Below, one piece after another: positions 1 through 64,000 of a stretch of 64,000 bases of DNA. The position numbers were made by a program, and so were the translations under genes. The notes below the pieces were generated by a model. That model was not told the DNA's origin, searched no databases, and worked only from the letters and a program-made list of their open reading frames with translations. Source of the DNA: a bacterium (GTDB lineage: Bacteria > Bdellovibrionota > Bacteriovoracia > Bacteriovoracales > Bacteriovoracaceae); contig JAUHVL010000017.1 in the NCBI GenBank assembly GCA_030425045.1, positions 1 through 64,000 on the forward strand. Direction: 5' to 3'. Every line of letters begins with the position of its first letter. Within the stretch, counting starts at the first letter, position 1.

Positions 1-125
1 ATTGGTTATCACAAAACATGGAAGTTTTAATTTATATTTTGTAAGTAATTGGAACTTTGTAAATGTTACGAGTTTACGTTGAAAACTTATCTCCAATTAG
101 AGGCATCAGCTTAAAAACGATTTTT

Positions 126-431
126 CTATTCTTCTAAAATAACCTCAAAAGAGCGAAATTTTGGCGGTCCAAGAATAATTCCCTCTGGAGTTTTATTCTT
201 ATGGGCCTTTTTAAATTGCTCACTTTCTGTCCAAGCCCAAAAGTCTTCCTTACTTTCCCAAGTGGAATGGGAGATATAATCTCTTCGCCCTTCACTTTCA
301 TCTCCACGAAGAAGTTTGAAATTTTTAAAACCTTTCGTTTCTTTCAAGTAACGTTCTCTATTCGTCCAAATATCTTCAAACTCGACTTTTCTTGAGTCAT
401 CAATGGTAAAAGTATTCATTGCTATAAACAT
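126..431 (-). CDS. ABM-domain (haem-degrading-type) monooxygenase-like protein
   Basis: This protein of about 101 residues has the pattern of the antibiotic-biosynthesis-monooxygenase fold (HmoA/IsdG-like). It starts with a short beta strand (MFIAMNTFTI), then a helix with an FEDIW motif, a hydrophobic FKNF segment, and a second half with HSTWES and FWAWTES before a helix. Such proteins are dimeric ferredoxin-like enzymes acting on haem or quinone-like substrates; which substrate applies here is unknown. The ORF is open for 34 codons further upstream, but the start at 431 is preceded by GGAGA nine bases away, so the longer form is unlikely. It is divergent from the DoxX-like gene, with 34 bp between the two starts. 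Confidence 0.6.
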   Translation of the reverse strand: MFIAMNTFTIDDSRKVEFEDIWTNRERYLKETKGFKNFKLLRGDESEGRRDYISHSTWESKEDFWAWTESEQFKKAHKNKTPEGIILGPPKFRSFEVILEE

Positions 432-465
432 AGATTCATCTCCAAAAAAATTGTAAGATAATCTT

Positions 466-840
466 ATGATAATCAACCTCAAACGACACGCTCTTTCTCT
501 TATTTTACTCGTTGCAGGTATCGCCCACTTCATGGTGCCTAATTTATTTCTTGTGGCGATGCCACCCTATATTCCCTGGCATAAAGAGCTCATTTTTCTG
601 ACCGGTGTATTAGAAGTCATTTTTGCGGTTGGACTCACTATTGATAAAACACGATATTTAGCATCTGTACTCACAGCTTGTTATTTTATTGCTATCTTAC
701 CAGCTCATATTCATGTTTCAGTAAATGGAATAGAGATGTTTGGCATCTCTTCTCCCATTCTTCTTTGGATGAGAACTTTTTTTCAAAGTGTTTTTATTTA
801 TTGGGCTTGGTCGCTAAGACACGATTCACGTAAAAGTTGA
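466..840 (+). CDS. DoxX-like four-helix inner-membrane protein
   Basis: This 124-residue protein is nearly all hydrophobic, with four predicted membrane segments (about residues 7-27, 42-60, 67-84 and 96-116). The layout, short polar loops and the HFMVP and PPYIPWHKELI segments between helices 1 and 2 resemble the DoxX/MauE-like family. Members of that family are small membrane proteins linked to respiratory or thiol metabolism. The end runs 43 bp into the convergent gene on the other strand. No good Shine-Dalgarno sequence is visible before the ATG. Function beyond family membership is unknown. Confidence 0.55.
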   Translation: MIINLKRHALSLILLVAGIAHFMVPNLFLVAMPPYIPWHKELIFLTGVLEVIFAVGLTIDKTRYLASVLTACYFIAILPAHIHVSVNGIEMFGISSPILLWMRTFFQSVFIYWAWSLRHDSRKS

Positions 841-1079
841 ATATTGGCCTCTAGTGATTGTCCATACCAAAGACCTTCACCTGCAATTGTTTTTACACTT
901 GCCCAGCAACCTTCAACACTTTTTAACTGAGTAAGTTCTTGGATTTTATTAAGTTCTTCTACCGCTTTCACATCAAGATTCGGAGTAACCTCACTTAAAG
1001 CCTGGCCCGATTCCCAATTAGGTATTGCTATTATTGCCACGAGTCCAACAATAGCAAGTGCGATATTTTTCAAATCCAT
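798..1079 (-). CDS. small exported or membrane-anchored protein, unknown
   Basis: I do not recognise this 93-residue protein. The N-terminus (MDLKNIALAIVGLVAIIAIPNW) is one hydrophobic segment that could be a signal anchor. The rest is an amphipathic helical domain with one Cys pair (C of EGCWA and C near the end). The start at 1079 has GGAGG just upstream, so the 11 extra codons of the open frame are probably not translated. Its 3' end overlaps the convergent DoxX-like gene by 43 bp, so the two transcripts are antisense to each other there. Confidence 0.45.
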   Translation of the reverse strand: MDLKNIALAIVGLVAIIAIPNWESGQALSEVTPNLDVKAVEELNKIQELTQLKSVEGCWASVKTIAGEGLWYGQSLEANIQLLRESCLSDQAQ

Positions 1080-1163
1080 ACTTCCTCCGTTACTTTTGTT
1101 GAAAAATACCACACTTGTTTAAATTCTTATAATCGATACTTTCAAGTAAAAGCATTCACTAAA

Positions 1164-2627
1164 TCAATAGTTAGAGCAAAGCTTACTGACTTGAATCGCA
1201 TAATCTTTTTTGTCATTTAAAATAACCGGACTTGAATTTGGATGAACAAATTGATCTCGAAATCTAAATTGAACGGCCAAACAATTATCTGCTTTACTAT
1301 CTTCGAGAACTCCAGCAAGAGAGCCATTTGAATACTCAGGAGAATAAGTTTCGATGACTTTTCCCTTGGTATTATAAATCGTCACAACAGCTCTCGCTTT
1401 TTTATTATTTCCATTTTTAGAAATATTCTGTTGTAAGACATCTCCCTCTGGATTGAAAACATGATATCGAGATGAAGTCGTGGAGTTTGTTAAAACAATC
1501 CGGTCATCATGAGTAACAATAAGTTCAGCGCCCATATCCTTTCCGTCACCGTGAGTTAGCCTTAACCACTTTAGATTTCCACTAGGGTCAACTTTTGCTA
1601 AGTATGATGATTGTTTTTTACTGGCCATAACATCTTTAGACCCAAATAAAGTCTGCCCTGTTAATACTCCCGTGAAGTAGAAGTTTCCTTTAGAGTCAGC
1701 ACCAGCACCGCGTACATTAGAAAAGCCCTTACTCCAAATAGGTCTATCAAAGAGTAGTTTCCCTTTTGGTGATAATACTCCCATAAGACCTTGAAAAACT
1801 TTAATTTCAGAAGAGTAAGTTTTGTTCGTTTTATTATCTTCACTAAGAAAAGTATTATAACCAATATACTCAAAGCCAAAGATAATCTTATTTTCTTTAT
1901 TCACACCAATTGCTCTTAACTGTTTATTTCCATAACCAGTAAAAGGATAGACCCATTTTATCTTTCCCTTAGAGTCTAGTTTTAAGATAAAGGCATCTTT
2001 CTTTCCTGATCCTTTAAACTGATGATCTTTATCAAAGTTAAATTCTTTAGATATTCCCATAATCGTTGCGATAACGTTCCCGTTCTTATCAACGGCAACC
2101 TCATTCGCTCCACCAGGTATATCTTTAAAATATGTTTTCCAAATAAGGTCTCCTGTTTTACCACTAAGCTTAGCGATATAAGGACTACCATCGGGTGCCT
2201 TTTCGACGACACCATGTTTTTGAGAAATTTTGCCACCAATAGAGCCACTAATGAGAATGTCTCCATTTTTATCAACTGTTAAGTCGTACATAAAATCATT
2301 TTCTCCAGAGTCAAATTCTTTAAACCAGAGAGTTCTTTTTCCATTCGCACTAATTTTAGTCACATAAATATCAGTTCCATTTTTTGACGTTCGCTCTTTT
2401 TCATTTCTTGTATCATAATTAAATTTTGCTCTATGCTGGTAAGGTCCCCCCAAAATGGTATTGCCATCTTTATCAACAGTCACACCATCTATTTCATTTT
2501 TATCTAAAACATCACCGTATAAGGTATAGTCGAACTTTACTGTTCTTTGATTTTGAATAACGTCAGCTGCACTCTTATCTACCGTTAAAAGCACAGCACC
2601 CATAAATATCAATTCTCTTAATTTCAT
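1164..2627 (-). CDS. secreted SBBP-type beta-propeller repeat protein
   Basis: This 487-residue protein has a signal peptide (about residues 1-21) and repeated units of the form 'D..GN....G', such as TVDKDGNTILGG, TVDKNGDILISGS, AVDKNGNVIATI and GADSKGNFYFTGV. They match the SBBP/NHL-like seven-bladed beta-propeller pattern, with blades of about 45-60 residues. Each blade alternates 'Y(I/V)(T/A)K(I/L)....G' lines with a 'W' strand, as in secreted SBBP proteins that bind partners at the cell surface. A GGGGAG ribosome site lies three bases before the ATG. The caspase-like protease gene lies upstream on the same strand, 91 bp away, so co-expression is possible. Ligand unknown. Confidence 0.7.
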   Translation of the reverse strand: MKLRELIFMGAVLLTVDKSAADVIQNQRTVKFDYTLYGDVLDKNEIDGVTVDKDGNTILGGPYQHRAKFNYDTRNEKERTSKNGTDIYVTKISANGKRTLWFKEFDSGENDFMYDLTVDKNGDILISGSIGGKISQKHGVVEKAPDGSPYIAKLSGKTGDLIWKTYFKDIPGGANEVAVDKNGNVIATIMGISKEFNFDKDHQFKGSGKKDAFILKLDSKGKIKWVYPFTGYGNKQLRAIGVNKENKIIFGFEYIGYNTFLSEDNKTNKTYSSEIKVFQGLMGVLSPKGKLLFDRPIWSKGFSNVRGAGADSKGNFYFTGVLTGQTLFGSKDVMASKKQSSYLAKVDPSGNLKWLRLTHGDGKDMGAELIVTHDDRIVLTNSTTSSRYHVFNPEGDVLQQNISKNGNNKKARAVVTIYNTKGKVIETYSPEYSNGSLAGVLEDSKADNCLAVQFRFRDQFVHPNSSPVILNDKKDYAIQVSKLCSNY

Positions 2628-2718
2628 TTTCTCCCCTTTGTCAGGTTTGAAAATTAGACGAACGACCTTTCGAAAGTGAAGACAGGCTAAACACTTGTTT
2701 TCATAGAGAGTTTAGAGA

Positions 2719-4293
2719 TTAATCTTTATTGGGAATACGAGGATTGGTACCACTTTCATATTCTGCGGCGTCGTTCAATCCATCTTTATCGGTATCTTTA
2801 ATCGTTGGATCTGAGTATTCGCCTTTTAGCTCAACACCAGTGAGAAGGCCATCGCCATCGTGATCCTTACATAATAAACAATCCGTCGATTGAACCAACG
2901 GGCTTCTTCTTTTTGTACTGTACTCATCTCCAAAATAATCTTCCATTTTGGTTTGATAATTAAAAAAGGCGTAAAGTAATTTCCCTTTCTCTTCTTTGAG
3001 TGATTTCGTAAGCGTATCAACATCTGTTCGATAACCTAGCTGACGCTTTGAAGCTGTTGTCATTACGGTACGACAGTGACATCCCTGATCAATCATTGAT
3101 CCATCTAATTTGTTAAGCCCCTGAGCAAGTAGTGTTCCACTATAACAAGAATCGATAAAAACTCGCACACGACAAGATTTAATTTTGTTAAGCCACTTTT
3201 TCAACGTTTGTGTTTTAACCACACGTCCAGCCTTCGTTCCTATATTTTCATAACGAGGGGGAATAAAACTTACATTACCATTATAGATTTCTTCGCGAGA
3301 AAAAGAATTAAGATCGATACCACCATTTTTTTTACCGTGGCCTCCAATAAAAATTTCAACTTCATCACAACAGTCTTTTACATTCGATGCTAATTTCCCA
3401 AAAAGCATTTCTAGTTGGAGAAAGTTTGTCTCTTTAACATCGACCCCATCATGAATAAATTCTGAAGGTTTTGAACGAAGATAAGTAACGTTTCTTCCTT
3501 GAGAAACGAGCTCTCTTACTAGGTTATCAAGAGTATTTCTTTGATCTGAAGCTTGAAAGCCATTAATGACAACAGTATGGGTTTTTTCCGCTTTTTTATT
3601 ACATCTGCATTTTAATAACTCAGCTCTCGCCTGTTTTTCAGACTGGGCCTTTTCATAATAACCAAAGACTCTTTCTTTAAACTCATCTTCAAACTCGCCT
3701 TTCTTCTTTGAAAACTTCGTCCAGTCGATATCATTCTTTCGTACATCATTATCGAGTTTCACGGGATCTTCAAACATAATCTTATTCAAAGTGAGATCCA
3801 GTGGGGTCGTAAAAAGCGAAGGAGTTGCGACGAGTGATGAGATTGCTTGTGCATTTTGATAGCGTGGAAATCCAACGGGGATATAGGCAGGAAAGTTTAA
3901 ATCGCGATTATTTGCAAAGTATCGAACACCGTAAATTTCAGGTGGTCCATTGAAACCATATCTTAAAACCTGACCCGTAAAAGAAGTAACAAAAAGAATT
4001 TCTGTAGGGTGATCATACAGGGCGCCAGGGTGATGATCGATAAAAAACAGAAAACCTCTTTCGGGAATCGAAAACGTTTTTTTATTTCCAACTTCGGCAA
4101 TTTCAACTTGAGTTAATTGAGTGACCTCTTCTTTCCACTGATATACGTTCCAATTATTTGCTAAGGCTTCGTTTCTAATTCCAGCATTGATGAGAATTTC
4201 AGCAGCACAATCAATAGTTTCAAGGGGAAGTGTCTTGCAATTTGCAGAAGTATAAAAAGAAAGAATGGTAAAGAGAATTGCCCAATATTTCAT
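2719..4293 (-). CDS. secreted caspase-like cysteine protease with C-terminal calcium-binding repeats
   Basis: This 524-residue protein has a Sec signal peptide (residues 1-19), then a clan CD (caspase/legumain-type) domain at about 235-440. The expected catalytic dyad is visible: His319 in IGGHGKKNGG and Cys383 in VFIDSCYSG. Residues 466-524 hold DxDxDG-type repeats (KDHDGDG, KDTDKDG) like thrombospondin type-3/EF-hand-like loops, which suggests calcium dependence. Residues 20-230 are an N-terminal region I do not recognise, perhaps a prodomain. Bacterial clan CD proteases usually cut after Arg, Lys, Asp or Asn; the preference here cannot be read. It lies between the beta-propeller gene and the DsbA/DsbB genes, all on the minus strand; the protein has several Cys pairs that DsbA could oxidise. 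Confidence 0.75.
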   Translation of the reverse strand: MKYWAILFTILSFYTSANCKTLPLETIDCAAEILINAGIRNEALANNWNVYQWKEEVTQLTQVEIAEVGNKKTFSIPERGFLFFIDHHPGALYDHPTEILFVTSFTGQVLRYGFNGPPEIYGVRYFANNRDLNFPAYIPVGFPRYQNAQAISSLVATPSLFTTPLDLTLNKIMFEDPVKLDNDVRKNDIDWTKFSKKKGEFEDEFKERVFGYYEKAQSEKQARAELLKCRCNKKAEKTHTVVINGFQASDQRNTLDNLVRELVSQGRNVTYLRSKPSEFIHDGVDVKETNFLQLEMLFGKLASNVKDCCDEVEIFIGGHGKKNGGIDLNSFSREEIYNGNVSFIPPRYENIGTKAGRVVKTQTLKKWLNKIKSCRVRVFIDSCYSGTLLAQGLNKLDGSMIDQGCHCRTVMTTASKRQLGYRTDVDTLTKSLKEEKGKLLYAFFNYQTKMEDYFGDEYSTKRRSPLVQSTDCLLCKDHDGDGLLTGVELKGEYSDPTIKDTDKDGLNDAAEYESGTNPRIPNKD

Positions 4294-4355
4294 TGTTGCA
4301 ACATATCAAGTTTTTTCTCTTCTGCAAAACAACAAAGCTCTGTAATTTTAGGTTG

Positions 4356-5012
4356 TTATGGATATGCTTTTTGAACTTCTTCACTCAAAAGCTTTCTTAA
4401 TGCTTGGAAACTAAAAGCCTCGGGACTCTTTCCGTTCACAAAAAAAGTAGGAGTTCCTCTCACCCCAAGGGCCCTTAAGTCGGCCAGATCCTGGTCGATG
4501 ATCTTTTGATACTCGGGGTTTTTCATATCTTCTTTTAGCTTTTTAACATCGACACCGATCTGAGGTAAAAACTCATAAATAAGTTCGACTTGTGGATGAT
4601 GGTGGCTTCCCCATTTTGGCTGAGTTGCAAAGAGATGTTCAAGAGACTCCCAGTATTTTCCTTGAAGTTTCGATGCTTCAAGAGCTCTTATCACTTCTTT
4701 AGAATTGCCGTGAAAAGGAGCGTAACGTACAACGAGTTGAACTTTTCCCTCAAAGTCTTGTAATAATTTTTTAATATGTGGATAGAAGGCGCGACAACTT
4801 TCACATTCTGGATCTAGAAATTCAATAAGATAAACTTTAGCGTCTTTATTCCCATAACGAGGAGAATAATCTCGAATAAAAAGTTCTGCTTTTTCTTCAG
4901 CGAGAAAACTTAGCTTTTTCTGCTGGGACTCTTTATAAAGACTCGCACCGATTATAAAAAAAGCAATAATAAGTGCTGTCGTACCAATATAAAAATAATG
5001 TTTATTCTTCAT
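4356..5012 (-). CDS. DsbA/BdbD-like thiol:disulfide oxidoreductase, membrane-anchored
   Basis: This 218-residue protein has an N-terminal signal anchor (about residues 7-25) followed by a thioredoxin-like DsbA domain. The active-site pair is C70-E-S-C73 in the motif DPECESC, and the cis-proline loop is visible as GVRGTPTFFVNG. The enzyme introduces disulfides into exported proteins. Its start overlaps the end of the DsbB-like gene by 11 bp, so the two form one translationally coupled unit: DsbB reoxidises DsbA. The CxxC dipeptide ES differs from the classical PH, which usually changes the redox potential. Confidence 0.85.
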   Translation of the reverse strand: MKNKHYFYIGTTALIIAFFIIGASLYKESQQKKLSFLAEEKAELFIRDYSPRYGNKDAKVYLIEFLDPECESCRAFYPHIKKLLQDFEGKVQLVVRYAPFHGNSKEVIRALEASKLQGKYWESLEHLFATQPKWGSHHHPQVELIYEFLPQIGVDVKKLKEDMKNPEYQKIIDQDLADLRALGVRGTPTFFVNGKSPEAFSFQALRKLLSEEVQKAYP

Positions 5013-5427
5013 AAAACTTTTTCCTCTGGAGATAAATTAAAATAAATCCAATAAGACTAAAGGCAAAAAATGAAAGCATCGGAATCGTTATAAAGCCTAG
5101 CCATTCAATATAAACAGTGGCACATGAAACACCTTCTCTACAAGGTGAAGCTGTTTCTGGAACTATCTCATAATGCAATAAATTATGATAAACCGCCATT
5201 ATCCAACCAATGACCACCAAAGGAATCGAGAAATAAAATGTTTCTTTAGCTCCTCTAAAAGAGCCAACTAAAAACAAGGCCACAAGTGGGTACATTGCTA
5301 TCCGTTGATACCAACAAAGTGCACAAGGAGGAAACTCCATGACCTCACTAAAAAACAGACTACCGAACATGGATATCATAGAAATCAGCCAACAAATAAA
5401 TATTAACCGAGAAGATTGTTCTTTCAT
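5002..5427 (-). CDS. DsbB/BdbC-like disulfide bond formation protein
   Basis: This is a 141-residue inner-membrane protein with four helices. The two essential cysteine pairs of DsbB are present: C35-A-L-C38 after the first helix and C96...C102 (ASPCREGVSC) in the second periplasmic loop. DsbB passes electrons from DsbA to quinones. The frame can start at a GTG at 5433, but AAAGG lies five bases before the ATG at 5427, so that start is preferred. It is the promoter-proximal gene of the DsbB-DsbA pair. Confidence 0.85.
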   Translation of the reverse strand: MKEQSSRLIFICWLISMISMFGSLFFSEVMEFPPCALCWYQRIAMYPLVALFLVGSFRGAKETFYFSIPLVVIGWIMAVYHNLLHYEIVPETASPCREGVSCATVYIEWLGFITIPMLSFFAFSLIGFILIYLQRKKFYEE

Positions 5428-5556
5428 AATCACCTTTAATACAAAAAAGTATAATACAAAAAGAAAATAAGAAGAATATTTACTTTTAATGTTTTAGACA
5501 ATCTTTGTCGTTTAGCGAATAGCACTTCTCATAGTAAAATATTGGCAGGAGAAAGT

Positions 5557-6180
5557 ATTAAAGCAATACCACTTTTTTTAACAATCGTATTAATTGGATC
5601 ATGTTCTTTGTTTGGAATACAAAACGAAGAATCCCCTCGTTATTCAATTCTCAAAAAAGAAGGCGACTTTGAAATAAGAAGATACGAGCCATATATTGTG
5701 GCGAAAGTAACAATGCGTGGTAATGCGAATGATGATACTGGCGATGCATTTAGAGTGTTAGCTGGTTATATCTTTGGCAAAAACAAAGGTAACGCAAAAA
5801 TCGCGATGACCGCTCCAGTTGAAATGAAACAAGAGCCAGTAAAAATTGCCATGACTACTCCGGTTGAGATGACTCAAAATCAAGATCAATTTACCATGAC
5901 CTTTTCTATGCCCTCAAAATACAATCTAGAAAACTTACCAGAACCCGAGGACAAAAGAATTCAATTTGAAGAAATTCCCTCAAGAATAATCGCCAGTCAT
6001 CAGTTTAGCTGGCTTCGTTCCGATAAAAGAAATCAAAGAAAAGCACAAGAGTTAAGAGAGTGGCTTAAATCTCAAGATACTTATCGCGCCCAAGAAGGTT
6101 TTTCCTACGCTGGCTACAACCCTCCATGGACCATTCCCTTTTTTAGAAGAAATGAAATTCATATAGAACTTCAACAATGA
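5557..6180 (+). CDS. SOUL-family haem-binding lipoprotein, probable ATT start
   Basis: This 207-residue protein belongs to the SOUL/HBP family: 'YSILKKEGDFEIRRYEPY' at the start of the domain, the doubled KIAMTxPVEM motif near the middle, and a closing 'GYNPPWTIPFFRRNE' segment. SOUL proteins bind haem or act as small-molecule carriers. The only standard start in frame is a TTG at 5542 without a ribosome site. An AGGAG at 5547-5551 sits five bases before ATT at 5557, and translation from there gives MKAIPLFLTIVLIGSC, a textbook lipoprotein signal with the lipidated Cys at residue 16. ATT initiation (as in infC) is therefore likely. The 3' end overlaps the convergent GNAT gene by 10 bp. Confidence 0.8.
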   Translation: MKAIPLFLTIVLIGSCSLFGIQNEESPRYSILKKEGDFEIRRYEPYIVAKVTMRGNANDDTGDAFRVLAGYIFGKNKGNAKIAMTAPVEMKQEPVKIAMTTPVEMTQNQDQFTMTFSMPSKYNLENLPEPEDKRIQFEEIPSRIIASHQFSWLRSDKRNQRKAQELREWLKSQDTYRAQEGFSYAGYNPPWTIPFFRRNEIHIELQQ

Positions 6181-6650
6181 TTTCTCGCCATATACTGAAC
6201 TCTCTTTTTACCACCTTCAGTATCTTGTTCTCCAACAGCAACAAATCCTAATTTTTCATGAAATAAAATAGAGTCTCGATTCATCGGCTTTATATTTACT
6301 TCGAGAAGTTGTGGTAATGCTGAGTTCTTTTCACTCCAAAATTCATAAAAAGCACGCCCATAACCTTTACCGCGGTATTCATCAGCGATAACGATACGAT
6401 CGAGATACTCAAAATTGTCATAGTTCTCACTCACCCATCGGTAATTATCACTTGTATAAGTTTCACCTTTACCAAGAATAAAACAAAAACCAATTAGTGA
6501 ATGATCATCGAAAAGAACAAGACGATATAAACTAAAATTAAATAAATTATGGAGGCCATCCAGATCAAGTTCTGAAACAGCAGGGGTATTTTGATTATTC
6601 AAGCTGAGTATAGAATCAAAATCACTTTTTTGAACTTCTCTAATATTCAA
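6171..6650 (-). CDS. GNAT-family N-acetyltransferase
   Basis: This 159-residue protein has the GNAT fold: an N-terminal strand-helix (NIREVQKSDF), the acetyl-CoA binding motif A with 'YLDRIVIADEYRGKGYGRAF' (the Q/RxxGxG/A loop is RGKGYG), and the late 'NRDSILFHEKLGFVAVG' motif typical of the family. Substrate unknown. The frame extends 15 codons upstream, but AGGAG lies five bases before a TTG at 6650, and the protein then begins exactly at the GNAT strand. That start is chosen. Confidence 0.75.
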   Translation of the reverse strand: MNIREVQKSDFDSILSLNNQNTPAVSELDLDGLHNLFNFSLYRLVLFDDHSLIGFCFILGKGETYTSDNYRWVSENYDNFEYLDRIVIADEYRGKGYGRAFYEFWSEKNSALPQLLEVNIKPMNRDSILFHEKLGFVAVGEQDTEGGKKRVQYMARNHC

Positions 6651-6750
6651 ACTCACTCCTCTAACTTTTTGACTATATTTTAGACACTCGATCAATTTTA
6701 AACAATCTCATAAGATGAACGCTCAAGTAAACTCAATTTAATACATACTT

Positions 6751-6768
6751 TAGGCACGACTATTGCAA
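6751..6768 (+). promoter_or_regulatory. sigma-54 (RpoN) -24/-12 promoter
   Basis: The sequence AGGCACGACTATTGCA fits the sigma-54 consensus TGGCAC-N5-TTGCA. The invariant GG is at 6753-6754 and the invariant GC at 6765-6766, exactly ten bases apart. Transcription would start near 6778, leaving a short leader before the ATG at 6805. Sigma-54 promoters need an AAA+ enhancer-binding protein; no clear upstream activator site was found in the 100 bp before it. Confidence 0.65.
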
Positions 6769-6804
6769 ATACATATACAAATTTCAACTTTAGGATGCCC
6801 ACTA

Positions 6805-7479
6805 ATGAGAATTAAGACTATTATCTCAACTCTATTCTTTGTTTTTCTTTTTGATTCATTCGCTCAAAAAGATCTTACTGCTCATCGTGCTGCCGGTAAA
6901 TTTGAAGAGCTTAATTTAAATGACTTACCTCAGTGGGACAAAGGAACCTTTAAAGAGAGCTTTAGAGAAATTAGAGATAAGAAGTTCTTAATGTTTGAAG
7001 GAAAAAAAAGAAGAATTCCTTGGATGTTTGTTCGAGATGGCTGTCATATGAGATCTACCCACTTTATTGAAGAAGCTGCCAGAATGGGGCTTGAAAAACC
7101 AAAGAAGATATTTATTTTCGGCTCTCTTGAGATGAAGGGAAATATCATTCCTCATGGATCTGTTGAGCCTTGGTTTCATGCCGCTCCTATTATAAAAGTC
7201 GACGGAGAACCTTTTGTTTTGGATCCATCAGTTAGTTTCTCAAGGCCACTTCCCCTAGAGAAATGGATATCTTTGATCGTTAAGGATCGCTCTAAAACGG
7301 CTTATTCTATTTGTGAGTCAGGAACCTATATGCAAACTTCAAGTTGTCACAATCCTGGCCCAATAGATCAAAAAAGACTTACTGAGGAAACACAGTTATT
7401 TTTAAAGTTTGAAAGAAATATCTTGAGTTATATGGGATTAAAGTTTAAAGAAGAAAGTGATGAATCAAACAAAGAATAA
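6805..7479 (+). CDS. secreted protein-glutaminase-like (protein deamidase) enzyme
   Basis: This 224-residue exported protein has a signal peptide at residues 1-20, ending SFA. The core matches the protein-glutaminase fold, a papain-like deamidase. Cys80 lies in RDGCHMRS at the start of a long helix, His125 in PWFHAAP, and Asp140 in VLDPS, in the order C-H-D expected for the catalytic triad. Enzymes of this family turn protein-bound glutamine into glutamate. The frame opens 14 codons earlier, but the ATG at 6805 gives the signal peptide and lies behind a sigma-54 promoter. A 36-residue membrane ORF overlaps its 3' end. Substrates may be host or prey proteins, but that is inference. Confidence 0.65.
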   Translation: MRIKTIISTLFFVFLFDSFAQKDLTAHRAAGKFEELNLNDLPQWDKGTFKESFREIRDKKFLMFEGKKRRIPWMFVRDGCHMRSTHFIEEAARMGLEKPKKIFIFGSLEMKGNIIPHGSVEPWFHAAPIIKVDGEPFVLDPSVSFSRPLPLEKWISLIVKDRSKTAYSICESGTYMQTSSCHNPGPIDQKRLTEETQLFLKFERNILSYMGLKFKEESDESNKE

Positions 7480-7570
7480 AATTAACTATTTTAGAGTTGC
7501 CTATAAGTCAGCATTACTGATCGCCGTTTTGGCCGTTTGGTATTTCTTCTATACCGATCTTTTAAAATAA
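7460..7570 (+). CDS. 36-residue single-pass membrane protein overlapping the deamidase gene
   Basis: This small reading frame starts 20 bp before the stop of the glutaminase-like gene and encodes a basic N-terminus (MNQTKNKINYFRVAYK) followed by one hydrophobic helix (SALLIAVLAVWYFFYT). That is the classic layout of a small inner-membrane protein. The overlap suggests translational coupling. It has only a weak purine-rich ribosome site. It could be a partner or protective factor for the deamidase, or a free-standing small protein. Confidence 0.5.
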   Translation: MNQTKNKINYFRVAYKSALLIAVLAVWYFFYTDLLK

Positions 7571-7645
7571 GCTTTTATAGCCAATAGCATCTTCTCAAGT
7601 CTCTCTTAACATGAAAGAATGAGGTTTCACTAAAGAGGAGAAATT

Positions 7646-8134
7646 ATGCCTTCATTTGATCTTGTTTCATCATTGGATATTGGCGAAATGAAAAATGCTG
7701 TGCAAATGGCACAGAAACAAATTAATGGTCGTTATGATTTCAAGGGGTCTAATTGTGCACTAGACTTTAATGGAGAGGATAAACTCGAAGTGACGGGAGA
7801 TACAGAGTATCAAGTGAAAACAGCTCTCAGCATTCTTTATGATGCAATGACAAAGAGAGGGCTTGGACTTAAATGTATTGAAGCAAAAGATATCACTCCT
7901 TCCGGGAAATTAAAGTTCAAACAAGACGTCTTACTCAACTCTGGGATAGATAAAGAAAAAAGTAAAAAGATAAACAAACTTATCAAAAGCTCTGGTTACA
8001 AAGTAACTTCACAATATCTAGATGAAAAAATAAGAGTCACAGGAAAGAAGATTGATGATCTTCAAGCCGTTTATAAACTTTTAAAGACTCATAACGATAT
8101 TGATATAGACCTAAGAATGGAGAATATGAAGTAA
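7646..8134 (+). CDS. yajQ: YajQ-family nucleotide-binding protein
   Basis: This 162-residue protein is full length for YajQ. It has the signature start MPSFDLVSSLDIGEMKNAV and the paired ferredoxin-like repeats (RYDFKGSN in the first, KVTSQYLDEKIRVTGKK in the second). Family members bind cyclic di-GMP or tRNA/rRNA and act as regulators of virulence and stress genes in some proteobacteria. A strong GAGGAG ribosome site precedes the ATG. It converges on the helicase gene with 3 bp between the stops. Confidence 0.92.
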   Translation: MPSFDLVSSLDIGEMKNAVQMAQKQINGRYDFKGSNCALDFNGEDKLEVTGDTEYQVKTALSILYDAMTKRGLGLKCIEAKDITPSGKLKFKQDVLLNSGIDKEKSKKINKLIKSSGYKVTSQYLDEKIRVTGKKIDDLQAVYKLLKTHNDIDIDLRMENMK

Positions 8135-8137
8135 AAC

Positions 8138-9322
8138 TTATCTTCTTTTTGTGGTCTTTGAAGGTATCTTTAAATCAAAGCGACCTTGTGTGGATAACGC
8201 TTCATTAATTCTCTTTTGACGTTTACCGTCTTTCGACGTGATAAAATTAAAAACGTTACCAAACCGACCGGCCCTTCCAACTCTCCCACTACGATGAAGA
8301 TAATAATCAGGCTCTGAAGGTAAATCGAAATTTAATACCCATTGCAAATGGTTTATATCAATACCTCTGGCAAAAAGATCTGTTGCCACAAGTATTCCAC
8401 CACCCTTTCTAAACTGATCAACAACTTCAACCCTTTCTTTAACCTCGAGATCTTTATGAAGTAGAAAAACTTTTTTCATTCCTGTTTTTTCAATTAATTC
8501 AAAAACCTTTCTCGCCCTTGCCTTATTACCAGTAAAGACAAGTCCATTTTTTCCCATCTGCTTTTCAATAAAAGAATTGATATAAACAAACTTATCTGAA
8601 TCTTCTAAATTAAAATTATATGTTTCAACTTTATGGTTTAAGAGGTTTTCTTCTCCACCTCCAAGAGTTGTGAATTTTCTTTGAGGGAAGAACTCTCCAA
8701 CAATCTCATCAAAATTTTCAGGTCTAGAGGCACTCACAAGTGTAACCTGAACACCTTCTCGATCGACAAGATTGACGAATTTTTCAACCGTCTTTCTAAA
8801 TGATGGTTCTAATAATTGATCTGCTTCATCCAAAATAAAAGCTGTCATTTCAGAAATTGATAATTCTTTATTTTGAAAAGTTCGATAACCTCTATCTGGT
8901 GTCGTTACCAGTATATCAATAGCAGAAGAAAAAAGAGTCTGTAATGACTTTCCCTTATCTCCACCGACAAGTTTTCTCACTCTTAACTTTGCAAAATGAG
9001 AAATTTCTTTTGCAACTCCAAAAACTTGTAGTGCAAGTTCTCTAGTTGGCAACAAGATAACGGCTTTAGGAGATCCAACTTCATCAGACTGATCACCTTG
9101 CGCTTCCAAATTTTTTAGCTTTTCAAAAAGAGGAAGAAGATAAGCAAGCGTCTTCCCACTTCCCGTACGCCCTTGAATTGTGTAATCACCACCAGATAAA
9201 AGCTTTCCAATACTACTCGTTTGGCTTTTAGTCGGGGTTTTAATGGATACAGAATTCAAAAATTTGTGAAGATCTTGATTTGAAATTAGATCTTTGAATT
9301 CAATTACTTTTTTAGAATTCAT
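8138..9322 (-). CDS. DEAD-box ATP-dependent RNA helicase
   Basis: This protein of 394 residues is a compact two-domain RNA helicase without long tails. Motifs seen in order: Q-motif region (TPTKSQTSS), motif I GRTGSGKT, PTRELAL, VTTPDR, motif II LDEADQ, motif III SAS (commonly SAT), ATDLFARGID and motif VI HRSGRVGRAG. It unwinds short RNA duplexes, for example in ribosome assembly or RNA decay. Two ATGs are adjacent at the start; AAGGAG is five bases from the second (9322), which is preferred. Confidence 0.9.
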   Translation of the reverse strand: MNSKKVIEFKDLISNQDLHKFLNSVSIKTPTKSQTSSIGKLLSGGDYTIQGRTGSGKTLAYLLPLFEKLKNLEAQGDQSDEVGSPKAVILLPTRELALQVFGVAKEISHFAKLRVRKLVGGDKGKSLQTLFSSAIDILVTTPDRGYRTFQNKELSISEMTAFILDEADQLLEPSFRKTVEKFVNLVDREGVQVTLVSASRPENFDEIVGEFFPQRKFTTLGGGEENLLNHKVETYNFNLEDSDKFVYINSFIEKQMGKNGLVFTGNKARARKVFELIEKTGMKKVFLLHKDLEVKERVEVVDQFRKGGGILVATDLFARGIDINHLQWVLNFDLPSEPDYYLHRSGRVGRAGRFGNVFNFITSKDGKRQKRINEALSTQGRFDLKIPSKTTKRR

Positions 9323-9406
9323 CATTACTCCTTGTAAATTTTATGAAACCTAGCATTATTTCCTCAAATATGCTAATAAGGTAGGGAAAATATTCAGAGG
9401 TTTATC

Positions 9407-10993
9407 ATGATAAGTACCAGTAATGTCTCTATGAGTTTTGGCGGACAGAAACTCTTTGATGATGTCAGCATTAAATTCACCCCAGGAAACTGTTATGGAC
9501 TCATCGGGGCCAACGGGGCCGGTAAATCAACCTTTGTAAAAATCTTATCTGGGGAGCTCGAACCACAAACGGGTCAAGTCATCATTCCTCCAGGCGAACG
9601 GCTATCTGTTTTAAAACAGGACCATTATGCTTATGAAGATCATACGGTTCTCAAAACAATTCTTATGGGTAACCAAGAATTATATAAGGTTATGGTTGAA
9701 AAAGATGCCATTTATGAAAAGCCTGACTTCTCAGATGAGGATGGTATCAGGGCCTCAGAATTAGAAGCTCAGTTTGCTGAAATGAATGGATGGGAAGCTG
9801 AAGCCGAAGCGGGAAGTATCCTCGCGGGACTAGGACTTGGAGCTGAATATCTTGATAAAGAGATGAAAGAGCTCGACGGTAGTGAAAAAGTTAAAGTTCT
9901 TCTCGCTCAAGCGCTCTTTGGAAACCCTGATGTTTTATTATTAGATGAGCCGACCAACCATCTTGATATCAAATCTATTCAGTGGTTAGAAAATTTTATC
10001 ATGGACTTTAAAAACACCGTGATTGTCGTCTCTCACGACCGTCACTTTTTAAATAAAGTCTGTACTCACATTGCCGATATCGACTTCAAAAAAATTAGCT
10101 GCTATGCCGGAAACTATGATTTCTGGAGAAAATCATCTCAACTGGCCCTCCAGTTAAGAAGTGCTGAGAATAAAAAAGCAGAAGAAAAGGCCAAAGAACT
10201 TAAAACTTTTATCCAGCGTTTTAGTGCAAATGCCTCTAAATCAAAACAAGCCACCTCAAGACAAAAACAATTAGAAAAACTTCAGTTAAATGACCTACCG
10301 GTCTCAACAAGAAAATACCCTTTTGTCCAATTCAAACCTCATCGTGAAGCTGGAAAAGAAGTACTTCATGTAAAAGGAATTAGTAAAACTATCGACGGAG
10401 AAAAAGTCCTCGATAATATCAATTTTTCAGTTAATAAAGGTGATAAAATTATCCTTTTAGGTGGAAATGATGTGGCCCATACGACTCTGCTGCAAATTCT
10501 GGCAGGAGAAATTCAGCCTGATGAAGGAGAAGTCGACTGGGGTGTCACAATCACCAAATCCTACTTTCCAAGCGATAACTCGACATATTTTAATAGTGGT
10601 GAGCTCGACCTAATAAATTGGCTCAGACAATATTCAGAAAATAAAGACGAATCTTTTCTTAGAGGTTACTTGGGGAAAATGCTCTTTACCGGAGAAGAAT
10701 CTCTAAAAAAAACAAATGTTCTCTCTGGGGGAGAAAAAGTTCGCTGCATGCTTTCAAAGGCCATGCTTTCTGGAGCAAATATGTTGCTACTAGATGGGCC
10801 AACATCCCACCTAGACTTAGAAAGTATTACGGCACTTAATGATGGTCTCATCGCCTATTCTGGTTCAATGATTTTTACATCTCATGACCATGAATTTATC
10901 CAAACCATTGCCAATAGAATAATCGATATCGATACAAAATTAATTAATGATCGTCAGACAAGTTATGACGAATATCTTGGAATTCACAACTAA
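9407..10993 (+). CDS. ABC-F family ATPase (YbiT-like) with a degenerate second nucleotide site
   Basis: This is a 528-residue protein with two ABC domains joined by a charged linker (about residues 250-310) and no membrane part, so it belongs to the ribosome-associated ABC-F family. Domain 1 has an intact Walker A (GANGAGKS, 34-41), Walker B LLLDEPTNHLD (Glu181) and His210, but a poor signature (LDGSE, 156-160). Domain 2 has a good signature (LSGGE, 439-443) but a Walker A without lysine (GGNDVAHTT, 352-360) and Gly464 in place of the catalytic Glu. Since each ATP site pairs one domain's Walker motifs with the other's signature, one site is intact and one dead. The next gene follows 10 bp later. 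Confidence 0.88.
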   Translation: MISTSNVSMSFGGQKLFDDVSIKFTPGNCYGLIGANGAGKSTFVKILSGELEPQTGQVIIPPGERLSVLKQDHYAYEDHTVLKTILMGNQELYKVMVEKDAIYEKPDFSDEDGIRASELEAQFAEMNGWEAEAEAGSILAGLGLGAEYLDKEMKELDGSEKVKVLLAQALFGNPDVLLLDEPTNHLDIKSIQWLENFIMDFKNTVIVVSHDRHFLNKVCTHIADIDFKKISCYAGNYDFWRKSSQLALQLRSAENKKAEEKAKELKTFIQRFSANASKSKQATSRQKQLEKLQLNDLPVSTRKYPFVQFKPHREAGKEVLHVKGISKTIDGEKVLDNINFSVNKGDKIILLGGNDVAHTTLLQILAGEIQPDEGEVDWGVTITKSYFPSDNSTYFNSGELDLINWLRQYSENKDESFLRGYLGKMLFTGEESLKKTNVLSGGEKVRCMLSKAMLSGANMLLLDGPTSHLDLESITALNDGLIAYSGSMIFTSHDHEFIQTIANRIIDIDTKLINDRQTSYDEYLGIHN

Positions 10994-11003
10994 AGAGGTT
11001 CAT

Positions 11004-11498
11004 ATGATAAATAAAGTACTCATCACAATTATTATTCTCTCTTCTTCATCAACAGTTTTTGCCTTCAATAATGACAAAAACAATCAAAATATCGAACGCT
11101 GTGTTCAAGCCGCTGAGATCTTTTTTCGTGACTGGATCGACGAATATTATCACAGAGGGACTAATGCTAAAGGAAAATGCTTTATCGGCTTTTCTGGAAA
11201 AAGTATAATGAACGGAACAATAAATATGTTCATGAATAGTAAAGAGAGTAAGAATTATGTCGCTTCAATGGAGCTTCATAAATCAAAAGGACCAAAAGTT
11301 TATCCAGGTATCGTAACAAAGCTGAGAAAATGTGAAGTTTCTGAAAAGATTTTAAAGATTAACTCTGTTTATAAGCTACCTCAATTATTTGCCAGTGAAA
11401 GACAAGTCTTAGAGGCTTATAAGAATGAAAGAGGGAGAATCGTAAAAGTAAAAATGAGAAATCATAGAAACAATAGAACTGATACTTGTAATTTTTAA
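11004..11498 (+). CDS. exported protein, unknown
   Basis: This 164-residue protein has a clear signal peptide (MINKVLITIIILSSSSTVFAF). The mature part is basic with four cysteines (CVQAAEIFF, GKCFIGF, RKCEVSE, TCNF) that could form two disulfides. I do not recognise the family. The start at 11004 has AGAGG upstream and follows the ABC-F stop by 10 bp, so it is probably read from the same transcript. The PhoX-like gene begins 22 bp after its stop. Confidence 0.55.
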   Translation: MINKVLITIIILSSSSTVFAFNNDKNNQNIERCVQAAEIFFRDWIDEYYHRGTNAKGKCFIGFSGKSIMNGTINMFMNSKESKNYVASMELHKSKGPKVYPGIVTKLRKCEVSEKILKINSVYKLPQLFASERQVLEAYKNERGRIVKVKMRNHRNNRTDTCNF

Positions 11499-11520
11499 TT
11501 AAAACCTAATGGAGCAAAAT

Positions 11521-12771
11521 ATGACAATGAACAGAAGAAGATTTATCGAATCTACAATTGGTGCAGGGATCCTTTTACCTCAGGCTTCTGCTCTTGCTAG
11601 CATTTTTGAAAACCAAGTTGCTCCTTGTCCATCAGGTGATAACTTCGCTAACTCTTTTTGTACCTATGGCAATATCAAGGCGCGAGTGATTTCTACAAAA
11701 AATGATTTGATGTCTGATTCTTTTAGAGTTCCCCCGCTCCATGATGGAATGGGAATTGTGTCACAAAGTGAAACTCAAATGACACTCATTAGAAATCATG
11801 AAATTAAAGAAGATGAGTATATTGTACCGGCCGCCCTTAAGCAGTATGCTTACGATCCGGCTTGCCCAGGAGGAACAACAACTCTTGTTATAGACTCTGA
11901 TTTAAATATTATTGAACAAAAGTATTCACTTCTTGGAACTTTGGATAACTGCTCTGGTGGCATCACACCGTGGGGAACCTGGTTAAGCTGTGAAGAAGAA
12001 TTTTTGACTCCTAATAGTAACGAAGTTGCAAGAAAACGCCATGGGTATGTTTTTGAAGTTGACCCAAGAAAAAGCCTTGCTGAAAACTCTGTACCACTTA
12101 AGGGTCTTGGACGTTTTAATCATGAAGCTGCCGTTGTTGATCCAGATACATCCATCGTTTATTTAACTGAAGACAGATGGGATAGCTCATTCTACCGATT
12201 CATTCCAAACCAACGCGGCCAATTACAAAAAGGTGGGAAGCTTCAAGCATTAAAACTTGATAAGCAGTATAAAAGTTATGAATTTGAAAAAGGCGTTAAA
12301 TATCCATGTCAATGGGTTAATGTGCCTGAAGTCGATCCTAATAAAGATAATGTACGCCATCAAGTCCAAAACAAAGGCGCTCAAAGTTTTATTAGAGGTG
12401 AAGGGGCCAGCTATCATTTAGGTAAAATTTATTTTACTTGTACTCAAGGTGGCGGCGCTAAAAAAGGTCAGATTTTTTCTTATGATCCAATGACCAGTAT
12501 GTTGGAACTTTTTTACGAAGCGAAGAGAAATTCCATCATTAGAATGCCTGATAATATTTCATCGACTCCTTGGGGCGACTTACTTGTGTGTGAAGACGAT
12601 GGGAAGGTCAATTTACTCACAAAAATTACAATGGATGGGAAAGTTTCTCGCATTGCTAAGAGTAATGATGGTGAATGGGCCGGCGTTTGTGCTGATCAAA
12701 CTGGCAAATATATTTTTGCCAATGTTCAAGGACCAGGACTCACTGTCGCTTTCACAGGTTTTCAAAAGTAG
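11521..12771 (+). CDS. PhoX-type (DUF839) secreted phosphatase-like protein with Tat signal
   Basis: This 416-residue protein has a twin-arginine signal (MNRRRFIESTIGAGILLPQASALA) and the DUF839/PhoX beta-propeller. Conserved blocks seen are 'RNHEIKEDEY', 'GGTTTLVIDSDL', 'NCSGGITPWGTWLSCEE', 'GRFNHEAAVVDP', 'YLTEDRWDSSFYRF' and 'TPWGDLLVCEDDG'. PhoX enzymes are calcium/iron-dependent phosphatases folded before Tat export. Several acidic ligands (NHE, CEEE, TED, CEDD) are in place, which favours an active metal site. GGAG lies six bases before the ATG at 11521, so that start is chosen over the ATG at 11509. Confidence 0.85.
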   Translation: MTMNRRRFIESTIGAGILLPQASALASIFENQVAPCPSGDNFANSFCTYGNIKARVISTKNDLMSDSFRVPPLHDGMGIVSQSETQMTLIRNHEIKEDEYIVPAALKQYAYDPACPGGTTTLVIDSDLNIIEQKYSLLGTLDNCSGGITPWGTWLSCEEEFLTPNSNEVARKRHGYVFEVDPRKSLAENSVPLKGLGRFNHEAAVVDPDTSIVYLTEDRWDSSFYRFIPNQRGQLQKGGKLQALKLDKQYKSYEFEKGVKYPCQWVNVPEVDPNKDNVRHQVQNKGAQSFIRGEGASYHLGKIYFTCTQGGGAKKGQIFSYDPMTSMLELFYEAKRNSIIRMPDNISSTPWGDLLVCEDDGKVNLLTKITMDGKVSRIAKSNDGEWAGVCADQTGKYIFANVQGPGLTVAFTGFQK

Positions 12772-12869
12772 GACTTTAAGTTTTCAAATTCACACGTTAG
12801 AATTTGAATAGATGAAAACCATATTTTTTAATTTCACTTATCGTTTTATGTAACTCGGCATTTTCCATT

Positions 12870-13589
12870 GTGAATATTGAATCAATGATGAAAAAAGGCG
12901 CTAACAAACCTTTTAATGCCAGCACACAACTAAGTTATACAGAAATTGATAGTAAGAGCACCTTTAGTAGTTTTGGAGCAAGCCTCAATTTGAGGTATAT
13001 GACTAAGCTCAATACTGAGAATAATAAACTCTTATTTCAAGACCGTTTTTTTGCTACGTTTTCAGCAAAGAAATCGAAAAAAGATACTGAGGATATTCAA
13101 GATAATCAATTCTTTCATTTGCGTTATACAAGAATGTTTAATTCTTGGTTTGGACTAGAGGCCCTCGGACAAAGAGATGAAGACTTATTTAATTCCCTTG
13201 AGAGAAGACAGCTCTATGGTTTAACTTCTCGCTTTGATTTTAAAATTAATAAAACAAAACTGATCGCGGGAGTCGGTTCAATAAGAGAGAAAGAGATCGT
13301 TAACCTCAAACAAAGAGAGATCACGAATACAACTCGCTTAAGCTCTCATCTTAATATTGTTACTCCACTAAAAGAAGATCTCGTCGACTTTTCCTTTATT
13401 GTTTATTTTCAACCGGCCATAAATGAATTCTCTGATTATCGAATGTTTTTTACCTCTCTTCTAGATGTTCATTTATATAAAAATTTAAAATTTAGTTTTA
13501 GTCACCAGATGGTACAAGATTCTTTACCGCCAACAGGTGTTCCTAAAGTGACGGCCCAAACTAAGCAAATGATTACTTATTCTTTTTAA
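12870..13589 (+). CDS. DUF481-like outer-membrane beta-barrel protein, signal peptide frameshifted
   Basis: The 239-residue frame from the GTG at 12870 consists of alternating amphipathic strands (LSYTEIDSKSTFSSFGASL, FFATFSAKK, FSFIVYFQP) and ends ITYSF, a terminal aromatic typical of outer-membrane barrels. The pattern fits DUF481-like proteins. No export signal is in this frame. However, an ATG at 12812 followed by MKTIF and, after removing one T from the six-T run at 12824-12829, LISLIVLCNSAFS would give a perfect signal peptide continuous with this frame. The gene is therefore either frameshifted, switched by slippage, or affected by a sequencing error. Confidence 0.6.
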   Translation: MNIESMMKKGANKPFNASTQLSYTEIDSKSTFSSFGASLNLRYMTKLNTENNKLLFQDRFFATFSAKKSKKDTEDIQDNQFFHLRYTRMFNSWFGLEALGQRDEDLFNSLERRQLYGLTSRFDFKINKTKLIAGVGSIREKEIVNLKQREITNTTRLSSHLNIVTPLKEDLVDFSFIVYFQPAINEFSDYRMFFTSLLDVHLYKNLKFSFSHQMVQDSLPPTGVPKVTAQTKQMITYSF

Positions 13590-13606
13590 ATGAAGGGTAA
13601 TCTATG

Positions 13607-14161
13607 TTACTTAAAAAAACTAATTACTTTTGAAAAAAGTGATTTACTTTTCGTCTCTAGATGACCACTTTTTTCAAAATGACAAAAGAAGATAAAATTA
13701 ACTTTTTTTTCTATAAATATATCTAACCAATGATCTGTTTTATCTTCTTCATTTTGAAAAATGCGATTGTCACTTTTTAAGTTAAAATCATTTCCCATGA
13801 TAAATACTTTCTGTTCTTTTTGAGTAAAGACAATCCACTTGCAACTTCCATGAGATTGAAACTGGATAGAGACATCATCAAAGTCAATACCGGCTCTTTC
13901 GATCGGAAGTTTTTCATGAAAAAGTTCTGATTGAGAGTGAATGACAGCAGAAGCTCCAAATTTGGTGAAAAGGTGGCCATGAAGATCGTTGATATGAGTA
14001 TTAGACTCTAGATAGAGCTTATATATTCCGCTTTTTGAAATAAAGAAATCGTCGTTTTTGGATGTCATAAAATCAGGAAAAAAGAGATAGTTACCAAAAG
14101 GTCTTTCTACAAAATAACAGCTATGATGTTTGTCGATTTCTACCTGGTGAATGCCTATCAT
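13607..14161 (-). CDS. divergent metallo-beta-lactamase-fold-like protein without metal ligands
   Basis: I recognise this 184-residue protein only weakly. 'INDLHGHLFTKFGASAVIHSQSE' sits where MBL-fold enzymes have THxHxDH followed by 'fga.v.ah', and 'FQSHGSCKWIVFTQKEQKVFIMGND' where they have 'tPGHt.g...l......lftGD'. The metal-binding His/Asp set is missing, so if the fold is right it is not a standard zinc hydrolase. The ATG at 14161 lies 61 bp from the start of the divergent transporter gene. No clear ribosome site. Confidence 0.4.
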   Translation of the reverse strand: MIGIHQVEIDKHHSCYFVERPFGNYLFFPDFMTSKNDDFFISKSGIYKLYLESNTHINDLHGHLFTKFGASAVIHSQSELFHEKLPIERAGIDFDDVSIQFQSHGSCKWIVFTQKEQKVFIMGNDFNLKSDNRIFQNEEDKTDHWLDIFIEKKVNFIFFCHFEKSGHLETKSKSLFSKVISFFK

Positions 14162-14209
14162 TTCTTTGTCATCTCAACGTTTTTTATTCCCATATGCACA
14201 AGAGAATCA

Positions 14210-14222
14210 TATTATATGTCCT
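14210..14222 (+). promoter_or_regulatory. -10 element placed for a leaderless transcript
   Basis: TATTAT at 14210-14215 stands seven bases before the ATG of the transporter gene, and no ribosome site is present. A partial -35 (TTCCCA) lies 17 bp upstream. Transcription would begin at or next to the start codon. Confidence 0.35.
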
Positions 14223-15656
14223 ATGTGGAATAAACTAAATAAATCAATGATGGTCTGCCAAATGTCCTTTGGCCTCTCTTTTTATGGTGTCATGGCGATT
14301 CTGACTCGCTTCTTCCTAGAAGATTTAAAATACAGTGAAGCTGATACCATGATGGTGATAGGAGCTTTTTCAGCAATCGGGCCATTGTTTGCTATTGCTG
14401 GTGGTTTTATTGCCGATAAATTTTTGGGGGCCTATCGTTCGTTAACTCTGGCCTATAGTGCTTTCACAGCGGGGTACCTTCTTCTCGTTATTGGTGCAAG
14501 CTCGATTAATATCACTTTGAGTTTAGCCGGTATTGCTCTGGCCAGCTATGCCAGAGGACTTATGGCACCAAGTTACCCAAGTCTTTTTAAAAAAACGTTT
14601 AAAAACCAACATGACTTTGAAAATAGTTATCCCGTAAATTATTCTGTAAACAATGTTGGAGCATTTTTAGGTCAATATCTTTTTCCTATGCTCGTCTTAG
14701 CCGCCGGTTTTTATAGTGGGTTTACTCTCGCTGGTGTGATGGCCATTTTAGCAGTCTCAATCTTGGTTTATCTTCGAAAACCTTTAGTTGAAGTTGCCTC
14801 TGAAATCGATCAGAAACCTGTGACGACAAAAAACTGGATCTCTTTTGGTTTTCTTTCTGTGGCGATGATTTCATTAGTTTTTTTCATGTTTTCCAATATG
14901 GAGATCGGAAAAAATATTGTCTACGCTATTGCTGCGGCAGCGATTTTATACTTTATCTATCTCATGTTAAAAGCTAACCGAGAGGAAAGCTACCATATGG
15001 GTACTATTCTCATTATGGTCTTTTTAACAACTGCCTTTTTTGTATATTACGGTCAAATGATGACATCGATGACCATCGTTAGTATCAACACCATGAGAGG
15101 TGATCTCTTTGGTTTTATCCCTATCGCACCCGAAGCTTCTATGGCCATGAACCCTTTATGGTGTATGGTTGCAGGTCCTGTCATTACTTGGTTTTTTACA
15201 AAACTTGAGAATCGCCAAATAGATCTCTCAACAGCAACAAAAGTGGCCCTTGCTTTTGTTTTAACGGCAATCGCCTTTTTAATTCTAACTTTGGCAGTAA
15301 AAAATATTGGCAGTGATATCGTTATTAGACCAGAGGTCTTTCTCGTTATTCACTTTTTTCAAGCTTTTGCAGAAGTTATTGTCGGCTCGCTCGTTATTGC
15401 CTTTATTTTAACTGTTGCTCCCAAAAGGATTGAAAACTTTTGTGTTAGTCTTAAATCGGTTGCCATCTCTCTCAGTGGAATTCTCGGTGCAGTTTTATCT
15501 ACCGCTATTTCTCTAGAAAAAGGACAAAAGGTTACCCAAGATATTGTTCAAAATGTTTATGGTGATTATTTTAGTACGTTGACTGTTTGGGCCGTGGTGA
15601 TGGTGGCCGTTGCCTTATGTGCTTCTTTTGTTATTAAAAAGATGTTAAAGCAGTAA
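14223..15656 (+). CDS. POT/PTR-family proton-dependent oligopeptide transporter
   Basis: This 477-residue inner-membrane protein has about 12-14 transmembrane helices. The POT signature is visible after helix 2 as GGFIADKFLGAYRSL, and the second family block as NYSVNNVGAFLGQYLFP. POT transporters import di- and tripeptides with protons, which fits an organism living on protein. The frame is open 24 codons upstream, but those residues are not transporter-like. The ATG at 14223 begins MWNKLNKSMMVCQMSFG, just before helix 1. There is no Shine-Dalgarno; a -10 element seven bases upstream suggests a leaderless mRNA. Confidence 0.8.
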   Translation: MWNKLNKSMMVCQMSFGLSFYGVMAILTRFFLEDLKYSEADTMMVIGAFSAIGPLFAIAGGFIADKFLGAYRSLTLAYSAFTAGYLLLVIGASSINITLSLAGIALASYARGLMAPSYPSLFKKTFKNQHDFENSYPVNYSVNNVGAFLGQYLFPMLVLAAGFYSGFTLAGVMAILAVSILVYLRKPLVEVASEIDQKPVTTKNWISFGFLSVAMISLVFFMFSNMEIGKNIVYAIAAAAILYFIYLMLKANREESYHMGTILIMVFLTTAFFVYYGQMMTSMTIVSINTMRGDLFGFIPIAPEASMAMNPLWCMVAGPVITWFFTKLENRQIDLSTATKVALAFVLTAIAFLILTLAVKNIGSDIVIRPEVFLVIHFFQAFAEVIVGSLVIAFILTVAPKRIENFCVSLKSVAISLSGILGAVLSTAISLEKGQKVTQDIVQNVYGDYFSTLTVWAVVMVAVALCASFVIKKMLKQ

Positions 15657-15659
15657 GCC

Positions 15660-16376
15660 TTATTTCATTACTCTAATCCAGCTATCTTTTTTATCTGCAT
15701 CAAGCCCATAAGGAAGCTTCCACACGGCAATATTTACTCCGTCCCTATATTTCGCATTTAGCAAATCACCATTTTGTAAGTAGAGCCAACGCTGTTTAAT
15801 ATGACCCTTTTTTGGAGAATAGTCCGTATACATTATTCTTTTTCCATCGCGAGTGATAACAGATGTCCCTAATCTTCCATCATCATCGTAATACCTTTTA
15901 GTCATCAAGCCCTGCCCGTGAGAAACTTCTTCCCATTGAAGTTTTCCATCAAGTGATGTTTTCTTTTTAATGGTATAGTTTTCACCTTCTTCAGTAATCA
16001 AGATTGCATTATCTTCATAGGTCTTATCAATTTCACGACCTTTAATTTCTTTTTTATCAATCTCATTAGCGATATCAGTATAGATATTAAAATTTTGTCT
16101 ATCAGATTTATCGACTTCCGTTCGCATTGATTCAATGAGCTCAAGATCATTAAATTCTTTTTTATCTTTTTTTTCATTTTTTTTAATCGAGCTAATTTTT
16201 TGTTCAACTTTATCTATGACCTCTTCATTTTTTTCAACTTTTAAAAGAACTTTATTCTCTCGCGGTATTTCATTGGATTTTTCAAGAGCTTCCTGTTTTG
16301 AAAGATAGAATTTAGTACTTGCGACACCAAGGCAAAAGACAAACAAGTACTTTGAAAATGAAGCTAAAAGTTTCAC
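15660..16376 (-). CDS. membrane-anchored protein with coiled-coil stalk, unknown
   Basis: This 238-residue protein begins with a hydrophobic anchor (about residues 6-24). A highly charged, Lys/Glu-rich stalk follows at 28-110, probably coiled coil. A C-terminal domain of about 120 residues is rich in aromatic residues and Asp-Gly turns (YDDDGRLGT, TRDGKRIMYTDYS, YLQNGDLLNAKY) that looks like antitoxin/wall-associated beta repeats. Translation starts at a GTG directly after the stop of the DTW gene, with GGAGG inside the end of that gene, so the two are translationally coupled. Function unknown. Confidence 0.5.
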   Translation of the reverse strand: MKLLASFSKYLFVFCLGVASTKFYLSKQEALEKSNEIPRENKVLLKVEKNEEVIDKVEQKISSIKKNEKKDKKEFNDLELIESMRTEVDKSDRQNFNIYTDIANEIDKKEIKGREIDKTYEDNAILITEEGENYTIKKKTSLDGKLQWEEVSHGQGLMTKRYYDDDGRLGTSVITRDGKRIMYTDYSPKKGHIKQRWLYLQNGDLLNAKYRDGVNIAVWKLPYGLDADKKDSWIRVMK

Positions 16377-16988
16377 TTAGATTAATCCTCCAGTGCGGCT
16401 AGCTAACACTCTTTCATTCATAATTTCAAACACTTTTTCTAATTCTCTTTCAATATCTTCACCTTCAATAATTCCAAGCGCCTTAGAGATCGCTTCAAAC
16501 GTTGATAACATTCCGTCTTTTGGAGGCGTTCTTAGTTTATAATTGGATGTTATGACTCCAGGCAAAGTTACCGATTGAATCTTTTCAAACTCCGGAATTC
16601 TTTTTTTTATTTTTTTAGCTTGGCGCCATGTTCCGTCGGGAACAATTAAGTTAATCGGTTTTTCACATTGATTCAGAAACTCTTTAGTCAGAACGATAGC
16701 GTCATCGTTTGGGAAAAGATAAAGAGGCGTATAACGTTCTTCAAGTAAGGCCTCTTGAAAGTCTGGTCTCTCACCCTGCTGACCGCGCAAATAGATATGA
16801 CAGTCTTGGTGTACTTGTTTCAGTAAATTTACGGTATTGGACGTCAGCTGTGTCTCACTAATATGCATGACAACCTGAACTGGAGTTTTTATGGCGATAG
16901 GCTTTAAGTATTCACAAAAACAAAGTCTGTAATTTATCTGACAACGAGCACAGCGATCTTTTTTGGTCTCACGTCTTTTACTACACAT
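16377..16988 (-). CDS. DTW-domain protein, probable tRNA-uridine aminocarboxypropyltransferase
   Basis: This 203-residue protein carries the family motif as DGTW in 'LIVPDGTWRQAKKIKKRIP', and the N-terminal zinc-type cysteines CARCQINYRLCFC. The SxxK-like 'TSNTVNLLKQV' and 'YKLRTPPKDGMLSTFEA' blocks match TapT/DTWD proteins, which transfer the aminocarboxypropyl group of S-adenosylmethionine to uridine in tRNA or to related RNA sites. A second, diverged DTW gene lies at 49376-50047, so the window encodes two paralogues, perhaps for two RNA positions. It is followed without a gap by the coiled-coil protein. Confidence 0.85.
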   Translation of the reverse strand: MCSKRRETKKDRCARCQINYRLCFCEYLKPIAIKTPVQVVMHISETQLTSNTVNLLKQVHQDCHIYLRGQQGERPDFQEALLEERYTPLYLFPNDDAIVLTKEFLNQCEKPINLIVPDGTWRQAKKIKKRIPEFEKIQSVTLPGVITSNYKLRTPPKDGMLSTFEAISKALGIIEGEDIERELEKVFEIMNERVLASRTGGLI

Positions 16989-17075
16989 AGCTACCCATCA
17001 ATTCTAACTTTTCGCATTATTCTTATACTTTTCTCTAATATTGTCATTATCCTTGAGAAATGGTTTTTTAAACTT

Positions 17076-17441
17076 ATGAAAACGTTAATAACCGTACTTT
17101 TATTTTTAACAACTTATAACCTATTTGCCTCGAGTATTGCTGTCACCATTTCAAGCGCTGGAAAGGCACCCAAAGGGACATTATTTATTTTCGCAAAAAA
17201 ATATAATAGCTCTATGCCCATGCCCCTTGCTGTAAAAAAAATTGTAAACCCAACTTTTCCTCTAAAATTTAGCTTAAGCAAAAAAGATAGGATGATGGAA
17301 GGTATTCCTTTTGTTGGGCCCTTTACAGTGACGGCTAGAATCAGCCCTAGCGGCAATGCCATGGATAAGTCAGGAGTTGAAGTCTCTACCATCAAAAAGA
17401 TTGAAATTGGTGAGAAAAATATTCAACTCGTTTTAAAATAA
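17076..17441 (+). CDS. stand-alone CcmI (CycH) C-terminal periplasmic domain
   Basis: This protein has 121 residues, with a signal peptide at 1-18 (ending LFA) and one small beta domain. It matches the C-terminal part of the cytochrome c maturation protein CcmI/CcmH: 'GTLFIFAKKYN' (family: tvFvfAra), 'MPMPLAVKKI' (PlAvkrl), 'FPLKFSLSKKDRMM' (fPltvtLdDsdaM), 'VTARISPSGNAM' (vvARiSksGnA). The usual membrane helices and TPR repeats are absent. In full-length CcmI the domain holds apocytochrome partners; here it could be a free periplasmic chaperone. It stands alone between unrelated genes. Confidence 0.65.
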   Translation: MKTLITVLLFLTTYNLFASSIAVTISSAGKAPKGTLFIFAKKYNSSMPMPLAVKKIVNPTFPLKFSLSKKDRMMEGIPFVGPFTVTARISPSGNAMDKSGVEVSTIKKIEIGEKNIQLVLK

Positions 17442-17445
17442 AAGA

Positions 17446-17982
17446 TCACAATAAGAAAAACTCAAAAAACACCCACAATGTTGGGATGATAACTAATGAG
17501 TAATCTTTCAATTTCATTTTACTCATTTTTAATAAAACGATCGTACCTATTGCTGTTTGCAAAGGACCCCAGCCAAATAAGAGTATTGATTCTTTTGAGT
17601 CTTCTAAAAAAAGACTAAAAGGAATTAAAACAAAAAACAAATATAACGCTATAGCCAGCTTATTAAAGCTATCTGTAGTACTTCCTTTCAAAAAGAAAAC
17701 GAGCAAGGCTTGAACAAAAAAAAGTACAGTCCAAATAAAAGCATAAGTATGGATTTCGCTTAAAAAAAAGTGAAAATAATATACCGATATAAAAGACCAC
17801 AAGAGTGAACAATAAATCCAAAAAACCTTTTTTAATTTAAAAAAGATTAAAAGATTACTAATCATTAATAAAAAGTACCAAGGTGATAAACTAGTCGAAT
17901 ATCTTAAATTCAGATCCTGTATAACCTCAGGTGAAATCATGACAAAGTTATTTAAGTTATAACTTAACAGGTAATCGATCAT
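17446..17982 (-). CDS. multi-pass membrane protein, DUF6064-like
   Basis: This 178-residue protein has about six predicted membrane helices. The pattern 'W....YYFHFFLSEIHTYAFIWTVLFFVQALLVFF' (described here as an interrupted pattern) and the late 'GWGPLQTAIG' segment recall DUF6064 membrane proteins, whose role is unknown. The first ATG overlaps the end of the aldo/keto reductase gene by 26 bp, and another ATG at 17940 is equally possible. Neither has a clear ribosome site. Confidence 0.45.
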   Translation of the reverse strand: MIDYLLSYNLNNFVMISPEVIQDLNLRYSTSLSPWYFLLMISNLLIFFKLKKVFWIYCSLLWSFISVYYFHFFLSEIHTYAFIWTVLFFVQALLVFFLKGSTTDSFNKLAIALYLFFVLIPFSLFLEDSKESILLFGWGPLQTAIGTIVLLKMSKMKLKDYSLVIIPTLWVFFEFFLL

Positions 17983-18877
17983 AGTGAGGAATGTATTGAA
18001 TCATCTTTTGACGTGTCTTCAAATCTGGTAACGTTCCATAACATGCCCCCATATTCTCAGTCATATGTTCAACTTTTGACGTTGCAGGAATAGCACAAGT
18101 AAGTGAAGGATGAGAAATAATAAACTTCAAAAAGAATAAGGCCCAGTTATAGCAATCAAACTCACTGGCCCATTCAGGTAATTTTTTATTTTCAAATTGT
18201 GAAAAAAGATTTCCTCCATCCATTGGCCGATTAGCAATGACAGCTATTCCCCTATCCTTTGCTAACGGCAGAAGTCTATCTTCAACTTCTCTATGGGTAA
18301 TATTATATGTTAATTGAATAAAATCTATTTTTTCAGATTTCATTATTTTTTCAAATTCAGCATGATAACGCCCATGAGAGGTGGTGATTCCAATATAGCG
18401 AATCTTCCCCTGCTCTTTAAGTGATCTCAATGTTTTTAGATGTTCTTTCCAATTGAGTAGGTTGTGAATTTGAATGAGGTCAAACTGATTCATCCCCCAT
18501 AGTTTTTGCATTTCTTTAAATTGCTCTTTTCCTTCATTGGTTGAACGGGTCCAAATTTTATCAGCACTAAATAAGCTTTTAGAATATCCAATTTTCTTAA
18601 GTGCATAACCCATAACTTCTTGAGCCGAGCCGTACATTGGAGAAGAGTCGACCATCCCTCCTCCCATTTCAAAAAACTTTTTTAATACTAACGATCTATC
18701 ATCACGTAGCCTGACACTATTTCCAACGTTAAATGAAATCCAAGTTCCCATACCGATTGCGGGGATAAGTTCTCCGCTTGATGGAATCTTTTTGCGTATA
18801 AATTTCTCTTTGTTTTTTCCTAGAATTGAAGGAAAAGATAATAATGATAATAAAGCGACAAAGTTTCTTCTATCCAT
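17957..18877 (-). CDS. aldo/keto reductase with Tat-type signal
   Basis: This 306-residue protein starts MDRRNFVALLSLLSFPS, a twin-arginine signal, so the folded, cofactor-loaded enzyme is probably exported. The (beta/alpha)8 reductase domain follows, with the catalytic tetrad in view: Asp in MVDSSPMYG, the Tyr of that motif, Lys in SADKIW and His in IQIHN. The nicotinamide-binding 'IPATSKVEHMTEN' near the end fits the family. AAAGG is five bases before the ATG. Its start overlaps the preceding exported-protein gene by 8 bp. Confidence 0.82.
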   Translation of the reverse strand: MDRRNFVALLSLLSFPSILGKNKEKFIRKKIPSSGELIPAIGMGTWISFNVGNSVRLRDDRSLVLKKFFEMGGGMVDSSPMYGSAQEVMGYALKKIGYSKSLFSADKIWTRSTNEGKEQFKEMQKLWGMNQFDLIQIHNLLNWKEHLKTLRSLKEQGKIRYIGITTSHGRYHAEFEKIMKSEKIDFIQLTYNITHREVEDRLLPLAKDRGIAVIANRPMDGGNLFSQFENKKLPEWASEFDCYNWALFFLKFIISHPSLTCAIPATSKVEHMTENMGACYGTLPDLKTRQKMIQYIPHYDRLPVKL

Positions 18878-19559
18878 TGTTACCTTTTAGTTTTTTTAAG
18901 TAAAAGTACATCATCTCGTACATATTATTGTAAGATTGATCAAATTTGACACGTATTGATTTATATTGTTTAAAGTATACAAATTCAGGCATGTTCATTT
19001 TATCTCCCCTGACTTCCCAAAAGTTAATACTCTTCAGATTGTCTTGAACAAAGTCTTTTTGCAGAGGATCTTCCGCACAAAAATCGATCAAAGCTTGTTT
19101 AAAAGAGTTTTGAACCCAAGGAATAGGGCCATCGTTTGTTGATATACTCGGAGCACATTTTTTTTCGATTTCTACTCGGTAGTGAGCATAGTTTCTTTTT
19201 TTAAGCTTATTGATTTGTTTTTCAAATAAGCTTTTAAGGTCTTTCCCCTTCTTTTTACTTTTATCTAGAGGCATCGTTTTTTTATTAAGGATAAAATAAA
19301 GCTTATGATTCTCATCTAATTTAATTTTAAAGTTTTTTAACAAAGAAGGCTCATAATAATCACTCTGCTTTTCTTTGGTAAGAACAAATACTTTTTCATT
19401 GGAAGAGCTCAACCCCTTTATTAATACAAAAGCTTTATTTTCTTTATGCTTTTGAAACTCTATTTTAATTTTTTCATTTTTAGAAACGTAAACAGAAGAG
19501 AAAATATTTGATTGAACTAATGTAGCTAGTGTAATGAGCAAAATTTTTGTCTTTAGCAT
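18870..19559 (-). CDS. exported protein, unknown
   Basis: This 229-residue protein has a signal peptide (about residues 1-21). The mature part is lysine-rich, with a beta-rich N-terminal half and a C-terminal half with two cysteines (KKCAPSI, DFCAEDP) likely forming one disulfide. No family was recognised. It overlaps the aldo/keto reductase gene by 8 bp and follows the nuclease gene by 8 bp, so it sits in a run of minus-strand genes that may be one operon. Confidence 0.5.
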   Translation of the reverse strand: MLKTKILLITLATLVQSNIFSSVYVSKNEKIKIEFQKHKENKAFVLIKGLSSSNEKVFVLTKEKQSDYYEPSLLKNFKIKLDENHKLYFILNKKTMPLDKSKKKGKDLKSLFEKQINKLKKRNYAHYRVEIEKKCAPSISTNDGPIPWVQNSFKQALIDFCAEDPLQKDFVQDNLKSINFWEVRGDKMNMPEFVYFKQYKSIRVKFDQSYNNMYEMMYFYLKKLKGNNG

Positions 19560-19567
19560 TTTTTATC

Positions 19568-20047
19568 CTAATATTGATTTTCAGAAGCAATAGAGCGATT
19601 GCTTTTACACCAGTCAATTTTTTTCTTTTTACCACCATCATAATTTGTGGCAAGACCATTTTTTAATAAATAATACTTAAGCGATTTTCCATCGATCATG
19701 ACATCGGCGACAACGCGAAAGTACTTTCCTCTTTTTATCTCTGTAAGGTCAATCCGTTTTGCTCTTTTTAATAAATTCTTAACTAACTTTTTCGCGTTTC
19801 TTGCTTTCTCTTTTTCACACTTATTTTTTGTTCTTATTTCTGGTGTATCAACGCCTAAAACTCTGATACTTATATTATCACCAAAAAGTGGATGAATATT
19901 TGGTATCTTAAAAGTAACAGTATCTGCGTCATAGTTTTTAATATATTTTACACAACGAAATGTTGTCTCATCATGCTGACAATGATTGTTCGCTAGGACA
20001 TTAATCGAGTAATTTAATAGGAAAAGTATGACTAGTAATATTTTCAT
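19568..20047 (-). CDS. secreted thermonuclease (SNase-like)
   Basis: This 159-residue protein has a signal peptide at 1-19. The staphylococcal-nuclease fold follows: 'YDADTVTFKIP' (catalytic Asp pair region), 'SIRVLGVDTPEIR' (Arg35-type), 'CEKEKARNAKK' (Glu43-type region) and 'GKYFRVVADVMIDGKSLKYYLLKNGLA' (Arg87-type; block quoted in part as GKYFRVVADV). Such enzymes cut DNA and RNA with calcium. Two extra cysteine pairs suggest disulfides. In a predator or scavenger it would degrade nucleic acids outside the cytoplasm. Confidence 0.8.
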   Translation of the reverse strand: MKILLVILFLLNYSINVLANNHCQHDETTFRCVKYIKNYDADTVTFKIPNIHPLFGDNISIRVLGVDTPEIRTKNKCEKEKARNAKKLVKNLLKRAKRIDLTEIKRGKYFRVVADVMIDGKSLKYYLLKNGLATNYDGGKKKKIDWCKSNRSIASENQY

Positions 20048-20059
20048 AATTCAATTATA

Positions 20060-20575
20060 TCAGCTTTTTCTTTTGAAAAATGAAAAGGTAATAATAATCA
20101 TACAGGGAATCCAAATATAGAGTAGCTCTTTAAGGATGACTCCAGATTTACCAAACTCTGTTGTATTAAATCCAGCAGGCATTAAGGGAGCAAAAGGGAA
20201 AATATATTCCGTTTTAACTAATGGATACAAAAACGACACTCCAATTCCCTTTGTCATCGAGTCAAATAAAAGATGAGAAAAGCAAACAAGAGAAAAATAT
20301 AAGAATAAAAGTAACCTTGATTTTTTATAAAAAGAAAAAGAAAAAATAAACCCCGCTATGACACAGAAAAAAACCGAATGAAAAAAACCATTTCTATGAG
20401 ATAAAAACTCAATATGATCTAAGTTAAGATGGTGAAAGAGTACATCGATATCAGGAGCATTAGCACAAATCAAACTTAAAACAATTAGTTTTTTCCAAGA
20501 AGTGTTTTTTAAAAGCTGATAGCAAACCCCACCAATAGAAATTCCTACAAGTGTATGTCCAATTGCAGATGGCAT
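20060..20575 (-). CDS. YdjM-like membrane-bound metal-dependent hydrolase family protein
   Basis: This 171-residue protein has about four membrane helices and the YdjM/DUF457 pattern: 'MPSAIGHTLVGISIGG' at the start, 'APDIDVLFHH', 'SHRNGFFHSVFF' and 'FSHLLFDSMTKGIGVSFLYP'. The conserved His/Asp residues are thought to bind metal in the membrane plane. The E. coli homologue is an SOS-regulated inner-membrane protein; the reaction is unknown. It lies 12 bp from the nuclease gene and 8 bp from the following membrane protein. Confidence 0.75.
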   Translation of the reverse strand: MPSAIGHTLVGISIGGVCYQLLKNTSWKKLIVLSLICANAPDIDVLFHHLNLDHIEFLSHRNGFFHSVFFCVIAGFIFSFSFYKKSRLLLFLYFSLVCFSHLLFDSMTKGIGVSFLYPLVKTEYIFPFAPLMPAGFNTTEFGKSGVILKELLYIWIPCMIIITFSFFKRKS

Positions 20576-20583
20576 TTGATCTC

Positions 20584-20931
20584 CTATTTTTTATGATAAA
20601 ACAATCGACTTACTCTTTTGAAAAAGCTCTCTCTTTCTTCTAGTGACCCCGTATACTGATATGGTCTTGTTGTTTTTTCTTCGATTACTGGTTTTTCACC
20701 TTTAATGACTTGAGCGAGAGAGCGCTTTCCAAATTTATTATAAAGCCAAATGTTTAATAAAAGAAAAAAAGCAATTGAACTTATGAAGGCAAAGATAAAA
20801 ACGGGAAAGATGGCATAACCAATTCCACGTGGAGCATAAGCGGCGCTCGCAATCTCAAAGACATAATAAATATGAATTGGGATATAGATGAACATGGTCC
20901 AGTCTGGAATAAATGAATACTCTTTATTCAT
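20584..20931 (-). CDS. small membrane protein with two helices, unknown
   Basis: This 115-residue protein has two membrane helices (about residues 10-28 and 40-63) and a charged cytoplasmic tail with a basic end (KRVSRLFYHKK). I do not recognise it. It is the first gene of the minus-strand run that continues with the YdjM-like protein, nuclease, exported protein, reductase and DUF6064-like protein. The divergent rhomboid gene starts 91 bp away. Confidence 0.45.
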   Translation of the reverse strand: MNKEYSFIPDWTMFIYIPIHIYYVFEIASAAYAPRGIGYAIFPVFIFAFISSIAFFLLLNIWLYNKFGKRSLAQVIKGEKPVIEEKTTRPYQYTGSLEERESFFKRVSRLFYHKK

Positions 20932-21022
20932 CCCCTTATCATATCTAATTTTTGATCTTTATTTTCACCTTTTTTTCCCTACTCAATATAATCTCTTAAC
21001 CACCTAGAATTACTATAAATTA

Positions 21023-22606
21023 TTGAAAATATTTAGGTTTAGAAGCGAAGTAGCCGACAAGAACAGTATGATAATCCCTACTGGACTTGGACAGAAATTG
21101 CCCAAAAGGCCTTACGTTACTTACTTCATAACATTAAGTTGTTTTGTTGTGTTTGGTTTACAGATTTCTAAAAAGATCATCAGTCTCAAGGTTCTCGAAA
21201 ACAAAGAGCTACAAGATAAGCGGAGGGTAACTAAGAGTAAACTCTTCAATGAGTACTGTCAGAGTCATAAATCATTTTTAGGCATAAAGTTAAGTTGTGA
21301 TAAAGTTTCTCAAATTGCCTATCCAGAAAAAAAGAAGAAAAAAAATAAAATTAAAAGAAGAATAAAAAAGAAAATCACTTCTTTTAAAAATGAGTTTGAA
21401 TTAAAACTCATCAAAAAAGATGCTGTGGTGACAAGTCTCTCGGAGTATCAAAGCTATCTAGAGATTGATGCTCAACTTTCCAACTTTAGGGAGAAAAAAC
21501 TAGCTGAATATCCCCTTCTTGGAAAAAATCATATTTCACTAACAAGAATTCTCTTTGCGCAATTTACTCATAATGGTCTTTTACATATTTTTGGAAATAT
21601 GCTTTTACTTCTCGCCTTTGGGAGAAACGTTGAGGCGAGAATAGGACATTTTAACTTTTTTTGTGCTTATATTATTAGTGGTTCCATTGCTATGCCACTT
21701 TACGCACTATCAATGAAAGAGGGAACAGTACTTTTAGGTGCCTCTGCAAACGTGACCGCTGTCATCAGTATGTTCTATCTCTTTTTTAGAAAAAACAATT
21801 TAAAATTAGTGTATTTATTTTTGGGAGTTATACCGAAAAAACTAGAAGTTCCCGTAAAGTTTTATCTTCCTCTTTTTATCTTTATTCCAGATATTATTGG
21901 ACTGGTTGGCCACTCTGACGTTGCTCATATGGCCCATATTTATGGAGCTATTTGTGGAGCTTCTTTTGCTTATGCCTTTTTAACAAAGGAAGCATTTAGC
22001 ACTCCTTTTATCTATAATGAAGAGTGGTTAAACTTTAAAAAAGCTAAGAAAACGGCTCCATCAATAAAAAAACTTAAACTGCTTTCAAGCTGTTATCAAT
22101 ACAATAACTCTAACCCTCATGTCCAAGAACTTTATATCGATAGTTTTTTACAACTAGAACAAAATGTCATTAAAGGGAAAAAAGATAGCGTTTCTATTTT
22201 TGAAGATATCTTATCTCAAAGATTAAAGTTTTATCACAAGTCAAAAAAACCTGAGTTATCGATAGAGGTTTTAGATAGTCTTCCCCTGAGAAATAAGTTC
22301 GATAACCTTTTTAAAAGTTTTAATCAATCAGACATTATTAAACTTGGCGACTCTTGTTATCATAGTGGTAATCCACTACTAGCAATTAGAGTATACCTAA
22401 GCTTCATCACACTTTATCCGAAGGCGAAAAATTCAAAAAAAATTAAAGCCTCCATTTTAAACATCATTAAAAATGGAGAAGTAGATAATATTAATGACCT
22501 CTATAAAGCCATTATTCCCTATAAAAGCAATATACTTTTAAAAGATATCGTTATCACTGTGTATCGAATATATCAAAACCAACAAATTGAAAGGAATGCA
22601 TCATGA
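21023..22606 (+). CDS. rhomboid-family intramembrane serine protease with long C-terminal domain
   Basis: This 527-residue protein has a lysine-rich insertion (about 60-165) between helix 1 and the core. The core shows 'FTHNGLLHIFGNMLLL' (family H-x-x-x-N), the serine motif GASAN (Ser241) where GxSG is usual, and the catalytic His in 'VAHMAHIYGAICG' (His305). Rhomboids cut membrane-protein substrates within the bilayer. Residues 330-527 are soluble helical repeats, perhaps TPR-like. The start is a TTG at 21023 without a clear ribosome site; an ATG at 21068 is the alternative. The stop overlaps the FHA gene start by 4 bp. Confidence 0.78.
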   Translation: MKIFRFRSEVADKNSMIIPTGLGQKLPKRPYVTYFITLSCFVVFGLQISKKIISLKVLENKELQDKRRVTKSKLFNEYCQSHKSFLGIKLSCDKVSQIAYPEKKKKKNKIKRRIKKKITSFKNEFELKLIKKDAVVTSLSEYQSYLEIDAQLSNFREKKLAEYPLLGKNHISLTRILFAQFTHNGLLHIFGNMLLLLAFGRNVEARIGHFNFFCAYIISGSIAMPLYALSMKEGTVLLGASANVTAVISMFYLFFRKNNLKLVYLFLGVIPKKLEVPVKFYLPLFIFIPDIIGLVGHSDVAHMAHIYGAICGASFAYAFLTKEAFSTPFIYNEEWLNFKKAKKTAPSIKKLKLLSSCYQYNNSNPHVQELYIDSFLQLEQNVIKGKKDSVSIFEDILSQRLKFYHKSKKPELSIEVLDSLPLRNKFDNLFKSFNQSDIIKLGDSCYHSGNPLLAIRVYLSFITLYPKAKNSKKIKASILNIIKNGEVDNINDLYKAIIPYKSNILLKDIVITVYRIYQNQQIERNAS

Positions 22607-23412
22607 GTACGGCATTAAAACTTCACCATGAAATTAATTTTGAGCTGGTTAACGAAACCACTGGCGATCGCTTCCCTCTTAATCAAGGACAAATCAGTAT
22701 TGGTAGAGGAAAGAGAAATGATATTGCTTTAGAATCAGCAAAAGCAAGTCGAAATCATGCCACGATTATGTTTGAAGGGGATGAAATTTATATCGTCGAT
22801 AATAATTCATCTAACGGCATTAAACTCAATGGAATAAAAATTAAACCCGACACTCCTACATTAATTAAAGCGAGAGATATTTTCGTTATTGGTGATTTTG
22901 AATTTAAAATTCACTCTGATCAGCATGTTCCCAAACAACCCAAACCAAGAAGAGCTCAACTCGTTCCAGAAGAAGAGCGAGTAAGCAGCATTATGCATGA
23001 TACCTCTGAAGATGTGTCTCAATATCCACCAGCAGTATTATGGCAACGCTGGGCCTCACTCATTATCGATGGAGTCCTTTATGCTACAGTACTTTCAATC
23101 ATTACGGCCTTAACAGAAGGTCAGCTTGATAAAAAGATGATCAGCAGTGCAGCAAATTCTGCTTATGGTTTTTATGAAATTTTTTATTTAATGACCAAGG
23201 GACAAACCATCGGATGTAAACTTCTCAAAGTAAAAGTTGTGAGTTTAAAAGACGACAAGCTAAACTTCTTCACTGTTTTCATTCGGCAGTTTCTAAGAAA
23301 CCTCAGTATCGTCTTTTTCCCAATCACCCTTTTGATGTATATGTTTAACAAAGAAAACAGGTTTCTTCATGATATCGCCACGGGAACAAAGGTTATCAAA
23401 ACCAAAGAGTAA
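22603..23412 (+). CDS. FHA-domain and RDD-domain membrane protein
   Basis: This 269-residue protein is a fusion. Residues 10-105 form a forkhead-associated domain with the phosphothreonine-binding signature (GRGKRNDI, SRNHATI, NSSNGIKLNG). Residues 140-265 form an RDD membrane domain (LWQRWASLIIDGVLYA, GQTIGCKLLKVKVV, FLHDIATGTKVI). FHA binds phosphothreonine in partner proteins, so the protein may bring a signalling or transport function to the membrane. ATGA overlap with the rhomboid gene indicates translational coupling and shared work. Confidence 0.85.
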   Translation: MSTALKLHHEINFELVNETTGDRFPLNQGQISIGRGKRNDIALESAKASRNHATIMFEGDEIYIVDNNSSNGIKLNGIKIKPDTPTLIKARDIFVIGDFEFKIHSDQHVPKQPKPRRAQLVPEEERVSSIMHDTSEDVSQYPPAVLWQRWASLIIDGVLYATVLSIITALTEGQLDKKMISSAANSAYGFYEIFYLMTKGQTIGCKLLKVKVVSLKDDKLNFFTVFIRQFLRNLSIVFFPITLLMYMFNKENRFLHDIATGTKVIKTKE

Positions 23413-23415
23413 TTC

Positions 23416-24243
23416 TTAAAAATTCTCAAGATGAAATTTAATATGATCCTCAATATAGCTTGCGATAAAATAATAGCTATGATCAAAGCCTTCACGATAA
23501 TTTAGGGAATACACTTGTCCAGCATTATCGGCAGCGACCTTAAAGTTTTCACTTAAGAGTTGTTCTTTTAAAAACTCGTCATTGCTTCCTTGATCGATAA
23601 GAATCTTATTTTTTGCTTTCGCACCTGAGTTTAATAGTTCACAGGCATCATACTTTTTCCACTCTTCCTGATTTTCACCGAGATATCCCTTAAGGGCTTT
23701 TTGTCCCCAAGGACATGCTATGGGATTTACGATAGGAGAAAACGCCGAAATACTTTCAAACAGATCTGGATTACGAAGACCCAAAACGAGTGCTCCGTGC
23801 CCTCCCATGGAATGGCCCATAATTGATAGTTTCTTTATCTTAAATCCATCTCGTAAAATGCTGACGAGATCTTTGATAATATAATCATCCATCTGATAAT
23901 TAGTGGCATATGGATCTTCTGTCGCATTGACATAAAAACCTGCGCCACTACCAAAATCATAGGAGTAATCTTCTCCCGGAAGATGGAGTCCCCGAGGAGA
24001 GGTATCAGGACAAATAACCATCGTCGATGTGTCCGAAAGATAAGTTTGCGCTCCCGCCTTGGTAATAAAGTTTTCCTCAGTACAAGTAAGTCCAGACAAC
24101 CATATGATAGCATTTTCAATTTGCTCAACTTCGCGAGGTAAAAATGCCGAGAACTTCATCTTTGTTTTAGTAGCAGAAGAATCATGTTCACAAAAAATTG
24201 TCTCACCTGAAAATGAGCGATGACGTTTTAAAACTTCATACAT
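23416..24243 (-). CDS. fghA: S-formylglutathione hydrolase
   Basis: This 275-residue alpha/beta hydrolase has the nucleophile Ser145 in GHSMGGHGAL, the acid Asp in IDQGSNDEF and the His in GFDHSYYF. The family-specific 'WLSGLTCTEENFITKAGAQ' and 'TSPRGLHLPGEDYSYDFGSGAGFY' (shown in part) are also there. It splits S-formylglutathione to formate and glutathione, the last step of glutathione-dependent formaldehyde removal. It lies 14 bp downstream of the class III alcohol dehydrogenase gene, which supplies its substrate. Confidence 0.93.
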   Translation of the reverse strand: MYEVLKRHRSFSGETIFCEHDSSATKTKMKFSAFLPREVEQIENAIIWLSGLTCTEENFITKAGAQTYLSDTSTMVICPDTSPRGLHLPGEDYSYDFGSGAGFYVNATEDPYATNYQMDDYIIKDLVSILRDGFKIKKLSIMGHSMGGHGALVLGLRNPDLFESISAFSPIVNPIACPWGQKALKGYLGENQEEWKKYDACELLNSGAKAKNKILIDQGSNDEFLKEQLLSENFKVAADNAGQVYSLNYREGFDHSYYFIASYIEDHIKFHLENF

Positions 24244-24257
24244 TTTTTTCTCCTCAA

Positions 24258-25406
<1,149 letters not shown>

Positions 25407-26249
25407 TTAATACTGACCAATTGTTTTTATCTTCTCAATATCTTCACTTTCTAGGGTGAAGTTAAATAAATCCATCGCTTCTTCCATATGAGTTGAATTT
25501 GTTGTTCCATACAAGGGGTGAATTCTATCATAGATAAGTGATCTAAAAAAAACTTGGAGCGGCGACTTCTTTAACCTTTCTGCTAATTCTAAGACAGTGG
25601 GGTTATCCCACGTATGCGTGTTGGCCTTGACTGTCCAAAAGCATTGATAATAAATCCCTTTTTCATTACAAAAAGCTCGAAGGTTTTTATCGTAATCAGA
25701 CTCCGCATAAAAACGATTTTGAAGGACAGCAGGTTTTATTTTTGCCTTTTGAAATAACTCACAAAAAAAATCGTGATCATAACAATTGCTAAGTCCAATC
25801 TGCTTCACCACTCCACGTTCAACAAAACCCTCTAAAACATTCCAAGCACGAAGCGTTTCTTCTAATGTCTTTAGTGGAGAATGCAACACCAGTGAATCAA
25901 GATAATCTGTTTTTAAATTTTCTAATGAAACGGATAGCGATGTTTTAATTTGATCTTCAAGAGAGTGACTTGGATTATAAGGACAATTATCCGGGTCTTG
26001 TCCTCCAAAGGGAGTAAACTTTGTTTGAATAAAAAGCTCGCTCCTATTAATCCCGGAACGACTTATTCCCTCTCCCACCAAAGGCTCATTATAATGACGA
26101 GGCTGACAAGCTGTATCCACACCTCGAAATCCTTTAGATAGTGCCTCTTCGACAAGGTCAGCAGTTCGCTCTTTTTTCCAAGCTGTCCCATAAATCTGAA
26201 TGGGAATCTTAACGCCACTTAAGCTTTCAAAAATATTGTCTTTTTTCAT
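25407..26249 (-). CDS. aldo/keto reductase, cytoplasmic
   Basis: This 280-residue (beta/alpha)8 reductase has the catalytic residues Asp in GVDTACQPRHY, the Tyr of that motif, Lys in IQTKF and His in VLHSP. It has no export signal, unlike the other aldo/keto reductase in the window. It lies 24 bp upstream of the formaldehyde dehydrogenase gene on the same strand and could reduce small aldehydes formed with formaldehyde. That role is inferred from position only. Confidence 0.82.
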   Translation of the reverse strand: MKKDNIFESLSGVKIPIQIYGTAWKKERTADLVEEALSKGFRGVDTACQPRHYNEPLVGEGISRSGINRSELFIQTKFTPFGGQDPDNCPYNPSHSLEDQIKTSLSVSLENLKTDYLDSLVLHSPLKTLEETLRAWNVLEGFVERGVVKQIGLSNCYDHDFFCELFQKAKIKPAVLQNRFYAESDYDKNLRAFCNEKGIYYQCFWTVKANTHTWDNPTVLELAERLKKSPLQVFFRSLIYDRIHPLYGTTNSTHMEEAMDLFNFTLESEDIEKIKTIGQY

Positions 26250-26340
26250 GGTGGAAATGCTACCTAGCTAATATTTCAAGGTCACGCAGCGCTGCCTTTT
26301 ACTTGAATAAAATTACTCGTAAATTCAAATTGGCTACGCT

Positions 26341-26991
26341 ATGCTTCATCTTATGATGAACAAGTTTACGTCAAAATACTTCACCTCTCAAAATATTCAC
26401 ACCCAAAGCTTTGGCATGTCGAACCATAATATTATGATCGTCATGCATGGCCTTGGTGATCAGTTGGATTCCTATGTACCGCTAGTAAAAGAAATTAATG
26501 TGACGGGAATCAATTACCTTCTGATCAATGCTCCTCGAAATTATCCTATAGGTTATTCATGGTATGATCTTCCTCCAGAAGATCCAAGGCCGAGTATTGA
26601 AGAAAGTTTGGCCTTACTTAGAAAGCTCACCAGTGAGCTTCTTGAGTTTGGTTACACCTATCAAGATATTTTCCTGATGGGATTTTCTCAAGGTGGAGCT
26701 ATGGCGCTTGAACTGGCGCAAAGTTTGGATCAAAAACTTGGTGGAGTGCTGGCGCTTTCACCACGAATCTATATGGATCCAGAAAAATTATCACCTGGCT
26801 TTTGTCAAACCCCCTTGTTTTCTGCTCATGGTCTTTATGATGAAGTCATTCCCTATAGAGAAACTCATGCCGCTTTAATGCAGATGAAAACTCAAATAAA
26901 AGATTTTTCTTTTTCAGAATATGAGATGGGACATGAGATTTGTTTTGATCAGATTGTTCATATTCGTGAGTGGTTAAACGAACGATTGTAA
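26341..26991 (+). CDS. phospholipase/carboxylesterase family hydrolase
   Basis: This 216-residue alpha/beta hydrolase of the acyl-protein-thioesterase/carboxylesterase type shows the nucleophile in GFSQGGAMAL, the acid in HGLYDEVIP and the histidine in EMGHEI. 'VMHGLGDQLDSYVPLV' supplies the oxyanion hole, and 'INAPRNYPIGYSWYDLPPED' is the usual family block. It probably cuts short-chain esters or lysophospholipids. No signal peptide. Several ATGs (26341, 26353) lack a ribosome site, so the exact start is uncertain. Confidence 0.82.
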   Translation: MLHLMMNKFTSKYFTSQNIHTQSFGMSNHNIMIVMHGLGDQLDSYVPLVKEINVTGINYLLINAPRNYPIGYSWYDLPPEDPRPSIEESLALLRKLTSELLEFGYTYQDIFLMGFSQGGAMALELAQSLDQKLGGVLALSPRIYMDPEKLSPGFCQTPLFSAHGLYDEVIPYRETHAALMQMKTQIKDFSFSEYEMGHEICFDQIVHIREWLNERL

Positions 26992-27020
26992 CAAACTCAA
27001 TGTCCCACATGTTAAAAACT

Positions 27021-27758
27021 TTAATCAATACTGTATTCTAAAGGACTGTTAAAAAAGAGTTCACCATTATGCAAAAACAAATTCTTGTTAAACAACTTTA
27101 GATCAACAGGATTGGGAAGCCGTATATCACTTAAGCTTGGCCTATTTTTTTTACTGTCTTCAAAAGAACGATCAACTTGAGAAATAAAAATGATGATACA
27201 TTTTTCATTTTGAGCAAAAGCTTTAAGTTCTTCAACTTGACTTTGAAGCTCAGGGTTCGATCTCTTTTGATCTAATAACTGTAAATAATCAATGGCAATA
27301 AGTGAACCTTCATTCAACTTGCCGCCAGTCTTTTGCTGGATATAAGCTGACGAAATATCATCCGAAAAATCAAAGTTTAAATACTCGTGATTATATCCAA
27401 TTGTTTCATCAAGATCAGCGAGCTTAGCCGCAACATCACGATGGCCATACTCTAGCGTAAAGAAAAAACAAGATCGTTTTTCATTAGCAGCTTGAAGTAA
27501 AATTTGAAGAGTAAAAGTGGTCTTTTTTAACCCAGGCCTTGAGGCAATTAACATCAAGTCTCCAGGATTCAAATAACCAAGAACCTCTTCTCTCGTTTTT
27601 GGCACAAGCTCTTTCGCTTTAGCTTGCAACAAACTCCACGAATTAAATCCTTCCTGTCGTGCAATCTCATTAAGCGCTTCCGTCATCGACAACGATTTCG
27701 CCTTTTTAAGACTTTTCGCCTTCATTTTTAGTACATAAAGTGGTGCTGATAGTTTCAT
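27021..27758 (-). CDS. single-domain DnaB-like RecA-fold ATPase
   Basis: This 245-residue protein is short for DnaB and lacks its N-terminal collar. Residues 15-45 (MTEALNEIARQEGFNSWSLL) match a small 'qaLe.iArq.GF..W..L' module found at the front of some plasmid proteins. The ATPase core follows: P-loop ASRPGLKKTTF, where the glycine before the catalytic lysine is replaced by lysine; Walker B LIAIDYLQLL; and the DnaB-type 'FISQVDRSFEDSKKNRPSLSDIR' block (quoted in part). It is likely a hexameric or monomeric ATPase acting on DNA; activity is uncertain. GGAGG lies five bases before the ATG at 27758. Confidence 0.7.
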   Translation of the reverse strand: MKLSAPLYVLKMKAKSLKKAKSLSMTEALNEIARQEGFNSWSLLQAKAKELVPKTREEVLGYLNPGDLMLIASRPGLKKTTFTLQILLQAANEKRSCFFFTLEYGHRDVAAKLADLDETIGYNHEYLNFDFSDDISSAYIQQKTGGKLNEGSLIAIDYLQLLDQKRSNPELQSQVEELKAFAQNEKCIIIFISQVDRSFEDSKKNRPSLSDIRLPNPVDLKLFNKNLFLHNGELFFNSPLEYSID

Positions 27759-27839
27759 TGAAACCTCCAATTGTAAGTTCCTAAAAACATTCCCTTCTTC
27801 TGTTTAAAAACCCAATTAAAGGTTAAATAAGATAATCAA

Positions 27840-27900
27840 GAACCCTACACTCAAGTGCTTTCCCTTTGAAGGGGGGATGCGCGAGCTCGACACTTTTTTA
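27840..27900 (+). ncRNA. candidate small RNA or terminator hairpin
   Basis: In a 200-bp spacer the stretch at about 27850-27895 is much richer in G and C than its surroundings. It contains nested helices: an outer AAGTG/CACTT stem (27853-27857 with 27891-27895), an inner CCC/GGG hairpin with loop TTTGAA, and a CGAGCTCG palindrome. Six T follow at 27894-27899, so it is terminator-like in the plus direction. No plus-strand gene ends here, which favours a short independent RNA. The promoter is not clear. Confidence 0.3.
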
Positions 27901-27958
27901 TCTTAACAGGTTTTGATTACTTTTCAAGACGATAAATTATTAAAGCGATTTTAACTTA

Positions 27959-28423
27959 CTAATAAAGATACTCATCCGAAACATTAACAAGCGTAAATCC
28001 AAACGAGGCCATGACTTTGTCGTCTTGATAAACTTTGGCCTTAAACTTGAACATATTTTCAACTTGGTCAGTGAGGGTTACTTCTGAGCGGATAGGCTTA
28101 TTTGGTTTTGTGATGGATTTGAATTTTGCGAAGTCGACTTTTTTGAGGACGCCGATGGCGTGGCCTTTTGTTTTTTCGCTATCGTAGTTTTCAACTGGTG
28201 AATAGAATTTTGTAAGAAGAATGCCTGCGCTTTGGGTGCAGATTTCTTGTAGCATGGCCCCGGGGACAACGGGGGCGCCAGGGAAATGGCCACTGACATG
28301 GGCCTCATCTCCATGATGGTTTTTCTCGGCGATGATTTGATTTGGAGTTAGAGAATGAACTTTATCTACCATGAGATATGGCCTGCGATGATGTAGAAGT
28401 GTTTGGATTTCTTGTTCGTTCAT
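27959..28423 (-). CDS. fabZ: FabZ-like 3-hydroxyacyl-ACP dehydratase
   Basis: This 154-residue hot-dog-fold protein has the FabZ signature: 'HHRRPYLMVDKVHSL' near the start, catalytic His in SGHFPGAPVVPG and catalytic Glu in MLQE. FabZ removes water from 3-hydroxyacyl-ACP in fatty acid elongation. Unlike the usual fabZ, it does not lie with lpxA/lpxD here, so it could also be a related dehydratase of a second pathway. Base composition in the first half of the gene is richer in G and C than its neighbours. Confidence 0.82.
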   Translation of the reverse strand: MNEQEIQTLLHHRRPYLMVDKVHSLTPNQIIAEKNHHGDEAHVSGHFPGAPVVPGAMLQEICTQSAGILLTKFYSPVENYDSEKTKGHAIGVLKKVDFAKFKSITKPNKPIRSEVTLTDQVENMFKFKAKVYQDDKVMASFGFTLVNVSDEYLY

Positions 28424-28554
28424 AATTTCTCCGATTTAAGCGCATTTTCACACCAAAATATTGTGAAGGCCAGAGATACCACAAGATATAGACAACCAGA
28501 TCACCTCTAACTATATTAAGGATGAACAGCTAACGAGCAAGAGGACACAGGATC

Positions 28555-29616
28555 ATGAAATTATTATGGCTAAGAAGTGAAGATAAAGCTTTTGAAAAAA
28601 GATGTTCCCTCTCACCAAGTGATGCCAAAAAGCTCGTGGATGCTGGTGTTAAAGTTTGTGTTGAAAAATCTCCCATGCGAATTTTTGAAGAAGGCCTTTA
28701 TCAAGCTGTTGGTTGTGAAATCGTAGAAGAATATAGCTGGTATCAAGCTCCCGATGAGGCCATTATTTTGGGGCTCAAAGAACTTAAAGAACAAGACCTT
28801 CCTTTAAAACATAAACATATCTATTTCGCTCATTGCTACAAAGGACAATCTGGCGCAGAAAAAACGTTAAAGCGTTTTAAAGATGGCGCTGGAACATTAT
28901 TTGATCTTGAATACCTTACTGATGAACATAAACGCAGAGTTGCGGCTTTTGGCTACTATGCTGGCTTTGTTGGAGCGGGGCTTGGGTTAGACATCCTCTC
29001 ATCGGTAAACAATCATGGTAGTGATGAAACACTATCAAACTATAAAATTGAGCCAAAGTTCTATTCCAATAAAGAACAGTTTATTGATTATTTAAAACAA
29101 AAAAGTATCTCTGCAAAAGTTCTTATTATTGGGGCCAAAGGGCGATCTGGAAGTGGTGCCGTTGATCTTTGTCAAAGCTTAGGGCTTGAGCCGACCAAGT
29201 GGGATATCGAAGAGACGAAAAAAGGTGGGCCTTTCGAAGAGATATTAGAACACGACCTTCTGATTAATTGTGTCTTTATCAATAAAAAAATCCCTCCTTT
29301 TATCGATAAAAATACGCTAGCTAAAAACGGACTTTTAAAAGTGATTTCTGATGTTAGCTGTGACCCTACAGGAGACCATAATCCCCTGCCAATTTATGAT
29401 CAAATTACCACTTTTGATAAACCACTTTTCAAAGTGAAAAACGATCAACACGATGTCCTTCTTCAGGCCATCGATCATTTACCTTCCATGTTACCTAAAG
29501 AAAGTAGCGAAGAGTTTTCTTCAGATCTTATTCCCCACTTAATTGATCTTTTTAATGGTGGGAGTTCTGTTTGGGATGGTGCTGAGAAGATTTTTAGAGA
29601 AAAGCTAAATCTATAA
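28555..29616 (+). CDS. saccharopine dehydrogenase (L-lysine-forming type)
   Basis: This 353-residue protein has the Lys1-type layout: an N-terminal alanine-dehydrogenase-like half beginning 'LLWLRSEDKAFEKRCSLSP', with FAHCYKGQ and 'GTLFDLEYLTDE', and a Rossmann domain (VLIIGAKGRSGSGAVD). The end holds 'LPSMLPKESSEEFSSDLIPHL', typical of the family. The enzyme interconverts saccharopine with lysine and 2-oxoglutarate using NAD. Among bacteria this fungal-type enzyme is not common; direction and pathway cannot be read from one gene. An AGGA precedes the ATG. Confidence 0.83.
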   Translation: MKLLWLRSEDKAFEKRCSLSPSDAKKLVDAGVKVCVEKSPMRIFEEGLYQAVGCEIVEEYSWYQAPDEAIILGLKELKEQDLPLKHKHIYFAHCYKGQSGAEKTLKRFKDGAGTLFDLEYLTDEHKRRVAAFGYYAGFVGAGLGLDILSSVNNHGSDETLSNYKIEPKFYSNKEQFIDYLKQKSISAKVLIIGAKGRSGSGAVDLCQSLGLEPTKWDIEETKKGGPFEEILEHDLLINCVFINKKIPPFIDKNTLAKNGLLKVISDVSCDPTGDHNPLPIYDQITTFDKPLFKVKNDQHDVLLQAIDHLPSMLPKESSEEFSSDLIPHLIDLFNGGSSVWDGAEKIFREKLNL

Positions 29617-29904
29617 TTAAACTTCAAGTTTTTCGATAATGTGATATCCATATTTACTTTTAACAGGTTTAGAAACCTCGCCAACTTCCATATGATAGAG
29701 TGCGCGTTCAAATTCTGGCACCATATCTCCGGTATAAAAGACGCCCAAGTCTCCCCCATTTGCCCCACTTTCACATTCAGAAACTTCTCTTGCGAGCTGC
29801 TCAAAACTCTCCCCGTTGGCCAGTTTTTCTAAGACATCTTCAGCATCTTCGATATCTTCGAGTAAAATATGCCTTGCTCTGTAACTTGTTTGTGTTTTTC
29901 GCAT
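29617..29904 (-). CDS. parvulin-type peptidyl-prolyl isomerase, single domain
   Basis: This 95-residue protein is a bare PpiC/rotamase domain: 'RARHILLEDIEDAEDVLEKLA', 'FEQLAREVSECESGANGGDLGVF' (in part), 'MVPEFERALYHMEVGEVS' and 'KYGYHIIEKLE'. It catalyses cis-trans isomerisation of peptidyl-proline bonds. No signal peptide, so it should act in the cytoplasm, as E. coli PpiC does. It abuts the saccharopine dehydrogenase gene convergently with no spacer. Confidence 0.88.
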   Translation of the reverse strand: MRKTQTSYRARHILLEDIEDAEDVLEKLANGESFEQLAREVSECESGANGGDLGVFYTGDMVPEFERALYHMEVGEVSKPVKSKYGYHIIEKLEV

Positions 29905-29952
29905 ATATTTAGACTATCATTCAATTAAGAGGATGCATAATAAGTATAAGAT

Positions 29953-30411
29953 ATGAATAGCAACGAATTATCATATATCAATAACGATGGGGCGACGGTC
30001 TTCACCTCCGCCTATCATAAAAAACGGGGGACATGCTGCAAGTCAGATTGTCTTCATTGTCCCTATGGCCATACACAAAAAAAGTATTTCATTGAAATTG
30101 TCGAGATGAAGCCAGTACATCTTAAGTTTGCCAATGAAATTATCAGAGACACCAAACCTGTCATTCTATCAGATGTCTCCATGTCTCTGCTTGCCAGTGC
30201 CTTTGGCCCTAAAGAAAAACTAAGAGTCCATCATGTCACCGCTGATAATATAAATAATTTCGCCTTTGGTGAGTTTAAAGGCACCATCTGTGCCGTGATC
30301 GAATTTTCTAATCGCTTATCTGAGAGCTCCGCAGGTCGCTCGGTTAAGGAAATCTTTTTGAAAAAAGAATTCCTCAACCAAGGACTTGGGATTGAACATA
30401 TTAGAGTCTAA
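29953..30411 (+). CDS. DUF5522-containing protein with metal-type cysteines
   Basis: This 152-residue protein starts with a DUF5522-like module: 'VFTSAYHKKRGTCCKSDCLHCPYGH', in which the four cysteines and His could hold a metal. Residues 45-152 form an alpha/beta domain I do not recognise, containing 'KPVILSDVSMSLLASAFGP' and 'GTICAVIEFSNRL'. The role is unknown. It ends exactly where the convergent Cys-rich lipoprotein gene ends. Confidence 0.6.
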   Translation: MNSNELSYINNDGATVFTSAYHKKRGTCCKSDCLHCPYGHTQKKYFIEIVEMKPVHLKFANEIIRDTKPVILSDVSMSLLASAFGPKEKLRVHHVTADNINNFAFGEFKGTICAVIEFSNRLSESSAGRSVKEIFLKKEFLNQGLGIEHIRV

Positions 30412-30633
30412 TTACGACTTTTTCTTCATGCTACATTGAGCTTTCTTACATGAATCTTTTTTGCCCGTACATTTACCACATTTGTTATCACAACAAGACT
30501 TGTCTATTTTACATTGGCCTTTCATACAAGCCTGCGACATCTTATTTTCACAACATGCTTTATTACCACTGTGAGCACATGAAAAAGCAAAAAGTAACGT
30601 TCCAATCATTAATGTATTTTTTAATAAATTCAT
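30412..30633 (-). CDS. small cysteine-rich lipoprotein, possible metal scavenger
   Basis: This 73-residue protein has a lipoprotein signal (GTLLFAFSCAHSG). The short mature part has eleven cysteines arranged as CC and CxxxC groups (ACCENK, QACMKGQC, KSCCDNKCGKC, SCKKAQC) and many lysines. That is the composition of metallothionein-like or copper-binding surface proteins. It lies 40 bp downstream of another Cys/His-rich exported protein on the same strand. Metal binding is inferred from composition only. Confidence 0.55.
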   Translation of the reverse strand: MNLLKNTLMIGTLLFAFSCAHSGNKACCENKMSQACMKGQCKIDKSCCDNKCGKCTGKKDSCKKAQCSMKKKS

Positions 30634-30673
30634 CTTTATCTCCTAATAATAATTTTTAAAATTTAATTTGTTA

Positions 30674-31012
30674 TTAAGAGAGGATAATCGGGGGGCGCAA
30701 AAGGACATCACTATTATTGATAGGTGATATGGTATTTAAGCGAATTAAATCTAATGAGAATAAAAAGTTCTGTTGTAGTTTTACCAGTTTTGTCGTGGAA
30801 ATATAGTTCATACAGCAAAAGGTCTTGCAATTCTTATGATCTTTTTTATGCTTTGGTGGATTTTCTTTTTCTTCAGAACTCTTATGATGAGCACAGTGAG
30901 AGCTCTCTACCTTTTGCTCATTTTCAACCACTAGTTCATTACAACAATCCGTTAGGTAGCTATTACTAAAAACAAAAGAAAGAAATGTTGCGATAAAAAT
31001 AAGCTGTCTCAT
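30674..31012 (-). CDS. exported Cys/His-rich small protein
   Basis: This 112-residue protein has a signal peptide (1-17). The middle holds cysteines and histidines (DCCNELV, SSHCAHHKSSEE, NCKTFCCMNY) and the protein ends DVLLRPPIILS. The same plan (signal, CAHH-type motif, ending PP-hydrophobic-S) is seen in the 118-residue protein at 58337-58693 inside the metal-efflux block. The two are probably distant relatives. A perfect TATAAT stands seven bases before the ATG, suggesting a leaderless transcript. Likely a periplasmic metal binder. Confidence 0.5.
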   Translation of the reverse strand: MRQLIFIATFLSFVFSNSYLTDCCNELVVENEQKVESSHCAHHKSSEEKENPPKHKKDHKNCKTFCCMNYISTTKLVKLQQNFLFSLDLIRLNTISPINNSDVLLRPPIILS

Positions 31013-31019
31013 TACCTCT

Positions 31020-31025
31020 ATTATA
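31020..31025 (-). promoter_or_regulatory. -10 element placed for a leaderless transcript
   Basis: A perfect TATAAT on the minus strand lies seven bases before the ATG of the Cys/His-rich protein gene. An AGAGG lies between, but only two bases from the ATG. No strong -35 was found. Confidence 0.35.
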
Positions 31026-31191
31026 TCGGAAAATGTACTCGAAATTTAATTCAAAAAGATGAATTTACAAGAAATTGACAAAAGTCATCTTTGAACAGAG
31101 GGGTAATCGCACTTTTATTCATGACTTACGTCATATACTTTCCCCCCCCATTCTTAGAACATCACTCTAATGTCATTTTGAGGAGTGTACG

Positions 31192-32217
31192 ATGTCTAAT
31201 CGAGGTAAATTAGCAGGAACAATGGAATTCCCCCCTGAAACTCAGCAGCCTAATGTTTATCCTCTGAGTTGGGTAAGTAAAACTAAAAAGATGGAAGAAA
31301 TTTATTCCGCTTCTCAAAAAGAATGGTGGGACCCAGAAAAACTTCCTTGGGACACGCTTGATGTCAACTCTTATTCTTGGGAAGAAAGAGAGGCCATCGC
31401 CTATTGGTGGACGATCCTTTCAGTTTTTGATGCTTCCGCTCCTCCCGTTTTTGCGGCGGCCATGATTAAAACTTATGAACAACACGAAGAAGATGCCGTA
31501 AGAAGATGTTTCTTTTCCGTAACTCGCGATGAACAAAACCACGAGCATCTTTGTGGTCTTGCGATCACCAAGTTTTTAGATCATACCGATCCCCTTACCT
31601 ATGAACCCAAAACCGATCTAGGTAAAAGACTTCAAAAGAATGCCAAGTGGCTTTACTATAATGGCGGACGCTATTGGGAAGGTTATAAAAATGCCGTTCC
31701 TAAATATAGCCTCGCTGTTTTATTTTCATCCTTTTTAATGGGTGAAATTGCAGCGGCAACAATTTTTCATCAAATGGCCGAAGGCTGTCGCGAGCCAGTA
31801 TTCAAACAAGGCTTTTCAAGTATCGGCCGCGATGAAGGCCGTCACATGGCAATTTGTATGAGCTTAATGGAAAGAGATTATCCTAAGCTTCATATGGACG
31901 ATCGCAAAGTTATCACCAAACAAATTCGTGCAGGATACCTCTTTTTATCCGCCGTTTTATTTGAACCACCAGTAGAGTTTTGGGATATTCCCGAAGACTT
32001 CATTGCCAACCAAAGAGAAGGTGAAGAAGTTGCAAGACGCGCCGGCTTTTATATTCCAGATTATGATACCAAAAAAGAAAACTGGAAAAATGCCATGCTT
32101 AATTTAAAAGGTGTGCTCGATAAATACGACATCCCCTTCCCTGCTATTCCAGAAGTAGGCATCACCGGTCAGGAAGTTCGTGATATTGATATGGAAGATA
32201 TTATTCCGGTATTTTAA
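31192..32217 (+). CDS. ferritin-like diiron protein (ribonucleotide reductase R2-like)
   Basis: This 341-residue helical protein has the two ExxH half-sites of diiron-carboxylate enzymes: DEQNHEH in helix C and DEGRHMA in helix F. The paired carboxylates lie in EQHEEDAVRRC and FLMGEIAAA. The fold fits R2/ferritin-like oxidases and oxygenases. No NrdA partner gene is nearby and no NrdR box is seen, so it could be an R2-like oxidase, N-oxygenase or true R2. A good GAGGAG site is before the ATG. The spacer upstream contains a run of eight C at about 31141. Confidence 0.65.
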   Translation: MSNRGKLAGTMEFPPETQQPNVYPLSWVSKTKKMEEIYSASQKEWWDPEKLPWDTLDVNSYSWEEREAIAYWWTILSVFDASAPPVFAAAMIKTYEQHEEDAVRRCFFSVTRDEQNHEHLCGLAITKFLDHTDPLTYEPKTDLGKRLQKNAKWLYYNGGRYWEGYKNAVPKYSLAVLFSSFLMGEIAAATIFHQMAEGCREPVFKQGFSSIGRDEGRHMAICMSLMERDYPKLHMDDRKVITKQIRAGYLFLSAVLFEPPVEFWDIPEDFIANQREGEEVARRAGFYIPDYDTKKENWKNAMLNLKGVLDKYDIPFPAIPEVGITGQEVRDIDMEDIIPVF

Positions 32218-32906
32218 AAGATTTGATTAACGAGATTGTACTCGAGGGCCTTAGCTGCTGGTAGAGTCCAATCTCTAATCTTTAAAACATTAAAGTATAA
32301 AGGCCAGTTCGGATCTTCTTCTAAACTCAGATAATCTTGAAGTAATAAACGTGACGTTCCCATTTCTTCTAAAATTAAAAATCCTTTTTTAGTTTCTTCT
32401 AGCGCCAACTCATAATACTTATTATAAATGGATTCACAACCTTCAAGAGTCAGATCAAACTCGTGAAAGCCACTTTCATTTTTAAAATAACAAGTTGTCA
32501 TTAATTTAAAACTTTGACCTTTTGATAACCTCGCCCCATGAATTCCAAACCATGTACTTTCATGAGCAGTTCTAAACTTGCCTGCACCATAGAGATAGAT
32601 ACAAGCACTAGCGCAGACGTTATCTTTTTCGAGCGTGGTATTGAGATTATGCTCTCTAATTTTACGAACAATTTCCATCGCATAATGATGAGATCCACCG
32701 TACGAGTTTAGAGAAACCGTTTTTACATTTTCTAATTCTTTTTGAGCATAAGCGAAGAAGTCGTAAATATGACTATCAATCGTTCCTGAAATATAAAGGA
32801 CATCGCCTTTAATCTCAGGAGATAATATTTTTCTTATGTCCTCATTTGCTCTTAGCGAGCTCATAAAAACGAAAGAGATAAATAAAAGGTACGTCTCAAT
32901 TTTCAT
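32214..32906 (-). CDS. exported ClpP-like (COG3904-type) serine peptidase-fold protein
   Basis: This 230-residue protein has a signal peptide starting MKIETYLLFISFVFMSS. The domain matches periplasmic ClpP/crotonase-fold proteins: 'ISGTIDSHIYDFFAYA', 'SLNSYGGSHHYAMEIVRKIRE', 'DNVCASACIYLYGAG' with a Ser where ClpP has its nucleophile, and 'WFGIHGARLSKGQ' with a candidate catalytic His. The substrate is unknown. The frame is open 19 codons upstream, but the ATG at 32906 gives the signal peptide. It overlaps the convergent diiron gene by 4 bp. Confidence 0.65.
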   Translation of the reverse strand: MKIETYLLFISFVFMSSLRANEDIRKILSPEIKGDVLYISGTIDSHIYDFFAYAQKELENVKTVSLNSYGGSHHYAMEIVRKIREHNLNTTLEKDNVCASACIYLYGAGKFRTAHESTWFGIHGARLSKGQSFKLMTTCYFKNESGFHEFDLTLEGCESIYNKYYELALEETKKGFLILEEMGTSRLLLQDYLSLEEDPNWPLYFNVLKIRDWTLPAAKALEYNLVNQIF

Positions 32907-33023
32907 AAGATTGTCATAGCATTTCCAAGACGTAATGACGTTAATATATAAAAATTTACACACTCATTTCATACAATAAAATCAGACAGTTATACTTTCT
33001 TTTTAAGAGTCAGTCCAAATATA

Positions 33024-33079
33024 TTGATTATATCAATGAATTTAATACATTATATCAATAAAACGAATATTATAATTCG
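33024..33079. promoter_or_regulatory. cluster of operator-like repeats upstream of the CBS gene
   Basis: TTATATCAAT occurs twice as a direct repeat (33028-33037 and 33050-33059), starts 22 bp apart, about two helical turns. The first copy is also the right half of the inverted repeat TTGAT-TAT-ATCAA (33024-33036). A second inverted repeat, CGAAT-ATTATA-ATTCG, follows at 33064-33079. All lie 77-132 bp before the CBS gene in an AT-rich spacer of 249 bp. Confidence 0.4.
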
Positions 33080-33155
33080 ATCTGATATTTATCATATTTC
33101 CCAAAAACAAAATCATTCATAATCAGTTTAAGAATTTAAAAATGGAGAATGAACA

Positions 33156-33605
33156 ATGAAAGTATCAGAGTTTATGACAAAAAATGTTATCAGCTGTGGA
33201 CCAAAAGAAACTGTAGACTCAGCAGCTGCCCTAATGCTTGATAAAAATATTAGTGTGCTTCCTATTACGAATGATAATCAAGAAATTGTTGGGCTAATAA
33301 CAGAGTCTGATTTTGTTGGTAAAGAAGTCGAAGTACCACACGCTTTGGCCTCACTTAAGTCACTTTTTGGAAAAGTATCGAGATTTAGCGATGTAGAAGA
33401 AACTTATATGCAAGCTAAAAATATGCCGCTAGAAAAAGTCATGACAAAAAATCCTACTACTGTTTCACCAGAAGATACAATATCAAGTGTTGTTAATTTG
33501 ATGAGCTCTAAAGGCTTTAAAAGATTGCCCGTAGTTGAAGGTCAAAAACTTGTGGGAATCATTACAAGAAAAGATTTAATTAAAGTCTTTCTTAAGATTG
33601 AGTAA
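33156..33605 (+). CDS. CBS-domain pair protein
   Basis: This 149-residue protein consists of two CBS domains: residues 1-60 (KVSEFMTKNVISCGPKETV, LPITNDNQEIVGLITESDF) and 90-149 (LEKVMTKNPTTVSPEDTI, LPVVEGQKLVGIITRKDL). Pairs like this bind adenosine nucleotides and act as energy or stress sensors. No second domain is present, so it must act on a partner. The spacer upstream carries repeated operator-like sites. GGAG precedes the ATG. Confidence 0.9.
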   Translation: MKVSEFMTKNVISCGPKETVDSAAALMLDKNISVLPITNDNQEIVGLITESDFVGKEVEVPHALASLKSLFGKVSRFSDVEETYMQAKNMPLEKVMTKNPTTVSPEDTISSVVNLMSSKGFKRLPVVEGQKLVGIITRKDLIKVFLKIE

Positions 33606-33608
33606 AAC

Positions 33609-34091
33609 TTAAGCACACTTTAAAAAGTCACTCACAATTCCACGTGCGCACATATGGTCAACGTCATGGACGAACTCCACTTCAAGAATCAAACTATTAA
33701 TGGAAGAGAAAAGAAGAATATTGTCTTTATTAGAAAGTGTTTTTTTCCTTAATAAATGAACAATCCTATTGACGATAAAGATGACATCTTTTTCAATGAA
33801 TCGGTCTGATTGCTCATCAAAATTGTTTTCAAGTGTACCGTCTTGAAGCTTTCTACTTAAAATAAAGAGAGCTTCTTTTATTAACTTTTTAGAAGATAGC
33901 AGGCGAACATCGTGAGAATGTTTTAGACAAAAAAATCGTGATTTGCGGTCACCATCAACGACATACTCCACTTCTAGGTAATCATCAACACCATCATACA
34001 TCTTAAAATTGCCTATAATTTTTCCAACGCCATGTCTTAAAGAAATAATTTTGGATTTATCTTTAATAAATTTATTTATATCTTTAATCAT
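33609..34091 (-). CDS. CarD/CdnL-like protein (second of a tandem pair)
   Basis: This 160-residue protein is the size of CdnL. The N-terminal half reads like the CarD/TRCF RNA-polymerase-interacting domain: 'SLRHGVGKIIGNFKMYDG', 'YLEVEYVVDG' and 'KHSHDVRLLSSKKLIKEAL', matching 'vyp.HGvG.I.gi....g....yy.v......v.vP......GlR.l'. The second half is helical. CarD-family proteins stabilise the open promoter complex, especially of rRNA genes. The gene follows its paralogue by 2 bp. Assignment rests on pattern only. Confidence 0.5.
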   Translation of the reverse strand: MIKDINKFIKDKSKIISLRHGVGKIIGNFKMYDGVDDYLEVEYVVDGDRKSRFFCLKHSHDVRLLSSKKLIKEALFILSRKLQDGTLENNFDEQSDRFIEKDVIFIVNRIVHLLRKKTLSNKDNILLFSSINSLILEVEFVHDVDHMCARGIVSDFLKCA

Positions 34092-34093
34092 AG

Positions 34094-34570
34094 TTATCCT
34101 TTTTTAGGTGTTTTAAGATTCAAAAGTGGGTAAACATCATTTTTTCTCATCTTTAAGACAAATTGAATTTCATCAATAAAACTAGTTAAGGCATCTTTAA
34201 AAGGTTTCTTAAGTTGTACATGGAGATCTTTTTCATCTTTTAAAGTAGAGAGGGTATCTGCAAGAAGAAGAATGTCATCTACTTTAAGTAACTCTTTTTC
34301 CTTTACAATTTTTTCCTGGATCGATTTATAAAAACGCTTTTCAGAAGTTGATTTAAATTTCTCAATCGCCTTCTGAATCAAGCTTTGATTCGCAAGTATT
34401 CTATATCCACTACTACTATTTACAGAGTAATAATTGATACACTTTTTTTGAGGGTAATGAACTTTATAAAACTCATCTCCTCCCTCAGTTAGGGAAGTAA
34501 TATCTATAATCTCTCCAATACCATCTCCTCCAGAAATGATATTTCGGCCGATAAAACTATCTTTATACAT
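34094..34570 (-). CDS. CarD/CdnL-like protein (first of a tandem pair)
   Basis: This 158-residue protein shares the plan of the next gene: 'GRNIISGGDGIGEIIDITSL', 'FYKVHYPQKKCINYYSVN' and 'GYRILANQSLIQKAIEKF', then a charged helical C-terminal half. It fits the CarD N-terminal Tudor-like domain plus helical DNA-binding part, but sequence similarity is low. The two genes are 2 bp apart and surely co-transcribed, so they could form a heterodimer or regulate distinct promoter sets. Confidence 0.5.
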   Translation of the reverse strand: MYKDSFIGRNIISGGDGIGEIIDITSLTEGGDEFYKVHYPQKKCINYYSVNSSSGYRILANQSLIQKAIEKFKSTSEKRFYKSIQEKIVKEKELLKVDDILLLADTLSTLKDEKDLHVQLKKPFKDALTSFIDEIQFVLKMRKNDVYPLLNLKTPKKG

Positions 34571-34647
34571 TAACTTAACTCCTTTTAATGATTAATAACG
34601 AGAAAAAAGATAGAGCTTAATAATTCTTAAGCACTATCTCATTATGT

Positions 34648-34932
34648 TTACCAACGATTACCGCGTGATCCACCATCTCGTCTTTCTTGTGGTTTCGCTT
34701 CATTAACTTTTAAGTTTCTACCATCTAATTCTTTACCATCTAATGATGAAATTGCTTCTCTGGCCTCTTGAGAGGAAGACATTTCAACAAAGCCAAAACC
34801 TTTACTTCTTCCTGTTTCTCTATCTGTAATGATTTTACAAGATGAAACTGAACCAAATTGAGTGAAAACCTCGTTTAGAATATCTTCAACGACATTAAAT
34901 GATAAATTACCTACATAAATCTTATTACTCAT
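34648..34932 (-). CDS. RRM-domain RNA-binding protein
   Basis: This 94-residue single RRM has RNP2 IYVGNL (residues 5-10) and RNP1 KGFGFVEM (44-51), with a short Arg/Gly-rich tail (RRDGGSRGNRW). It resembles the cold-inducible RNA-binding proteins of cyanobacteria and some proteobacteria. AAAGGAG lies a few bases before the ATG at 34932; the longer open frame is not used. A long AT-rich leader with polypyrimidine runs precedes it, which would fit cold- or self-regulation. Confidence 0.9.
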   Translation of the reverse strand: MSNKIYVGNLSFNVVEDILNEVFTQFGSVSSCKIITDRETGRSKGFGFVEMSSSQEAREAISSLDGKELDGRNLKVNEAKPQERRDGGSRGNRW

Positions 34933-35092
34933 ACTATCTCCTTTGATATACGCGAGCGTGAAAAAGCACATGCATTAACATGTACTAACAATAAATATTT
35001 TTTGAACTAAATTTTACGATTGGTTTGTCGACTTGACTTAAAAAAGAAAAATAAAAAAACGAAAAGAAAAACCTTATTCTTAATTTATTATA
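34933..35092 (-). promoter_or_regulatory. long polypyrimidine leader and -10 of the RRM gene
   Basis: Reading the minus strand, a perfect TATAAT lies at 35087-35092. Between it and the ATG are about 150 bases, including about 35 that are almost only T and C (roughly 35036-35072). A hairpin ACATG-TTAATG-CATGT lies at 34968-34983, near the ribosome site. Cold-shock genes often have such leaders. No gene is seen from here to 35170. Confidence 0.35.
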
Positions 35093-35170
35093 ACACTAAT
35101 CAATCATTAATGACACCTAAAGTTTTTTTATATTTATTTAACTGTAACAAGCTGTTATTAATGATTAATA

Positions 35171-36361
35171 TTATTCATGAGTGGGGATATTTATTCCCTT
35201 CACAACTCTAAATGCCGTTGAGAAACAGCCCTGCAAGAGATAGCCTCCAGTAGGAGCATCGAAGTCAAGCATCTCACCAGCAAAGTAAAGGCCCGGGACT
35301 TTTTGGGATTCTAAATAATTTGTTAATCCACCAAAGCTTATTCCTCCAGAAGTAGAAATAGCCTCGTCAATTGGTCTTGCTCTTTCAAGTTTAAGCGGCA
35401 AACGTTTAATCAGTTCAGGATTTATCTCTTTTAAACATTCATTGAGTAGAGTGATGGAGGTTTTATCTAGATTAAGGTTTTTTCGTAAATGATTTGAAAG
35501 AGAGTCTTTCGCTTTTCTTCTCTCAAACTTTTCTTTTACATCGTTAAGTGAAAGATCGGGTTTTAGATCGATATTAATGATCGCCTCATTATTTTGAGTA
35601 ATCTCACTTTGAATAAACTTTGACAAGGCGTAAACGGCACCCCCCTCAATTCCATAGGGAGTAATCATGACTTCACCTTTTGCCCTTCTTTGTTTCAGTG
35701 AAAGCTCAATATTTTTAAGATGAGAGCGATCCAACTTTTTAATTAAGAAATCAGACCATGAAACCTCAAAACCACAATTCATCGGTTCAAAATCTTTAAA
35801 TTCAATTCCTAGTCGTTGACATAATTCACTCCACTTTCCATCAGAGCCTGTCTTTTTCCAGCTAGCGCCGCCCAAAGCAAGAATGATTGTTTCTGCTTTT
35901 ACCTTACGTTCACCTTGTGGAGTATTGAAAGTAAGTGTTTTGTCTTCTTGAATGCTGATAAGTGAATATTTTAAATTGAGATTAAAGTTGGGATGATCTT
36001 TTAACCTCTTAGTCCAATTTAAAAGTATCTGAGCGGCTTTTAGATCCTTTGGAAAAACACGACCACTACTTCCGACATATGTTTCAACTCCAATCTCTTG
36101 ACAAAAATCGCTTAAGTCACGGGGAGTAAAATCATTGATAAGATCAGAAAAGAGCTTTTCATTATCGGTATACTTAGTGACAAATGAATTTAATTCCTCT
36201 GAGTGAGTGAGGTTAAGACCTCCATTTCCGGCAATTAGAAACTTTTTACCAAGCCCTGAAGAATGATCGTAAAGGTCAACATGGTGACCCTCTTTTAATA
36301 AAAGATAAGCACAGAAAAGACCAGCAGGGCCTCCTCCAACAATGGTGATATTCTTTGCCAT
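35171..36361 (-). CDS. YhiN/HI0933-type FAD-dependent oxidoreductase
   Basis: This 396-residue flavoprotein has the dinucleotide-binding motif GGGPAGLFCAYLL at the start, followed by 'GKKFLIAGNGGLNLTH', 'ILALGGASWKKTGSDGKW', 'GGISFGGL' and 'GLYFAGEMLDFDAPTGGYLLQG' (quoted in part). These are the blocks of the HI0933/YhiN family, close to BaiN reductases. Substrate unknown. The ATG at 36361 begins right at the Rossmann strand; there is no Shine-Dalgarno. Confidence 0.88.
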   Translation of the reverse strand: MAKNITIVGGGPAGLFCAYLLLKEGHHVDLYDHSSGLGKKFLIAGNGGLNLTHSEELNSFVTKYTDNEKLFSDLINDFTPRDLSDFCQEIGVETYVGSSGRVFPKDLKAAQILLNWTKRLKDHPNFNLNLKYSLISIQEDKTLTFNTPQGERKVKAETIILALGGASWKKTGSDGKWSELCQRLGIEFKDFEPMNCGFEVSWSDFLIKKLDRSHLKNIELSLKQRRAKGEVMITPYGIEGGAVYALSKFIQSEITQNNEAIINIDLKPDLSLNDVKEKFERRKAKDSLSNHLRKNLNLDKTSITLLNECLKEINPELIKRLPLKLERARPIDEAISTSGGISFGGLTNYLESQKVPGLYFAGEMLDFDAPTGGYLLQGCFSTAFRVVKGINIPTHE

Positions 36362-36415
36362 AATTGTGTGTAACAAAAAAGAAAGAACTCAACAAGTGAT
36401 GCCATTCCGGGAGAT

Positions 36416-36450
36416 TTGATATTCGCTCTTTTTAACGCTATCTTAGCTGC
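36416..36450 (+). promoter_or_regulatory. sigma-70-type promoter for a leaderless mRNA
   Basis: TTGATA (36416-36421), a 17-bp spacer and TATCTT (36439-36444) are followed by six bases and then the ATG at 36451. The start site predicted from this spacing is the A of the ATG. No Shine-Dalgarno sequence could fit. Confidence 0.55.
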
Positions 36451-36951
36451 ATGCAAGAAGTAATAGATGCCATCGTCAAAAATGCCAATTTTAATAATAA
36501 AGAAAACTTAAGATCTTTTTTAAATAATTGTATCTATCAATATTACAACGAAAATGAAGCGGATAAGGAATCACAAAGAGAATACAAAAGTGTTGTTTTT
36601 AAGCTCTCATATTTCTATAAAAACTTCTCTCCTTTTGTAAATGCTTATGGCAAAGACAAAAAATATGATGCTGGAGTTGAAGCACTATTTTGTATTGCTC
36701 AGGAGTTAAAGATTGAAATCGATAAAAGCGAGTGTTTTATCCTTTTTCACCTCAGAAACCTCGGGAAATTTAAGATCAAAGAATCCAAACTTTTAATGGA
36801 ACTCAAAGGCCTTTGGGGCCAATACAAAGAATATGCTCTCGATGATCAATCATTTTCAGCTGCTTTGAGGACCCTAAGAGATGAAAGGCTCATTTCTTAC
36901 CGTAAGGGTAGCCTCAGCGTTTCACCAACAATCATCATTCGTTACAAGTAG
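36451..36951 (+). CDS. protein of unknown function with C-terminal winged-helix-like segment
   Basis: I do not recognise this 166-residue protein. It is all-helical in the first 110 residues, with charged amphipathic helices. The end, 'DQSFSAALRTLRDERLISYRKGSLSVSP', has the helix-turn-helix-wing look of a small DNA-binding domain. No signal peptide. The promoter is placed directly against the ATG, so translation should be from a leaderless message. Confidence 0.5.
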   Translation: MQEVIDAIVKNANFNNKENLRSFLNNCIYQYYNENEADKESQREYKSVVFKLSYFYKNFSPFVNAYGKDKKYDAGVEALFCIAQELKIEIDKSECFILFHLRNLGKFKIKESKLLMELKGLWGQYKEYALDDQSFSAALRTLRDERLISYRKGSLSVSPTIIIRYK

Positions 36952-37043
36952 CTTTTAATTTCAAGTACTTAAGCCTGTAAAACTCTCAGACATCACTATG
37001 TAAACTTATCCAAAAAGCTCAAAACAATATTGTTTTCAAGTAA

Positions 37044-37130
37044 ATTAATGGCGGAGCCACTAGAGAAGCTCTTTTAGAATATTTTCGAGAGATGGCCCAA
37101 CGAGGCCAAGAAGCGATGATATCAAACTAA
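37044..37130 (+). pseudogene. possible gene remnant (28 codons)
   Basis: In a 215-bp spacer, one frame between the stops at 37041 and 37128 translates to a protein-like sequence (GGATREALLEYFREMAQRGQ, then EAMISN) with higher GC than its surroundings. It has no start codon before the Met in its middle and no upstream coding frame. It looks like the tail of a lost gene. An eight-base-arm palindrome (37021-37036) lies just before it. Confidence 0.2.
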
Positions 37131-37166
37131 TAGATAACGTCATTTTGTTTCGTGTTCATTAAACTT

Positions 37167-37580
37167 TTAAAAGTACCTCGATTTAATTTCATCTTCAACT
37201 ATACTATCAGGCACTTCATACCACTTGTCACCTTCCCATATTGAAGCCAAATGCTTCGTAATGAATGCGTCTAGATCATCAAGGGTCTTGATAAAATCTG
37301 ATGTTTTAGCATACGTCATTAAGCTTTTAGGAAGCTTTATACCCTTGCCTTTAGCAAACTGATCGAGTGCAAAACTAAGCTCTTCTTTGGTATTAAAAAA
37401 GAAAATTTCTATGGTTTTATCTCTTCCGAGAATTCGTATTTCAAGTCTACGTGATTGATCAGTATTGTGAATTGATAATCCATTATAGGGACCTCGCTGA
37501 GAGCTCCCTTGAAGGATACTTAACTCACCAATTTGGTGACCGCTTTTTTGAATATTTTTTAACTCTTCAGCTAGATTCAT
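37167..37580 (-). CDS. putative immunity protein of the MORN toxin-like protein
   Basis: This 137-residue cytoplasmic-type protein has no signal peptide. It starts at an ATGA overlap with the stop of the 987-residue protein, so it is translated with it. It is an alpha/beta protein with 'LSIHNTDQSRRLEIRILGR' and 'IEIFFFNTKEELSFALDQFA'. The C-terminal helix carries acidic residues (DLDAFITKHLASIWEGD). Size, lack of export signal, overlap and position directly after a toxin-like C-terminus are what an immunity gene would show; no family match is recognised. Confidence 0.5.
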   Translation of the reverse strand: MNLAEELKNIQKSGHQIGELSILQGSSQRGPYNGLSIHNTDQSRRLEIRILGRDKTIEIFFFNTKEELSFALDQFAKGKGIKLPKSLMTYAKTSDFIKTLDDLDAFITKHLASIWEGDKWYEVPDSIVEDEIKSRYF

Positions 37581-40540
37581 TTTCCAAACACTGTTTTCTT
37601 TTCCATAGCATAAAAGGGAGAAAAGACATTGAGACCTTGGGGATCTCCCATATCAATAATAGTAAACCCATTATCTAATTTATGCTGAATCCACTCTTTA
37701 TTCTTCTGATATAACTTCGTTTTCACAACTTCGTTATTAGGAAGAAACGCCTTCGGGTCACCTACTTTCTCTCGGTATTTTTTTACAACTTGAACAAAGT
37801 CATCCCAAGCAGCATCATCACTAAAAGTAGCGGCATCAATATTAGATCGTTTTAAGTAAGCTGCCGTATCGTCGACTACTCCGTCCATTTTTCGACCGAT
37901 TAAGGCAATCTTATCAAGATCTCGCCCTTCTTTCATTCTTTTAATTTTTAGCCCTAGAGGAAAATCACGAATAGCCTTTTGAACTTTTTGAAAGACCTTT
38001 AGACCACCTGGAGTCTTTACTCCAATTTTAAAAGCTTCACCAAGAATATTCTTTGTTCCTTGATATCCTGTAACTCCTGCTTCTTCTAAGATCTTTTTCG
38101 TATCGTTGAAAACTTCAGTTATTTTTTCAGTATTAAGAGAATGATTAATTCCTACTTTGTTTTTCAACGTCCCGTAGAAATTAACTAAACTTTCGAGGTT
38201 CTCTTCAACGGCCTTCATAGAAAATCGACTGGGAAGAAGACCTAATGTTGCTAACTCATAAACTCCCATGGCGGCTTTAAAAATTCTTTGGGCATTATCA
38301 AGCTTTTTCCCAGTAAAGAAATCATGGCCATAGAGAGATTCAAAAATATCTCTAACACCTGAAACAACAGGGGCTTGAGAACTGATAAGGTCCGTCAACT
38401 TCCTAGAAAGATTAACCATGGCGATAAGTTCATCAGAAGTTTGAGCGCCATCATAAAGATACTTCGTAATTTTTAGCGATATGTTTTTTAAAAGCGTGCC
38501 TGTAGGATCGAACGTCTGCGTATTAATGATATTTTCAGCACTTCTATAGATTTCAAGCTTTGCTCTATTCTTATCAGCTTCAGTTTTAAAGTCATCAGGA
38601 ACCGTTGGATTTCGATAATTATCGACATAATTTTTAACTTCCTGATTGAGCAGATTATTTTCACGAGCCAAGTTTGCTAATGTTGAGCTAGGAATATTTA
38701 AGTATTGCTGCCTTATATTTTTTTGACTTTGAGTTTCTTTTCTAAAAGTTAGAGTAGAGATTGGGCCTGTTTTCTCAGCTTGTTTAATAATTTTTTCAAA
38801 ATCACCAATAGAGAAAGGATTCGCCCTTTTTAAATTTTCAACTGTTAATCTCAAAGCGTCTCTAGGATGCGCCGCTAAGACATTCGTTGCTGCTTTTAAA
38901 TAGTTATTGAACTCCTCTTTAGGAACCATATGCTGGAGAACTTCTAAATCCTTATAAAAGCCCTGAACAGGATCATACGAGTAATCACCAACTTTAACTC
39001 TATCCGAGTATGAAGGGCTAAAGAACTTATTGATTCTTCCATAAGCATACTCTAAAGCCTTTTCCATAACCTGTTTAAAATCAGCAGGATTTGCAGCCTG
39101 TACGTAGCCATATAACTTATTTCGTTTTTCAGATTCGTCAGCGTAGAAATTATCGCTATAATCGGTAATCCGGTTTACTCTTTGTCCGGAAAGCTCCGTT
39201 GTTTGAACACCGAGGTGTCGAGAACCCATTGAATAGGCAAGATGTGTATGGGCATCATTTAATAACCTTTGAATGGCTAAAAATTCGTCCCTCGTTTTAG
39301 CTTTTGAAACTAAACTCTCAGCCAAGTTGGCCATATTACGAAGAAGAGAACGATGTCTATCCCCTTCGTTGCCTTGATAAAAAATTTGGTCATGTGATCG
39401 AGATTTTACAGCAAGGCCACGAGTGTGCCACCTCAACGTCGAGGCTTGAGAATAGATAATATTTTCTAATTCTTTGGTTGAAACGACTTGTTCATTCTGA
39501 GAAATTTCACCAATTTCATTTACGGTATACTCTTTTCCCTTATAAGAAATGATTTTTTTTAAGTTAGATTTTATAGTAATACTTTCAAGGCCCGAATAAG
39601 AACTATCACTCGTATTGAGTTTCACATCTCCATTTTTATAAATTTCCATTTTAAGAGAATTAAATTTAGATTTTTGGACCAAATCCTCTGGATTCTTTGC
39701 TTGCTTATAAACAATCAAATGATCATAACTTTCTTTGAGATAGCCATTAACAAAAGTACCAAGTTCAACAAATTTTGCATCTTGAAAGGCACCTAAGCCA
39801 TTAGCCCAACCATCTTCAAATTGACCTTGATATTGGAAGGCTTCCTCTTCTGGAGAATGCTTAACGAAAAAGCCTTCACCTTTCATTTGACCATAAAAAT
39901 AATCACCATAAAAAGTCGTATTGGGTGTCTTTGTTTGTCCATAACCATGACGACGACCTTTGGAAAACTGGCCTTTATAAATACTTTCCCCAACAACTTC
40001 CTCACCAAATCCATCTTGTAAATCGTTATACCAAAAGCCTTTGTAATAACCACGAGACGTCGTCAGTTTGCCATATCCATGCCTTACTCCGTTTTGAAAG
40101 TTTCCGTAGTATTTTGCATCGGAAGAATAACCAAACCCGTCCTTTGGCTCTTTGATATAAAAATTGCCATTTGAATCCGTGGCCACTTGATTTCCAAATT
40201 TCTTCTCTAGCTCTTGGTGAACTTGATTTCGAAGCTTATTTCCGTGGTATCGAGAGAAATCAATATTTGTGTAATATTCAGCATATCTTGCTATACGATG
40301 CTCATGTTGAGCTGCTCTTATTTCAGCTTGTTCAAAGCGATCTAAGTGAGCAGGAGCCTCGGGATGAAAGCCATCAATATTGATGATATCCCCTTCATAA
40401 TAGGGAGTATCTGGGTCCTCTGCCATACGATAGTCGGGGTAATAATCATAAGTTTCATAATCATCCTGACCATAAGAGAAGCCTGATAAAAGAAAAGAGA
40501 GAACACTGAGAGTGACAATTGTTTTAATAGTATTATTCAT
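37577..40540 (-). CDS. large exported MORN-repeat protein with polymorphic-toxin-like C-terminus
   Basis: This 987-residue protein has a signal peptide (1-24) and an acidic, tyrosine-rich segment (26-50). Residues 134-270 hold about six MORN repeats (YYGNFQNGVRHGYGKL, YKGFWYNDLQDGFGE, YKGQFSKGRRHGYGQ, YGDYFYGQMKGEGFF, YQGQFEDGWANGLG). A long helical middle follows. Residues 905-987 resemble the closing part of RHS-type and other polymorphic toxins: 'NKEWIQHKLDNGFTIIDMG' followed by SPFYAMEK near the end. The ATGA overlap with a small downstream gene matches toxin-immunity order. MORN repeats bind lipid or protein, so they may act as delivery or display scaffold. Toxin activity is inferred. 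Confidence 0.65.
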   Translation of the reverse strand: MNNTIKTIVTLSVLSFLLSGFSYGQDDYETYDYYPDYRMAEDPDTPYYEGDIINIDGFHPEAPAHLDRFEQAEIRAAQHEHRIARYAEYYTNIDFSRYHGNKLRNQVHQELEKKFGNQVATDSNGNFYIKEPKDGFGYSSDAKYYGNFQNGVRHGYGKLTTSRGYYKGFWYNDLQDGFGEEVVGESIYKGQFSKGRRHGYGQTKTPNTTFYGDYFYGQMKGEGFFVKHSPEEEAFQYQGQFEDGWANGLGAFQDAKFVELGTFVNGYLKESYDHLIVYKQAKNPEDLVQKSKFNSLKMEIYKNGDVKLNTSDSSYSGLESITIKSNLKKIISYKGKEYTVNEIGEISQNEQVVSTKELENIIYSQASTLRWHTRGLAVKSRSHDQIFYQGNEGDRHRSLLRNMANLAESLVSKAKTRDEFLAIQRLLNDAHTHLAYSMGSRHLGVQTTELSGQRVNRITDYSDNFYADESEKRNKLYGYVQAANPADFKQVMEKALEYAYGRINKFFSPSYSDRVKVGDYSYDPVQGFYKDLEVLQHMVPKEEFNNYLKAATNVLAAHPRDALRLTVENLKRANPFSIGDFEKIIKQAEKTGPISTLTFRKETQSQKNIRQQYLNIPSSTLANLARENNLLNQEVKNYVDNYRNPTVPDDFKTEADKNRAKLEIYRSAENIINTQTFDPTGTLLKNISLKITKYLYDGAQTSDELIAMVNLSRKLTDLISSQAPVVSGVRDIFESLYGHDFFTGKKLDNAQRIFKAAMGVYELATLGLLPSRFSMKAVEENLESLVNFYGTLKNKVGINHSLNTEKITEVFNDTKKILEEAGVTGYQGTKNILGEAFKIGVKTPGGLKVFQKVQKAIRDFPLGLKIKRMKEGRDLDKIALIGRKMDGVVDDTAAYLKRSNIDAATFSDDAAWDDFVQVVKKYREKVGDPKAFLPNNEVVKTKLYQKNKEWIQHKLDNGFTIIDMGDPQGLNVFSPFYAMEKKTVFGK

Positions 40541-40633
40541 GCCTAATACTAATATTTTTAGCTATTTAGTACAATTAACCTTGTAAGATTTCCATACTTT
40601 AATCAAGCATTACTAACAGTTATTCAATTAATA

Positions 40634-42376
40634 TCAGTAAACAGAATACTTGGTCCCCTTATATCGCCCTCTTTTTTCTATTAGTCCTTTTTCAACAAGG
40701 TCGTTTAGATCTCTAAAAGCTGTCATCCTATTTATTTCAAAAAGCTTAGAAGCATCACCTGCAGAAAATGGGGTTGAGAATATCCCATTCAGAATTTGAA
40801 TTTGTCTAAAATTTAAGTCTCTGTTGATACTTAAAGATTTAACTTTAAAATTGTTTATGTCTTTTTTAAATTTAGCCTTTGACTCACAAATAATTTCTGT
40901 ATTTTCATCTAAATAATACCAATCCTCTCCATTTGATCGTATCCACTCCCCTCTAATTCCTAAGCTCTTTCTTAATGTTTTTATCAAACTATAAACAAGA
41001 TGGTCGTGTCTAAACGGCTCATAATTTTCGTATCCCCAAACAACTTTTACAAATTCTTTCTTTGTAAAGCCTGAGTTCTGTAAATACAAAAGTGCTTGCA
41101 GCTGATTACTTGATAAAGTGGATTTATTATAAATAATAACATCTTCATCAATTGTGAATAAACCTTTTCCTCTAGGATGAACTAGTATAACTTGTTTTTT
41201 ATTAACTCTTGGTAAAAATAACCTTATTAAATGAAATAACTGATAATGAATAACTTCATCAATCACAGAAATATCTTTCATGGATGCACTATTAAATAAC
41301 TCTGATAGCCTATCTTGACCATTAACGACAACATCACCTAAGTCATATCTTGTACACTCTTGATGTATAATTGCCTTATCTGTTAATTTTATAATTCTTA
41401 ACAGTTCCTGATTTTGTTCATCATAATTTTCTTGTAAGTACTTAAGACACTTTTTTTCTAAACCCACAATAGGAGACAATAGAGATAAGTCTATCTCTCT
41501 ATCTAAGTGAGACTTCGCTATTTTTAATAATGACAATGCTTCTATAAACTGTTGCTTATAAATCATTATCTGGGCCAAAAGAGTGTTTAGTTTTGCAACT
41601 TTTCTTTTATTATCGTTCTTATAAACGAGTCCATAGTTTTTCTTAAGAGTATCATTTGCTTCTTTGTAATTCCCTTTTAGTAAATATTGTTTCGATATTT
41701 GTAGAATAATTTCTGACAATGTATAGTCATTTGTCTCAGGAGTAGTTTCAAAAACTTTTTTTAATTTTTTTATATTTTCGTTTACGTTAGGATTATATTC
41801 ACTTTCATAAATCTCCTTAGATGCATTAAATTCATATCTAAATGTTTTTAGCTCACCTTCCTCTGCTAGCTTCAAAGAGTATTCAGAGTACTTCTTCCCT
41901 TTTGAAGGTTCTCCCAGCTGGTAATAATTATGAGATATGATATCCATAACCAATGCACCATACAGCTTCTTTTCACAATTAAGCTTCAAGAAGCAGTCTT
42001 CTGCTTTTCTAGCAAAGTATAAACTAGATTGATGACGTGAAAAAAAATAACGATAAAAACTTAAACCTTGAAAAATTAAGATTAAGTCTTCACCTTTATT
42101 TTTTTTATAATGACGCAATTTAAAGTTTTCTAAGAAACACTCTCTCGACTTCGAATATTCTGATGTTCTTGTATAACTAATCCCTAAATGAAAACGACAA
42201 AATATTAACCCACTATGATTAAAGTATTTTTTCTTTTCTTTATATAAGTTTCTAGCTCGATTGTGCTTTCCAGTAAAAACAAGCGAGGCAATAACATATA
42301 TTGCGTCGTTTTTACTGCTATTTAATTTACAGGCCTCATGAAACAGGCCTAAGTAGTAAAAATCACGTGCCTTCAT
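40634..42376 (-). CDS. TPR-domain regulator with two winged-helix domains
   Basis: This 580-residue protein begins with TPR-like helical repeats over about residues 1-330 (for example 'GISYTRTSEYSKSRECFLEN' and 'ISKQYLLKGNYKEANDTLKK'). A PhoB/SARP-like winged helix lies at about 420-495 (LVYSLIKTLRKSLGIRGEWI, with the wing DWYYLDENT). The end, at about 515-580, is a second winged helix (SAGDASKLFEINRMTAFRDL, then 'VEKGLIEKRGRYKGTKY'). Such proteins are transcription factors controlled by protein-protein contact. It lies 93 bp upstream of the MORN protein gene on the same strand and may control it. The ATG at 42376 has GGAG eleven bases before it. Confidence 0.65.
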   Translation of the reverse strand: MKARDFYYLGLFHEACKLNSSKNDAIYVIASLVFTGKHNRARNLYKEKKKYFNHSGLIFCRFHLGISYTRTSEYSKSRECFLENFKLRHYKKNKGEDLILIFQGLSFYRYFFSRHQSSLYFARKAEDCFLKLNCEKKLYGALVMDIISHNYYQLGEPSKGKKYSEYSLKLAEEGELKTFRYEFNASKEIYESEYNPNVNENIKKLKKVFETTPETNDYTLSEIILQISKQYLLKGNYKEANDTLKKNYGLVYKNDNKRKVAKLNTLLAQIMIYKQQFIEALSLLKIAKSHLDREIDLSLLSPIVGLEKKCLKYLQENYDEQNQELLRIIKLTDKAIIHQECTRYDLGDVVVNGQDRLSELFNSASMKDISVIDEVIHYQLFHLIRLFLPRVNKKQVILVHPRGKGLFTIDEDVIIYNKSTLSSNQLQALLYLQNSGFTKKEFVKVVWGYENYEPFRHDHLVYSLIKTLRKSLGIRGEWIRSNGEDWYYLDENTEIICESKAKFKKDINNFKVKSLSINRDLNFRQIQILNGIFSTPFSAGDASKLFEINRMTAFRDLNDLVEKGLIEKRGRYKGTKYSVY

Positions 42377-42393
42377 AATAAACAATGCTCCAT

Positions 42394-42413
42394 TTATGTA
42401 ACATTATGTAACA
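42394..42413. repeat. tandem 10-bp repeat upstream of the TPR regulator
   Basis: TTATGTAACA occurs twice head-to-tail, followed by TTAT of a third unit. The 10-bp period is one helical turn. It lies 18 bp before the start of the regulator gene, a good position for a self-regulating operator. Confidence 0.45.
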
Positions 42414-42502
42414 TTATTAACAGATGCTACTCGTGGAGACAAAGATAAATTTTTCTTAAATTAGGCTCAAGCAATTAAGCTTTTAATTTTTCTGGAGAAA
42501 AC

Positions 42503-42832
42503 ATGAAAAAATTAATTATTGTAACAGCTCTACTTACCCTTTCATCTTTTACTCAAGCCAGTAATGGCAGCAAAACACCGCTTTCCTTAAAGAACTCTAT
42601 GGCGGGATTCGCATCAGAATCTATAGAAAAATCAACAAGACTACTCTATAGGTTATCACCTCAAGTAAAAAACAATATTACAGGAGCAAAAGTTGATCTT
42701 TTAACTAACACTGACTCTATAGTTCAAATAGAGCATTTGGATGGAACAACTACTACTTTTAGCTGTTTTCGGTTTGACGACTGGTCAAAAGGTGGAACAG
42801 TACTGAAAAAAGAAGTTGTTTGTAGAAAGTAA
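42503..42832 (+). CDS. small exported protein, unknown
   Basis: This 109-residue protein has a clear signal peptide (MKKLIIVTALLTLSSFTQAS). The mature part has two cysteines (FSCFRF, VVCRK) probably bonded and a beta-rich second half (SIVQIEHLDGTTTTFSCF). GGAG precedes the ATG by a few bases. I do not recognise it. The gene is divergent from the TPR regulator, which might control it. Confidence 0.55.
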   Translation: MKKLIIVTALLTLSSFTQASNGSKTPLSLKNSMAGFASESIEKSTRLLYRLSPQVKNNITGAKVDLLTNTDSIVQIEHLDGTTTTFSCFRFDDWSKGGTVLKKEVVCRK

Positions 42833-42837
42833 GGATT

Positions 42838-42853
42838 GGGGCCATTTGGCCCC
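42838..42853 (+). terminator. GC-rich hairpin after the small exported protein gene
   Basis: GGGGCC-ATTT-GGCCCC is a perfect 6-bp stem six bases after the stop codon. No T run follows, so it is not a full intrinsic terminator, but position and strength suggest an mRNA end or stability element. Confidence 0.35.
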
Positions 42854-42928
42854 TAACACTATTCATATTATAAAGTAATATTTTTCATTAATATAGACAG
42901 TGCAAACTCATAAAGGATAAAGGAAGAT

Positions 42929-43417
42929 ATGAAAAACTTTCTTTTAATAATCTCAACACTACTTATTAATTTTCCCACTTTCACAAAAGGGGGATTTCCC
43001 GATACAGAAGCAGATTATATTGTACCTACCTCTACAGAGTTTATAAAATACTCTAGATTTAAAGTTGAGATAATTGATAGATTCGAAGGGGCTCAAACAC
43101 AACGAATATCTTATATTTTCCCAGAGTTCTTGATTGGTGAAGCGAATAGAAAAATTGAATTTTTTCGCATACCTAATACTGAAAACTCTTGGACTTCCCC
43201 AGAGCTAAATGCCAACTGTGCTGTAATAGGTGAAGATTTTACTTGTAATATTTACTTAAATAAAAATAACGGAAAACCTATTTTAAATGCAGAGTCTGCA
43301 TTAAGAAATTTAAATAACCTGAGTTTAACCGATGAACAAAGATATGGCCTAAAAGGAGTTATCAAAGCCTTTTACTCTCACGAGCCTGCAGGTTTCATGA
43401 CCTACGATATCGACTAG
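42929..43417 (+). CDS. exported protein, unknown
   Basis: This 162-residue protein has a signal peptide (MKNFLLIISTLLINFPTFTKG). The mature part is beta-rich in the first half and ends with a helical segment (SALRNLNNLSLTDEQRYGL). Two cysteines (NANCAVIGEDFTCNIY) are placed for a disulfide. An AGGAAG ribosome site is present. No family recognised. It shares style with the preceding small exported protein, but the two are not similar in sequence. Confidence 0.5.
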   Translation: MKNFLLIISTLLINFPTFTKGGFPDTEADYIVPTSTEFIKYSRFKVEIIDRFEGAQTQRISYIFPEFLIGEANRKIEFFRIPNTENSWTSPELNANCAVIGEDFTCNIYLNKNNGKPILNAESALRNLNNLSLTDEQRYGLKGVIKAFYSHEPAGFMTYDID

Positions 43418-43421
43418 CTCC

Positions 43422-44156
43422 TTAACATAATGTTACCCAAGCGATAAACGTGCGAGGATTGCCACTATTTTCTTGAAGTTCCCTCTCAATAATTTGAAAA
43501 CCGTTTCTTTTTAATTCTAGTTCTAGATTTTTTAGAGATAAGACTCTTCGATGAGCGAACACTCTTTTACCCTTAACTTCTTCCCAGTCCATATCCCATG
43601 AGTCCCTACCAGTGCTCCAAAGGATATCGCCTTCAAGTTCAAGATGTTTTGCTGACAACATAGTAGACATATCATCTGACTGAATCATGGTGTGCATAAA
43701 AAAGATGCCCTTCTCATTTAAGCTCTTACGAACAAATGAATAACATTTTTCTCGCTCTTTTTTGGGAACGATACAATGAAAAAAAGAACTATCGATAACA
43801 AGATCATATTTTGTACTGGCATCACTCGTGTAAATATCTTTGACTTCAAAGTCAGCTTCTATCCCGAGACTCTTGGCATTTTCGTTTGCCATTTCAATAG
43901 CGGTAGAAGACATATCATATCCCGTTACCTCAAAGCCTTGTTTTGCCAAATAAAGTGCGACTGTTCCCGTCCCCGTACCAAGGTCTAATGCTTTATAATT
44001 TTTTATCTTTGGAAAATATTTTGAAAGGTTTTTACCTAAAGCGATATTTATATCGTGATGAAAAAGGTCGACAGCTTTTTTCTTTTTATCCCAGCTTACA
44101 TAACCTTTGTCTTTTAGATCTTTGTAAACTTCTTCATGCATTTCGTAATATTTCAT
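43422..44156 (-). CDS. class I SAM-dependent methyltransferase
   Basis: This 244-residue protein has motif I ALDLGTGTGTVALYLA, the acidic residue ending strand 2 in VTGYDMSSTAI, motif II-like FEVKDIY and 'YDLVIDSSFFHCI' at strand 4. The overall order fits the Rossmann-type methyltransferases close to TehB/UbiE-like. Substrate unknown. TATAAA stands six bases before the ATG, so the message may be leaderless; an inverted repeat lies just upstream of it. Confidence 0.85.
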   Translation of the reverse strand: MKYYEMHEEVYKDLKDKGYVSWDKKKKAVDLFHHDINIALGKNLSKYFPKIKNYKALDLGTGTGTVALYLAKQGFEVTGYDMSSTAIEMANENAKSLGIEADFEVKDIYTSDASTKYDLVIDSSFFHCIVPKKEREKCYSFVRKSLNEKGIFFMHTMIQSDDMSTMLSAKHLELEGDILWSTGRDSWDMDWEEVKGKRVFAHRRVLSLKNLELELKRNGFQIIERELQENSGNPRTFIAWVTLC

Positions 44157-44162
44157 CTCTCT

Positions 44163-44168
44163 TTTATA
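44163..44168 (-). promoter_or_regulatory. -10 element placed for a leaderless transcript
   Basis: TATAAA on the minus strand is followed by AGAGAG and then the ATG of the methyltransferase gene. AGAGAG directly touches the ATG, too close for a ribosome site. Confidence 0.35.
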
Positions 44169-44180
44169 ACAAAAGAGCTC

Positions 44181-44203
44181 TTAGAATTGCAGAATAATTC
44201 TAA
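44181..44203. promoter_or_regulatory. perfect inverted repeat between divergent genes
   Basis: TTAGAATT-GCAGAAT-AATTCTAA has 8-bp perfect arms spaced by seven bases. It sits where the -35 region of the methyltransferase promoter should be and 42 bp before the start of the divergent exported-protein gene. This is a good place for a dimeric regulator acting on both. Confidence 0.4.
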
Positions 44204-44244
44204 ACGATGATAAAATTTTATTTAAATTTAACAATAAGGCTCTT

Positions 44245-45003
44245 TTGAAAACACTATTTATTATTCTTACTTCTCTTTCTTTTACCTTCAAGTCCCTTGC
44301 CAGTGCACCCGCCCAAGGAAGATCAATTTCAGACTTTAAGTCGTTCCCTCTCACAATTACGCTTGAAAAAGGCCTCACTCTTCAGTTTATAGGAAGAGTT
44401 GGTGGTGCTCCCATTACTTTTTCAAAAGGACAGATGAAAATAAAAACGATAAGAAAGGGGTTTAACGATAGTCATTTTAGCTACGTCTTTATTCCAAGTG
44501 ATAAAACCTTAAGTCCTGTGATCGTAAAGACAACCGCTTCTCAAAAATCAATTACACTTACAAAAGGTGATTTTAAAAAAATAAAATCTGATGAGATGTG
44601 GCTGTGGGGAGTTTCCAATGAAAGTAACTGCCCTACGATACATGGCGACCCAACAGCGATTAACTTTGCTAGCTACTCGGTTGATCATCGTCATATGAAT
44701 AAACGTAAGACCAACCAAGCGACAGGATCTTTTGCGATGAAAGTCTCTCTGGCAAAGAAGCCTAAACATAGCACACTTTATTTTAGTACAGTTCACCACG
44801 ATCTTGGGGCCACCATATTCTCTGAAGGCTTTCTCGCACCAGCTGATGATATAAGCCAATCTCTTTGCCATGCTTATTATGGTTCAAAATGCGAAAACTT
44901 ATTTTTACTTAATGAAAAAAAGTTCGGTCATCACTATCGTGTCGTTTTCAAAAAACCACTTTCAGAAAAAGTTAAAAAACACTTTTATAGTTGTCCTGTT
45001 TAA
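44245..45003 (+). CDS. exported protein, unknown (TTG start)
   Basis: This 252-residue protein has a signal peptide (MKTLFIILTSLSFTFKSLAS). The body is beta-rich with four cysteines (ESNCPTI, SLCHAYYGSKCEN, YSCPV) and 'YSVDHRHMNKRKTNQATGSF'. I do not recognise a family. The start is TTG at 44245, with AAGG five bases upstream and the signal peptide beginning exactly there. It is divergent from the methyltransferase gene. Confidence 0.55.
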   Translation: MKTLFIILTSLSFTFKSLASAPAQGRSISDFKSFPLTITLEKGLTLQFIGRVGGAPITFSKGQMKIKTIRKGFNDSHFSYVFIPSDKTLSPVIVKTTASQKSITLTKGDFKKIKSDEMWLWGVSNESNCPTIHGDPTAINFASYSVDHRHMNKRKTNQATGSFAMKVSLAKKPKHSTLYFSTVHHDLGATIFSEGFLAPADDISQSLCHAYYGSKCENLFLLNEKKFGHHYRVVFKKPLSEKVKKHFYSCPV

Positions 45004-45055
45004 TTTTAACGAAAAAGATTATGCCCCCAAGATAAACTCAAAGGCATATTAATCT

Positions 45056-46042
45056 CTACCTAAAGCAAGCATTCAAATGACTCTTTATTGCTCGCTTCAC
45101 CACACTTTGCGGTTTTTGCACAAGAAGACGAGATTTTAATCCTAGCTCTTCAAGGCTTAATCTGTTGTAATGATTTTTTAATTCATGAGGTAACCCATAT
45201 GTCAGATACGCTCCATGCTCAGGACTATGAGAGTCACCTAAGCCGTATCCCATCATATAGGACATAAGTACTCTAGCGTTGTCGTCTGGACTTAAATGCG
45301 CGATCGCAGAGGCTTCCTCATAGCTACTTTTTAAAACGCGGTCCCAATATTTAGGCTTAGCTAAATACTGTTCTTGTGTTAGTCCATAAACTCCGGGAGC
45401 ACCCTTTGCTAACTCCCATCCCGATGGCCCTAAAAGATCTATCAGTTCAGGAATATTTAAAGTGGCCTGAGCATCTAACATAATTGTACAGCTACTTTTC
45501 GTTGACTCTCGACGAAGATCAGATGCTCTTGTTTTTGCAAGATCGTCGTGGAGAGACAACCATAAAGAAATATGACCACCAGCTGAGGTACCAGAGAGGG
45601 CCAATTTGTTTTTATCAACTCCAAAGCTAACGGCGTTATAACGTAAAAACTGAATCGCCCTAGCTGAGTCGGCCATCGCTGCTGGATATTTGTTCTTTGG
45701 GCTCTTTCGATAAGCATTGTTTTCTGAAAGACGATAATTAATGGTAGCAAACGCCATCCCCATCTTTAAAATAAAATCTGGTCGCATGACTCCTGACTTA
45801 TACGCCATAGACTTATCACCAGAGTGATAACCGCCACCATGAATATAAACAACCATTGGAATTTTCTTGTTAGTAGCTCTTGGAAACCAAACATCAAGTT
45901 TCTGACGTTCATCTTCTCCGTAAGATAAATCCTTAATACATCTTGTAGATACGCCTTTATAAGAGCAGGTTTTAAATTCAAAACCAAAACTAAGTTGAGT
46001 AGATAATAAAAAAGAAATTGTAGGTAAAAGAAATCGCTTCAT
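45056..46042 (-). CDS. exported alpha/beta-hydrolase, BD-FAE/HSL-like esterase
   Basis: This 328-residue protein has a signal peptide (1-20). It contains the oxyanion motif YIHGGGYHSGDKS, 'ATINYRLSENNAYRKSPKNK', the conserved 'YPAAMADSARAIQFLRYNA' block and the nucleophile in LSGTSAGGHISL. 'SYMMGYGLGDSHSPEHGAYL' contains the likely catalytic His. It probably cuts short esters in the periplasm or outside the cell. A GGAGGCTT ribosome site precedes the ATG. Confidence 0.82.
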   Translation of the reverse strand: MKRFLLPTISFLLSTQLSFGFEFKTCSYKGVSTRCIKDLSYGEDERQKLDVWFPRATNKKIPMVVYIHGGGYHSGDKSMAYKSGVMRPDFILKMGMAFATINYRLSENNAYRKSPKNKYPAAMADSARAIQFLRYNAVSFGVDKNKLALSGTSAGGHISLWLSLHDDLAKTRASDLRRESTKSSCTIMLDAQATLNIPELIDLLGPSGWELAKGAPGVYGLTQEQYLAKPKYWDRVLKSSYEEASAIAHLSPDDNARVLMSYMMGYGLGDSHSPEHGAYLTYGLPHELKNHYNRLSLEELGLKSRLLVQKPQSVVKRAIKSHLNACFR

Positions 46043-46157
46043 ATAAGCCTCCTGTGTTTCTCTGTAAAATTAGACGAGTATCTGTGGAGATATGAAGACA
46101 ATGAAAATATCTGAATAATTTTAAGTTGTTACGCTATCTTCTAGAAAGCTCTTAAGC

Positions 46158-46991
46158 TTAACGCCTACGCCTCTTATTTTTAGACCTAAAATCCTGTCTC
46201 TTCTTATTCTGAGAGCGAGCTGGTTTTGGTGTATGCTTTTTCTTCGTTTTCGACTTTGGCTTGGCCTCAGAGGAAGAAGAGGCTATCAACTTGGAGAGAG
46301 TTTCTAACTCCTTTCCCTCTACCGCACGAAATTCACCAAGGGGAAGTTTATCTAATTTTATATGCATGATTCTGATACGCTCTAATTTCTTAACTTGATA
46401 ATTAAAATGCTCACACATTCTTCTGATTTGACGATTGAGTCCCTGAACTAAAACAATGCGAAAGGTATGACTTGAGATTTTCTCCACCACACATTTTTTT
46501 GTTTTCATCCCTAAGATGGGTACACCACCGGCCATTTTGGAGATAAACTGATCATCAATAGGACGATCAACGGTGACGATATATTCTTTTTCGTGATTGT
46601 TTCCAGCCCGAAGAATTTTATTAACGATATCTCCATCATTGGTCAAAAGGATGAGCCCCTTAGAGTCTTTATCTAAACGACCAATGGGAAAAATTCTCGT
46701 AGGATAATTAATATAGCTGACAATATTATCTCTCTCCGTCGACTCTGTCGTCGAGACAATTCCTTCAGGCTTGTTAAAAGCGATTAAGACAAAAGGCTCT
46801 GCTTCCTCGGCGGTAATGATCCGGCCATTGACCATAACTTCATCACCAGGATTAACCCGATCCTCGAGACTAGCTTTCTTTTTATTAATTTTAACTTGGC
46901 CATTTTCAATAAAACGATCGGCCTCTCGACGGGAGCAAATTCCACTATGGGCGATGAATTTATTTAGCCTTACGGACTTATCATTAATCAT
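46158..46991 (-). CDS. rluF: 23S rRNA pseudouridine synthase RluF-type
   Basis: This 277-residue protein has an S4 RNA-binding domain ([20 protein letters not shown], residues 7-26 and on) followed by the RsuA-type catalytic domain. Its catalytic Asp lies in [18 protein letters not shown], and '[18 protein letters not shown]' is the late family block. Details such as '[12 protein letters not shown]' fit RluF, which modifies U2604 of 23S rRNA; RluB/RsuA-type is the alternative. The last 40 residues are a basic Lys/Arg-rich tail. Confidence 0.85.
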
Positions 46992-47044
46992 AACTTTAAT
47001 TACCTTTTTTCATTCAATTTGAGCAGTCAAAAGCAAAATTTTCG

Positions 47045-47060
47045 TGGTATAGAAGCCACT
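47045..47060 (+). promoter_or_regulatory. extended -10 placed for a leaderless transcript
   Basis: TGGTATAGA is an extended -10 element (TGn plus TATAGA at 47048-47053) that ends seven bases before the ATG at 47061. No ribosome site lies between. Confidence 0.35.
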
Positions 47061-48224
47061 ATGAGTAAAAAAAGGTTAAAATCCGGGACTGTCCTCACAG
47101 GAATTGCCCCTAATATCCTCTTAAAGCATGTGGAAAACACAGCTCCTTTTCTTTTTCAAGGAGAGCTCGATACTAAATCTGAAAATTGCGAATATCTCGA
47201 AAAGCTGCGTTTTTATAAAAAAAACCTGAAACAGCTCAAAAATATTGATCTGGCTGAGTACTTTCATATTTGCATGGCGGCCCACTGGACCACAGCAGGA
47301 ACTTTTGTCCCCACAGATGTCGATAACCAAATTAGAAAATCTCTTTGGTGTCACGGTACTATTCAAAAGTATATAGATAAAATGGCGAAGATCACCATGG
47401 CCTCTTGGAAATGGGACTATCGTCAGGTCACCAACCGCAAGTCCTATAACCACATCAATGATGAAGTATTAAGTACTCACGAAGGAACATGGTTAAGTGT
47501 CGCCATTGGTGCTTATTGCGCTCTCGTAAAAAATAAAAAAACTGAGCTCGCAGCAGAAATGGCCGAACTGATTTTAGCGGAAATAAAAAAAGAAGAAACG
47601 CTTCTTCTTCAATTACGAGAAGATCGTGATCATATTAATTTTTTAAGAGCCGCTCCTTTAATGGCCCATAATTTCGGTGACCTCGATCGAGTAATGATTC
47701 AATGGGAGATGGATGAAAACGATCCGTTTTACAAGAGAATTTATAAACTCGGTCATCAACTAAACCCAAATTATGATCCGATTTTAGTTTATACCGGTAA
47801 AGTAAATAAAGAATTTAGCTCTAAAGAAAATCATCGACATATGTCTATGAGACAACCAAGGTGCTTAAGAAAATCTAGTAAATTTCTTATTCCCGTTGGT
47901 CCTTTTATGGATGATTGGGGTCATACCCTTGGCAACAGTGATCAACTTGATTATGCCGAAAAAGCAGAAATCATAAGTGCTTTTTATGAAGGTTTCAAAA
48001 GACAAGATCAGGCCTATGGTTATATTCGTGCCTACAGGGCAATGATCTCCGAAATTGAGGGAGGCCTCGCCGCCCTAGAACAATACCTCCCCTTTGACCT
48101 TTTAGCAGAATTAAAAAATTCAAAATTCTCTGAACTAGCAAAAATTTCAAGGGAAGAATTTGAACAAGGTTATGTCGAAAAACTTTCGGCGTTTGTCTGT
48201 CCCGAGACCGGAATAAAATTCTAG
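47061..48224 (+). CDS. protein of unknown function, 387 residues
   Basis: I do not recognise this protein. It is mainly helical, with no signal peptide, and contains 'FHICMAAHWTTAGTFVPTDV', 'SLWCHGTIQKYIDKMAKI', 'DRDHINFLRAAPLMAHNFGD', 'LIPVGPFMDDWGHTLGNSDQ' and a late CPETG. Several His and Cys residues could bind a metal, but no known motif is complete. The TTG at 47019 would add 14 residues; the ATG at 47061 sits behind an extended -10 and is preferred. It overlaps the convergent HD gene by 4 bp. Confidence 0.5.
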   Translation: MSKKRLKSGTVLTGIAPNILLKHVENTAPFLFQGELDTKSENCEYLEKLRFYKKNLKQLKNIDLAEYFHICMAAHWTTAGTFVPTDVDNQIRKSLWCHGTIQKYIDKMAKITMASWKWDYRQVTNRKSYNHINDEVLSTHEGTWLSVAIGAYCALVKNKKTELAAEMAELILAEIKKEETLLLQLREDRDHINFLRAAPLMAHNFGDLDRVMIQWEMDENDPFYKRIYKLGHQLNPNYDPILVYTGKVNKEFSSKENHRHMSMRQPRCLRKSSKFLIPVGPFMDDWGHTLGNSDQLDYAEKAEIISAFYEGFKRQDQAYGYIRAYRAMISEIEGGLAALEQYLPFDLLAELKNSKFSELAKISREEFEQGYVEKLSAFVCPETGIKF

Positions 48225-48856
48225 GGTAAAAGCTCAGCTTTTAAGCTAGCGAGAAAACTTTCCATCGTAACAAGCCTACGTTTTCCTTCTTCTTTAGCCG
48301 ATTCAGTATTTAATTTTTCGTGAAGCCTGAGAAGTTTAATGAAAAAATGATCGAGGTTATTAGTTGAATCATCGGGAGTTCTCTGAATACAAAAAGGGTC
48401 TTCATCATGATAGATCGACCTCTTTGCAATACCACCAAAGATAAAACAACGAGCGATACCAATGGCCCCAAGAGCATCGAGACGATCAGCATCTTGAACT
48501 ATTTTTGCTTCCAAACTATCGACTTTAATATTGGCCGAAAAACTATGACCTTGAATAGCATGAAAAATCTGATCGAAATATTGATTGTCGTAACCCCAAC
48601 TCTCTAAAAGTGATATTGCTTTTTCTGCCGATAATGTCGAAGCTTGAAATCTGCGAGAATCACTTTTACAAATATAGACACAGTCATGAAGATAAGCGGC
48701 GGGAATAACAATATTAAGATTAGCATTTTCTTTTTTTGCTAAATCCTTCGCTAACTTAACCACTCTTCTCACATGTAAAATATCGTGAGAGGGGTCAGGG
48801 TTTTCATCACAGACACCGATCATATAATCATCAAACAATTTTTCAAATGTTTTCAT
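48221..48856 (-). CDS. HD-domain phosphohydrolase (YedJ-like)
   Basis: This 211-residue protein has the HD metal site: HD in 'PDPSHDILHVRRVVKLA', the HD pair in 'AAYLHDCVYICKSDSRR', then 'GHSFSANIKVDSLEAKIVQD' and 'ADRLDALGAIGIARCFIFGG', the block that marks the YedJ/YpgQ group. Members hydrolyse nucleotides or similar phosphoesters with a divalent metal. No signal peptide. The VOC gene lies 20 bp upstream on the same strand. Confidence 0.85.
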   Translation of the reverse strand: MKTFEKLFDDYMIGVCDENPDPSHDILHVRRVVKLAKDLAKKENANLNIVIPAAYLHDCVYICKSDSRRFQASTLSAEKAISLLESWGYDNQYFDQIFHAIQGHSFSANIKVDSLEAKIVQDADRLDALGAIGIARCFIFGGIAKRSIYHDEDPFCIQRTPDDSTNNLDHFFIKLLRLHEKLNTESAKEEGKRRLVTMESFLASLKAELLP

Positions 48857-48876
48857 AAAGCTAATCTTTTCTTAAC

Positions 48877-49314
48877 CTATTTAAGAGGGACAGATCCATC
48901 TTCATTTAATGGTGATGTTCCACATGCCACTTCCCATAAATGCCCATCCGGATCAGAAAAGTAACCTGAGTACCCACCCCACTCAGCACGCTGGGCCTGT
49001 TTTTCAATTTTCCCACCAGCTTTTTTCGCTTGTTCTAAAATAGAATCAACCTCTTGTTCAGTTCGTGTATTATGGGCCAAGGTAATTCCTGAAAATTTTG
49101 ATTTTTTTACTAAAAATTCTTCACCAACATCTTCAGCCAATTTGTCATAGGGATACAAAGCTAAAACGACAAACTTTGTCTTGAAGAAAACTATTCCATC
49201 TTCAGGTTTCGAAAACTCTTCACCTGTTTCTAACCCAAGTCCATTTTTGTAAAAATCAAATGATCTATTTAAATCCTCTACACCTAAAGTGATGATTGTA
49301 ATTCTTGGTTCCAT
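48877..49314 (-). CDS. VOC/glyoxalase-superfamily protein
   Basis: This 145-residue protein consists of two beta-alpha-beta-beta-beta modules: 'ITIITLGVEDLNRSFDFYKN' and 'GLETGEEF' in the first, and 'GITLAHNTRTEQEVDSILEQ', 'AEWGGYSGYFSDPDGHLWEV' in the second. The latter is the family hallmark with the metal-ligand Glu in LWEV. The reaction (isomerase, dioxygenase or resistance protein) is unknown. AAGGAAA stands before the ATG. Confidence 0.85.
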   Translation of the reverse strand: MEPRITIITLGVEDLNRSFDFYKNGLGLETGEEFSKPEDGIVFFKTKFVVLALYPYDKLAEDVGEEFLVKKSKFSGITLAHNTRTEQEVDSILEQAKKAGGKIEKQAQRAEWGGYSGYFSDPDGHLWEVACGTSPLNEDGSVPLK

Positions 49315-49375
49315 TAAATTTCCTTTGGGAAGATTTTCTTTTAAATATCAAAACTAAATTGACTTAGCAAAGGTG

Positions 49376-50047
49376 TCATAAAAAAGACATTTGATTATCC
49401 ACTATAAAATCAAAAACCTCTATAAGGTTATCATGAACTCTAGAATTAATATCAAACCCTTGAGAATCCCCTAAAAGCTCAATGGCTTTATGAATCGCTT
49501 CAACTGTAGAACAACATTCGTCCGAAGGTTGCTTACGCACCCTAAAATTAGAAGGAACGGTATTCTGAAAAGATACCTGAGGCAGCTTACTCAAATTAGA
49601 GCTCATCCGCATAGTTTGTCTCGCAGTTCTCCAGGTACCATCAATCACAAACACCACGAGCTTTTTGCCAGTTGGTACTAAGCTCTTCTTCTCTACAGAC
49701 GTTAAGGCATTAAGACTTGTGGCCCCCTTCCCTGGGTAAAGCACAACACAATGATTCTCTGGATTATCAATGAGACTATTTACCACATCATCATTGGAAT
49801 AATCATGACCAGGAATCAAGTAAGAATTCTTCAGACAAAGATGAGACATCCTTCCAGTTGCAATTTTACGTTCAATTTCAAGCTTATGAATCAAAATAGC
49901 AAAAACAATCTTCGAATCGAAAGGCTTAACTAAATGACAGTAACAAGTCTTGGAGGCAAAACCGCAAATCCCACAATTCTCTCGCGATACAAACTCTTGT
50001 GCCTTTAGCTTATTCTTGAAGTCTAAATACTCTTGTAGGTTTCTCAT
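49376..50047 (-). CDS. second DTW-domain protein (aminocarboxypropyltransferase family)
   Basis: This 223-residue protein has the cysteine cluster ENCGICGFASKTCYCHLVKP, 'LIHKLEIERKIATGRMSHLC' and the DTW motif in VFVIDGTWRTARQTMRMS. The substrate-side block 'FRVRKQPSDECCSTVEAIHK' follows. It shares domain order with the protein at 16377-16988 but differs at many positions, so the two are old paralogues, as in organisms with TapT-like and TapA/DTWD2-like enzymes. It probably modifies tRNA or rRNA uridine. Confidence 0.82.
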   Translation of the reverse strand: MRNLQEYLDFKNKLKAQEFVSRENCGICGFASKTCYCHLVKPFDSKIVFAILIHKLEIERKIATGRMSHLCLKNSYLIPGHDYSNDDVVNSLIDNPENHCVVLYPGKGATSLNALTSVEKKSLVPTGKKLVVFVIDGTWRTARQTMRMSSNLSKLPQVSFQNTVPSNFRVRKQPSDECCSTVEAIHKAIELLGDSQGFDINSRVHDNLIEVFDFIVDNQMSFL

Positions 50048-50133
50048 TTTTATATTCTACTTAAGTTGGTGGAGATGGTGACAGCCTCTTAAACCAATCT
50101 CTTTGTTAATGCAAAATCCGAACTTACTACATC

Positions 50134-50397
50134 TCATGAGTTTTTTGCTGCTTTTATAAACGCTTGAATATCAGCCAAGCAACATTTTCCAGATGGGTTT
50201 ACAGTCTCACAAAAACAGCCTGGATTGTTCATTTTGGCTTTGATGTCATCAACGATCAAATTTTCTTCTCCACTTTTTACAGCATCGAATAATTCTTTTT
50301 TTGATTTTTTAAAACAATAACAAATTAATCCATCAAGATTTTCTAAATCTACTTTTTGAACTTTTTCATCATTATTTTTTGAACAGCAATCACTCAT
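50134..50397 (-). CDS. CopZ-N-terminal-like / BFD-type [2Fe-2S] protein
   Basis: This 87-residue protein has CC near the start (MSDCCSK), 'LICYCFKKSKKELFDAV', 'MNNPGCFCETVNPSGKCC' and LADIQAF. The spacing matches the N-terminal zinc and [2Fe-2S] domain of Archaeoglobus CopZ (CxCf...GCxCe..NPsGkCCl), a copper chaperone part. The C-terminal copper-binding domain of CopZ is absent. It may deliver electrons or metal in copper handling and stands at the edge of the metal-export block. The ATG at 50397 has a TATAAT six bases upstream and no ribosome site; the longer frame to 50421 is unlikely. Confidence 0.65.
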   Translation of the reverse strand: MSDCCSKNNDEKVQKVDLENLDGLICYCFKKSKKELFDAVKSGEENLIVDDIKAKMNNPGCFCETVNPSGKCCLADIQAFIKAAKNS

Positions 50398-50403
50398 GAT
50401 TTC

Positions 50404-50436
50404 ATTATAACAGGAGATCACTCAAAGTCATTTGAG
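50404..50436 (-). promoter_or_regulatory. promoter and overlapping palindrome for the CopZ-like gene
   Basis: Minus-strand TATAAT at 50404-50409 stands six bases before the ATG, predicting a leaderless transcript. A -35-like ATGACT lies 16 bp upstream (50426-50431). The perfect palindrome CTCAAA-GTCA-TTTGAG (50421-50436) covers that -35, where a repressor would block transcription. AGATCACT is repeated at 50415-50422 and 50445-50452, 30 bp apart. Confidence 0.45.
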
Positions 50437-50461
50437 TTCATTCCAGATCACTAGAGATCGC

Positions 50462-50475
50462 GGTGGTGGTGGGGG
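50462..50475 (+). promoter_or_regulatory. two-tier G-quadruplex motif at the ribosome-binding region
   Basis: GGTGGTGGTGGGGG has four runs of at least two G with one-base loops, so it can fold as a two-tetrad quadruplex. It ends seven bases before the ATG of the recombinase-like gene and is the only G-rich candidate for a ribosome site. Confidence 0.4.
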
Positions 50476-50482
50476 TTCGACA

Positions 50483-50923
50483 ATGCTACACGAACTCTGT
50501 AGCTCCCCACATTATGTACCTGTAATCATAGCACATTTCTTCAATAAACCCATCCAAAATTCAGAACTTTTGCGGAAACTGTACTTAGAAAAAGACCTTT
50601 CTAGCCATGAAATTTCAAAATTAACAGGCTGGCCTCGCTCTTCAATAAGTGATGCAACTCGTGCCCTTGGATTCAAAAAAGAAGAGATTAAAGCACCTAC
50701 TCTTCGCTTCGGTGAAAAGCTTGTTGGGACTATGCGTGTAGTTCATAAGGGTGAGCAAAGGGTAATTGAAAAGATGATTTCCCTTCGAGAAAAGGGTTAT
50801 TCATTTAAACGAATCTCTGAATACTTAAACGATAAAAACATACCAACTAAACTCGGTGGGTCATGGTATCCATCGACAGTAAAAGACATTGTTAAGCGAG
50901 AGCTTAAAAAAAGGGAGGAATAG
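50483..50923 (+). CDS. recombinase-like DNA-binding protein without catalytic domain
   Basis: This 146-residue protein has a helix-turn-helix at about 35-60 (SSHEISKLTGWPRSSISDAT). The C-terminal part reads 'EQRVIEKMISLREKGYSFKR', 'ISEYLNDKNIPTKLGGSWYP', STVKDI, which is the pattern of the Recombinase domain of large serine recombinases. The resolvase catalytic domain with its serine is absent, so it is more likely a regulator derived from a recombinase. A TTG at 50432 would add 17 residues; the ATG at 50483 is preferred. It is followed by a small membrane-protein gene one base after its stop. Confidence 0.6.
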   Translation: MLHELCSSPHYVPVIIAHFFNKPIQNSELLRKLYLEKDLSSHEISKLTGWPRSSISDATRALGFKKEEIKAPTLRFGEKLVGTMRVVHKGEQRVIEKMISLREKGYSFKRISEYLNDKNIPTKLGGSWYPSTVKDIVKRELKKREE

Positions 50924-50924
50924 T

Positions 50925-51092
50925 ATGCGTGCGATAATTGAGATATTTCTTGCGATATTATTTACAGTAATTACAGGGACTACGGTTTTAAACTTATCTA
51001 GCAAGGCTATTAAAAAAGAAGCTATAATCAAAGTTCATAAAGGACTTCCGTCACTTGAAGTGTTCACTAAGAAGCTGACAAAAGCTCCTTAA
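50925..51092 (+). CDS. small single-helix membrane protein
   Basis: This 55-residue protein begins MRAIIEIFLAILFTVITGTTVL, one membrane helix, and ends with a basic soluble tail (KKEAIIKVHKGLPSLEVFTK). GGAGG lies six bases before the ATG, inside the end of the recombinase-like gene, so the pair is one unit. I do not recognise it. It converges on the CDF gene with 8 bp between the stops. Confidence 0.5.
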   Translation: MRAIIEIFLAILFTVITGTTVLNLSSKAIKKEAIIKVHKGLPSLEVFTKKLTKAP

Positions 51093-51100
51093 AAACTCTT

Positions 51101-51985
51101 TTAGCTACATTTACCAGAACAGCAATCTTGATTTTCACTTGGTTGCTCTTTTTGAGGCTTTGAGAGCTTAATAATTGTTAATCCACCCTTAATAACAATA
51201 AGTGAAACAAGACCACCGATAATTAAGTCAGGGATATTAGTTTTGAAAAAGTAAACTAAAGCACCAGATATAATAACACCTGTATTTACAATGACATCAT
51301 TGGCAGAAAATATCCAACTGGCTTTCATATGCACTTCCCCATCCTTATGTTTATGAATAAGAGTAAGACACCATACATTTGCAATTAGAGCAACAATTGA
51401 GACGATTATCATAAAGTTTGATAGAGGCTCACTTCCAAAATAAAATTTTCGACCTACTTCAACAAGACATAATAAGCCTAATGAAATTTGCATAACACCA
51501 CTTAAGAAGGCTGTTTTGTTTTTAACATGAACACTTTTGCCAACAGCATATAGGCTAATACCGTAAACAAAAGAATCTGCCAGCATATCTAATCCGTCAG
51601 CAATCAACCCCGTCGACTCTGCGTAAAATCCCAAAAATATTTCAACAAGAAACATTGTGAAATTAATGGCGAGTAAGTATTTTAAGGTTTTTGCTTCAAC
51701 GCTTGGAGCAATTTCAGGAACGTCACTTTCTAAGATATCTTCAGATGATAAAAGTGTTCCTGGCAGTGAAATATTTTCTAACCCCTGAAGAATTAGATTT
51801 AAATCACAACGATGGTAAAAACTTACAGTTCGATCTCCTAAATCAAACTCCATTTTAATTTCTTGATCAATTTTTTCAACAATTCCTTCGATCATTTTGA
51901 TTTCTGAAGGACAGTCCATTTTTTGAATTTTTATTTTTGTCTTTTTCATTATTGTATCTTTTGCTTTTTTAGTAATTATATCCAT
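51101..51985 (-). CDS. CDF-like cation transporter with N-terminal HMA-like domain and Cys tail
   Basis: This 294-residue protein starts with a heavy-metal-associated-like domain (KIQKMDCPSEIKMIE; the usual MxCxxC is MDCPSE). Six membrane helices of the cation-diffusion-facilitator type follow. Helix 2 shows 'DGLDMLADSFVYGISLYAVG' and helix 5 'SANDVIVNTGV', which hold the metal-site Asp residues. The last residues are CCSGKCS, a soft-metal-binding tail. The metal could be Zn, Cd, Co or Cu. An ATG at 51949 directly before the HMA part is an alternative start. Its start overlaps the previous gene by 10 bp. Confidence 0.75.
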   Translation of the reverse strand: MDIITKKAKDTIMKKTKIKIQKMDCPSEIKMIEGIVEKIDQEIKMEFDLGDRTVSFYHRCDLNLILQGLENISLPGTLLSSEDILESDVPEIAPSVEAKTLKYLLAINFTMFLVEIFLGFYAESTGLIADGLDMLADSFVYGISLYAVGKSVHVKNKTAFLSGVMQISLGLLCLVEVGRKFYFGSEPLSNFMIIVSIVALIANVWCLTLIHKHKDGEVHMKASWIFSANDVIVNTGVIISGALVYFFKTNIPDLIIGGLVSLIVIKGGLTIIKLSKPQKEQPSENQDCCSGKCS

Positions 51986-52431
51986 CGACGTACTGATTTT
52001 TTATACTCTAAGTAATCTTCACCGAAACTATTTGTTAAGACTCGTTCTTCGGGGAGTATTTGAAAGTAGTTCATATACAAAACGAATCCCACTGCCAGTA
52101 TTAGAGAATAAGGATTTCTTAGAAAGACACCAAGAGATAACAGCCAAAGAAGAAATCCTAAATACATAGGGTTTCTTGTAAATTTATAAACTCCTCTTAT
52201 AACAAGACTATTACTTTCTTGTGGAGACATTGGATTCACTGTAGTTTTCTGCTTCTTAAATTCCCACACTCCAAGAGCTGAGACTAAGCAACCGATCAAA
52301 AACAATACCCCTGAGAATACATCTAAAACCATCGAATTACTTATTTCATAGATGCTTGGCATTGCCCAGATTAAGACCCCAAATATAAGGGCCACAAGTA
52401 ATGGAGGTATTTTTAGCTCAAGCCTTTTCAT
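51976..52431 (-). CDS. isoprenylcysteine carboxyl methyltransferase (ICMT)-family membrane protein
   Basis: This 151-residue protein has four helices and the ICMT/PEMT motif: 'LVIRGVYKFTRNPMYLGFLL' and 'LPEERVLTNSFGEDYLEYKK', which bind S-adenosylmethionine. Proteins of this family are often found with czc-type genes; what they methylate there is not known. It overlaps the CDF genes on both sides (4 and 10 bp), so it is firmly part of the metal-efflux operon. Confidence 0.85.
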   Translation of the reverse strand: MKRLELKIPPLLVALIFGVLIWAMPSIYEISNSMVLDVFSGVLFLIGCLVSALGVWEFKKQKTTVNPMSPQESNSLVIRGVYKFTRNPMYLGFLLWLLSLGVFLRNPYSLILAVGFVLYMNYFQILPEERVLTNSFGEDYLEYKKSVRRWI

Positions 52432-53321
52432 TTCTCTTCCACACTATGAGTACCATCACAACCATTCTCAGATTCAAACTCAATTGTTGAGTAAGTTACA
52501 TTATACTTCTTCAAAATTTCTTTTATCTTAACCTTTAATGAGTCAACAGTCCCAATCTTTGTTTCTTCCGGTACAAGAACATGAAAGCGCAAATAGTATG
52601 TTGTATCATCAATAGACCATCCTTTAACAGCATGTATATCATTTACAAGGTCAAGTTCCATAACTTCATTTTTCAATTGCTCAAATTCAAGTTCATCAGG
52701 AAATTTTTGAAGAAAAATCAAACCAACTTTAAGTAAGTTCTTATAAACACCTCTAAGTATAACTAAAGAAATAAGTATAGAAAGTATTGAATCTAGTACA
52801 TACCAAGGCTTGAATAGTAAGACGATACTGACAACAAGTACAGCAACCCATCCGAGTAAATCCTCTAAAAGATGGAACATGACCATTTTTGTATTCATGC
52901 CATCATCCTTGGATAATCTGTAAGCGGCAAATGAGTTTACTAAAATACCTAATATCGCCAAACCAAGCATTCCTTCAGGAGACACTTTTTCAGGGGCCAT
53001 TATTCTCTGTGAAGCTTCATAAATTACAAAAATACTTCCCAGTAATAATATAACTCCATTAATTAAAGCTGATAGTATTGAAAAACGTCGATAGCCAAAT
53101 GTGAAATTATCATCAGCATCTTTGTGGCTAAGCTTTTCAGCAAAATAAGAAAAAAGTAAAGCTAAACTATCACCAAAGTCATGTAGAGCATCAGAATATA
53201 TGGCAACACTATTTGTTAAATATCCACCGATTAGCTCTATTACGGCAAACCCTGCATTTAGGAAAAAGGCAACAAGTATATTCTTGTTGCCATGATGGTG
53301 ATGAGAGTGACTATTCCCCAT
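52428..53321 (-). CDS. cation diffusion facilitator (ZitB/CzcD-type)
   Basis: This 297-residue protein has a His-rich N-terminus (NSHSHHHHGN), six helices and a C-terminal ferredoxin-like cytoplasmic domain. The tetrahedral zinc site is visible in helix 2 (YSDALHDFGDSL, HDxxD type) and helix 5 (HLLEDLLGWVAVL). It exports Zn, Cd or Co from cytoplasm to periplasm with proton exchange, feeding the RND pump. It overlaps the CzcA gene by 11 bp and the ICMT gene by 4 bp. Confidence 0.9.
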   Translation of the reverse strand: MGNSHSHHHHGNKNILVAFFLNAGFAVIELIGGYLTNSVAIYSDALHDFGDSLALLFSYFAEKLSHKDADDNFTFGYRRFSILSALINGVILLLGSIFVIYEASQRIMAPEKVSPEGMLGLAILGILVNSFAAYRLSKDDGMNTKMVMFHLLEDLLGWVAVLVVSIVLLFKPWYVLDSILSILISLVILRGVYKNLLKVGLIFLQKFPDELEFEQLKNEVMELDLVNDIHAVKGWSIDDTTYYLRFHVLVPEETKIGTVDSLKVKIKEILKKYNVTYSTIEFESENGCDGTHSVEEK

Positions 53322-56300
53322 ACGCCTCCTTATTTAGCTCTGGTTGCATGAACTTAATAAATAGACGATATAAACTTGGAAGAACAATCAAAGTAAGAAG
53401 AGTCGCCGAAATAATCCCTCCAACAACAACGGTTGCTAAAGGCTTTTGCACTTCAGCTCCTAGACCTGTTGAAAACATCATAGGTAAAAATCCAAAGATG
53501 TCTGTTAGGGCCGTCATTAAGACTGGCCTCAATCTCGTCATAGCACCTTCTTTAACTACCTCGTCTGGAGACTTACCATCCTTTATAAGTCTATTAAAAT
53601 AAGTTACTAGAACAACACCGTTTAGAATACTTATTCCTGAAAGAGCAATAAAGCCAACACCTGCCGAAATGCTGAAAGGCATTCCCATTATATTTAATGA
53701 TAAGACACCACCGATTAAGGCCATTGGCGCACAAGTAAAAATCAAAATCACTTGAGCAAAGTTTTTAAATGCAGCATATAACATAGCTAAAATCATAAGA
53801 AGTGCCAGAGGTACAAGAATCCCAAGTCTCTCCTTTGCACTTTGAAGATTTTTAAATGTTCCTCCCCATTCAATAAAGTAGCCTTCAGGAAGCTTAACTC
53901 TACTTTCAACCTCTTTTTTTGCTTTATTAACAAAACTCTCAATATCCCGTGTATCAGGATTAACAAGTACAGCCACTCTACGTTGAGAGTTTTCACGGCT
54001 AACAGCAGAGAATGTTTCAACAAAATCTATATCTGCCACTTGTTCAATAGGAACAGTAAAGCCATCAGAAATACCAACTGGAAGTTTTCTTACGGTCATA
54101 ACATCTTTTCTTTCACCTTCTGAAAGACGGGTGACAATTGGAAACCTTTTTACACCATCAAAAACATGACCAACTTCACGACCTCCAATTGCGGTACTAA
54201 TTGCATCTAAAACAGGTCTCGCTGTGACGCCTAACTGAGCTAATTCTTCTACTTTCGGAGTATATTGAAGCATTGGTGATTTACCTTTGGATTCGGATTC
54301 AGCTTCACCAGCACCATCTATTTCACCAACAATTTCAGCAACCTCTTTTGAGTATGAAATTAGCTTATCAAGATCGTCACCAAACACTTTTGCCGAAATC
54401 GCGGCTCTTGTTCCTTCTAAAAGTTCGTTAAAGCGCAATTCTACTGGTTGTGAAAGCATAAGAACTTGGCCCGGAACAAATAGCTCAAGTTTTTCCTTGA
54501 TTTCATTCATTAAGTTTTTCTTATTCTGAATGTGGTCATCGTGGGGCCACTTACTCTTATCTTTAAGCATAATATAAGAGTCCGAAATATTTACACCCAT
54601 TGGATCAGTAGCAACTTCAGCAGCACCTGTCCTTGCAAACACATCTTTAACCTGTGGAAATTCTTTTATAATGTCTTCTGATAATCTTTGAAGTTTTACA
54701 GAGTTTTCAGTGCTGATGTTCGCTGGTCGGATAAACTGAATAGCAAAATCACCTTCATCTAATTGAGGAATAAACTCAGCACCCATTCTTGAAAACAAGA
54801 AAACACCCATAACAATAGAAGCTATGCCAATTCCAAGAACGCCTTTTTTAAACCTTAATGCAAAACTTAAAGTTGGCATGAACAGCTTTTCTGCCATCCC
54901 CATAAGAAATGGCTTCTTATCTCTTGTTTTCCCACTTAAAAACGTGGCCGCTAAAGCAGGAACAACAGTAAAAGAAAGAAGCAGAGCTGAACCTAGTGCC
55001 ATTATAAAAGTCATTGCCATCGGCCCAAACATTTTGCCCTCGACACCAGTTAAAGCAAAAAGTGGTATAAATACTGTAATAACAATTAGCTCACCAAAAC
55101 CAGCAGCAGAACGTATTTCAATTGCTGAGTCGATAACTAACTGTTTAACTTCCGCTCTTGATAACTCTCTACCAAGTTCTTCACCTTTCTTCTGCAACCT
55201 GTGGACACAGTTTTCTATGACAATAACTGCACCATCAACAATAATCCCAAAGTCCAATGCACCTAAACTCATTAAATTCCCTGAGACATTTTGCCATCTC
55301 ATAAGAATAAAAGTCATAAGTAGAGAAACGGGAATCATTAACGAAGTAATTATGGCCGCTCTTAAATTACCTACAAGGAGTAATAAGAACACCATAACAA
55401 GGCCCGCCCCCATAAGAAGATTATGCTCAACGGTACTCAGCGTAGCGTTTACCATATTAGAGCGATCATAAAGAACTTTAAGTTCAACCCATTCTGGTAA
55501 ATCTTTTTTCACATCTTCAAGTTTAGATGAAACTCTTTGTGCCACGGCTCTTGAATTTTCCCCTAAGAGCATAAAGGCAGTACCAATAATTGATTCTTCT
55601 CCATTCACCGTAGCTGCACCAGTACGAATTTCTTTATCAAACTTTACTTGGGCAATATCTTTTATTTTAATGACTTGATAAGAAGAAAGCCTCTTAACTA
55701 CTACATTTTCAATGTCTTTAATGCCTTTTAATAGACCAACACCTCTCACAAGAAGCTGTTCTCCTGTTTGTTGTATATATCCACCGCCAACATTGAGATT
55801 TGTATTTTCAATCGCTGCTTCAATGTCATCAAAGTGAAGACCGAATTTAGACATCTGGTCAATTCTCGGTTGAATAAAAAACTGCTTTTCATAACCACCA
55901 ATGGTATTGACTTCGGTAACACCCTTAACGGTTAAAAGCCTTGGCTTTATATACCAATCTTGTATTGATCGAAGTTCCATTAACTGAAGGAGTCTTTTTT
56001 CTTCATCTTTTTCAGGAGATTTAGCCTCTATGGAGTAATGAAATATTTCTCCAAGCCCTGTACTGATTGGCCCCATCTCAGGGACAACTCCAGCAGGCAA
56101 TTCAATATTTTGCAACTTCTCAGAAGCAAGCTGCCTTGCCTTGTAAATATCAGTTCCTTCTTTGAAGATAACTGTCACCTGAGAGATACCATACCTAGAA
56201 ATAGACCTAATCGTTTCAACCCCAGGAATACCATTCATGGAGTATTCGATGGGAAACGTAACCATCCTTTCTACCTCTTCAGGCACAAGTCCTTTTACTT

Positions 56301-56454
56301 GAGAATTGATTTGTACTTGAGTGTTCGTAATATCAGGAACAGCGTCTATAGACAGCTCTTGAAATGACTTTAAACCAAAAACAATTAATAAGAGAGTCGC
56401 CATGAAGACAAACATCCTATTATTAACTGAAAATTCTATAACTTTGTTAATCAT
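53311..56454 (-). CDS. czcA: CzcA-type heavy-metal efflux RND transporter (Zn/Co/Cd type)
   Basis: This 1047-residue protein is full length, with 12 membrane helices and two large periplasmic loops. Helix 4 carries DFGIIVDGAVIVIEN, whose two Asp and one Glu match the proton relay of divalent-metal CzcA. 'TGAAEVATDPMGVNISDSYI' and 'MLSQPVELRFNELLEGTRAA' are the typical substrate-loop blocks of this group. It drives metal out by proton influx together with an outer-membrane channel and an adaptor. The only adaptor-like protein directly next to it is the unusually short one at 56474-57034. Confidence 0.93.
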   Translation of the reverse strand: MINKVIEFSVNNRMFVFMATLLLIVFGLKSFQELSIDAVPDITNTQVQINSQVKGLVPEEVERMVTFPIEYSMNGIPGVETIRSISRYGISQVTVIFKEGTDIYKARQLASEKLQNIELPAGVVPEMGPISTGLGEIFHYSIEAKSPEKDEEKRLLQLMELRSIQDWYIKPRLLTVKGVTEVNTIGGYEKQFFIQPRIDQMSKFGLHFDDIEAAIENTNLNVGGGYIQQTGEQLLVRGVGLLKGIKDIENVVVKRLSSYQVIKIKDIAQVKFDKEIRTGAATVNGEESIIGTAFMLLGENSRAVAQRVSSKLEDVKKDLPEWVELKVLYDRSNMVNATLSTVEHNLLMGAGLVMVFLLLLVGNLRAAIITSLMIPVSLLMTFILMRWQNVSGNLMSLGALDFGIIVDGAVIVIENCVHRLQKKGEELGRELSRAEVKQLVIDSAIEIRSAAGFGELIVITVFIPLFALTGVEGKMFGPMAMTFIMALGSALLLSFTVVPALAATFLSGKTRDKKPFLMGMAEKLFMPTLSFALRFKKGVLGIGIASIVMGVFLFSRMGAEFIPQLDEGDFAIQFIRPANISTENSVKLQRLSEDIIKEFPQVKDVFARTGAAEVATDPMGVNISDSYIMLKDKSKWPHDDHIQNKKNLMNEIKEKLELFVPGQVLMLSQPVELRFNELLEGTRAAISAKVFGDDLDKLISYSKEVAEIVGEIDGAGEAESESKGKSPMLQYTPKVEELAQLGVTARPVLDAISTAIGGREVGHVFDGVKRFPIVTRLSEGERKDVMTVRKLPVGISDGFTVPIEQVADIDFVETFSAVSRENSQRRVAVLVNPDTRDIESFVNKAKKEVESRVKLPEGYFIEWGGTFKNLQSAKERLGILVPLALLMILAMLYAAFKNFAQVILIFTCAPMALIGGVLSLNIMGMPFSISAGVGFIALSGISILNGVVLVTYFNRLIKDGKSPDEVVKEGAMTRLRPVLMTALTDIFGFLPMMFSTGLGAEVQKPLATVVVGGIISATLLTLIVLPSLYRLFIKFMQPELNKEAYGE

Positions 56455-56473
56455 GTAATCACCCCTTTATGTG

Positions 56474-57034
56474 TCAGTGAGAGTGGCCATATTCTGACTT
56501 ATCCGTCGAATAGACATCTGTAACTCTAAGAAGTCCAATCCCATTGATTACAATTTGGTCACCAAATTCCACACCTGCGACCTTAACTTTATATCCAGAT
56601 TTAGTTTCTTTTAGAATTTTTGCGTTAAGTAGTTTGAAAAATCCTGCTCTAAATCTATAAACCCCTTTAATGCTTTTTGAACTTACTAATGTAGCTTTAC
56701 TAATCTCAAATTCGTCTCCATCAACATTTTGAAGTCTAAGCTTTAAGGTCTTAATTGCTTCCTTGCTTAACTTGAATCCTTTTTTCTCGTCTACAACTTC
56801 AATGGCTTTACCTTTGCCAATAGCTTTAGAAGCACCATGATCGTGCCCCTTATGATCATCATGGTCGTCATGTTTTGAGTGATCGTGCCCCTTGTGATCA
56901 TCGTGATCGTCATGTTTTTCTTCCTGCTTTGAATGATCATGCCCTTTGTGAGAAGAATGATCATGATCACCTTCAGCAAATGCTAGGTTACTAATTAAAA
57001 ATATAGTCATAGTTATAAATTTGATATTTTTCAT
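56474..57034 (-). CDS. His-rich periplasmic 'mini-CzcB' adaptor-like protein
   Basis: This 186-residue protein has a signal peptide (1-20). Residues 23-68 are a His/Asp-rich repeat region with a 14-residue unit (HDDHDDHKGHDHSK) twice and part of a third. Residues 80-186 resemble the outer parts of CzcB-type membrane fusion proteins: 'FKLSKEAIKTLKLRLQNV' like the N-terminal strand and 'YKVKVAGVEFGDQIVINGIG' like the C-terminal membrane-proximal domain. The lipoyl and helical-hairpin parts are missing. It lies where czcB is expected, between the TolC-type gene (9 bp) and czcA (19 bp). Likely metal binder and adaptor in one. Confidence 0.6.
   Translation of the reverse strand: MKNIKFITMTIFLISNLAFAEGDHDHSSHKGHDHSKQEEKHDDHDDHKGHDHSKHDDHDDHKGHDHGASKAIGKGKAIEVVDEKKGFKLSKEAIKTLKLRLQNVDGDEFEISKATLVSSKSIKGVYRFRAGFFKLLNAKILKETKSGYKVKVAGVEFGDQIVINGIGLLRVTDVYSTDKSEYGHSH
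56837..56965 (-). repeat. tandem His-coding repeats inside the mini-CzcB gene
   Basis: The stretch encodes residues 24-66 with a 42-bp unit present twice in full and partly a third time. The copies differ at a few third positions, so it is an old but still recognisable tandem duplication. It adds metal-binding histidines. Confidence 0.6.
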
Positions 57035-57043
57035 AATGTCCTC

Positions 57044-58276
57044 TTATAGCTTTTCAGTAAAAACTGTTCCGTTAATTTTATAGATATTCCATAGTGCCTC
57101 GGCAGCACCTAATTCAAACTCATTGCGAGTATTAGCAAATTCAATCAATTGCCTATGAGATTCAATAATCATTGCTGTTGAAATCACTCCTCTTTTAAAG
57201 AGCTTTTCAATTTTTAAGTGCTTCTTATCAAGGTCTTCTCTTGTGGCAATAGTTTTAAGGCTACTACCCAAAGCATTGTATTTTTCAATCCATGCTTCTA
57301 AATCTAGGGAAGCTTCTCTTTTAATATTCTTGTATCTCACTCTTGCAGTATTCATTTGCTCTAATGCTTGACCTTTAGAACCAGAGTTAGTGCTAAGAAT
57401 TGGTAAATCCATACTTATACTCAATCCAATAGACTGATAATTCTTTCCATTGATATTTTCAGTCTCAAAAGCTGGCCCAATTTTTAAATCAGGATATGCA
57501 TTTGACCTCTCTAGTTCTAACTTCATTTTTGCTGATTCAAGATTATTTATCGCTACCTGAAGTTTTGAATAACTCGGAGTTTCTTTTTTCAGATTAAAAC
57601 TTCTTGTTAAGTCAACTTTCTGAGGAAGGGAATCTTGTTTGAGGTCACAGTTTTCACCAACGAAAAAGGATAGATGCCGACTCAGATTTATTTTCTCTGA
57701 TTTAAGTTTAGAGACTTTCAGCCTATAGTCATTAGTTGCCAGCACAAGAGTTTCTTTTTCAACTTGTTCCTCTGGAGAGAGTGATTTTCTTTTTAGCTTA
57801 ACCTTTAAAATCTTATTAAAAGCCTCATAAGCCTCCTCGTATATTGGAATTAGCTCTTTAACTTGCCTTAATCTGTAAGCCTTGAGGATTGCATCTATAA
57901 GTACATCTTCGTTTGAATCTTGGACTGATGCTTTAAATTGTTTTCTCTTACTATCAGCAAAATCTATTCTCGAAGACCTCTTGCCCCCAAGCTCAATTGT
58001 ATGCATGAGTGATAAGCTAATTCTATCGACGTCACCATCTATTTCTTCGCCTTTCATTCCTTGAGCCTGAAATTCAGGGTTTGGCCTTTGTTTGGCAACC
58101 TCAACCCATTTCTCAGAAACTTTAATAGATGAGTTGTTTTCAATAACTTGAGGATGACTGTTTTTGAAGCTCTCTAAAAGTTCAGTTGGTGTTTTAAAAT
58201 CACAATTTGCAAATGAATTTTCTGTAAGAAAAAAACTTGCTATAAGCGATATAACATAAAGTATTAATTTATTCAT
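57044..58276 (-). CDS. czcC: TolC-family outer-membrane efflux protein (CzcC-type)
   Basis: This 410-residue protein has a signal peptide (1-23). The fold is two repeats of the outer-membrane factor family: 'NPEFQAQGMKGEEIDGDVDR', 'LSLMHTIELGGKRSSRI' in the first, and 'AYPDLKIGPAFETENINGKN', 'ISMDLPILSTNSGSKGQALE' in the second. 'LGGKR' and 'P(I/L)' strands at these sites are usual in CzcC. It is the channel for the RND pump. Its ribosome site lies in a predicted hairpin that starts in the upstream gene. Confidence 0.88.
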   Translation of the reverse strand: MNKLILYVISLIASFFLTENSFANCDFKTPTELLESFKNSHPQVIENNSSIKVSEKWVEVAKQRPNPEFQAQGMKGEEIDGDVDRISLSLMHTIELGGKRSSRIDFADSKRKQFKASVQDSNEDVLIDAILKAYRLRQVKELIPIYEEAYEAFNKILKVKLKRKSLSPEEQVEKETLVLATNDYRLKVSKLKSEKINLSRHLSFFVGENCDLKQDSLPQKVDLTRSFNLKKETPSYSKLQVAINNLESAKMKLELERSNAYPDLKIGPAFETENINGKNYQSIGLSISMDLPILSTNSGSKGQALEQMNTARVRYKNIKREASLDLEAWIEKYNALGSSLKTIATREDLDKKHLKIEKLFKRGVISTAMIIESHRQLIEFANTRNEFELGAAEALWNIYKINGTVFTEKL

Positions 58277-58283
58277 TTATCTT

Positions 58284-58341
58284 CCTAACAATAATTAATT
58301 GTTCTAAAACGGTTTCGTTTAAGTTTTTAATTATAGTTAGG
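58284..58341 (-). promoter_or_regulatory. structured leader with sequestered ribosome site before czcC
   Basis: On the minus strand, 58327-58341 and 58284-58298 form a 15-base inverted repeat with one mismatch (GTTAGG pairs with CCTAAC at the ends). The 28-base loop contains a further AAACG/CGTTT hairpin. The near arm includes GTTAGG, part of the TTAGGAAG ribosome site of the TolC-type gene. The far arm includes the stop codon of the preceding gene. Confidence 0.5.
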
Positions 58342-58693
58342 AAAAGAGCGGTGGCTTCAGTGCTGGATCAAGAAAAGGCTCATCATAGTGAAAGTTAAAA
58401 TACCAAGTAACTTTGCTATCTATACCTGTTTCAGAATTCAGTCTCATGGTCTGCTTATTTTCAATCAAGTTGTGTAGGCCAGAGCAGTGGTGCGCACAGT
58501 GTGTATCGTGATCATGGCACCCATCATCGTGACAGTCTTCACAGCCCTCAGTATTTATAGAACTTGTATAGCTATAGAACTCCGCTTTTATAGATATAGT
58601 ATCGTCGTGTTCAAAAGACAAAGCACTGACTTCATTTGATAATCCAAATATAAATCCAATTAAAATAAATATGCTCATTAATCTTTCAAACAT
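58337..58693 (-). CDS. exported His/Cys-rich small protein of the metal operon
   Basis: This 118-residue protein has a signal peptide (1-24). The middle has alternating Cys and His (EGCEDCHDDGCHDHDTHCAH), and it ends LDPALKPPLFS. It resembles the small proteins seen next to heavy-metal RND genes and the protein at 30674-31012. Probably a periplasmic metal buffer or sensor. It is the first gene of the czcC-mini-czcB-czcA-CDF unit and has a near-consensus promoter directly against its ATG. Confidence 0.6.
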   Translation of the reverse strand: MFERLMSIFILIGFIFGLSNEVSALSFEHDDTISIKAEFYSYTSSINTEGCEDCHDDGCHDHDTHCAHHCSGLHNLIENKQTMRLNSETGIDSKVTWYFNFHYDEPFLDPALKPPLFS

Positions 58694-58700
58694 TGCACAA

Positions 58701-58729
58701 ATTATATAAAAACAAAATTACTTGGTCAA
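58701..58729 (-). promoter_or_regulatory. near-consensus promoter for a leaderless mRNA
   Basis: On the minus strand: TTGACC (58724-58729), 17-bp spacer, TATAAT (58701-58706), then seven bases and the ATG at 58693. This is the best sigma-70-type promoter in the window and predicts that transcription starts at the ATG. It probably drives the whole czc unit. Confidence 0.65.
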
Positions 58730-58750
58730 ATCATTATATTATTACTAATC

Positions 58751-58771
58751 AAGCCCTCATACAGAGGGCTT
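58751..58771 (-). terminator. hairpin after the DUF3347 gene
   Basis: AAGCCCTC-ATACA-GAGGGCTT forms a perfect 8-bp stem 13 bp after the stop of the DUF3347 gene. It is followed on the minus strand by an AT-rich stretch, but no pure T run. It probably ends or pauses the cus transcript before the czc promoter. Confidence 0.5.
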
Positions 58772-58784
58772 ACCAATATAACTA

Positions 58785-59396
58785 TTAGTGATGGCTATCT
58801 TGTGAGCCACAGTGAGGCATATTGGGAGCATAAGGATTATGAACCTTTGCCATTTTACTGCTGTTTTGTACCCATTTCTTCTTAACCATTGGACAAGAAT
58901 AGGCATTATACTTTGAACCTACATCATATTTATTAACAATATGAATTAGGGCCATTGATACAATGTGATAGTTCTTATTATTAGTTTCTCTATCATTTGA
59001 AGCTTTAATTTCAGAAAGCTTATTTTTAGAAAAATTTAAAAGCTTTGCAACCTCTTTATCTTCAATTGCATCAATTGCCTTTTTTAATTTCATAGCATTT
59101 GATTCCACGGCTTTGGCATCATATTTAAAAAATGAGCTATGAAGTGCTTCATTCGCCTCTAAAGCTGATACGACCGATTTCTTCGCTGCTTCTGACAACG
59201 ACTTTCGATCACCTTTTTTCATCTTTGAATGATCCATTTTTGAATGATCCATTTTTGAATGATTCATCTTACTATGATCGTGACCTCCCTGAGTTCCTGA
59301 TGCATAGCTCTCCATCCCAAATAACCCAAGTGCAACCACACTTAGTACTAAGAATGATTTTTTTAATGATAGTTTCTTTTCACAATTTGGACACAT
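58785..59396 (-). CDS. DUF3347-domain periplasmic protein with His/Met repeats
   Basis: This 203-residue protein starts MCPNCEKK before a hydrophobic signal or anchor segment. A His/Met-rich repeat follows (HDHSKMNHSKMDHSKMDHSK; unit DHSKM), typical of Cu/Ag binding. Residues 75-195 are a DUF3347 four-helix domain, with the late block 'YNAYSCPMVKKKWVQNSSKM' and NPYAPNMPHCG. DUF3347 is often linked to CusB-type pumps and probably carries Cu(I) or Ag(I) to the pump. GGAGG lies five bases before the ATG at 59396. It lies 20 bp after cusA. Confidence 0.75.
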   Translation of the reverse strand: MCPNCEKKLSLKKSFLVLSVVALGLFGMESYASGTQGGHDHSKMNHSKMDHSKMDHSKMKKGDRKSLSEAAKKSVVSALEANEALHSSFFKYDAKAVESNAMKLKKAIDAIEDKEVAKLLNFSKNKLSEIKASNDRETNNKNYHIVSMALIHIVNKYDVGSKYNAYSCPMVKKKWVQNSSKMAKVHNPYAPNMPHCGSQDSHH

Positions 59397-59416
59397 ATAT
59401 ACCTCCATAGTAATTT

Positions 59417-62400
59417 CTATTTCTTATCAGAAACAGTAACCAAATTTTCTTTTTCCATTTTTCTTTGTTCAAAATATGAATAAACAACAGGCACGATAAA
59501 TAAAGTTACTAACTCAACTAACATTCCACCAAGAGTTGGAATGGCCATTGGTTTCATAACTTCACTACCTGTACTTGTTGACCACATAATTGGAATTAAA
59601 GCTACAACTGTAGTTGTTGTAGTCATAACAAGGGGTCTAATTCTTCTTGAACCAGCTTCTAAAATACATTCTTTTAGACCGTCCCAATCTTTGGGTTTAT
59701 GATTCTTTATAGCCTCTTGAAGATATGTCATCATCACAACACCATCATCAACTGCGATACCAAATAGAGCAATAAATCCAACCCAAACAGCAACAGAAGT
59801 ATTAAATCCACCTATCCAAAGAAGAATTAAACCTCCAGCAAAGGCAATTGGTACTGCACTAAAAATGATTGCAGCATTTCTTAAATTTTTGATACCAAAA
59901 TAGATCAGAATAAGGTTTATTAGTAAAGCAAGAGGTACTAACATCATTAGTCTATTGTTAGAGCGAACCTGACTCTCATATTGTCCTGCCCATACAATAG
60001 AATAACCTTTAGGAAGCTCTACATTCTTTTCAATATGCTCTTTTGCTTCCTCTACAAAACCAATTAAATCTCTGCCTTGAACATTTAATAAAACAAGTGA
60101 TCTAAGCATTCCATTTTCTGACTGTATTGCAGCAGGGCCAGTAACAACTTGAATATCAGCTAGTTCAGAAAGTGGGATATGTTGTCCTAAAGGACTCGGT
60201 ACTAAAACTTTTTTAAGCTCATCTATTCTATCTCTAAGTTCTTTCTTATATCTAACTCGTATTGGGTATCGTTCTCGACCTTCATAGAATTGGCCAATAG
60301 TCATTCCCCCAACCGCTGTTTGTAATATCTTATTAATTGTTCCCGTGTTGATTCCGTATCTACTTGCAGCAACTCGGTCAATGTCAAATTCGATATAGGG
60401 CTTTCCAGTAATTTGTTCAGCGTAAACTCCATAAGCACCTTTAACTTTCTCAACTTCCTTACCTATCTTTGAAGCGATACTTTCAAGAGTTTTTAGATCA
60501 TCACCAAATATTTTAATACCAATCTGCGTTTTAATCCCTGTGGAAATCATTGCAATTCTATTTTCGATTGGAAATAACCATGCATTTACTAGGCCCGGAA
60601 CCTGAAGCTCTCCATCAAGCTCACTCATGATGTCATAAATAGATACACCGTCAGGCCACTGATCTTCAGGAACAAGCTTAATGACTGTTTCAAACATAGC
60701 AACTGGAGCTGGGTCAATTGCTGTATTTGCTCTACCAAGCTTTCCTATGGCGTCAGCTACTAGAGGATGCTCTTTTAACTTTTTATCAGTATAGGCCAAT
60801 AGCTCTCTTGCCTTTGTCATGCTCACATCGGGAGTTGTTACAGGCATATAAAGAATTTCACCTTCATTGAGAGAGGGCATAAATTCTTTACCTAATTTTG
60901 AATAGGCAAAAATTCCAAGCATAAAAATAATTGTAGGAAAAATTACAAATATTTTTCTATTATCAAGCATCCAACTTAGGGCTGGCCTATACTTTTCAAC
61001 TATAAATGAACTAACCTTGTTTTTCTCTATTGGTTTTAGCTCTCCCTTTAATAGATATGCCGATAATGCAGGGACTAAGATTATTGCCACAACTACAGAG
61101 CCAAACATAGCAAGTGTTTTTGCCCATGCAAGTGGCCCAAATAACTTTCCTTCACTTCCTTCAAGTCCAAAGACTGGCAAGAATGTAACAATTGTCGTTG
61201 CAACAGCCGTTAGAATCGCTGGCCCAACTTCACGAGCTGATTTAACGATGATTTCAATTCTATCTTTCTTGGATGCATTAGGATTTTGGGCCAGATGAGA
61301 ATATATATTCTCAGTCATAATAATACCCATATCAACCATTGAACCAATAGCTATAACAAGCCCAGACAAGCTCATTACATTTGAGTCTATACCTAGAAGC
61401 TTCATCAGAATAAAACTTATTCCCACACCGAACGGAAGTGTAAGAGAAACTAAAATTGACGATTTAAGATGAAGTAAGAATAAAAGGATAACGATAATGG
61501 TTATGATAATTTCTTGTCCAAGAGCTGTATAAACTGTTCCAATTGTTCGCTCGATTACTTCTGTTCGATCATAGAAAGGTACAAGCTTAACACCTTTTGG
61601 AAGTCCTTTTTCGACAATTGAAAGTCTTTCTTTTACATTATCAATAACTTCTTTCGGATTCTCACCAAATCGCATAGTTACAACGCCACCAACAGACTCA
61701 ACACCATTTTTATCAAGTGCACCTCTTCTAAATCCCGGCCCAATGTTTACACTAGCTAAGTCTTTTACTCTAATTGGTGAATTATTCTTTACTGCAACTA
61801 CGACATTCTCAATATCAGAAATGCTTTTAAAGAAGCCCTTACCACGAACAACGAACTCTCTATCGCCATCCTCGACTACCTCTGCACCAACATCAATATT
61901 ACTATTTTGGATTGACTTAATAAGTTTCGAGAAGTGAACGTCATAGGCAAATAGTTTATTTGGATCAACATCTATTTGATATTCTTTTACAAATCCACCA
62001 ATACTAGCGACTTCACTTACTCCCTCTACACCTTGAAGGAGATAGCGTACATAGAAATCCTGAATTGATCTAAGCTCTGCTAATGACTTTGGCCTTGATG
62101 CACCTTTCTCATTTTCAAGTGTGTACCAAAATATTTGCCCTAATCCCGTAGCATCCGGCCCCATATTAGGAGTTACTCCTGACGGAAGTTCGGATGAAGC
62201 AGTTGATAACTTCTCTAAGACTCGGCTTCTACTCCAGTAAAAATCGACATCATCTTTAAAAATCACATAAATAATAGAAAAACCGAACGCTGAGGTCGCA
62301 CGAATATTTTTTACACCCGGAATCCCTTGCATCATTACACTTAAAGGATATGTAACTTGTTCTTCAATATCTTTAGGTGATCTTCCGGGCCATTCAGTAA

Positions 62401-62548
62401 AAACAATCTGTTGATTCTCACCAATATCAGGAATAGCATCAATCCTAGCTGTTTTAAGACTGAATATTGACAGCAACGCTATAAAGACAAATCCTATAAC
62501 TACAACTGCACGATTACGAATAGATAATTCTATTAAGTTCTGAATCAT
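59417..62548 (-). CDS. cusA: CusA-type heavy-metal efflux RND transporter (Cu/Ag type)
   Basis: This 1043-residue RND pump is full length. It differs from the neighbour at 53311: helix 4 has AIGSMVDMGIIMTEN with one relay Asp, as in CusA. The methionine positions of the Cu(I)/Ag(I) path are visible in 'DPAPVAMFETVIKL' and 'ENRIAMISTGIKTQIGIKIF'. These features point to monovalent-metal export. It works with the CusB-like adaptor encoded 9 bp upstream. No separate outer-membrane factor is in this part, so it may share the TolC-type channel at 57044. Confidence 0.93.
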   Translation of the reverse strand: MIQNLIELSIRNRAVVVIGFVFIALLSIFSLKTARIDAIPDIGENQQIVFTEWPGRSPKDIEEQVTYPLSVMMQGIPGVKNIRATSAFGFSIIYVIFKDDVDFYWSRSRVLEKLSTASSELPSGVTPNMGPDATGLGQIFWYTLENEKGASRPKSLAELRSIQDFYVRYLLQGVEGVSEVASIGGFVKEYQIDVDPNKLFAYDVHFSKLIKSIQNSNIDVGAEVVEDGDREFVVRGKGFFKSISDIENVVVAVKNNSPIRVKDLASVNIGPGFRRGALDKNGVESVGGVVTMRFGENPKEVIDNVKERLSIVEKGLPKGVKLVPFYDRTEVIERTIGTVYTALGQEIIITIIVILLFLLHLKSSILVSLTLPFGVGISFILMKLLGIDSNVMSLSGLVIAIGSMVDMGIIMTENIYSHLAQNPNASKKDRIEIIVKSAREVGPAILTAVATTIVTFLPVFGLEGSEGKLFGPLAWAKTLAMFGSVVVAIILVPALSAYLLKGELKPIEKNKVSSFIVEKYRPALSWMLDNRKIFVIFPTIIFMLGIFAYSKLGKEFMPSLNEGEILYMPVTTPDVSMTKARELLAYTDKKLKEHPLVADAIGKLGRANTAIDPAPVAMFETVIKLVPEDQWPDGVSIYDIMSELDGELQVPGLVNAWLFPIENRIAMISTGIKTQIGIKIFGDDLKTLESIASKIGKEVEKVKGAYGVYAEQITGKPYIEFDIDRVAASRYGINTGTINKILQTAVGGMTIGQFYEGRERYPIRVRYKKELRDRIDELKKVLVPSPLGQHIPLSELADIQVVTGPAAIQSENGMLRSLVLLNVQGRDLIGFVEEAKEHIEKNVELPKGYSIVWAGQYESQVRSNNRLMMLVPLALLINLILIYFGIKNLRNAAIIFSAVPIAFAGGLILLWIGGFNTSVAVWVGFIALFGIAVDDGVVMMTYLQEAIKNHKPKDWDGLKECILEAGSRRIRPLVMTTTTTVVALIPIMWSTSTGSEVMKPMAIPTLGGMLVELVTLFIVPVVYSYFEQRKMEKENLVTVSDKK

Positions 62549-62557
62549 AGTTTGCCC

Positions 62558-63946
62558 TTAGTGGTTGTGACCTGAAGTTTTGGATTCTTTCATATCTTCG
62601 TAGCCACCAAAAAGTTGTGCTTGAGCATCTAATAGAAAATTTCCTTCAATCACGACTTCTTCGCCTTCCATTAAGCCATGTTTAATTTCAACGTAACCTT
62701 CAGATTCATAACCTGCATGAACAGTTTTTGCCTGAAAGTTCTTACCAGAAACCTTGACCCAGACGACTTTTCTTTTACCGGTATCAATCACTGCCGTTCT
62801 TGGTACAACAAGAGGCATTCCTTCTATATCTACATTTAAAACTGCATTTGCGATCATTCCGGGCTTTAACTTACCTGAAGCGTTTTCAATAGTTGCTCTA
62901 ACCTTTAATGTTCTTGATTTTTGATCTAGGACAGGGTTTACAAAATCTATTTCACCTACAAGCTTTTCCCCCGGAATAGCAGTAAATTCTAAATCTACTT
63001 TTTGTCCGATCTTAATTAATGATGAATCATGTTCATATACATCCATCTCGACCCAAACATCTGCTAAGTCTGATAGTTCAAAGAAGTTTTGCCCTTCTTT
63101 AAAGTATTTACCAACAGTAGCATTTCTTGATCGAACTATACCTGTTGCGTTTGAATATATTGTAATTTGTCTTGGCACTTTTCCTTTCTTATACCAATCT
63201 TCAAACTGAAATCTCTTAATTCCCCAAAGTTTGAGTCTTTCAATACTTTGCCCGAGCATATCTTTAAATTCTTTAGTTTTGCTTTTTGTATAACTTTTTC
63301 GAGCTAGTAAATATTCTTCTCCAGCAGTAATTAGTTTAGGACTATATAAATCAATTACAGGATCACCAATTTTAACCATACTCCCTGTTGACTTAACATA
63401 AACCTTTTCAACTCTCCCTCCAATACGAGCAGGGATATTGCTTTCCTTTTCCTCAGACTGGAGGACAGAACCAAGCAATCTAATTTTTTTAGTCATCTTC
63501 ATCGTCGTTACAGGAAAGAAGTCTGGCTCAAAATGTTTTAACTGCGCTTTTCTTAGTTTCACTTTAGCGACTACCTTAGCGGCCTTATTTTCCTTTGGTT
63601 TTTTGACCATTGGTGTACCATCCATAGGACAAACATCTTCAGTTTCGCTTGTCACGTCAGGAAAATCCTTACATTGCCAAATATCTTTTTCAGGAACTAC
63701 AGCCGCCTCTTGAATATCTTCTTCATCGTCAACTTCAATCTTTGTTAGATTCATATGACATATTGGACATTTTCCCATTTCTTTTTCTTTAATCTGTGGG
63801 TGCATAGAGCAAGTATAATAAACCTTAGTCTTAGAGTGTTCATGCCCATCAACAGTTTTACTTGATTCACTAGAGCCTTCTTTTTGACATGAAACACCTA
63901 TAACAAGGAGAAACATTAAAAATATAACACTGATTAACTTATTCAT
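62558..63946 (-). CDS. cusB: CusB-type periplasmic adaptor with two heavy-metal-binding modules
   Basis: This 462-residue protein has a lipoprotein-like signal (LVIGVSCQKEG). Two heavy-metal-binding modules follow: 'YYTCSMHPQIKEKEMGKCPI' CHM and 'WQCKDFPDVTSETEDVCPMD' GTPM. The rest is a CusB-type membrane fusion protein: beta-barrel, lipoyl part ('RIGGRVEKVYVKSTGSMVKI'), helical hairpin, then 'GMIANAVLNVDIEGMPLVVP'. CusB hands Cu(I)/Ag(I) to CusA. It is the first gene of the cus unit on this strand; AGGAGAG precedes the ATG. The last 54 bp of the window upstream show no clear promoter. Confidence 0.9.
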   Translation of the reverse strand: MNKLISVIFLMFLLVIGVSCQKEGSSESSKTVDGHEHSKTKVYYTCSMHPQIKEKEMGKCPICHMNLTKIEVDDEEDIQEAAVVPEKDIWQCKDFPDVTSETEDVCPMDGTPMVKKPKENKAAKVVAKVKLRKAQLKHFEPDFFPVTTMKMTKKIRLLGSVLQSEEKESNIPARIGGRVEKVYVKSTGSMVKIGDPVIDLYSPKLITAGEEYLLARKSYTKSKTKEFKDMLGQSIERLKLWGIKRFQFEDWYKKGKVPRQITIYSNATGIVRSRNATVGKYFKEGQNFFELSDLADVWVEMDVYEHDSSLIKIGQKVDLEFTAIPGEKLVGEIDFVNPVLDQKSRTLKVRATIENASGKLKPGMIANAVLNVDIEGMPLVVPRTAVIDTGKRKVVWVKVSGKNFQAKTVHAGYESEGYVEIKHGLMEGEEVVIEGNFLLDAQAQLFGGYEDMKESKTSGHNH

Positions 63947-64000
63947 TTAAGGACTCTCCTTTAACATACTTTAATGTTGCTCTTTTAATATCTCTTTTTG

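What the first reader, a model, noticed from the sequence alone, without database searches (positions are those of the whole stretch)
6751..7479. Secreted protein-glutaminase-like enzyme behind a sigma-54 promoter
A near-consensus -24/-12 element (AGGCAC-N5-TTGCA, GG and GC exactly ten bases apart) lies 39 bp before the start of an exported protein with a C80-H125-D140 arrangement. Sigma-54 in this group of bacteria is tied to life-style switches. A deamidase under such control could act on host or prey proteins, or on the cell's own envelope during a stage of the cycle.
Basis: partly seen in the sequence, partly recalled or inferred. Interest (0 to 1): 0.65.

Follow-up and report, generated by a model that had tools for sequence, protein, structure and literature searches.

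The report
Exported protein-glutaminase in a sigma-54 regulon
This gene encodes an exported enzyme of the protein-glutaminase family, and its on-switch has the same two parts (a sigma-54 promoter and a palindrome upstream of it) as dozens of other genes for exported proteins in related, probably predatory, bacteria, so it looks like one member of a common export programme that I found no description of.

Summary
The ORF (6805-7479, 224 aa) is a genuine member of the protein-glutaminase family (PF18626, 71.8 bits, cut-off 25). Its C80/H125/D140 align exactly with the Cys41/His82/Asp102 columns of Chryseobacterium protein-glutaminase, and its predicted structure (pLDDT 90) has the solved protein-glutaminases as best PDB matches. 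It has a signal peptide but no room for the 114-residue pro-region.

The -24/-12 element is the best in the 64 kb, the genome has RpoN, and such sites here lie between genes, close before starts, unlike reversed-control sites.

The main addition is a palindrome, TGTCTAA-N3-TTAGACA (12 of 14 at 6670-6686), 81 bp upstream of the -24 element. It recurs upstream of other sigma-54 promoters of exported-protein genes. In relatives of the same family perfect copies are about 34 times commoner than the reversed control. Of 71 copies read, 40 have a sigma-54 element downstream, nearly all at 50-99 bp (null 5.6%), and 30 of 39 following genes have signal peptides (subtilases, papain-type and cell-wall hydrolases among them).

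So the enzyme appears to be one output of an undescribed sigma-54 programme for exported proteins. Activator, substrate and role in predation are not shown. The two closest orthologues lack both elements.

The parts
6670..6686 (.). palindromic upstream element TGACTATATTTTAGACA, 12 of 14 positions of TGTCTAA-N3-TTAGACA; inferred enhancer (activator-binding) site
   Evidence: consensus tested on held-out sites in own genome and in related genomes
6751..6767 (+). sigma-54 -24/-12 element TAGGCACGACTATTGCA
   Evidence: RpoN present
6778..6778 (+). predicted transcription start, about 12 nt after the GC of the -12 element (inferred)
   Evidence: not measured
6792..6795 (+). AGGA, probable ribosome-binding site, 9 nt before ATG
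   Evidence: sequence
6805..7479 (+). CDS of the exported protein-glutaminase-like protein, 224 aa plus stop
   Evidence: PF18626 71.8 bits; PDB profile matches; orthologues at 65-67% identity L003, L004
6805..6864 (+). signal peptide, residues 1-20, cleavage after SFA (predicted by eye)
   Evidence: sequence; N-terminal helix in model; signal peptides also in L003 and L004
7042..7044 (+). catalytic Cys80 codon
   Evidence: invariant in 22 homologues; aligned with PG Cys41
7177..7179 (+). catalytic His125 codon
   Evidence: invariant; aligned with PG His82
7222..7224 (+). catalytic Asp140 codon
   Evidence: at least 90% conserved; aligned with PG Asp102

Best explanation
The gene encodes an exported papain-fold cysteine amidohydrolase of the protein-glutaminase family: Cys80 attacks the side-chain amide of glutamine in a protein or peptide, His125 and Asp140 assist, and ammonia and glutamate are left. 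It is made without the large inhibitory pro-region of the Chryseobacterium enzyme. It is transcribed alone from a sigma-54 promoter (6751-6767). An unidentified regulator, most simply one bacterial enhancer-binding protein, binds the palindrome at 6670-6686, 81 bp upstream, and switches it on together with a set of other exported proteins, many of them hydrolases. Shown by computation: family membership, triad alignment and fold, promoter, palindrome, and the repeated palindrome/sigma-54/exported-gene arrangement in this and related genomes. Inferred: deamidase activity, export, an enhancer-binding protein as the binder, and joint use of the regulon (attack on or digestion of prey, or nutrient scavenging).
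For: Family: PF18626 at 71.8 bits; profile of 22 homologues hits 8z3i (2e-32), 3a54/3a56 and 2zk9 (about 1e-21), all protein-glutaminases, with Cys, His and Asp aligned. Structure: pLDDT 90.2, pTM 0.84; Foldseek best PDB matches are 8z3i (1.8e-9), 2zk9, 3a56, 2ksv, then NTAQ1. Promoter. Sigma-54 consensus in 39 genomes: 162 exact matches against 9 reversed (my sum). Palindrome: noticed upstream of sigma-54 sites, then tested. In own genome, of 8 sites with at most one mismatch not used to define it, 4 have a sigma-54 element of score 25 or more downstream (null 0.024; p 2e-5). In relatives, perfect copies about 102 against 3 reversed within the family (my sum), and 40 of 71 with a sigma-54 element against 5.6% null. 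Exported genes: 30 of 39 downstream genes with signal peptides against 26 of 67 window genes (p 0.0002). Members: subtilases, papain C1, M15, C92 amidase, Lnb_N, cell-wall hydrolase, GDSL, PLD, PAD-type deiminase. Chance of a palindrome with at most 2 mismatches in the right 86-bp interval is about 6e-4.
Against: The window's palindrome has two mismatches and its -24 box has A for the T before GG. The two closest orthologues (65-67% identity) have neither element in 300 bp upstream, so the control is not conserved with the gene. 31 of 71 perfect palindromes in relatives have no sigma-54 element at that score, and one distant homologue (L036) has a one-mismatch palindrome 91 bp before its start with hardly any room for one; the binder may therefore also act elsewhere or not be an enhancer-binding protein. 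None of the 11 bEBP loci read carries a palindrome with at most two mismatches. Foldseek TM-scores are moderate (0.42-0.66). No expression or activity data. My signal-peptide rule is crude and its background rate in the window is already 40%.
Confidence: 0.72

Rival explanations
1. The protein is a papain-fold cysteine enzyme of another activity (protease, transglutaminase, or N-terminal-glutamine amidohydrolase like NTAQ1) rather than a side-chain protein deamidase.
For: The fold is shared: NTAQ1 structures are the next Foldseek matches at 4e-4, and a weak transglutaminase-like Pfam hit appears (DUF553, E 0.08). The residues around the Cys (VRDGCHMRST) differ from the usual YPDDGCYARA.
Against: Sequence profile and fold both put solved protein-glutaminases far ahead, with no protease family at comparable level.
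Confidence: 0.17
2. The -24/-12 match is a chance look-alike and the gene is transcribed from an ordinary promoter.
For: 0.28 such matches are expected by chance in the whole window; the element is absent from both close orthologues.
Against: Best site in the window, correctly placed and oriented; reversed-control sites are almost never intergenic; a second, independent element lies at the usual distance; no sigma-70-like site on the + strand there.
Confidence: 0.05
3. The palindrome is the site of a separate regulator (a repressor or a sigma-70 activator) that acts at exported genes in general; it is not an enhancer for sigma-54.
For: 31 of 71 perfect copies in relatives show no strong sigma-54 element, some still before exported genes (L197, L201, L208; also L036).
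Against: 40 of 71 do, with the -24 box nearly always 50-99 bp away, ten times the null rate; that is where enhancer-binding proteins usually bind.
Confidence: 0.2
4. The exported genes are a nutrient- or stress-response set with no tie to predation.
For: Sigma-54 classically serves nitrogen metabolism and envelope stress (own knowledge); protein-glutaminase releases ammonia.
Against: Nothing decisive; the members with known families are mainly exported hydrolases, which suits feeding on macromolecules of any source.
Confidence: 0.4

Closest known systems
Protein-glutaminase of Chryseobacterium proteolyticum (EC 3.5.1.44; PDB 2zk9, 3a54, 3a56, 2ksv) and FBPG of Flavobacterium (8z3i)
   Same: Family (PF18626), Cys-His-Asp triad, fold, signal peptide
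   Different: 18-20% identity in the structural alignment; no room for the 114-residue pro-region (59 residues from the predicted cleavage site to the Cys, against 40 in the mature enzyme plus 114 in the pro-form; PMC6132073); the usual PDDGCYARA / PVDGCYARAH motif is VRDGCHMRST here
N-terminal glutamine amidohydrolase NTAQ1
   Same: Papain-like fold, glutamine amide hydrolysis
   Different: Enzyme of the eukaryotic N-end-rule pathway acting on N-terminal Gln; much weaker match (4e-4 against 1.8e-9)
Sigma-54 regulons driven by one enhancer-binding protein through palindromic upstream sites (NtrC-, ZraR-, NorR-type; own knowledge)
   Same: Architecture: palindrome about 50-100 bp upstream of a -24/-12 element
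   Different: Other palindrome; targets are exported proteins, many of them hydrolases; activator not identified

Membership tests
Protein-glutaminase family (PF18626, Gln_deamidase_2) | score above the curated family cut-off | tested here: met
   71.8 bits against 25
Protein-glutaminase family (PF18626, Gln_deamidase_2) | Cys-His-Asp triad in the positions of PG Cys41/His82/Asp102 | tested here: met
   alignment; conservation; distances in the model not measured
Protein-glutaminase family (PF18626, Gln_deamidase_2) | fold of solved protein-glutaminases | tested here: met
   best matches, TM moderate (0.42-0.66)
Protein-glutaminase family (PF18626, Gln_deamidase_2) | signal peptide / export | tested here: met
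   residues 1-20 by sequence; predicted only
Characterised pro-protein-glutaminases (Chryseobacterium type) | pro-region of about 114 residues between signal peptide and mature enzyme | tested here: not met
   Cys at residue 80, so only about 19 residues more than in the mature enzyme (PMC6132073)
Protein-glutaminase, EC 3.5.1.44 | deamidation of protein-bound glutamine | not testable with these tools
   needs an assay
Sigma-54-dependent promoter | GG-N10-GC within a -24/-12 consensus | tested here: met
   6751-6767
Sigma-54-dependent promoter | RpoN and enhancer-binding proteins in the genome | tested here: met
Sigma-54-dependent promoter | upstream activator site | tested here: inconclusive
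   palindrome 6670-6686 with the right place and company; binding itself not tested
Sigma-54-dependent promoter | start of transcription about 12 nt after the -12 element, RpoN-dependent | not testable with these tools
   needs 5'-end mapping

The most novel reading that the evidence does not exclude
Bacteriovoracaceae share an undescribed sigma-54 regulon in which one enhancer-binding protein, reading TGTCTAA-N3-TTAGACA, switches on a changing set of exported hydrolases and protein-modifying enzymes (including this pro-region-less protein-glutaminase and, in a relative, a peptidyl-arginine-deiminase-like protein) for attack on or digestion of prey.
Probability: 0.4. Interest if true: 0.78.

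Novelty: new variant of a known kind. Interest (0 to 1): 0.6.

Why it matters
How the Bdellovibrio-like bacteria coordinate their large exported enzyme repertoire is, as far as I could find, little known. A short palindrome plus a sigma-54 element that predicts exported-protein genes across the family gives a testable handle: which enhancer-binding protein reads it, when it fires, and which exported proteins belong to one programme. It also gives a natural context to a protein-glutaminase, an enzyme family known mainly from food technology, and an example without the large pro-region.

Tried and rejected
TTG start at 6763: overlaps the -12 element, rejected. Conservation of the promoter in the close orthologues: looked for, absent. 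Conserved gene neighbourhood: none in L003 or L004. Exact 8-mers shared by promoters: no better than shuffles; only the dyad stood out. Autoregulation as a pointer to the activator: none of the 11 bEBP loci has the palindrome with at most 2 mismatches. Viral structure library: nothing convincing. Perfect sigma-54 sites in relatives taken without regard to the palindrome: 6 of 15 well-placed genes with signal peptides, no more than background, so export is tied to the palindrome subset rather than to sigma-54 as such. Literature on sigma-54 in Bdellovibrio-like bacteria: only the listing of bd0843.

Full report
What is there. The ORF runs from ATG 6805 to the stop at 7477-7479 (224 aa). It has a Sec signal peptide (residues 1-20) and a PF18626 domain (residues 50-156, 71.8 bits, cut-off 25). 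The window lies in a 3.97 Mb genome in 91 contigs. The closest orthologues found, at 65-67% identity over the alignment, are in MAGs labelled Bacteriovoracaceae, so the organism is very probably of that family. The genome holds three more PF18626 genes.

Enzyme. In an alignment of 22 homologues from loci fetched here, C80, R83, H125 and A127 are invariant and D140 is conserved in at least 90%. A profile of that alignment finds the solved protein-glutaminases 8z3i, 3a54/3a56, 2ksv and 2zk9, and the aligned residues are C80/C41, H125/H82 and D140/D102: the spacings of 41 and 20 residues in the printed 3a56 sequence agree with the known triad (triad numbers from own knowledge). The AlphaFold2 model has pLDDT 90.2; its best PDB matches are the same enzymes, then NTAQ1. 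I had no coordinates, so the triad distances themselves were not measured. Only 59 residues separate the predicted cleavage site from the catalytic Cys, against 40 in the mature Chryseobacterium enzyme plus a 114-residue pro-region (PMC6132073): the large pro-region is missing. Most other homologues in the phylum have the Cys at residues 103-127. Two C-terminal cysteines (C169 and C179 region, pattern C...Y....C) are shared by the close and many distant homologues, which suits a disulfide in an exported protein (inference).

Promoter. TAGGCACGACTATTGCA at 6751-6767 differs from YTGGCACRN4TTGCW at one place. It is the best site in the window and the only one with at most one mismatch. In the whole genome this search gives 30 sites against 15 for the reversed pattern, so a match alone is worth little. 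But 19 of the 30 are intergenic and 12 lie 15-60 bp before a start, against 1 and 0 of the 15 controls. RpoN is encoded, with about 11 proteins of the enhancer-binding type. In 39 related genomes exact matches number 162 against 9 reversed (my sum).

The palindrome. Ten of the 12 well-placed sites precede genes with signal peptides. Comparing their upstream DNA showed TGTCTAA-N3-TTAGACA at 45-96 bp before the -24 box in about nine of them, including the window gene (6670-6686, TGACTATATTTTAGACA, 12 of 14, 81 bp upstream); sigma-54 sites before other kinds of genes mostly lack it. Because the motif was read from these same sequences, I tested it elsewhere. In the own genome, at 2 mismatches, 34 places against 27 controls is unremarkable, but the 11 with at most one mismatch are telling: leaving out those used to define it, 4 of 8 have a sigma-54 element of score 25 or more at 54-74 bp (null 0.024, p 2e-5), and two further perfect copies (L135, L136) sit before signal-peptide genes with weaker elements. 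In 112 related genomes, perfect copies number about 102 against 3 reversed in the own family and about 21 against 2 in other families of the phylum (my sums). I read 71 of these places: 40 have a sigma-54 element of score 25 or more (null 5.6%), with the -24 box 34-108 bp away (nearly all 50-99), and most downstream genes start 20-60 bp further on. Of the 39 with a gene, 30 have signal peptides by my crude rule, against 26 of 67 other genes of the window (p 0.0002).

What the set contains. Pfam names in relatives: three subtilases (L188, L192, L232), a papain-type protease (L209), an M15 peptidase (L191), a C92 papain-like amidase (L186), Lnb_N periplasmic proteins (L185, and L208, which has the palindrome without a recognisable sigma-54 element), a PLD-like protein (L220) and a Porphyromonas-type peptidyl-arginine deiminase family protein (L211). 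In the own genome: a cell-wall hydrolase (L148), a GDSL-type hydrolase (L136, weak sigma-54 element), a beta-barrel protein (L164) and many exported proteins without a family. A secreted protein-modifying hydrolase such as the window enzyme fits this company.

How it most likely works. RNA polymerase with sigma-54 waits at 6751-6767; an activator at 6670-6686, brought round by DNA bending, opens it; the enzyme is exported and deamidates glutamines in proteins outside the cytoplasm. Promoter and palindrome are shown as sequence features far above chance; the activator, the activity and the occasion are inferred. I put sigma-54 control at about 0.93, membership of the shared set at about 0.85, side-chain deamidation at about 0.75, and a role in feeding on other cells at about 0.4.

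Limits. Neither element is present in the two close orthologues, so this gene joined the set, or left it there, after they diverged; the set seems to be defined by its regulator and by export rather than by fixed genes. 31 of 71 perfect palindromes lack a strong sigma-54 element, so the binder may have other uses. The scoring weights for -24/-12 and the signal-peptide rule are mine. No paper found in the held library describes a sigma-54 regulon in this group; most subscription papers are not covered.

Noticed in passing
window 7460-7570 (+): A 36-codon ORF (MNQTKNKINYFRVAYKSALLIAVLAVWYFFYTDLLK) with one likely membrane helix overlaps the end of the enzyme gene; no counterpart was seen after the two close orthologues.
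   Followed up: partly
window 4356-5433 (-): Adjacent genes that look like a DsbA-like thioredoxin-fold protein and a DsbB-like membrane protein lie 1.4 kb upstream on the other strand.
   Followed up: no
L021, L022, L023, L025, about 108-117 bp before the starts: Homologues from another family of the phylum share an element like TRAGCAYN5TTGCA at a constant distance before the gene, resembling a -24/-12 element with AG in place of GG.
   Followed up: no
L055 and L068, just upstream of the sigma-54 site: Two sigma-54 sites in the own genome share a similar upstream stretch (GCTAAC...TTTACAGTTGTC) and have no gene start within 100 bp; they may belong to a small RNA or a second regulon.
   Followed up: no
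L071/L078 (G000:C81) and L111: Response-regulator-type genes start 34-45 bp after near-perfect sigma-54 elements; the one in the own genome is itself an enhancer-binding protein, suggesting self-activation, and its promoter lacks the palindrome.
   Followed up: partly
L026, L027, L031, L032, L035: Many Bacteriovoracaceae carry long (about 510-580 aa) exported proteins with the protein-glutaminase-like domain near the C-terminus, a separate multi-domain branch of the family.
   Followed up: no

Follow-up and report, generated by a model that had tools for sequence, protein, structure and literature searches.

The membrane-proximal (MP) domain of RND adaptors is built from the C-terminal elements of the adaptor together with an N-terminal strand, and two jobs have been proposed for it, that of a spacer and that of a presenter of cargo (accessible part of a 2015 review, PMC4446572). 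For CusB, the available part of one report states that residues 1-61 alone confer partial copper resistance on a cusB deletion, and that they are required for it (PMC6235853). BesA of Borrelia burgdorferi is an adaptor of an RND operon that lacks the α-helical hairpin but retains its lipoyl and barrel domains, and no extra domains of its partners compensate for the loss, as far as the accessible portion of the source goes (PMC3807786). The same part of the review considers that nothing may challenge the tip-to-tip model more than hairpin-less assemblies such as that of BesA (PMC4446572). In alignments with CzcB, the hairpin stretch is also deleted in IhpB of a Nitrobacter plasmid (L167:3203-4153) and in a CzcB of an Alteromonas plasmid (L163:3304-4485), with the lipoyl and barrel parts still there, and hairpin-less metal adaptors may thus be common. 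P-II family regulator genes were observed directly before czcA in this Nitrobacter plasmid operon (L167:4143-4508) and in a Manganitrophus plasmid operon (L164:4044-4385). The best comparison for the locus described here is CzcB of C. metallidurans, a protein of 520 residues (TIGR00999) that is encoded on a plasmid in the gene order czcI-czcC-czcB-czcA-CDF.

The analysed stretch of DNA (the window; 64,000 nucleotides, family Bacteriovoracaceae) harbours a cluster running from 58693 to 52428 with genes for a small secreted protein, CzcC, a strongly shortened CzcB (mini-CzcB), CzcA and a CDF transporter, which equals the order on the C. metallidurans plasmid. The features of this cluster and of the neighbouring cus operon are as follows.

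52428-53321, minus strand: ZitB-like CDF transporter, encoded downstream of czcA, where the czc cluster of C. metallidurans also has its CDF gene
53311-56454, minus strand: CzcA-like RND pump, 1047 aa (TIGR00914, 1228 bits, cut-off 701)
56474-57034, minus strand: mini-CzcB gene in the czcB slot, 186 aa
56477-56512, minus strand: C-terminal tail YSTDKSEYGHSH with HxH; canonical CzcBs likewise end in HxH
56507-56785, minus strand: MP domain core, residues 84-176, from the AlphaFold2 model and VIA alignments
56711-56728, minus strand: junction, residues 103-108 (approximate), inferred from the domain match and canonical CzcB sequences
56831-56974, minus strand: His-rich acidic stretch, residues 21-68, with 15 His and 16 Asp/Glu; presumed metal-gathering tail, function inferred
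56975-57034, minus strand: signal peptide, residues 1-20 (...AFA|EGD), Sec-like, assigned by eye from the translation
57044-58276, minus strand: CzcC-like OMF, 410 aa (PF02321, E 1.7e-18; C. metallidurans CzcC has 418 aa)
58337-58693, minus strand: small His/Cys-rich secreted protein in the czcI place upstream of czcC, labelled CzcI by position only
62558-63946, minus strand: complete CusB, encoded in the adjacent cus operon, a possible hairpin donor

The mini-CzcB gene starts 9 nt after the czcC-like gene and ends 19 nt before the czcA-like gene. Its product consists of a signal peptide, a His-rich stretch encoded in part by a 42-nt tandem repeat and, from residue 70 on, a conserved core. A sequence-only reading of this DNA had described a short gene of 186 residues in the czcB slot between czcC and czcA, composed of a signal, His repeats and CzcB-like segments. 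The ORF, which encodes exactly 186 aa, and its neighbours agree with the position, and the translation, the His residues counted in 21-68 and the predicted MP fold (see below) agree with the composition. Besides the hairpin and the lipoyl part, the losses named in that reading, the β-barrel is missing as well. Residues 103-108 are inferred to mark the point at which barrel, lipoyl domain and hairpin are inserted in canonical CzcB. The C-terminal tail is the most conserved stretch of the His-type minis, yet its pLDDT is only about 42-60. Of 80 distinct relatives, 61 end in HxH and another 16 carry Cx[HD]; HxH ends were also found in 4 canonical CzcBs. The operon slot, the His-rich N-terminal part, the MP domain and the terminal HxH are thus all shared with CzcB of C. 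metallidurans, while barrel, lipoyl domain and hairpin of CzcB/NccB are lacking. The CzcA-like pump shares 46.5% identity with C. metallidurans CzcA, the DFGIIVDGAVIVIEN motif being much alike in both, and genes similar to that of the small His/Cys-rich protein also occur upstream of czcC in several relatives. Further genes of the window include one for a secreted protein with NHSKMDHSKM repeats, weakly similar to the LIC13259/LIC11441 family, located between cusA and the czc operon (58785-59408), and one for a CDF-like transporter with a Cys-rich C-terminus and an N-terminal KMDCPSE segment that resembles a metal-binding domain (51101-51985). Relatives of the latter gene occur near some other mini operons. 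An isoprenylcysteine-methyltransferase-like gene (51976-52431) lies between the two CDF genes.

The AlphaFold2 model of the window core, built together with 31 relatives, has a pLDDT of 79.5 and a pTM of 0.70, and residues 75-186, compared with CzcB and CusB by structure prediction, adopt the MP domain fold. The best VIA matches of the model are CusB (3ne5_C; Z 9.1, rmsd 2.4, 91 residues between chain positions 79 and 393) and ZneB (3lnn_A; Z 9.0, rmsd 2.5, 91 residues between positions 10 and 350). The aligned residues are spread over more than 300 residues of the target, as expected for a domain built from both ends of an adaptor. All of the first 19 VIA rows are adaptors (Z 9.1 to 4.6), unrelated proteins starting from Z 4.0. 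The top 11 Foldseek matches in the PDB are likewise all adaptors, among them BesA, whose MP domain ranks among the top structural matches of the core, CusB and a SilB construct; no Foldseek PDB match of the core reached E 0.001 (best E 6.4e-3). The SilB construct (5a4g) has the same two modules as mini-CzcB according to its PDB title, the only part of that source used, namely an N-terminal metal site and an MP domain (Z 4.8), but it is an artificial fragment cut from a full adaptor. The predicted model identifies the core as a discontinuous MP domain of the CzcB/CusB/ZneB type.

Two features of adaptor family membership are thus met: an MP domain formed from an N-terminal strand and a C-terminal segment, and a gene placed between those for OMF and RND proteins. 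The other domains are lacking. The core of 117 residues is filled by the MP fold in the AlphaFold2 model and the window protein has no match to HlyD_D23 or HlyD_3, leaving no β-barrel; no lipoyl (barrel-sandwich) domain was found in the window protein by domain search or in the model, and the model has helices only at core positions 22-28 and 97-111, without a hairpin. Sequence comparison agrees with the fold. In a set of 20 diverse relatives, TIGR00999 (CzcB/NccB) matches 10 (best E 1.8e-5) and TIGR01730 matches 9 (best E 1.2e-6; 27.7 bits, cut-off 94.9), one of these relatives (L099) aligning to profile positions 239-314 of 322, and all stay well under the family cut-offs of both models. A home-made HMM of full adaptors matches another relative (L146) at 1e-5. 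Profile-profile comparison with canonical adaptors (hhalign) gave E values of 3.5e-4 and 0.0064, but with low probabilities of 37% and 6%. The window protein itself matches no adaptor model, TIGR00999 and TIGR01730 included, the 20 relatives have no Pfam adaptor domain among the families listed (25 of 45), and a sequence search of the PDB yielded no meaningful match. TIGR02828 ('putative membrane fusion protein', 188 positions) is a similarly short adaptor-like model, and the C-terminal part of a CusB aligns to its positions 42-186; however, only 2 of the 20 relatives match it (best E 0.0029), and no protein of the own genome exceeds its cut-off of 154.4 bits. By its defining domains, mini-CzcB is outside the adaptor family as it is modelled at present, but it descends from that family, and it probably keeps one of the two adaptor jobs.

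Mini-CzcB is not restricted to this locus. The genome itself encodes a second copy of 143 aa (G000:C81:20397-20705; L002:1417-1848; L049:6314-6745) without a His stretch, ending in ACVD instead of HSH, which follows an ArsR-type regulator gene and is located between czcC2- and czcA2-like genes. The window protein matches 37 of the 95 genomes of its family, and a profile of 20 relatives retrieved members in 127 of the 368 genomes of the phylum, 5 of these only at E 4e-4 to 1e-3. With these five weak matches left out, 16 family labels are represented. The Bdellovibrio group consists of predatory bacteria. A pattern scan of a contig collection confirmed 32 of 131 stretches, all in Bdellovibrionota groups, including Bacteriovorax and Halobacteriovorax; since the scan covered only two close, His-type patterns, members in other phyla may have escaped it. 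A tblastn search of 72,556 plasmid records with the core and with the second paralogue found no relatives of either.

The neighbourhood census was confined to 85 loci with wider flanks, which comprise 80 distinct gene sequences, and does not extend to all 127 genomes. The same short gene was indeed found in other czc operons without a full czcB: an RND gene lies directly 3' in 77 of the 80 distinct loci, the remaining three being two contig ends and one orphan. This orphan (L107:3797-4312, the same as L045) has neither an OMF nor an RND neighbour and lacks the C-terminal HxH. An OMF gene is adjacent on the 5' side in 57 of the 80; in a further 15, extra genes intervene and the OMF gene is 1.9-2.9 kb upstream; in 8 no OMF was seen by HMM, several of these having short flanks. 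Among these 8, one locus has a diverged adjacent czcC detected by BLAST (L098) and another has an OMF gene on the other strand (L151). Of the 29 short-flank loci L020-L048, analysed separately by BLAST, 28 have a czcA-like gene next to the mini, the exception being L045. The same reduced architecture was found in 85 of 85 loci. In none of these does a full adaptor gene occur between the OMF and RND genes, and their sole full-adaptor match is the CusB of a neighbouring cus operon (L080). The 80 distinct relatives are 126 to 277 aa long. As 27 of them have fewer than 6 His residues before the core, the His-rich tail is not needed for the function of the family, which suggests that the MP domain, and not the tail, is the essential part.

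The missing domains might be supplied by other operon proteins. The 15 loci with extra genes (e.g. L062:3383-5759) encode a lipoprotein of about 215 aa and a second OEP-like protein between OMF and mini, often with a small lipoprotein that is fused to the OEP-like protein in one locus (L069). The larger lipoprotein was modelled with a pLDDT of 85.2 as a 46-residue helix and a β-sheet body, and none of the 50 Foldseek matches listed for it is an adaptor (best E 4.5e-3, GID4 and phycobiliprotein lyase). Going by these listed matches, the extra genes were rejected as suppliers of the missing domains, and the window operon has no such genes between czcC and mini. Compensation inside the partners was rejected as well: CzcC (410 aa) and CzcA (1047 aa) are of ordinary length, and all that sets the CzcA proteins of the mini group apart is a few indels, each of 1-5 residues, the largest near 797-801 (C. 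metallidurans CzcA numbering).

Mini-CzcB has retained the MP fold and the C-terminal HxH and has lost barrel, lipoyl domain and hairpin. We consider it quite probable that the protein is a CzcB descendant cut down to a metal-gathering tail and an MP domain, a load-and-dock adaptor that builds no conduit. The His-rich tail and the terminal HxH would gather ions of the Zn/Co/Cd type in the periplasm, which is inferred, metal binding being untested. The MP domain would dock on the CzcA porter domain in the way CusB docks on CusA, pass the metal on and gate or activate the pump; docking, activation and support of efflux are equally inferred and have not been tested. The cargo-presenting job of the adaptor would be kept and the bridging job dropped. 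As a mini cannot form a tunnel, contact between CzcA and CzcC is direct or runs via another partner, or there is no sealed conduit, and the pump must reach the outer membrane in a way that textbook models do not provide for.

An unlikely alternative that involves such a partner is a mixed ring, in which minis fill some of the MP positions on CzcA and a CusB from a neighbouring operon bridges the gap to CzcC with its barrel, lipoyl domain and hairpin. A full CusB is encoded about 5.5 kb away in the window and a second one elsewhere in the genome. A strong CusB (PF16576, E<1e-40) is moreover found in 31 of the 37 family genomes that have a mini but only in 16 of the 58 that do not (Fisher p 7e-8), so that borrowing in this cell is not excluded. 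However, phylogeny was not controlled for and the association may merely mirror shared ancestry or metal-rich habitats; both CusBs of the own genome have their own CusA and CusC. Furthermore, a strong CusB is missing in 6 of the 37 mini genomes (G014, G020, G021, G034, G062, G082), of which five have other adaptor-like matches and G020 has none. G021, with its three mini operons, has a type I secretion HlyD encoded next to an ABC transporter and otherwise just a CusB of 271 aa. This CusB-like protein (L103:4581-5396) has a metal-binding domain and a piece of barrel, without lipoyl domain or hairpin, and is apparently a separate, intermediate adaptor reduction in the same phylum. Phylum-wide, four mini genomes (G020, G163, G197, G199) carry no adaptor over cut-off for TIGR01730, HlyD_D23 or HlyD_3, the best TIGR01730 E values being none, 4.6e-4, 9.6e-5 and 1.0e-5, respectively; in a fifth candidate (G243) a HlyD_3 match is present. 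The operon was inspected for G020, G197 and G199 (L097, L133, L134) but not for G163. These assemblies are 93-98% complete and an adaptor could be missed in any single one, but four such genomes indicate that borrowing of a CusB hairpin is not the general answer. No full czcB for the window pump was found in the own genome (99.91% complete), where the sole adaptors to pass the cut-off are two CusB proteins, both of cus operons. The slot, the MP fold and this absence support the earlier proposal that the gene takes the place of CzcB. That reading had left two options, assembly without a hairpin or use of the hairpin of the CusB at 62558; the first is favoured, and the second is disfavoured, though not excluded in this cell.

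Small size, a His-rich tail and the lack of a Pfam adaptor domain would also fit a periplasmic metal buffer or chaperone, CusF/CzcE-like, that has an MP-type fold and is no stable part of a pump. This is very unlikely in view of the near-fixed slot directly before czcA (77/80), the coherence with one CzcA clade, the retention of the core in low-His members and the known role of the MP fold, which is contact with the transporter.

The history of the gene was studied with the RND proteins. In a tree of 64 of the 82 distinct sequences, 55 of them mini-linked, all 55 mini-linked rows group together and are divided from canonical CzcA and IhpC by a branch with an SH-aLRT of 99. The tree was made by a quick method, with midpoint rooting for drawing only, and the CusA-type rows are on long branches. 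As the mini-linked pumps form one clade, the reduction looks ancient and single. Core dN/dS is 0.065 (dS 0.28) and 0.062 (dS 1.85, near saturation) in two pairs, two other pairs giving no dS, and judged from these sequence pairs the mini gene is under purifying selection with a dN/dS of about 0.06. The single pump clade and the low dN/dS point to an old, selected reduction. A decayed or mis-assembled czcB, which a short protein without three of the four domains might recall, can practically be ruled out by this dN/dS and by the occurrence of the same architecture in 85 of 85 loci and of the gene in 127 of 368 genomes.

Mini-CzcB is the far end of the hairpin-loss series formed by BesA, IhpB and the Alteromonas CzcB. 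BesA, in the accessible part of its description, still retains the lipoyl and barrel domains that mini-CzcB does not have (PMC3807786). Loss of the hairpin alone therefore has a precedent, and as far as was found the additional loss of lipoyl domain and barrel is undescribed in the literature searched, which left out most subscription papers. It is disputed whether adaptor hairpins alone join the pump and the exit duct, and here lipoyl domain and barrel are gone too, in many species. A natural adaptor consisting of the MP domain only separates the proposed jobs of spacer and cargo presenter and makes the question directly testable. With no further domains above it to support, the MP domain of mini-CzcB cannot serve as a spacer here. 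We tentatively put forward, as a possibility that is still somewhat doubtful, that RND metal pumps which rely on an MP-only adaptor and lack any tunnel made by adaptors occur phylum-wide, with CzcA standing directly on CzcC (or with unsealed export) and an adaptor that is purely metal-presenting and pump-gating.
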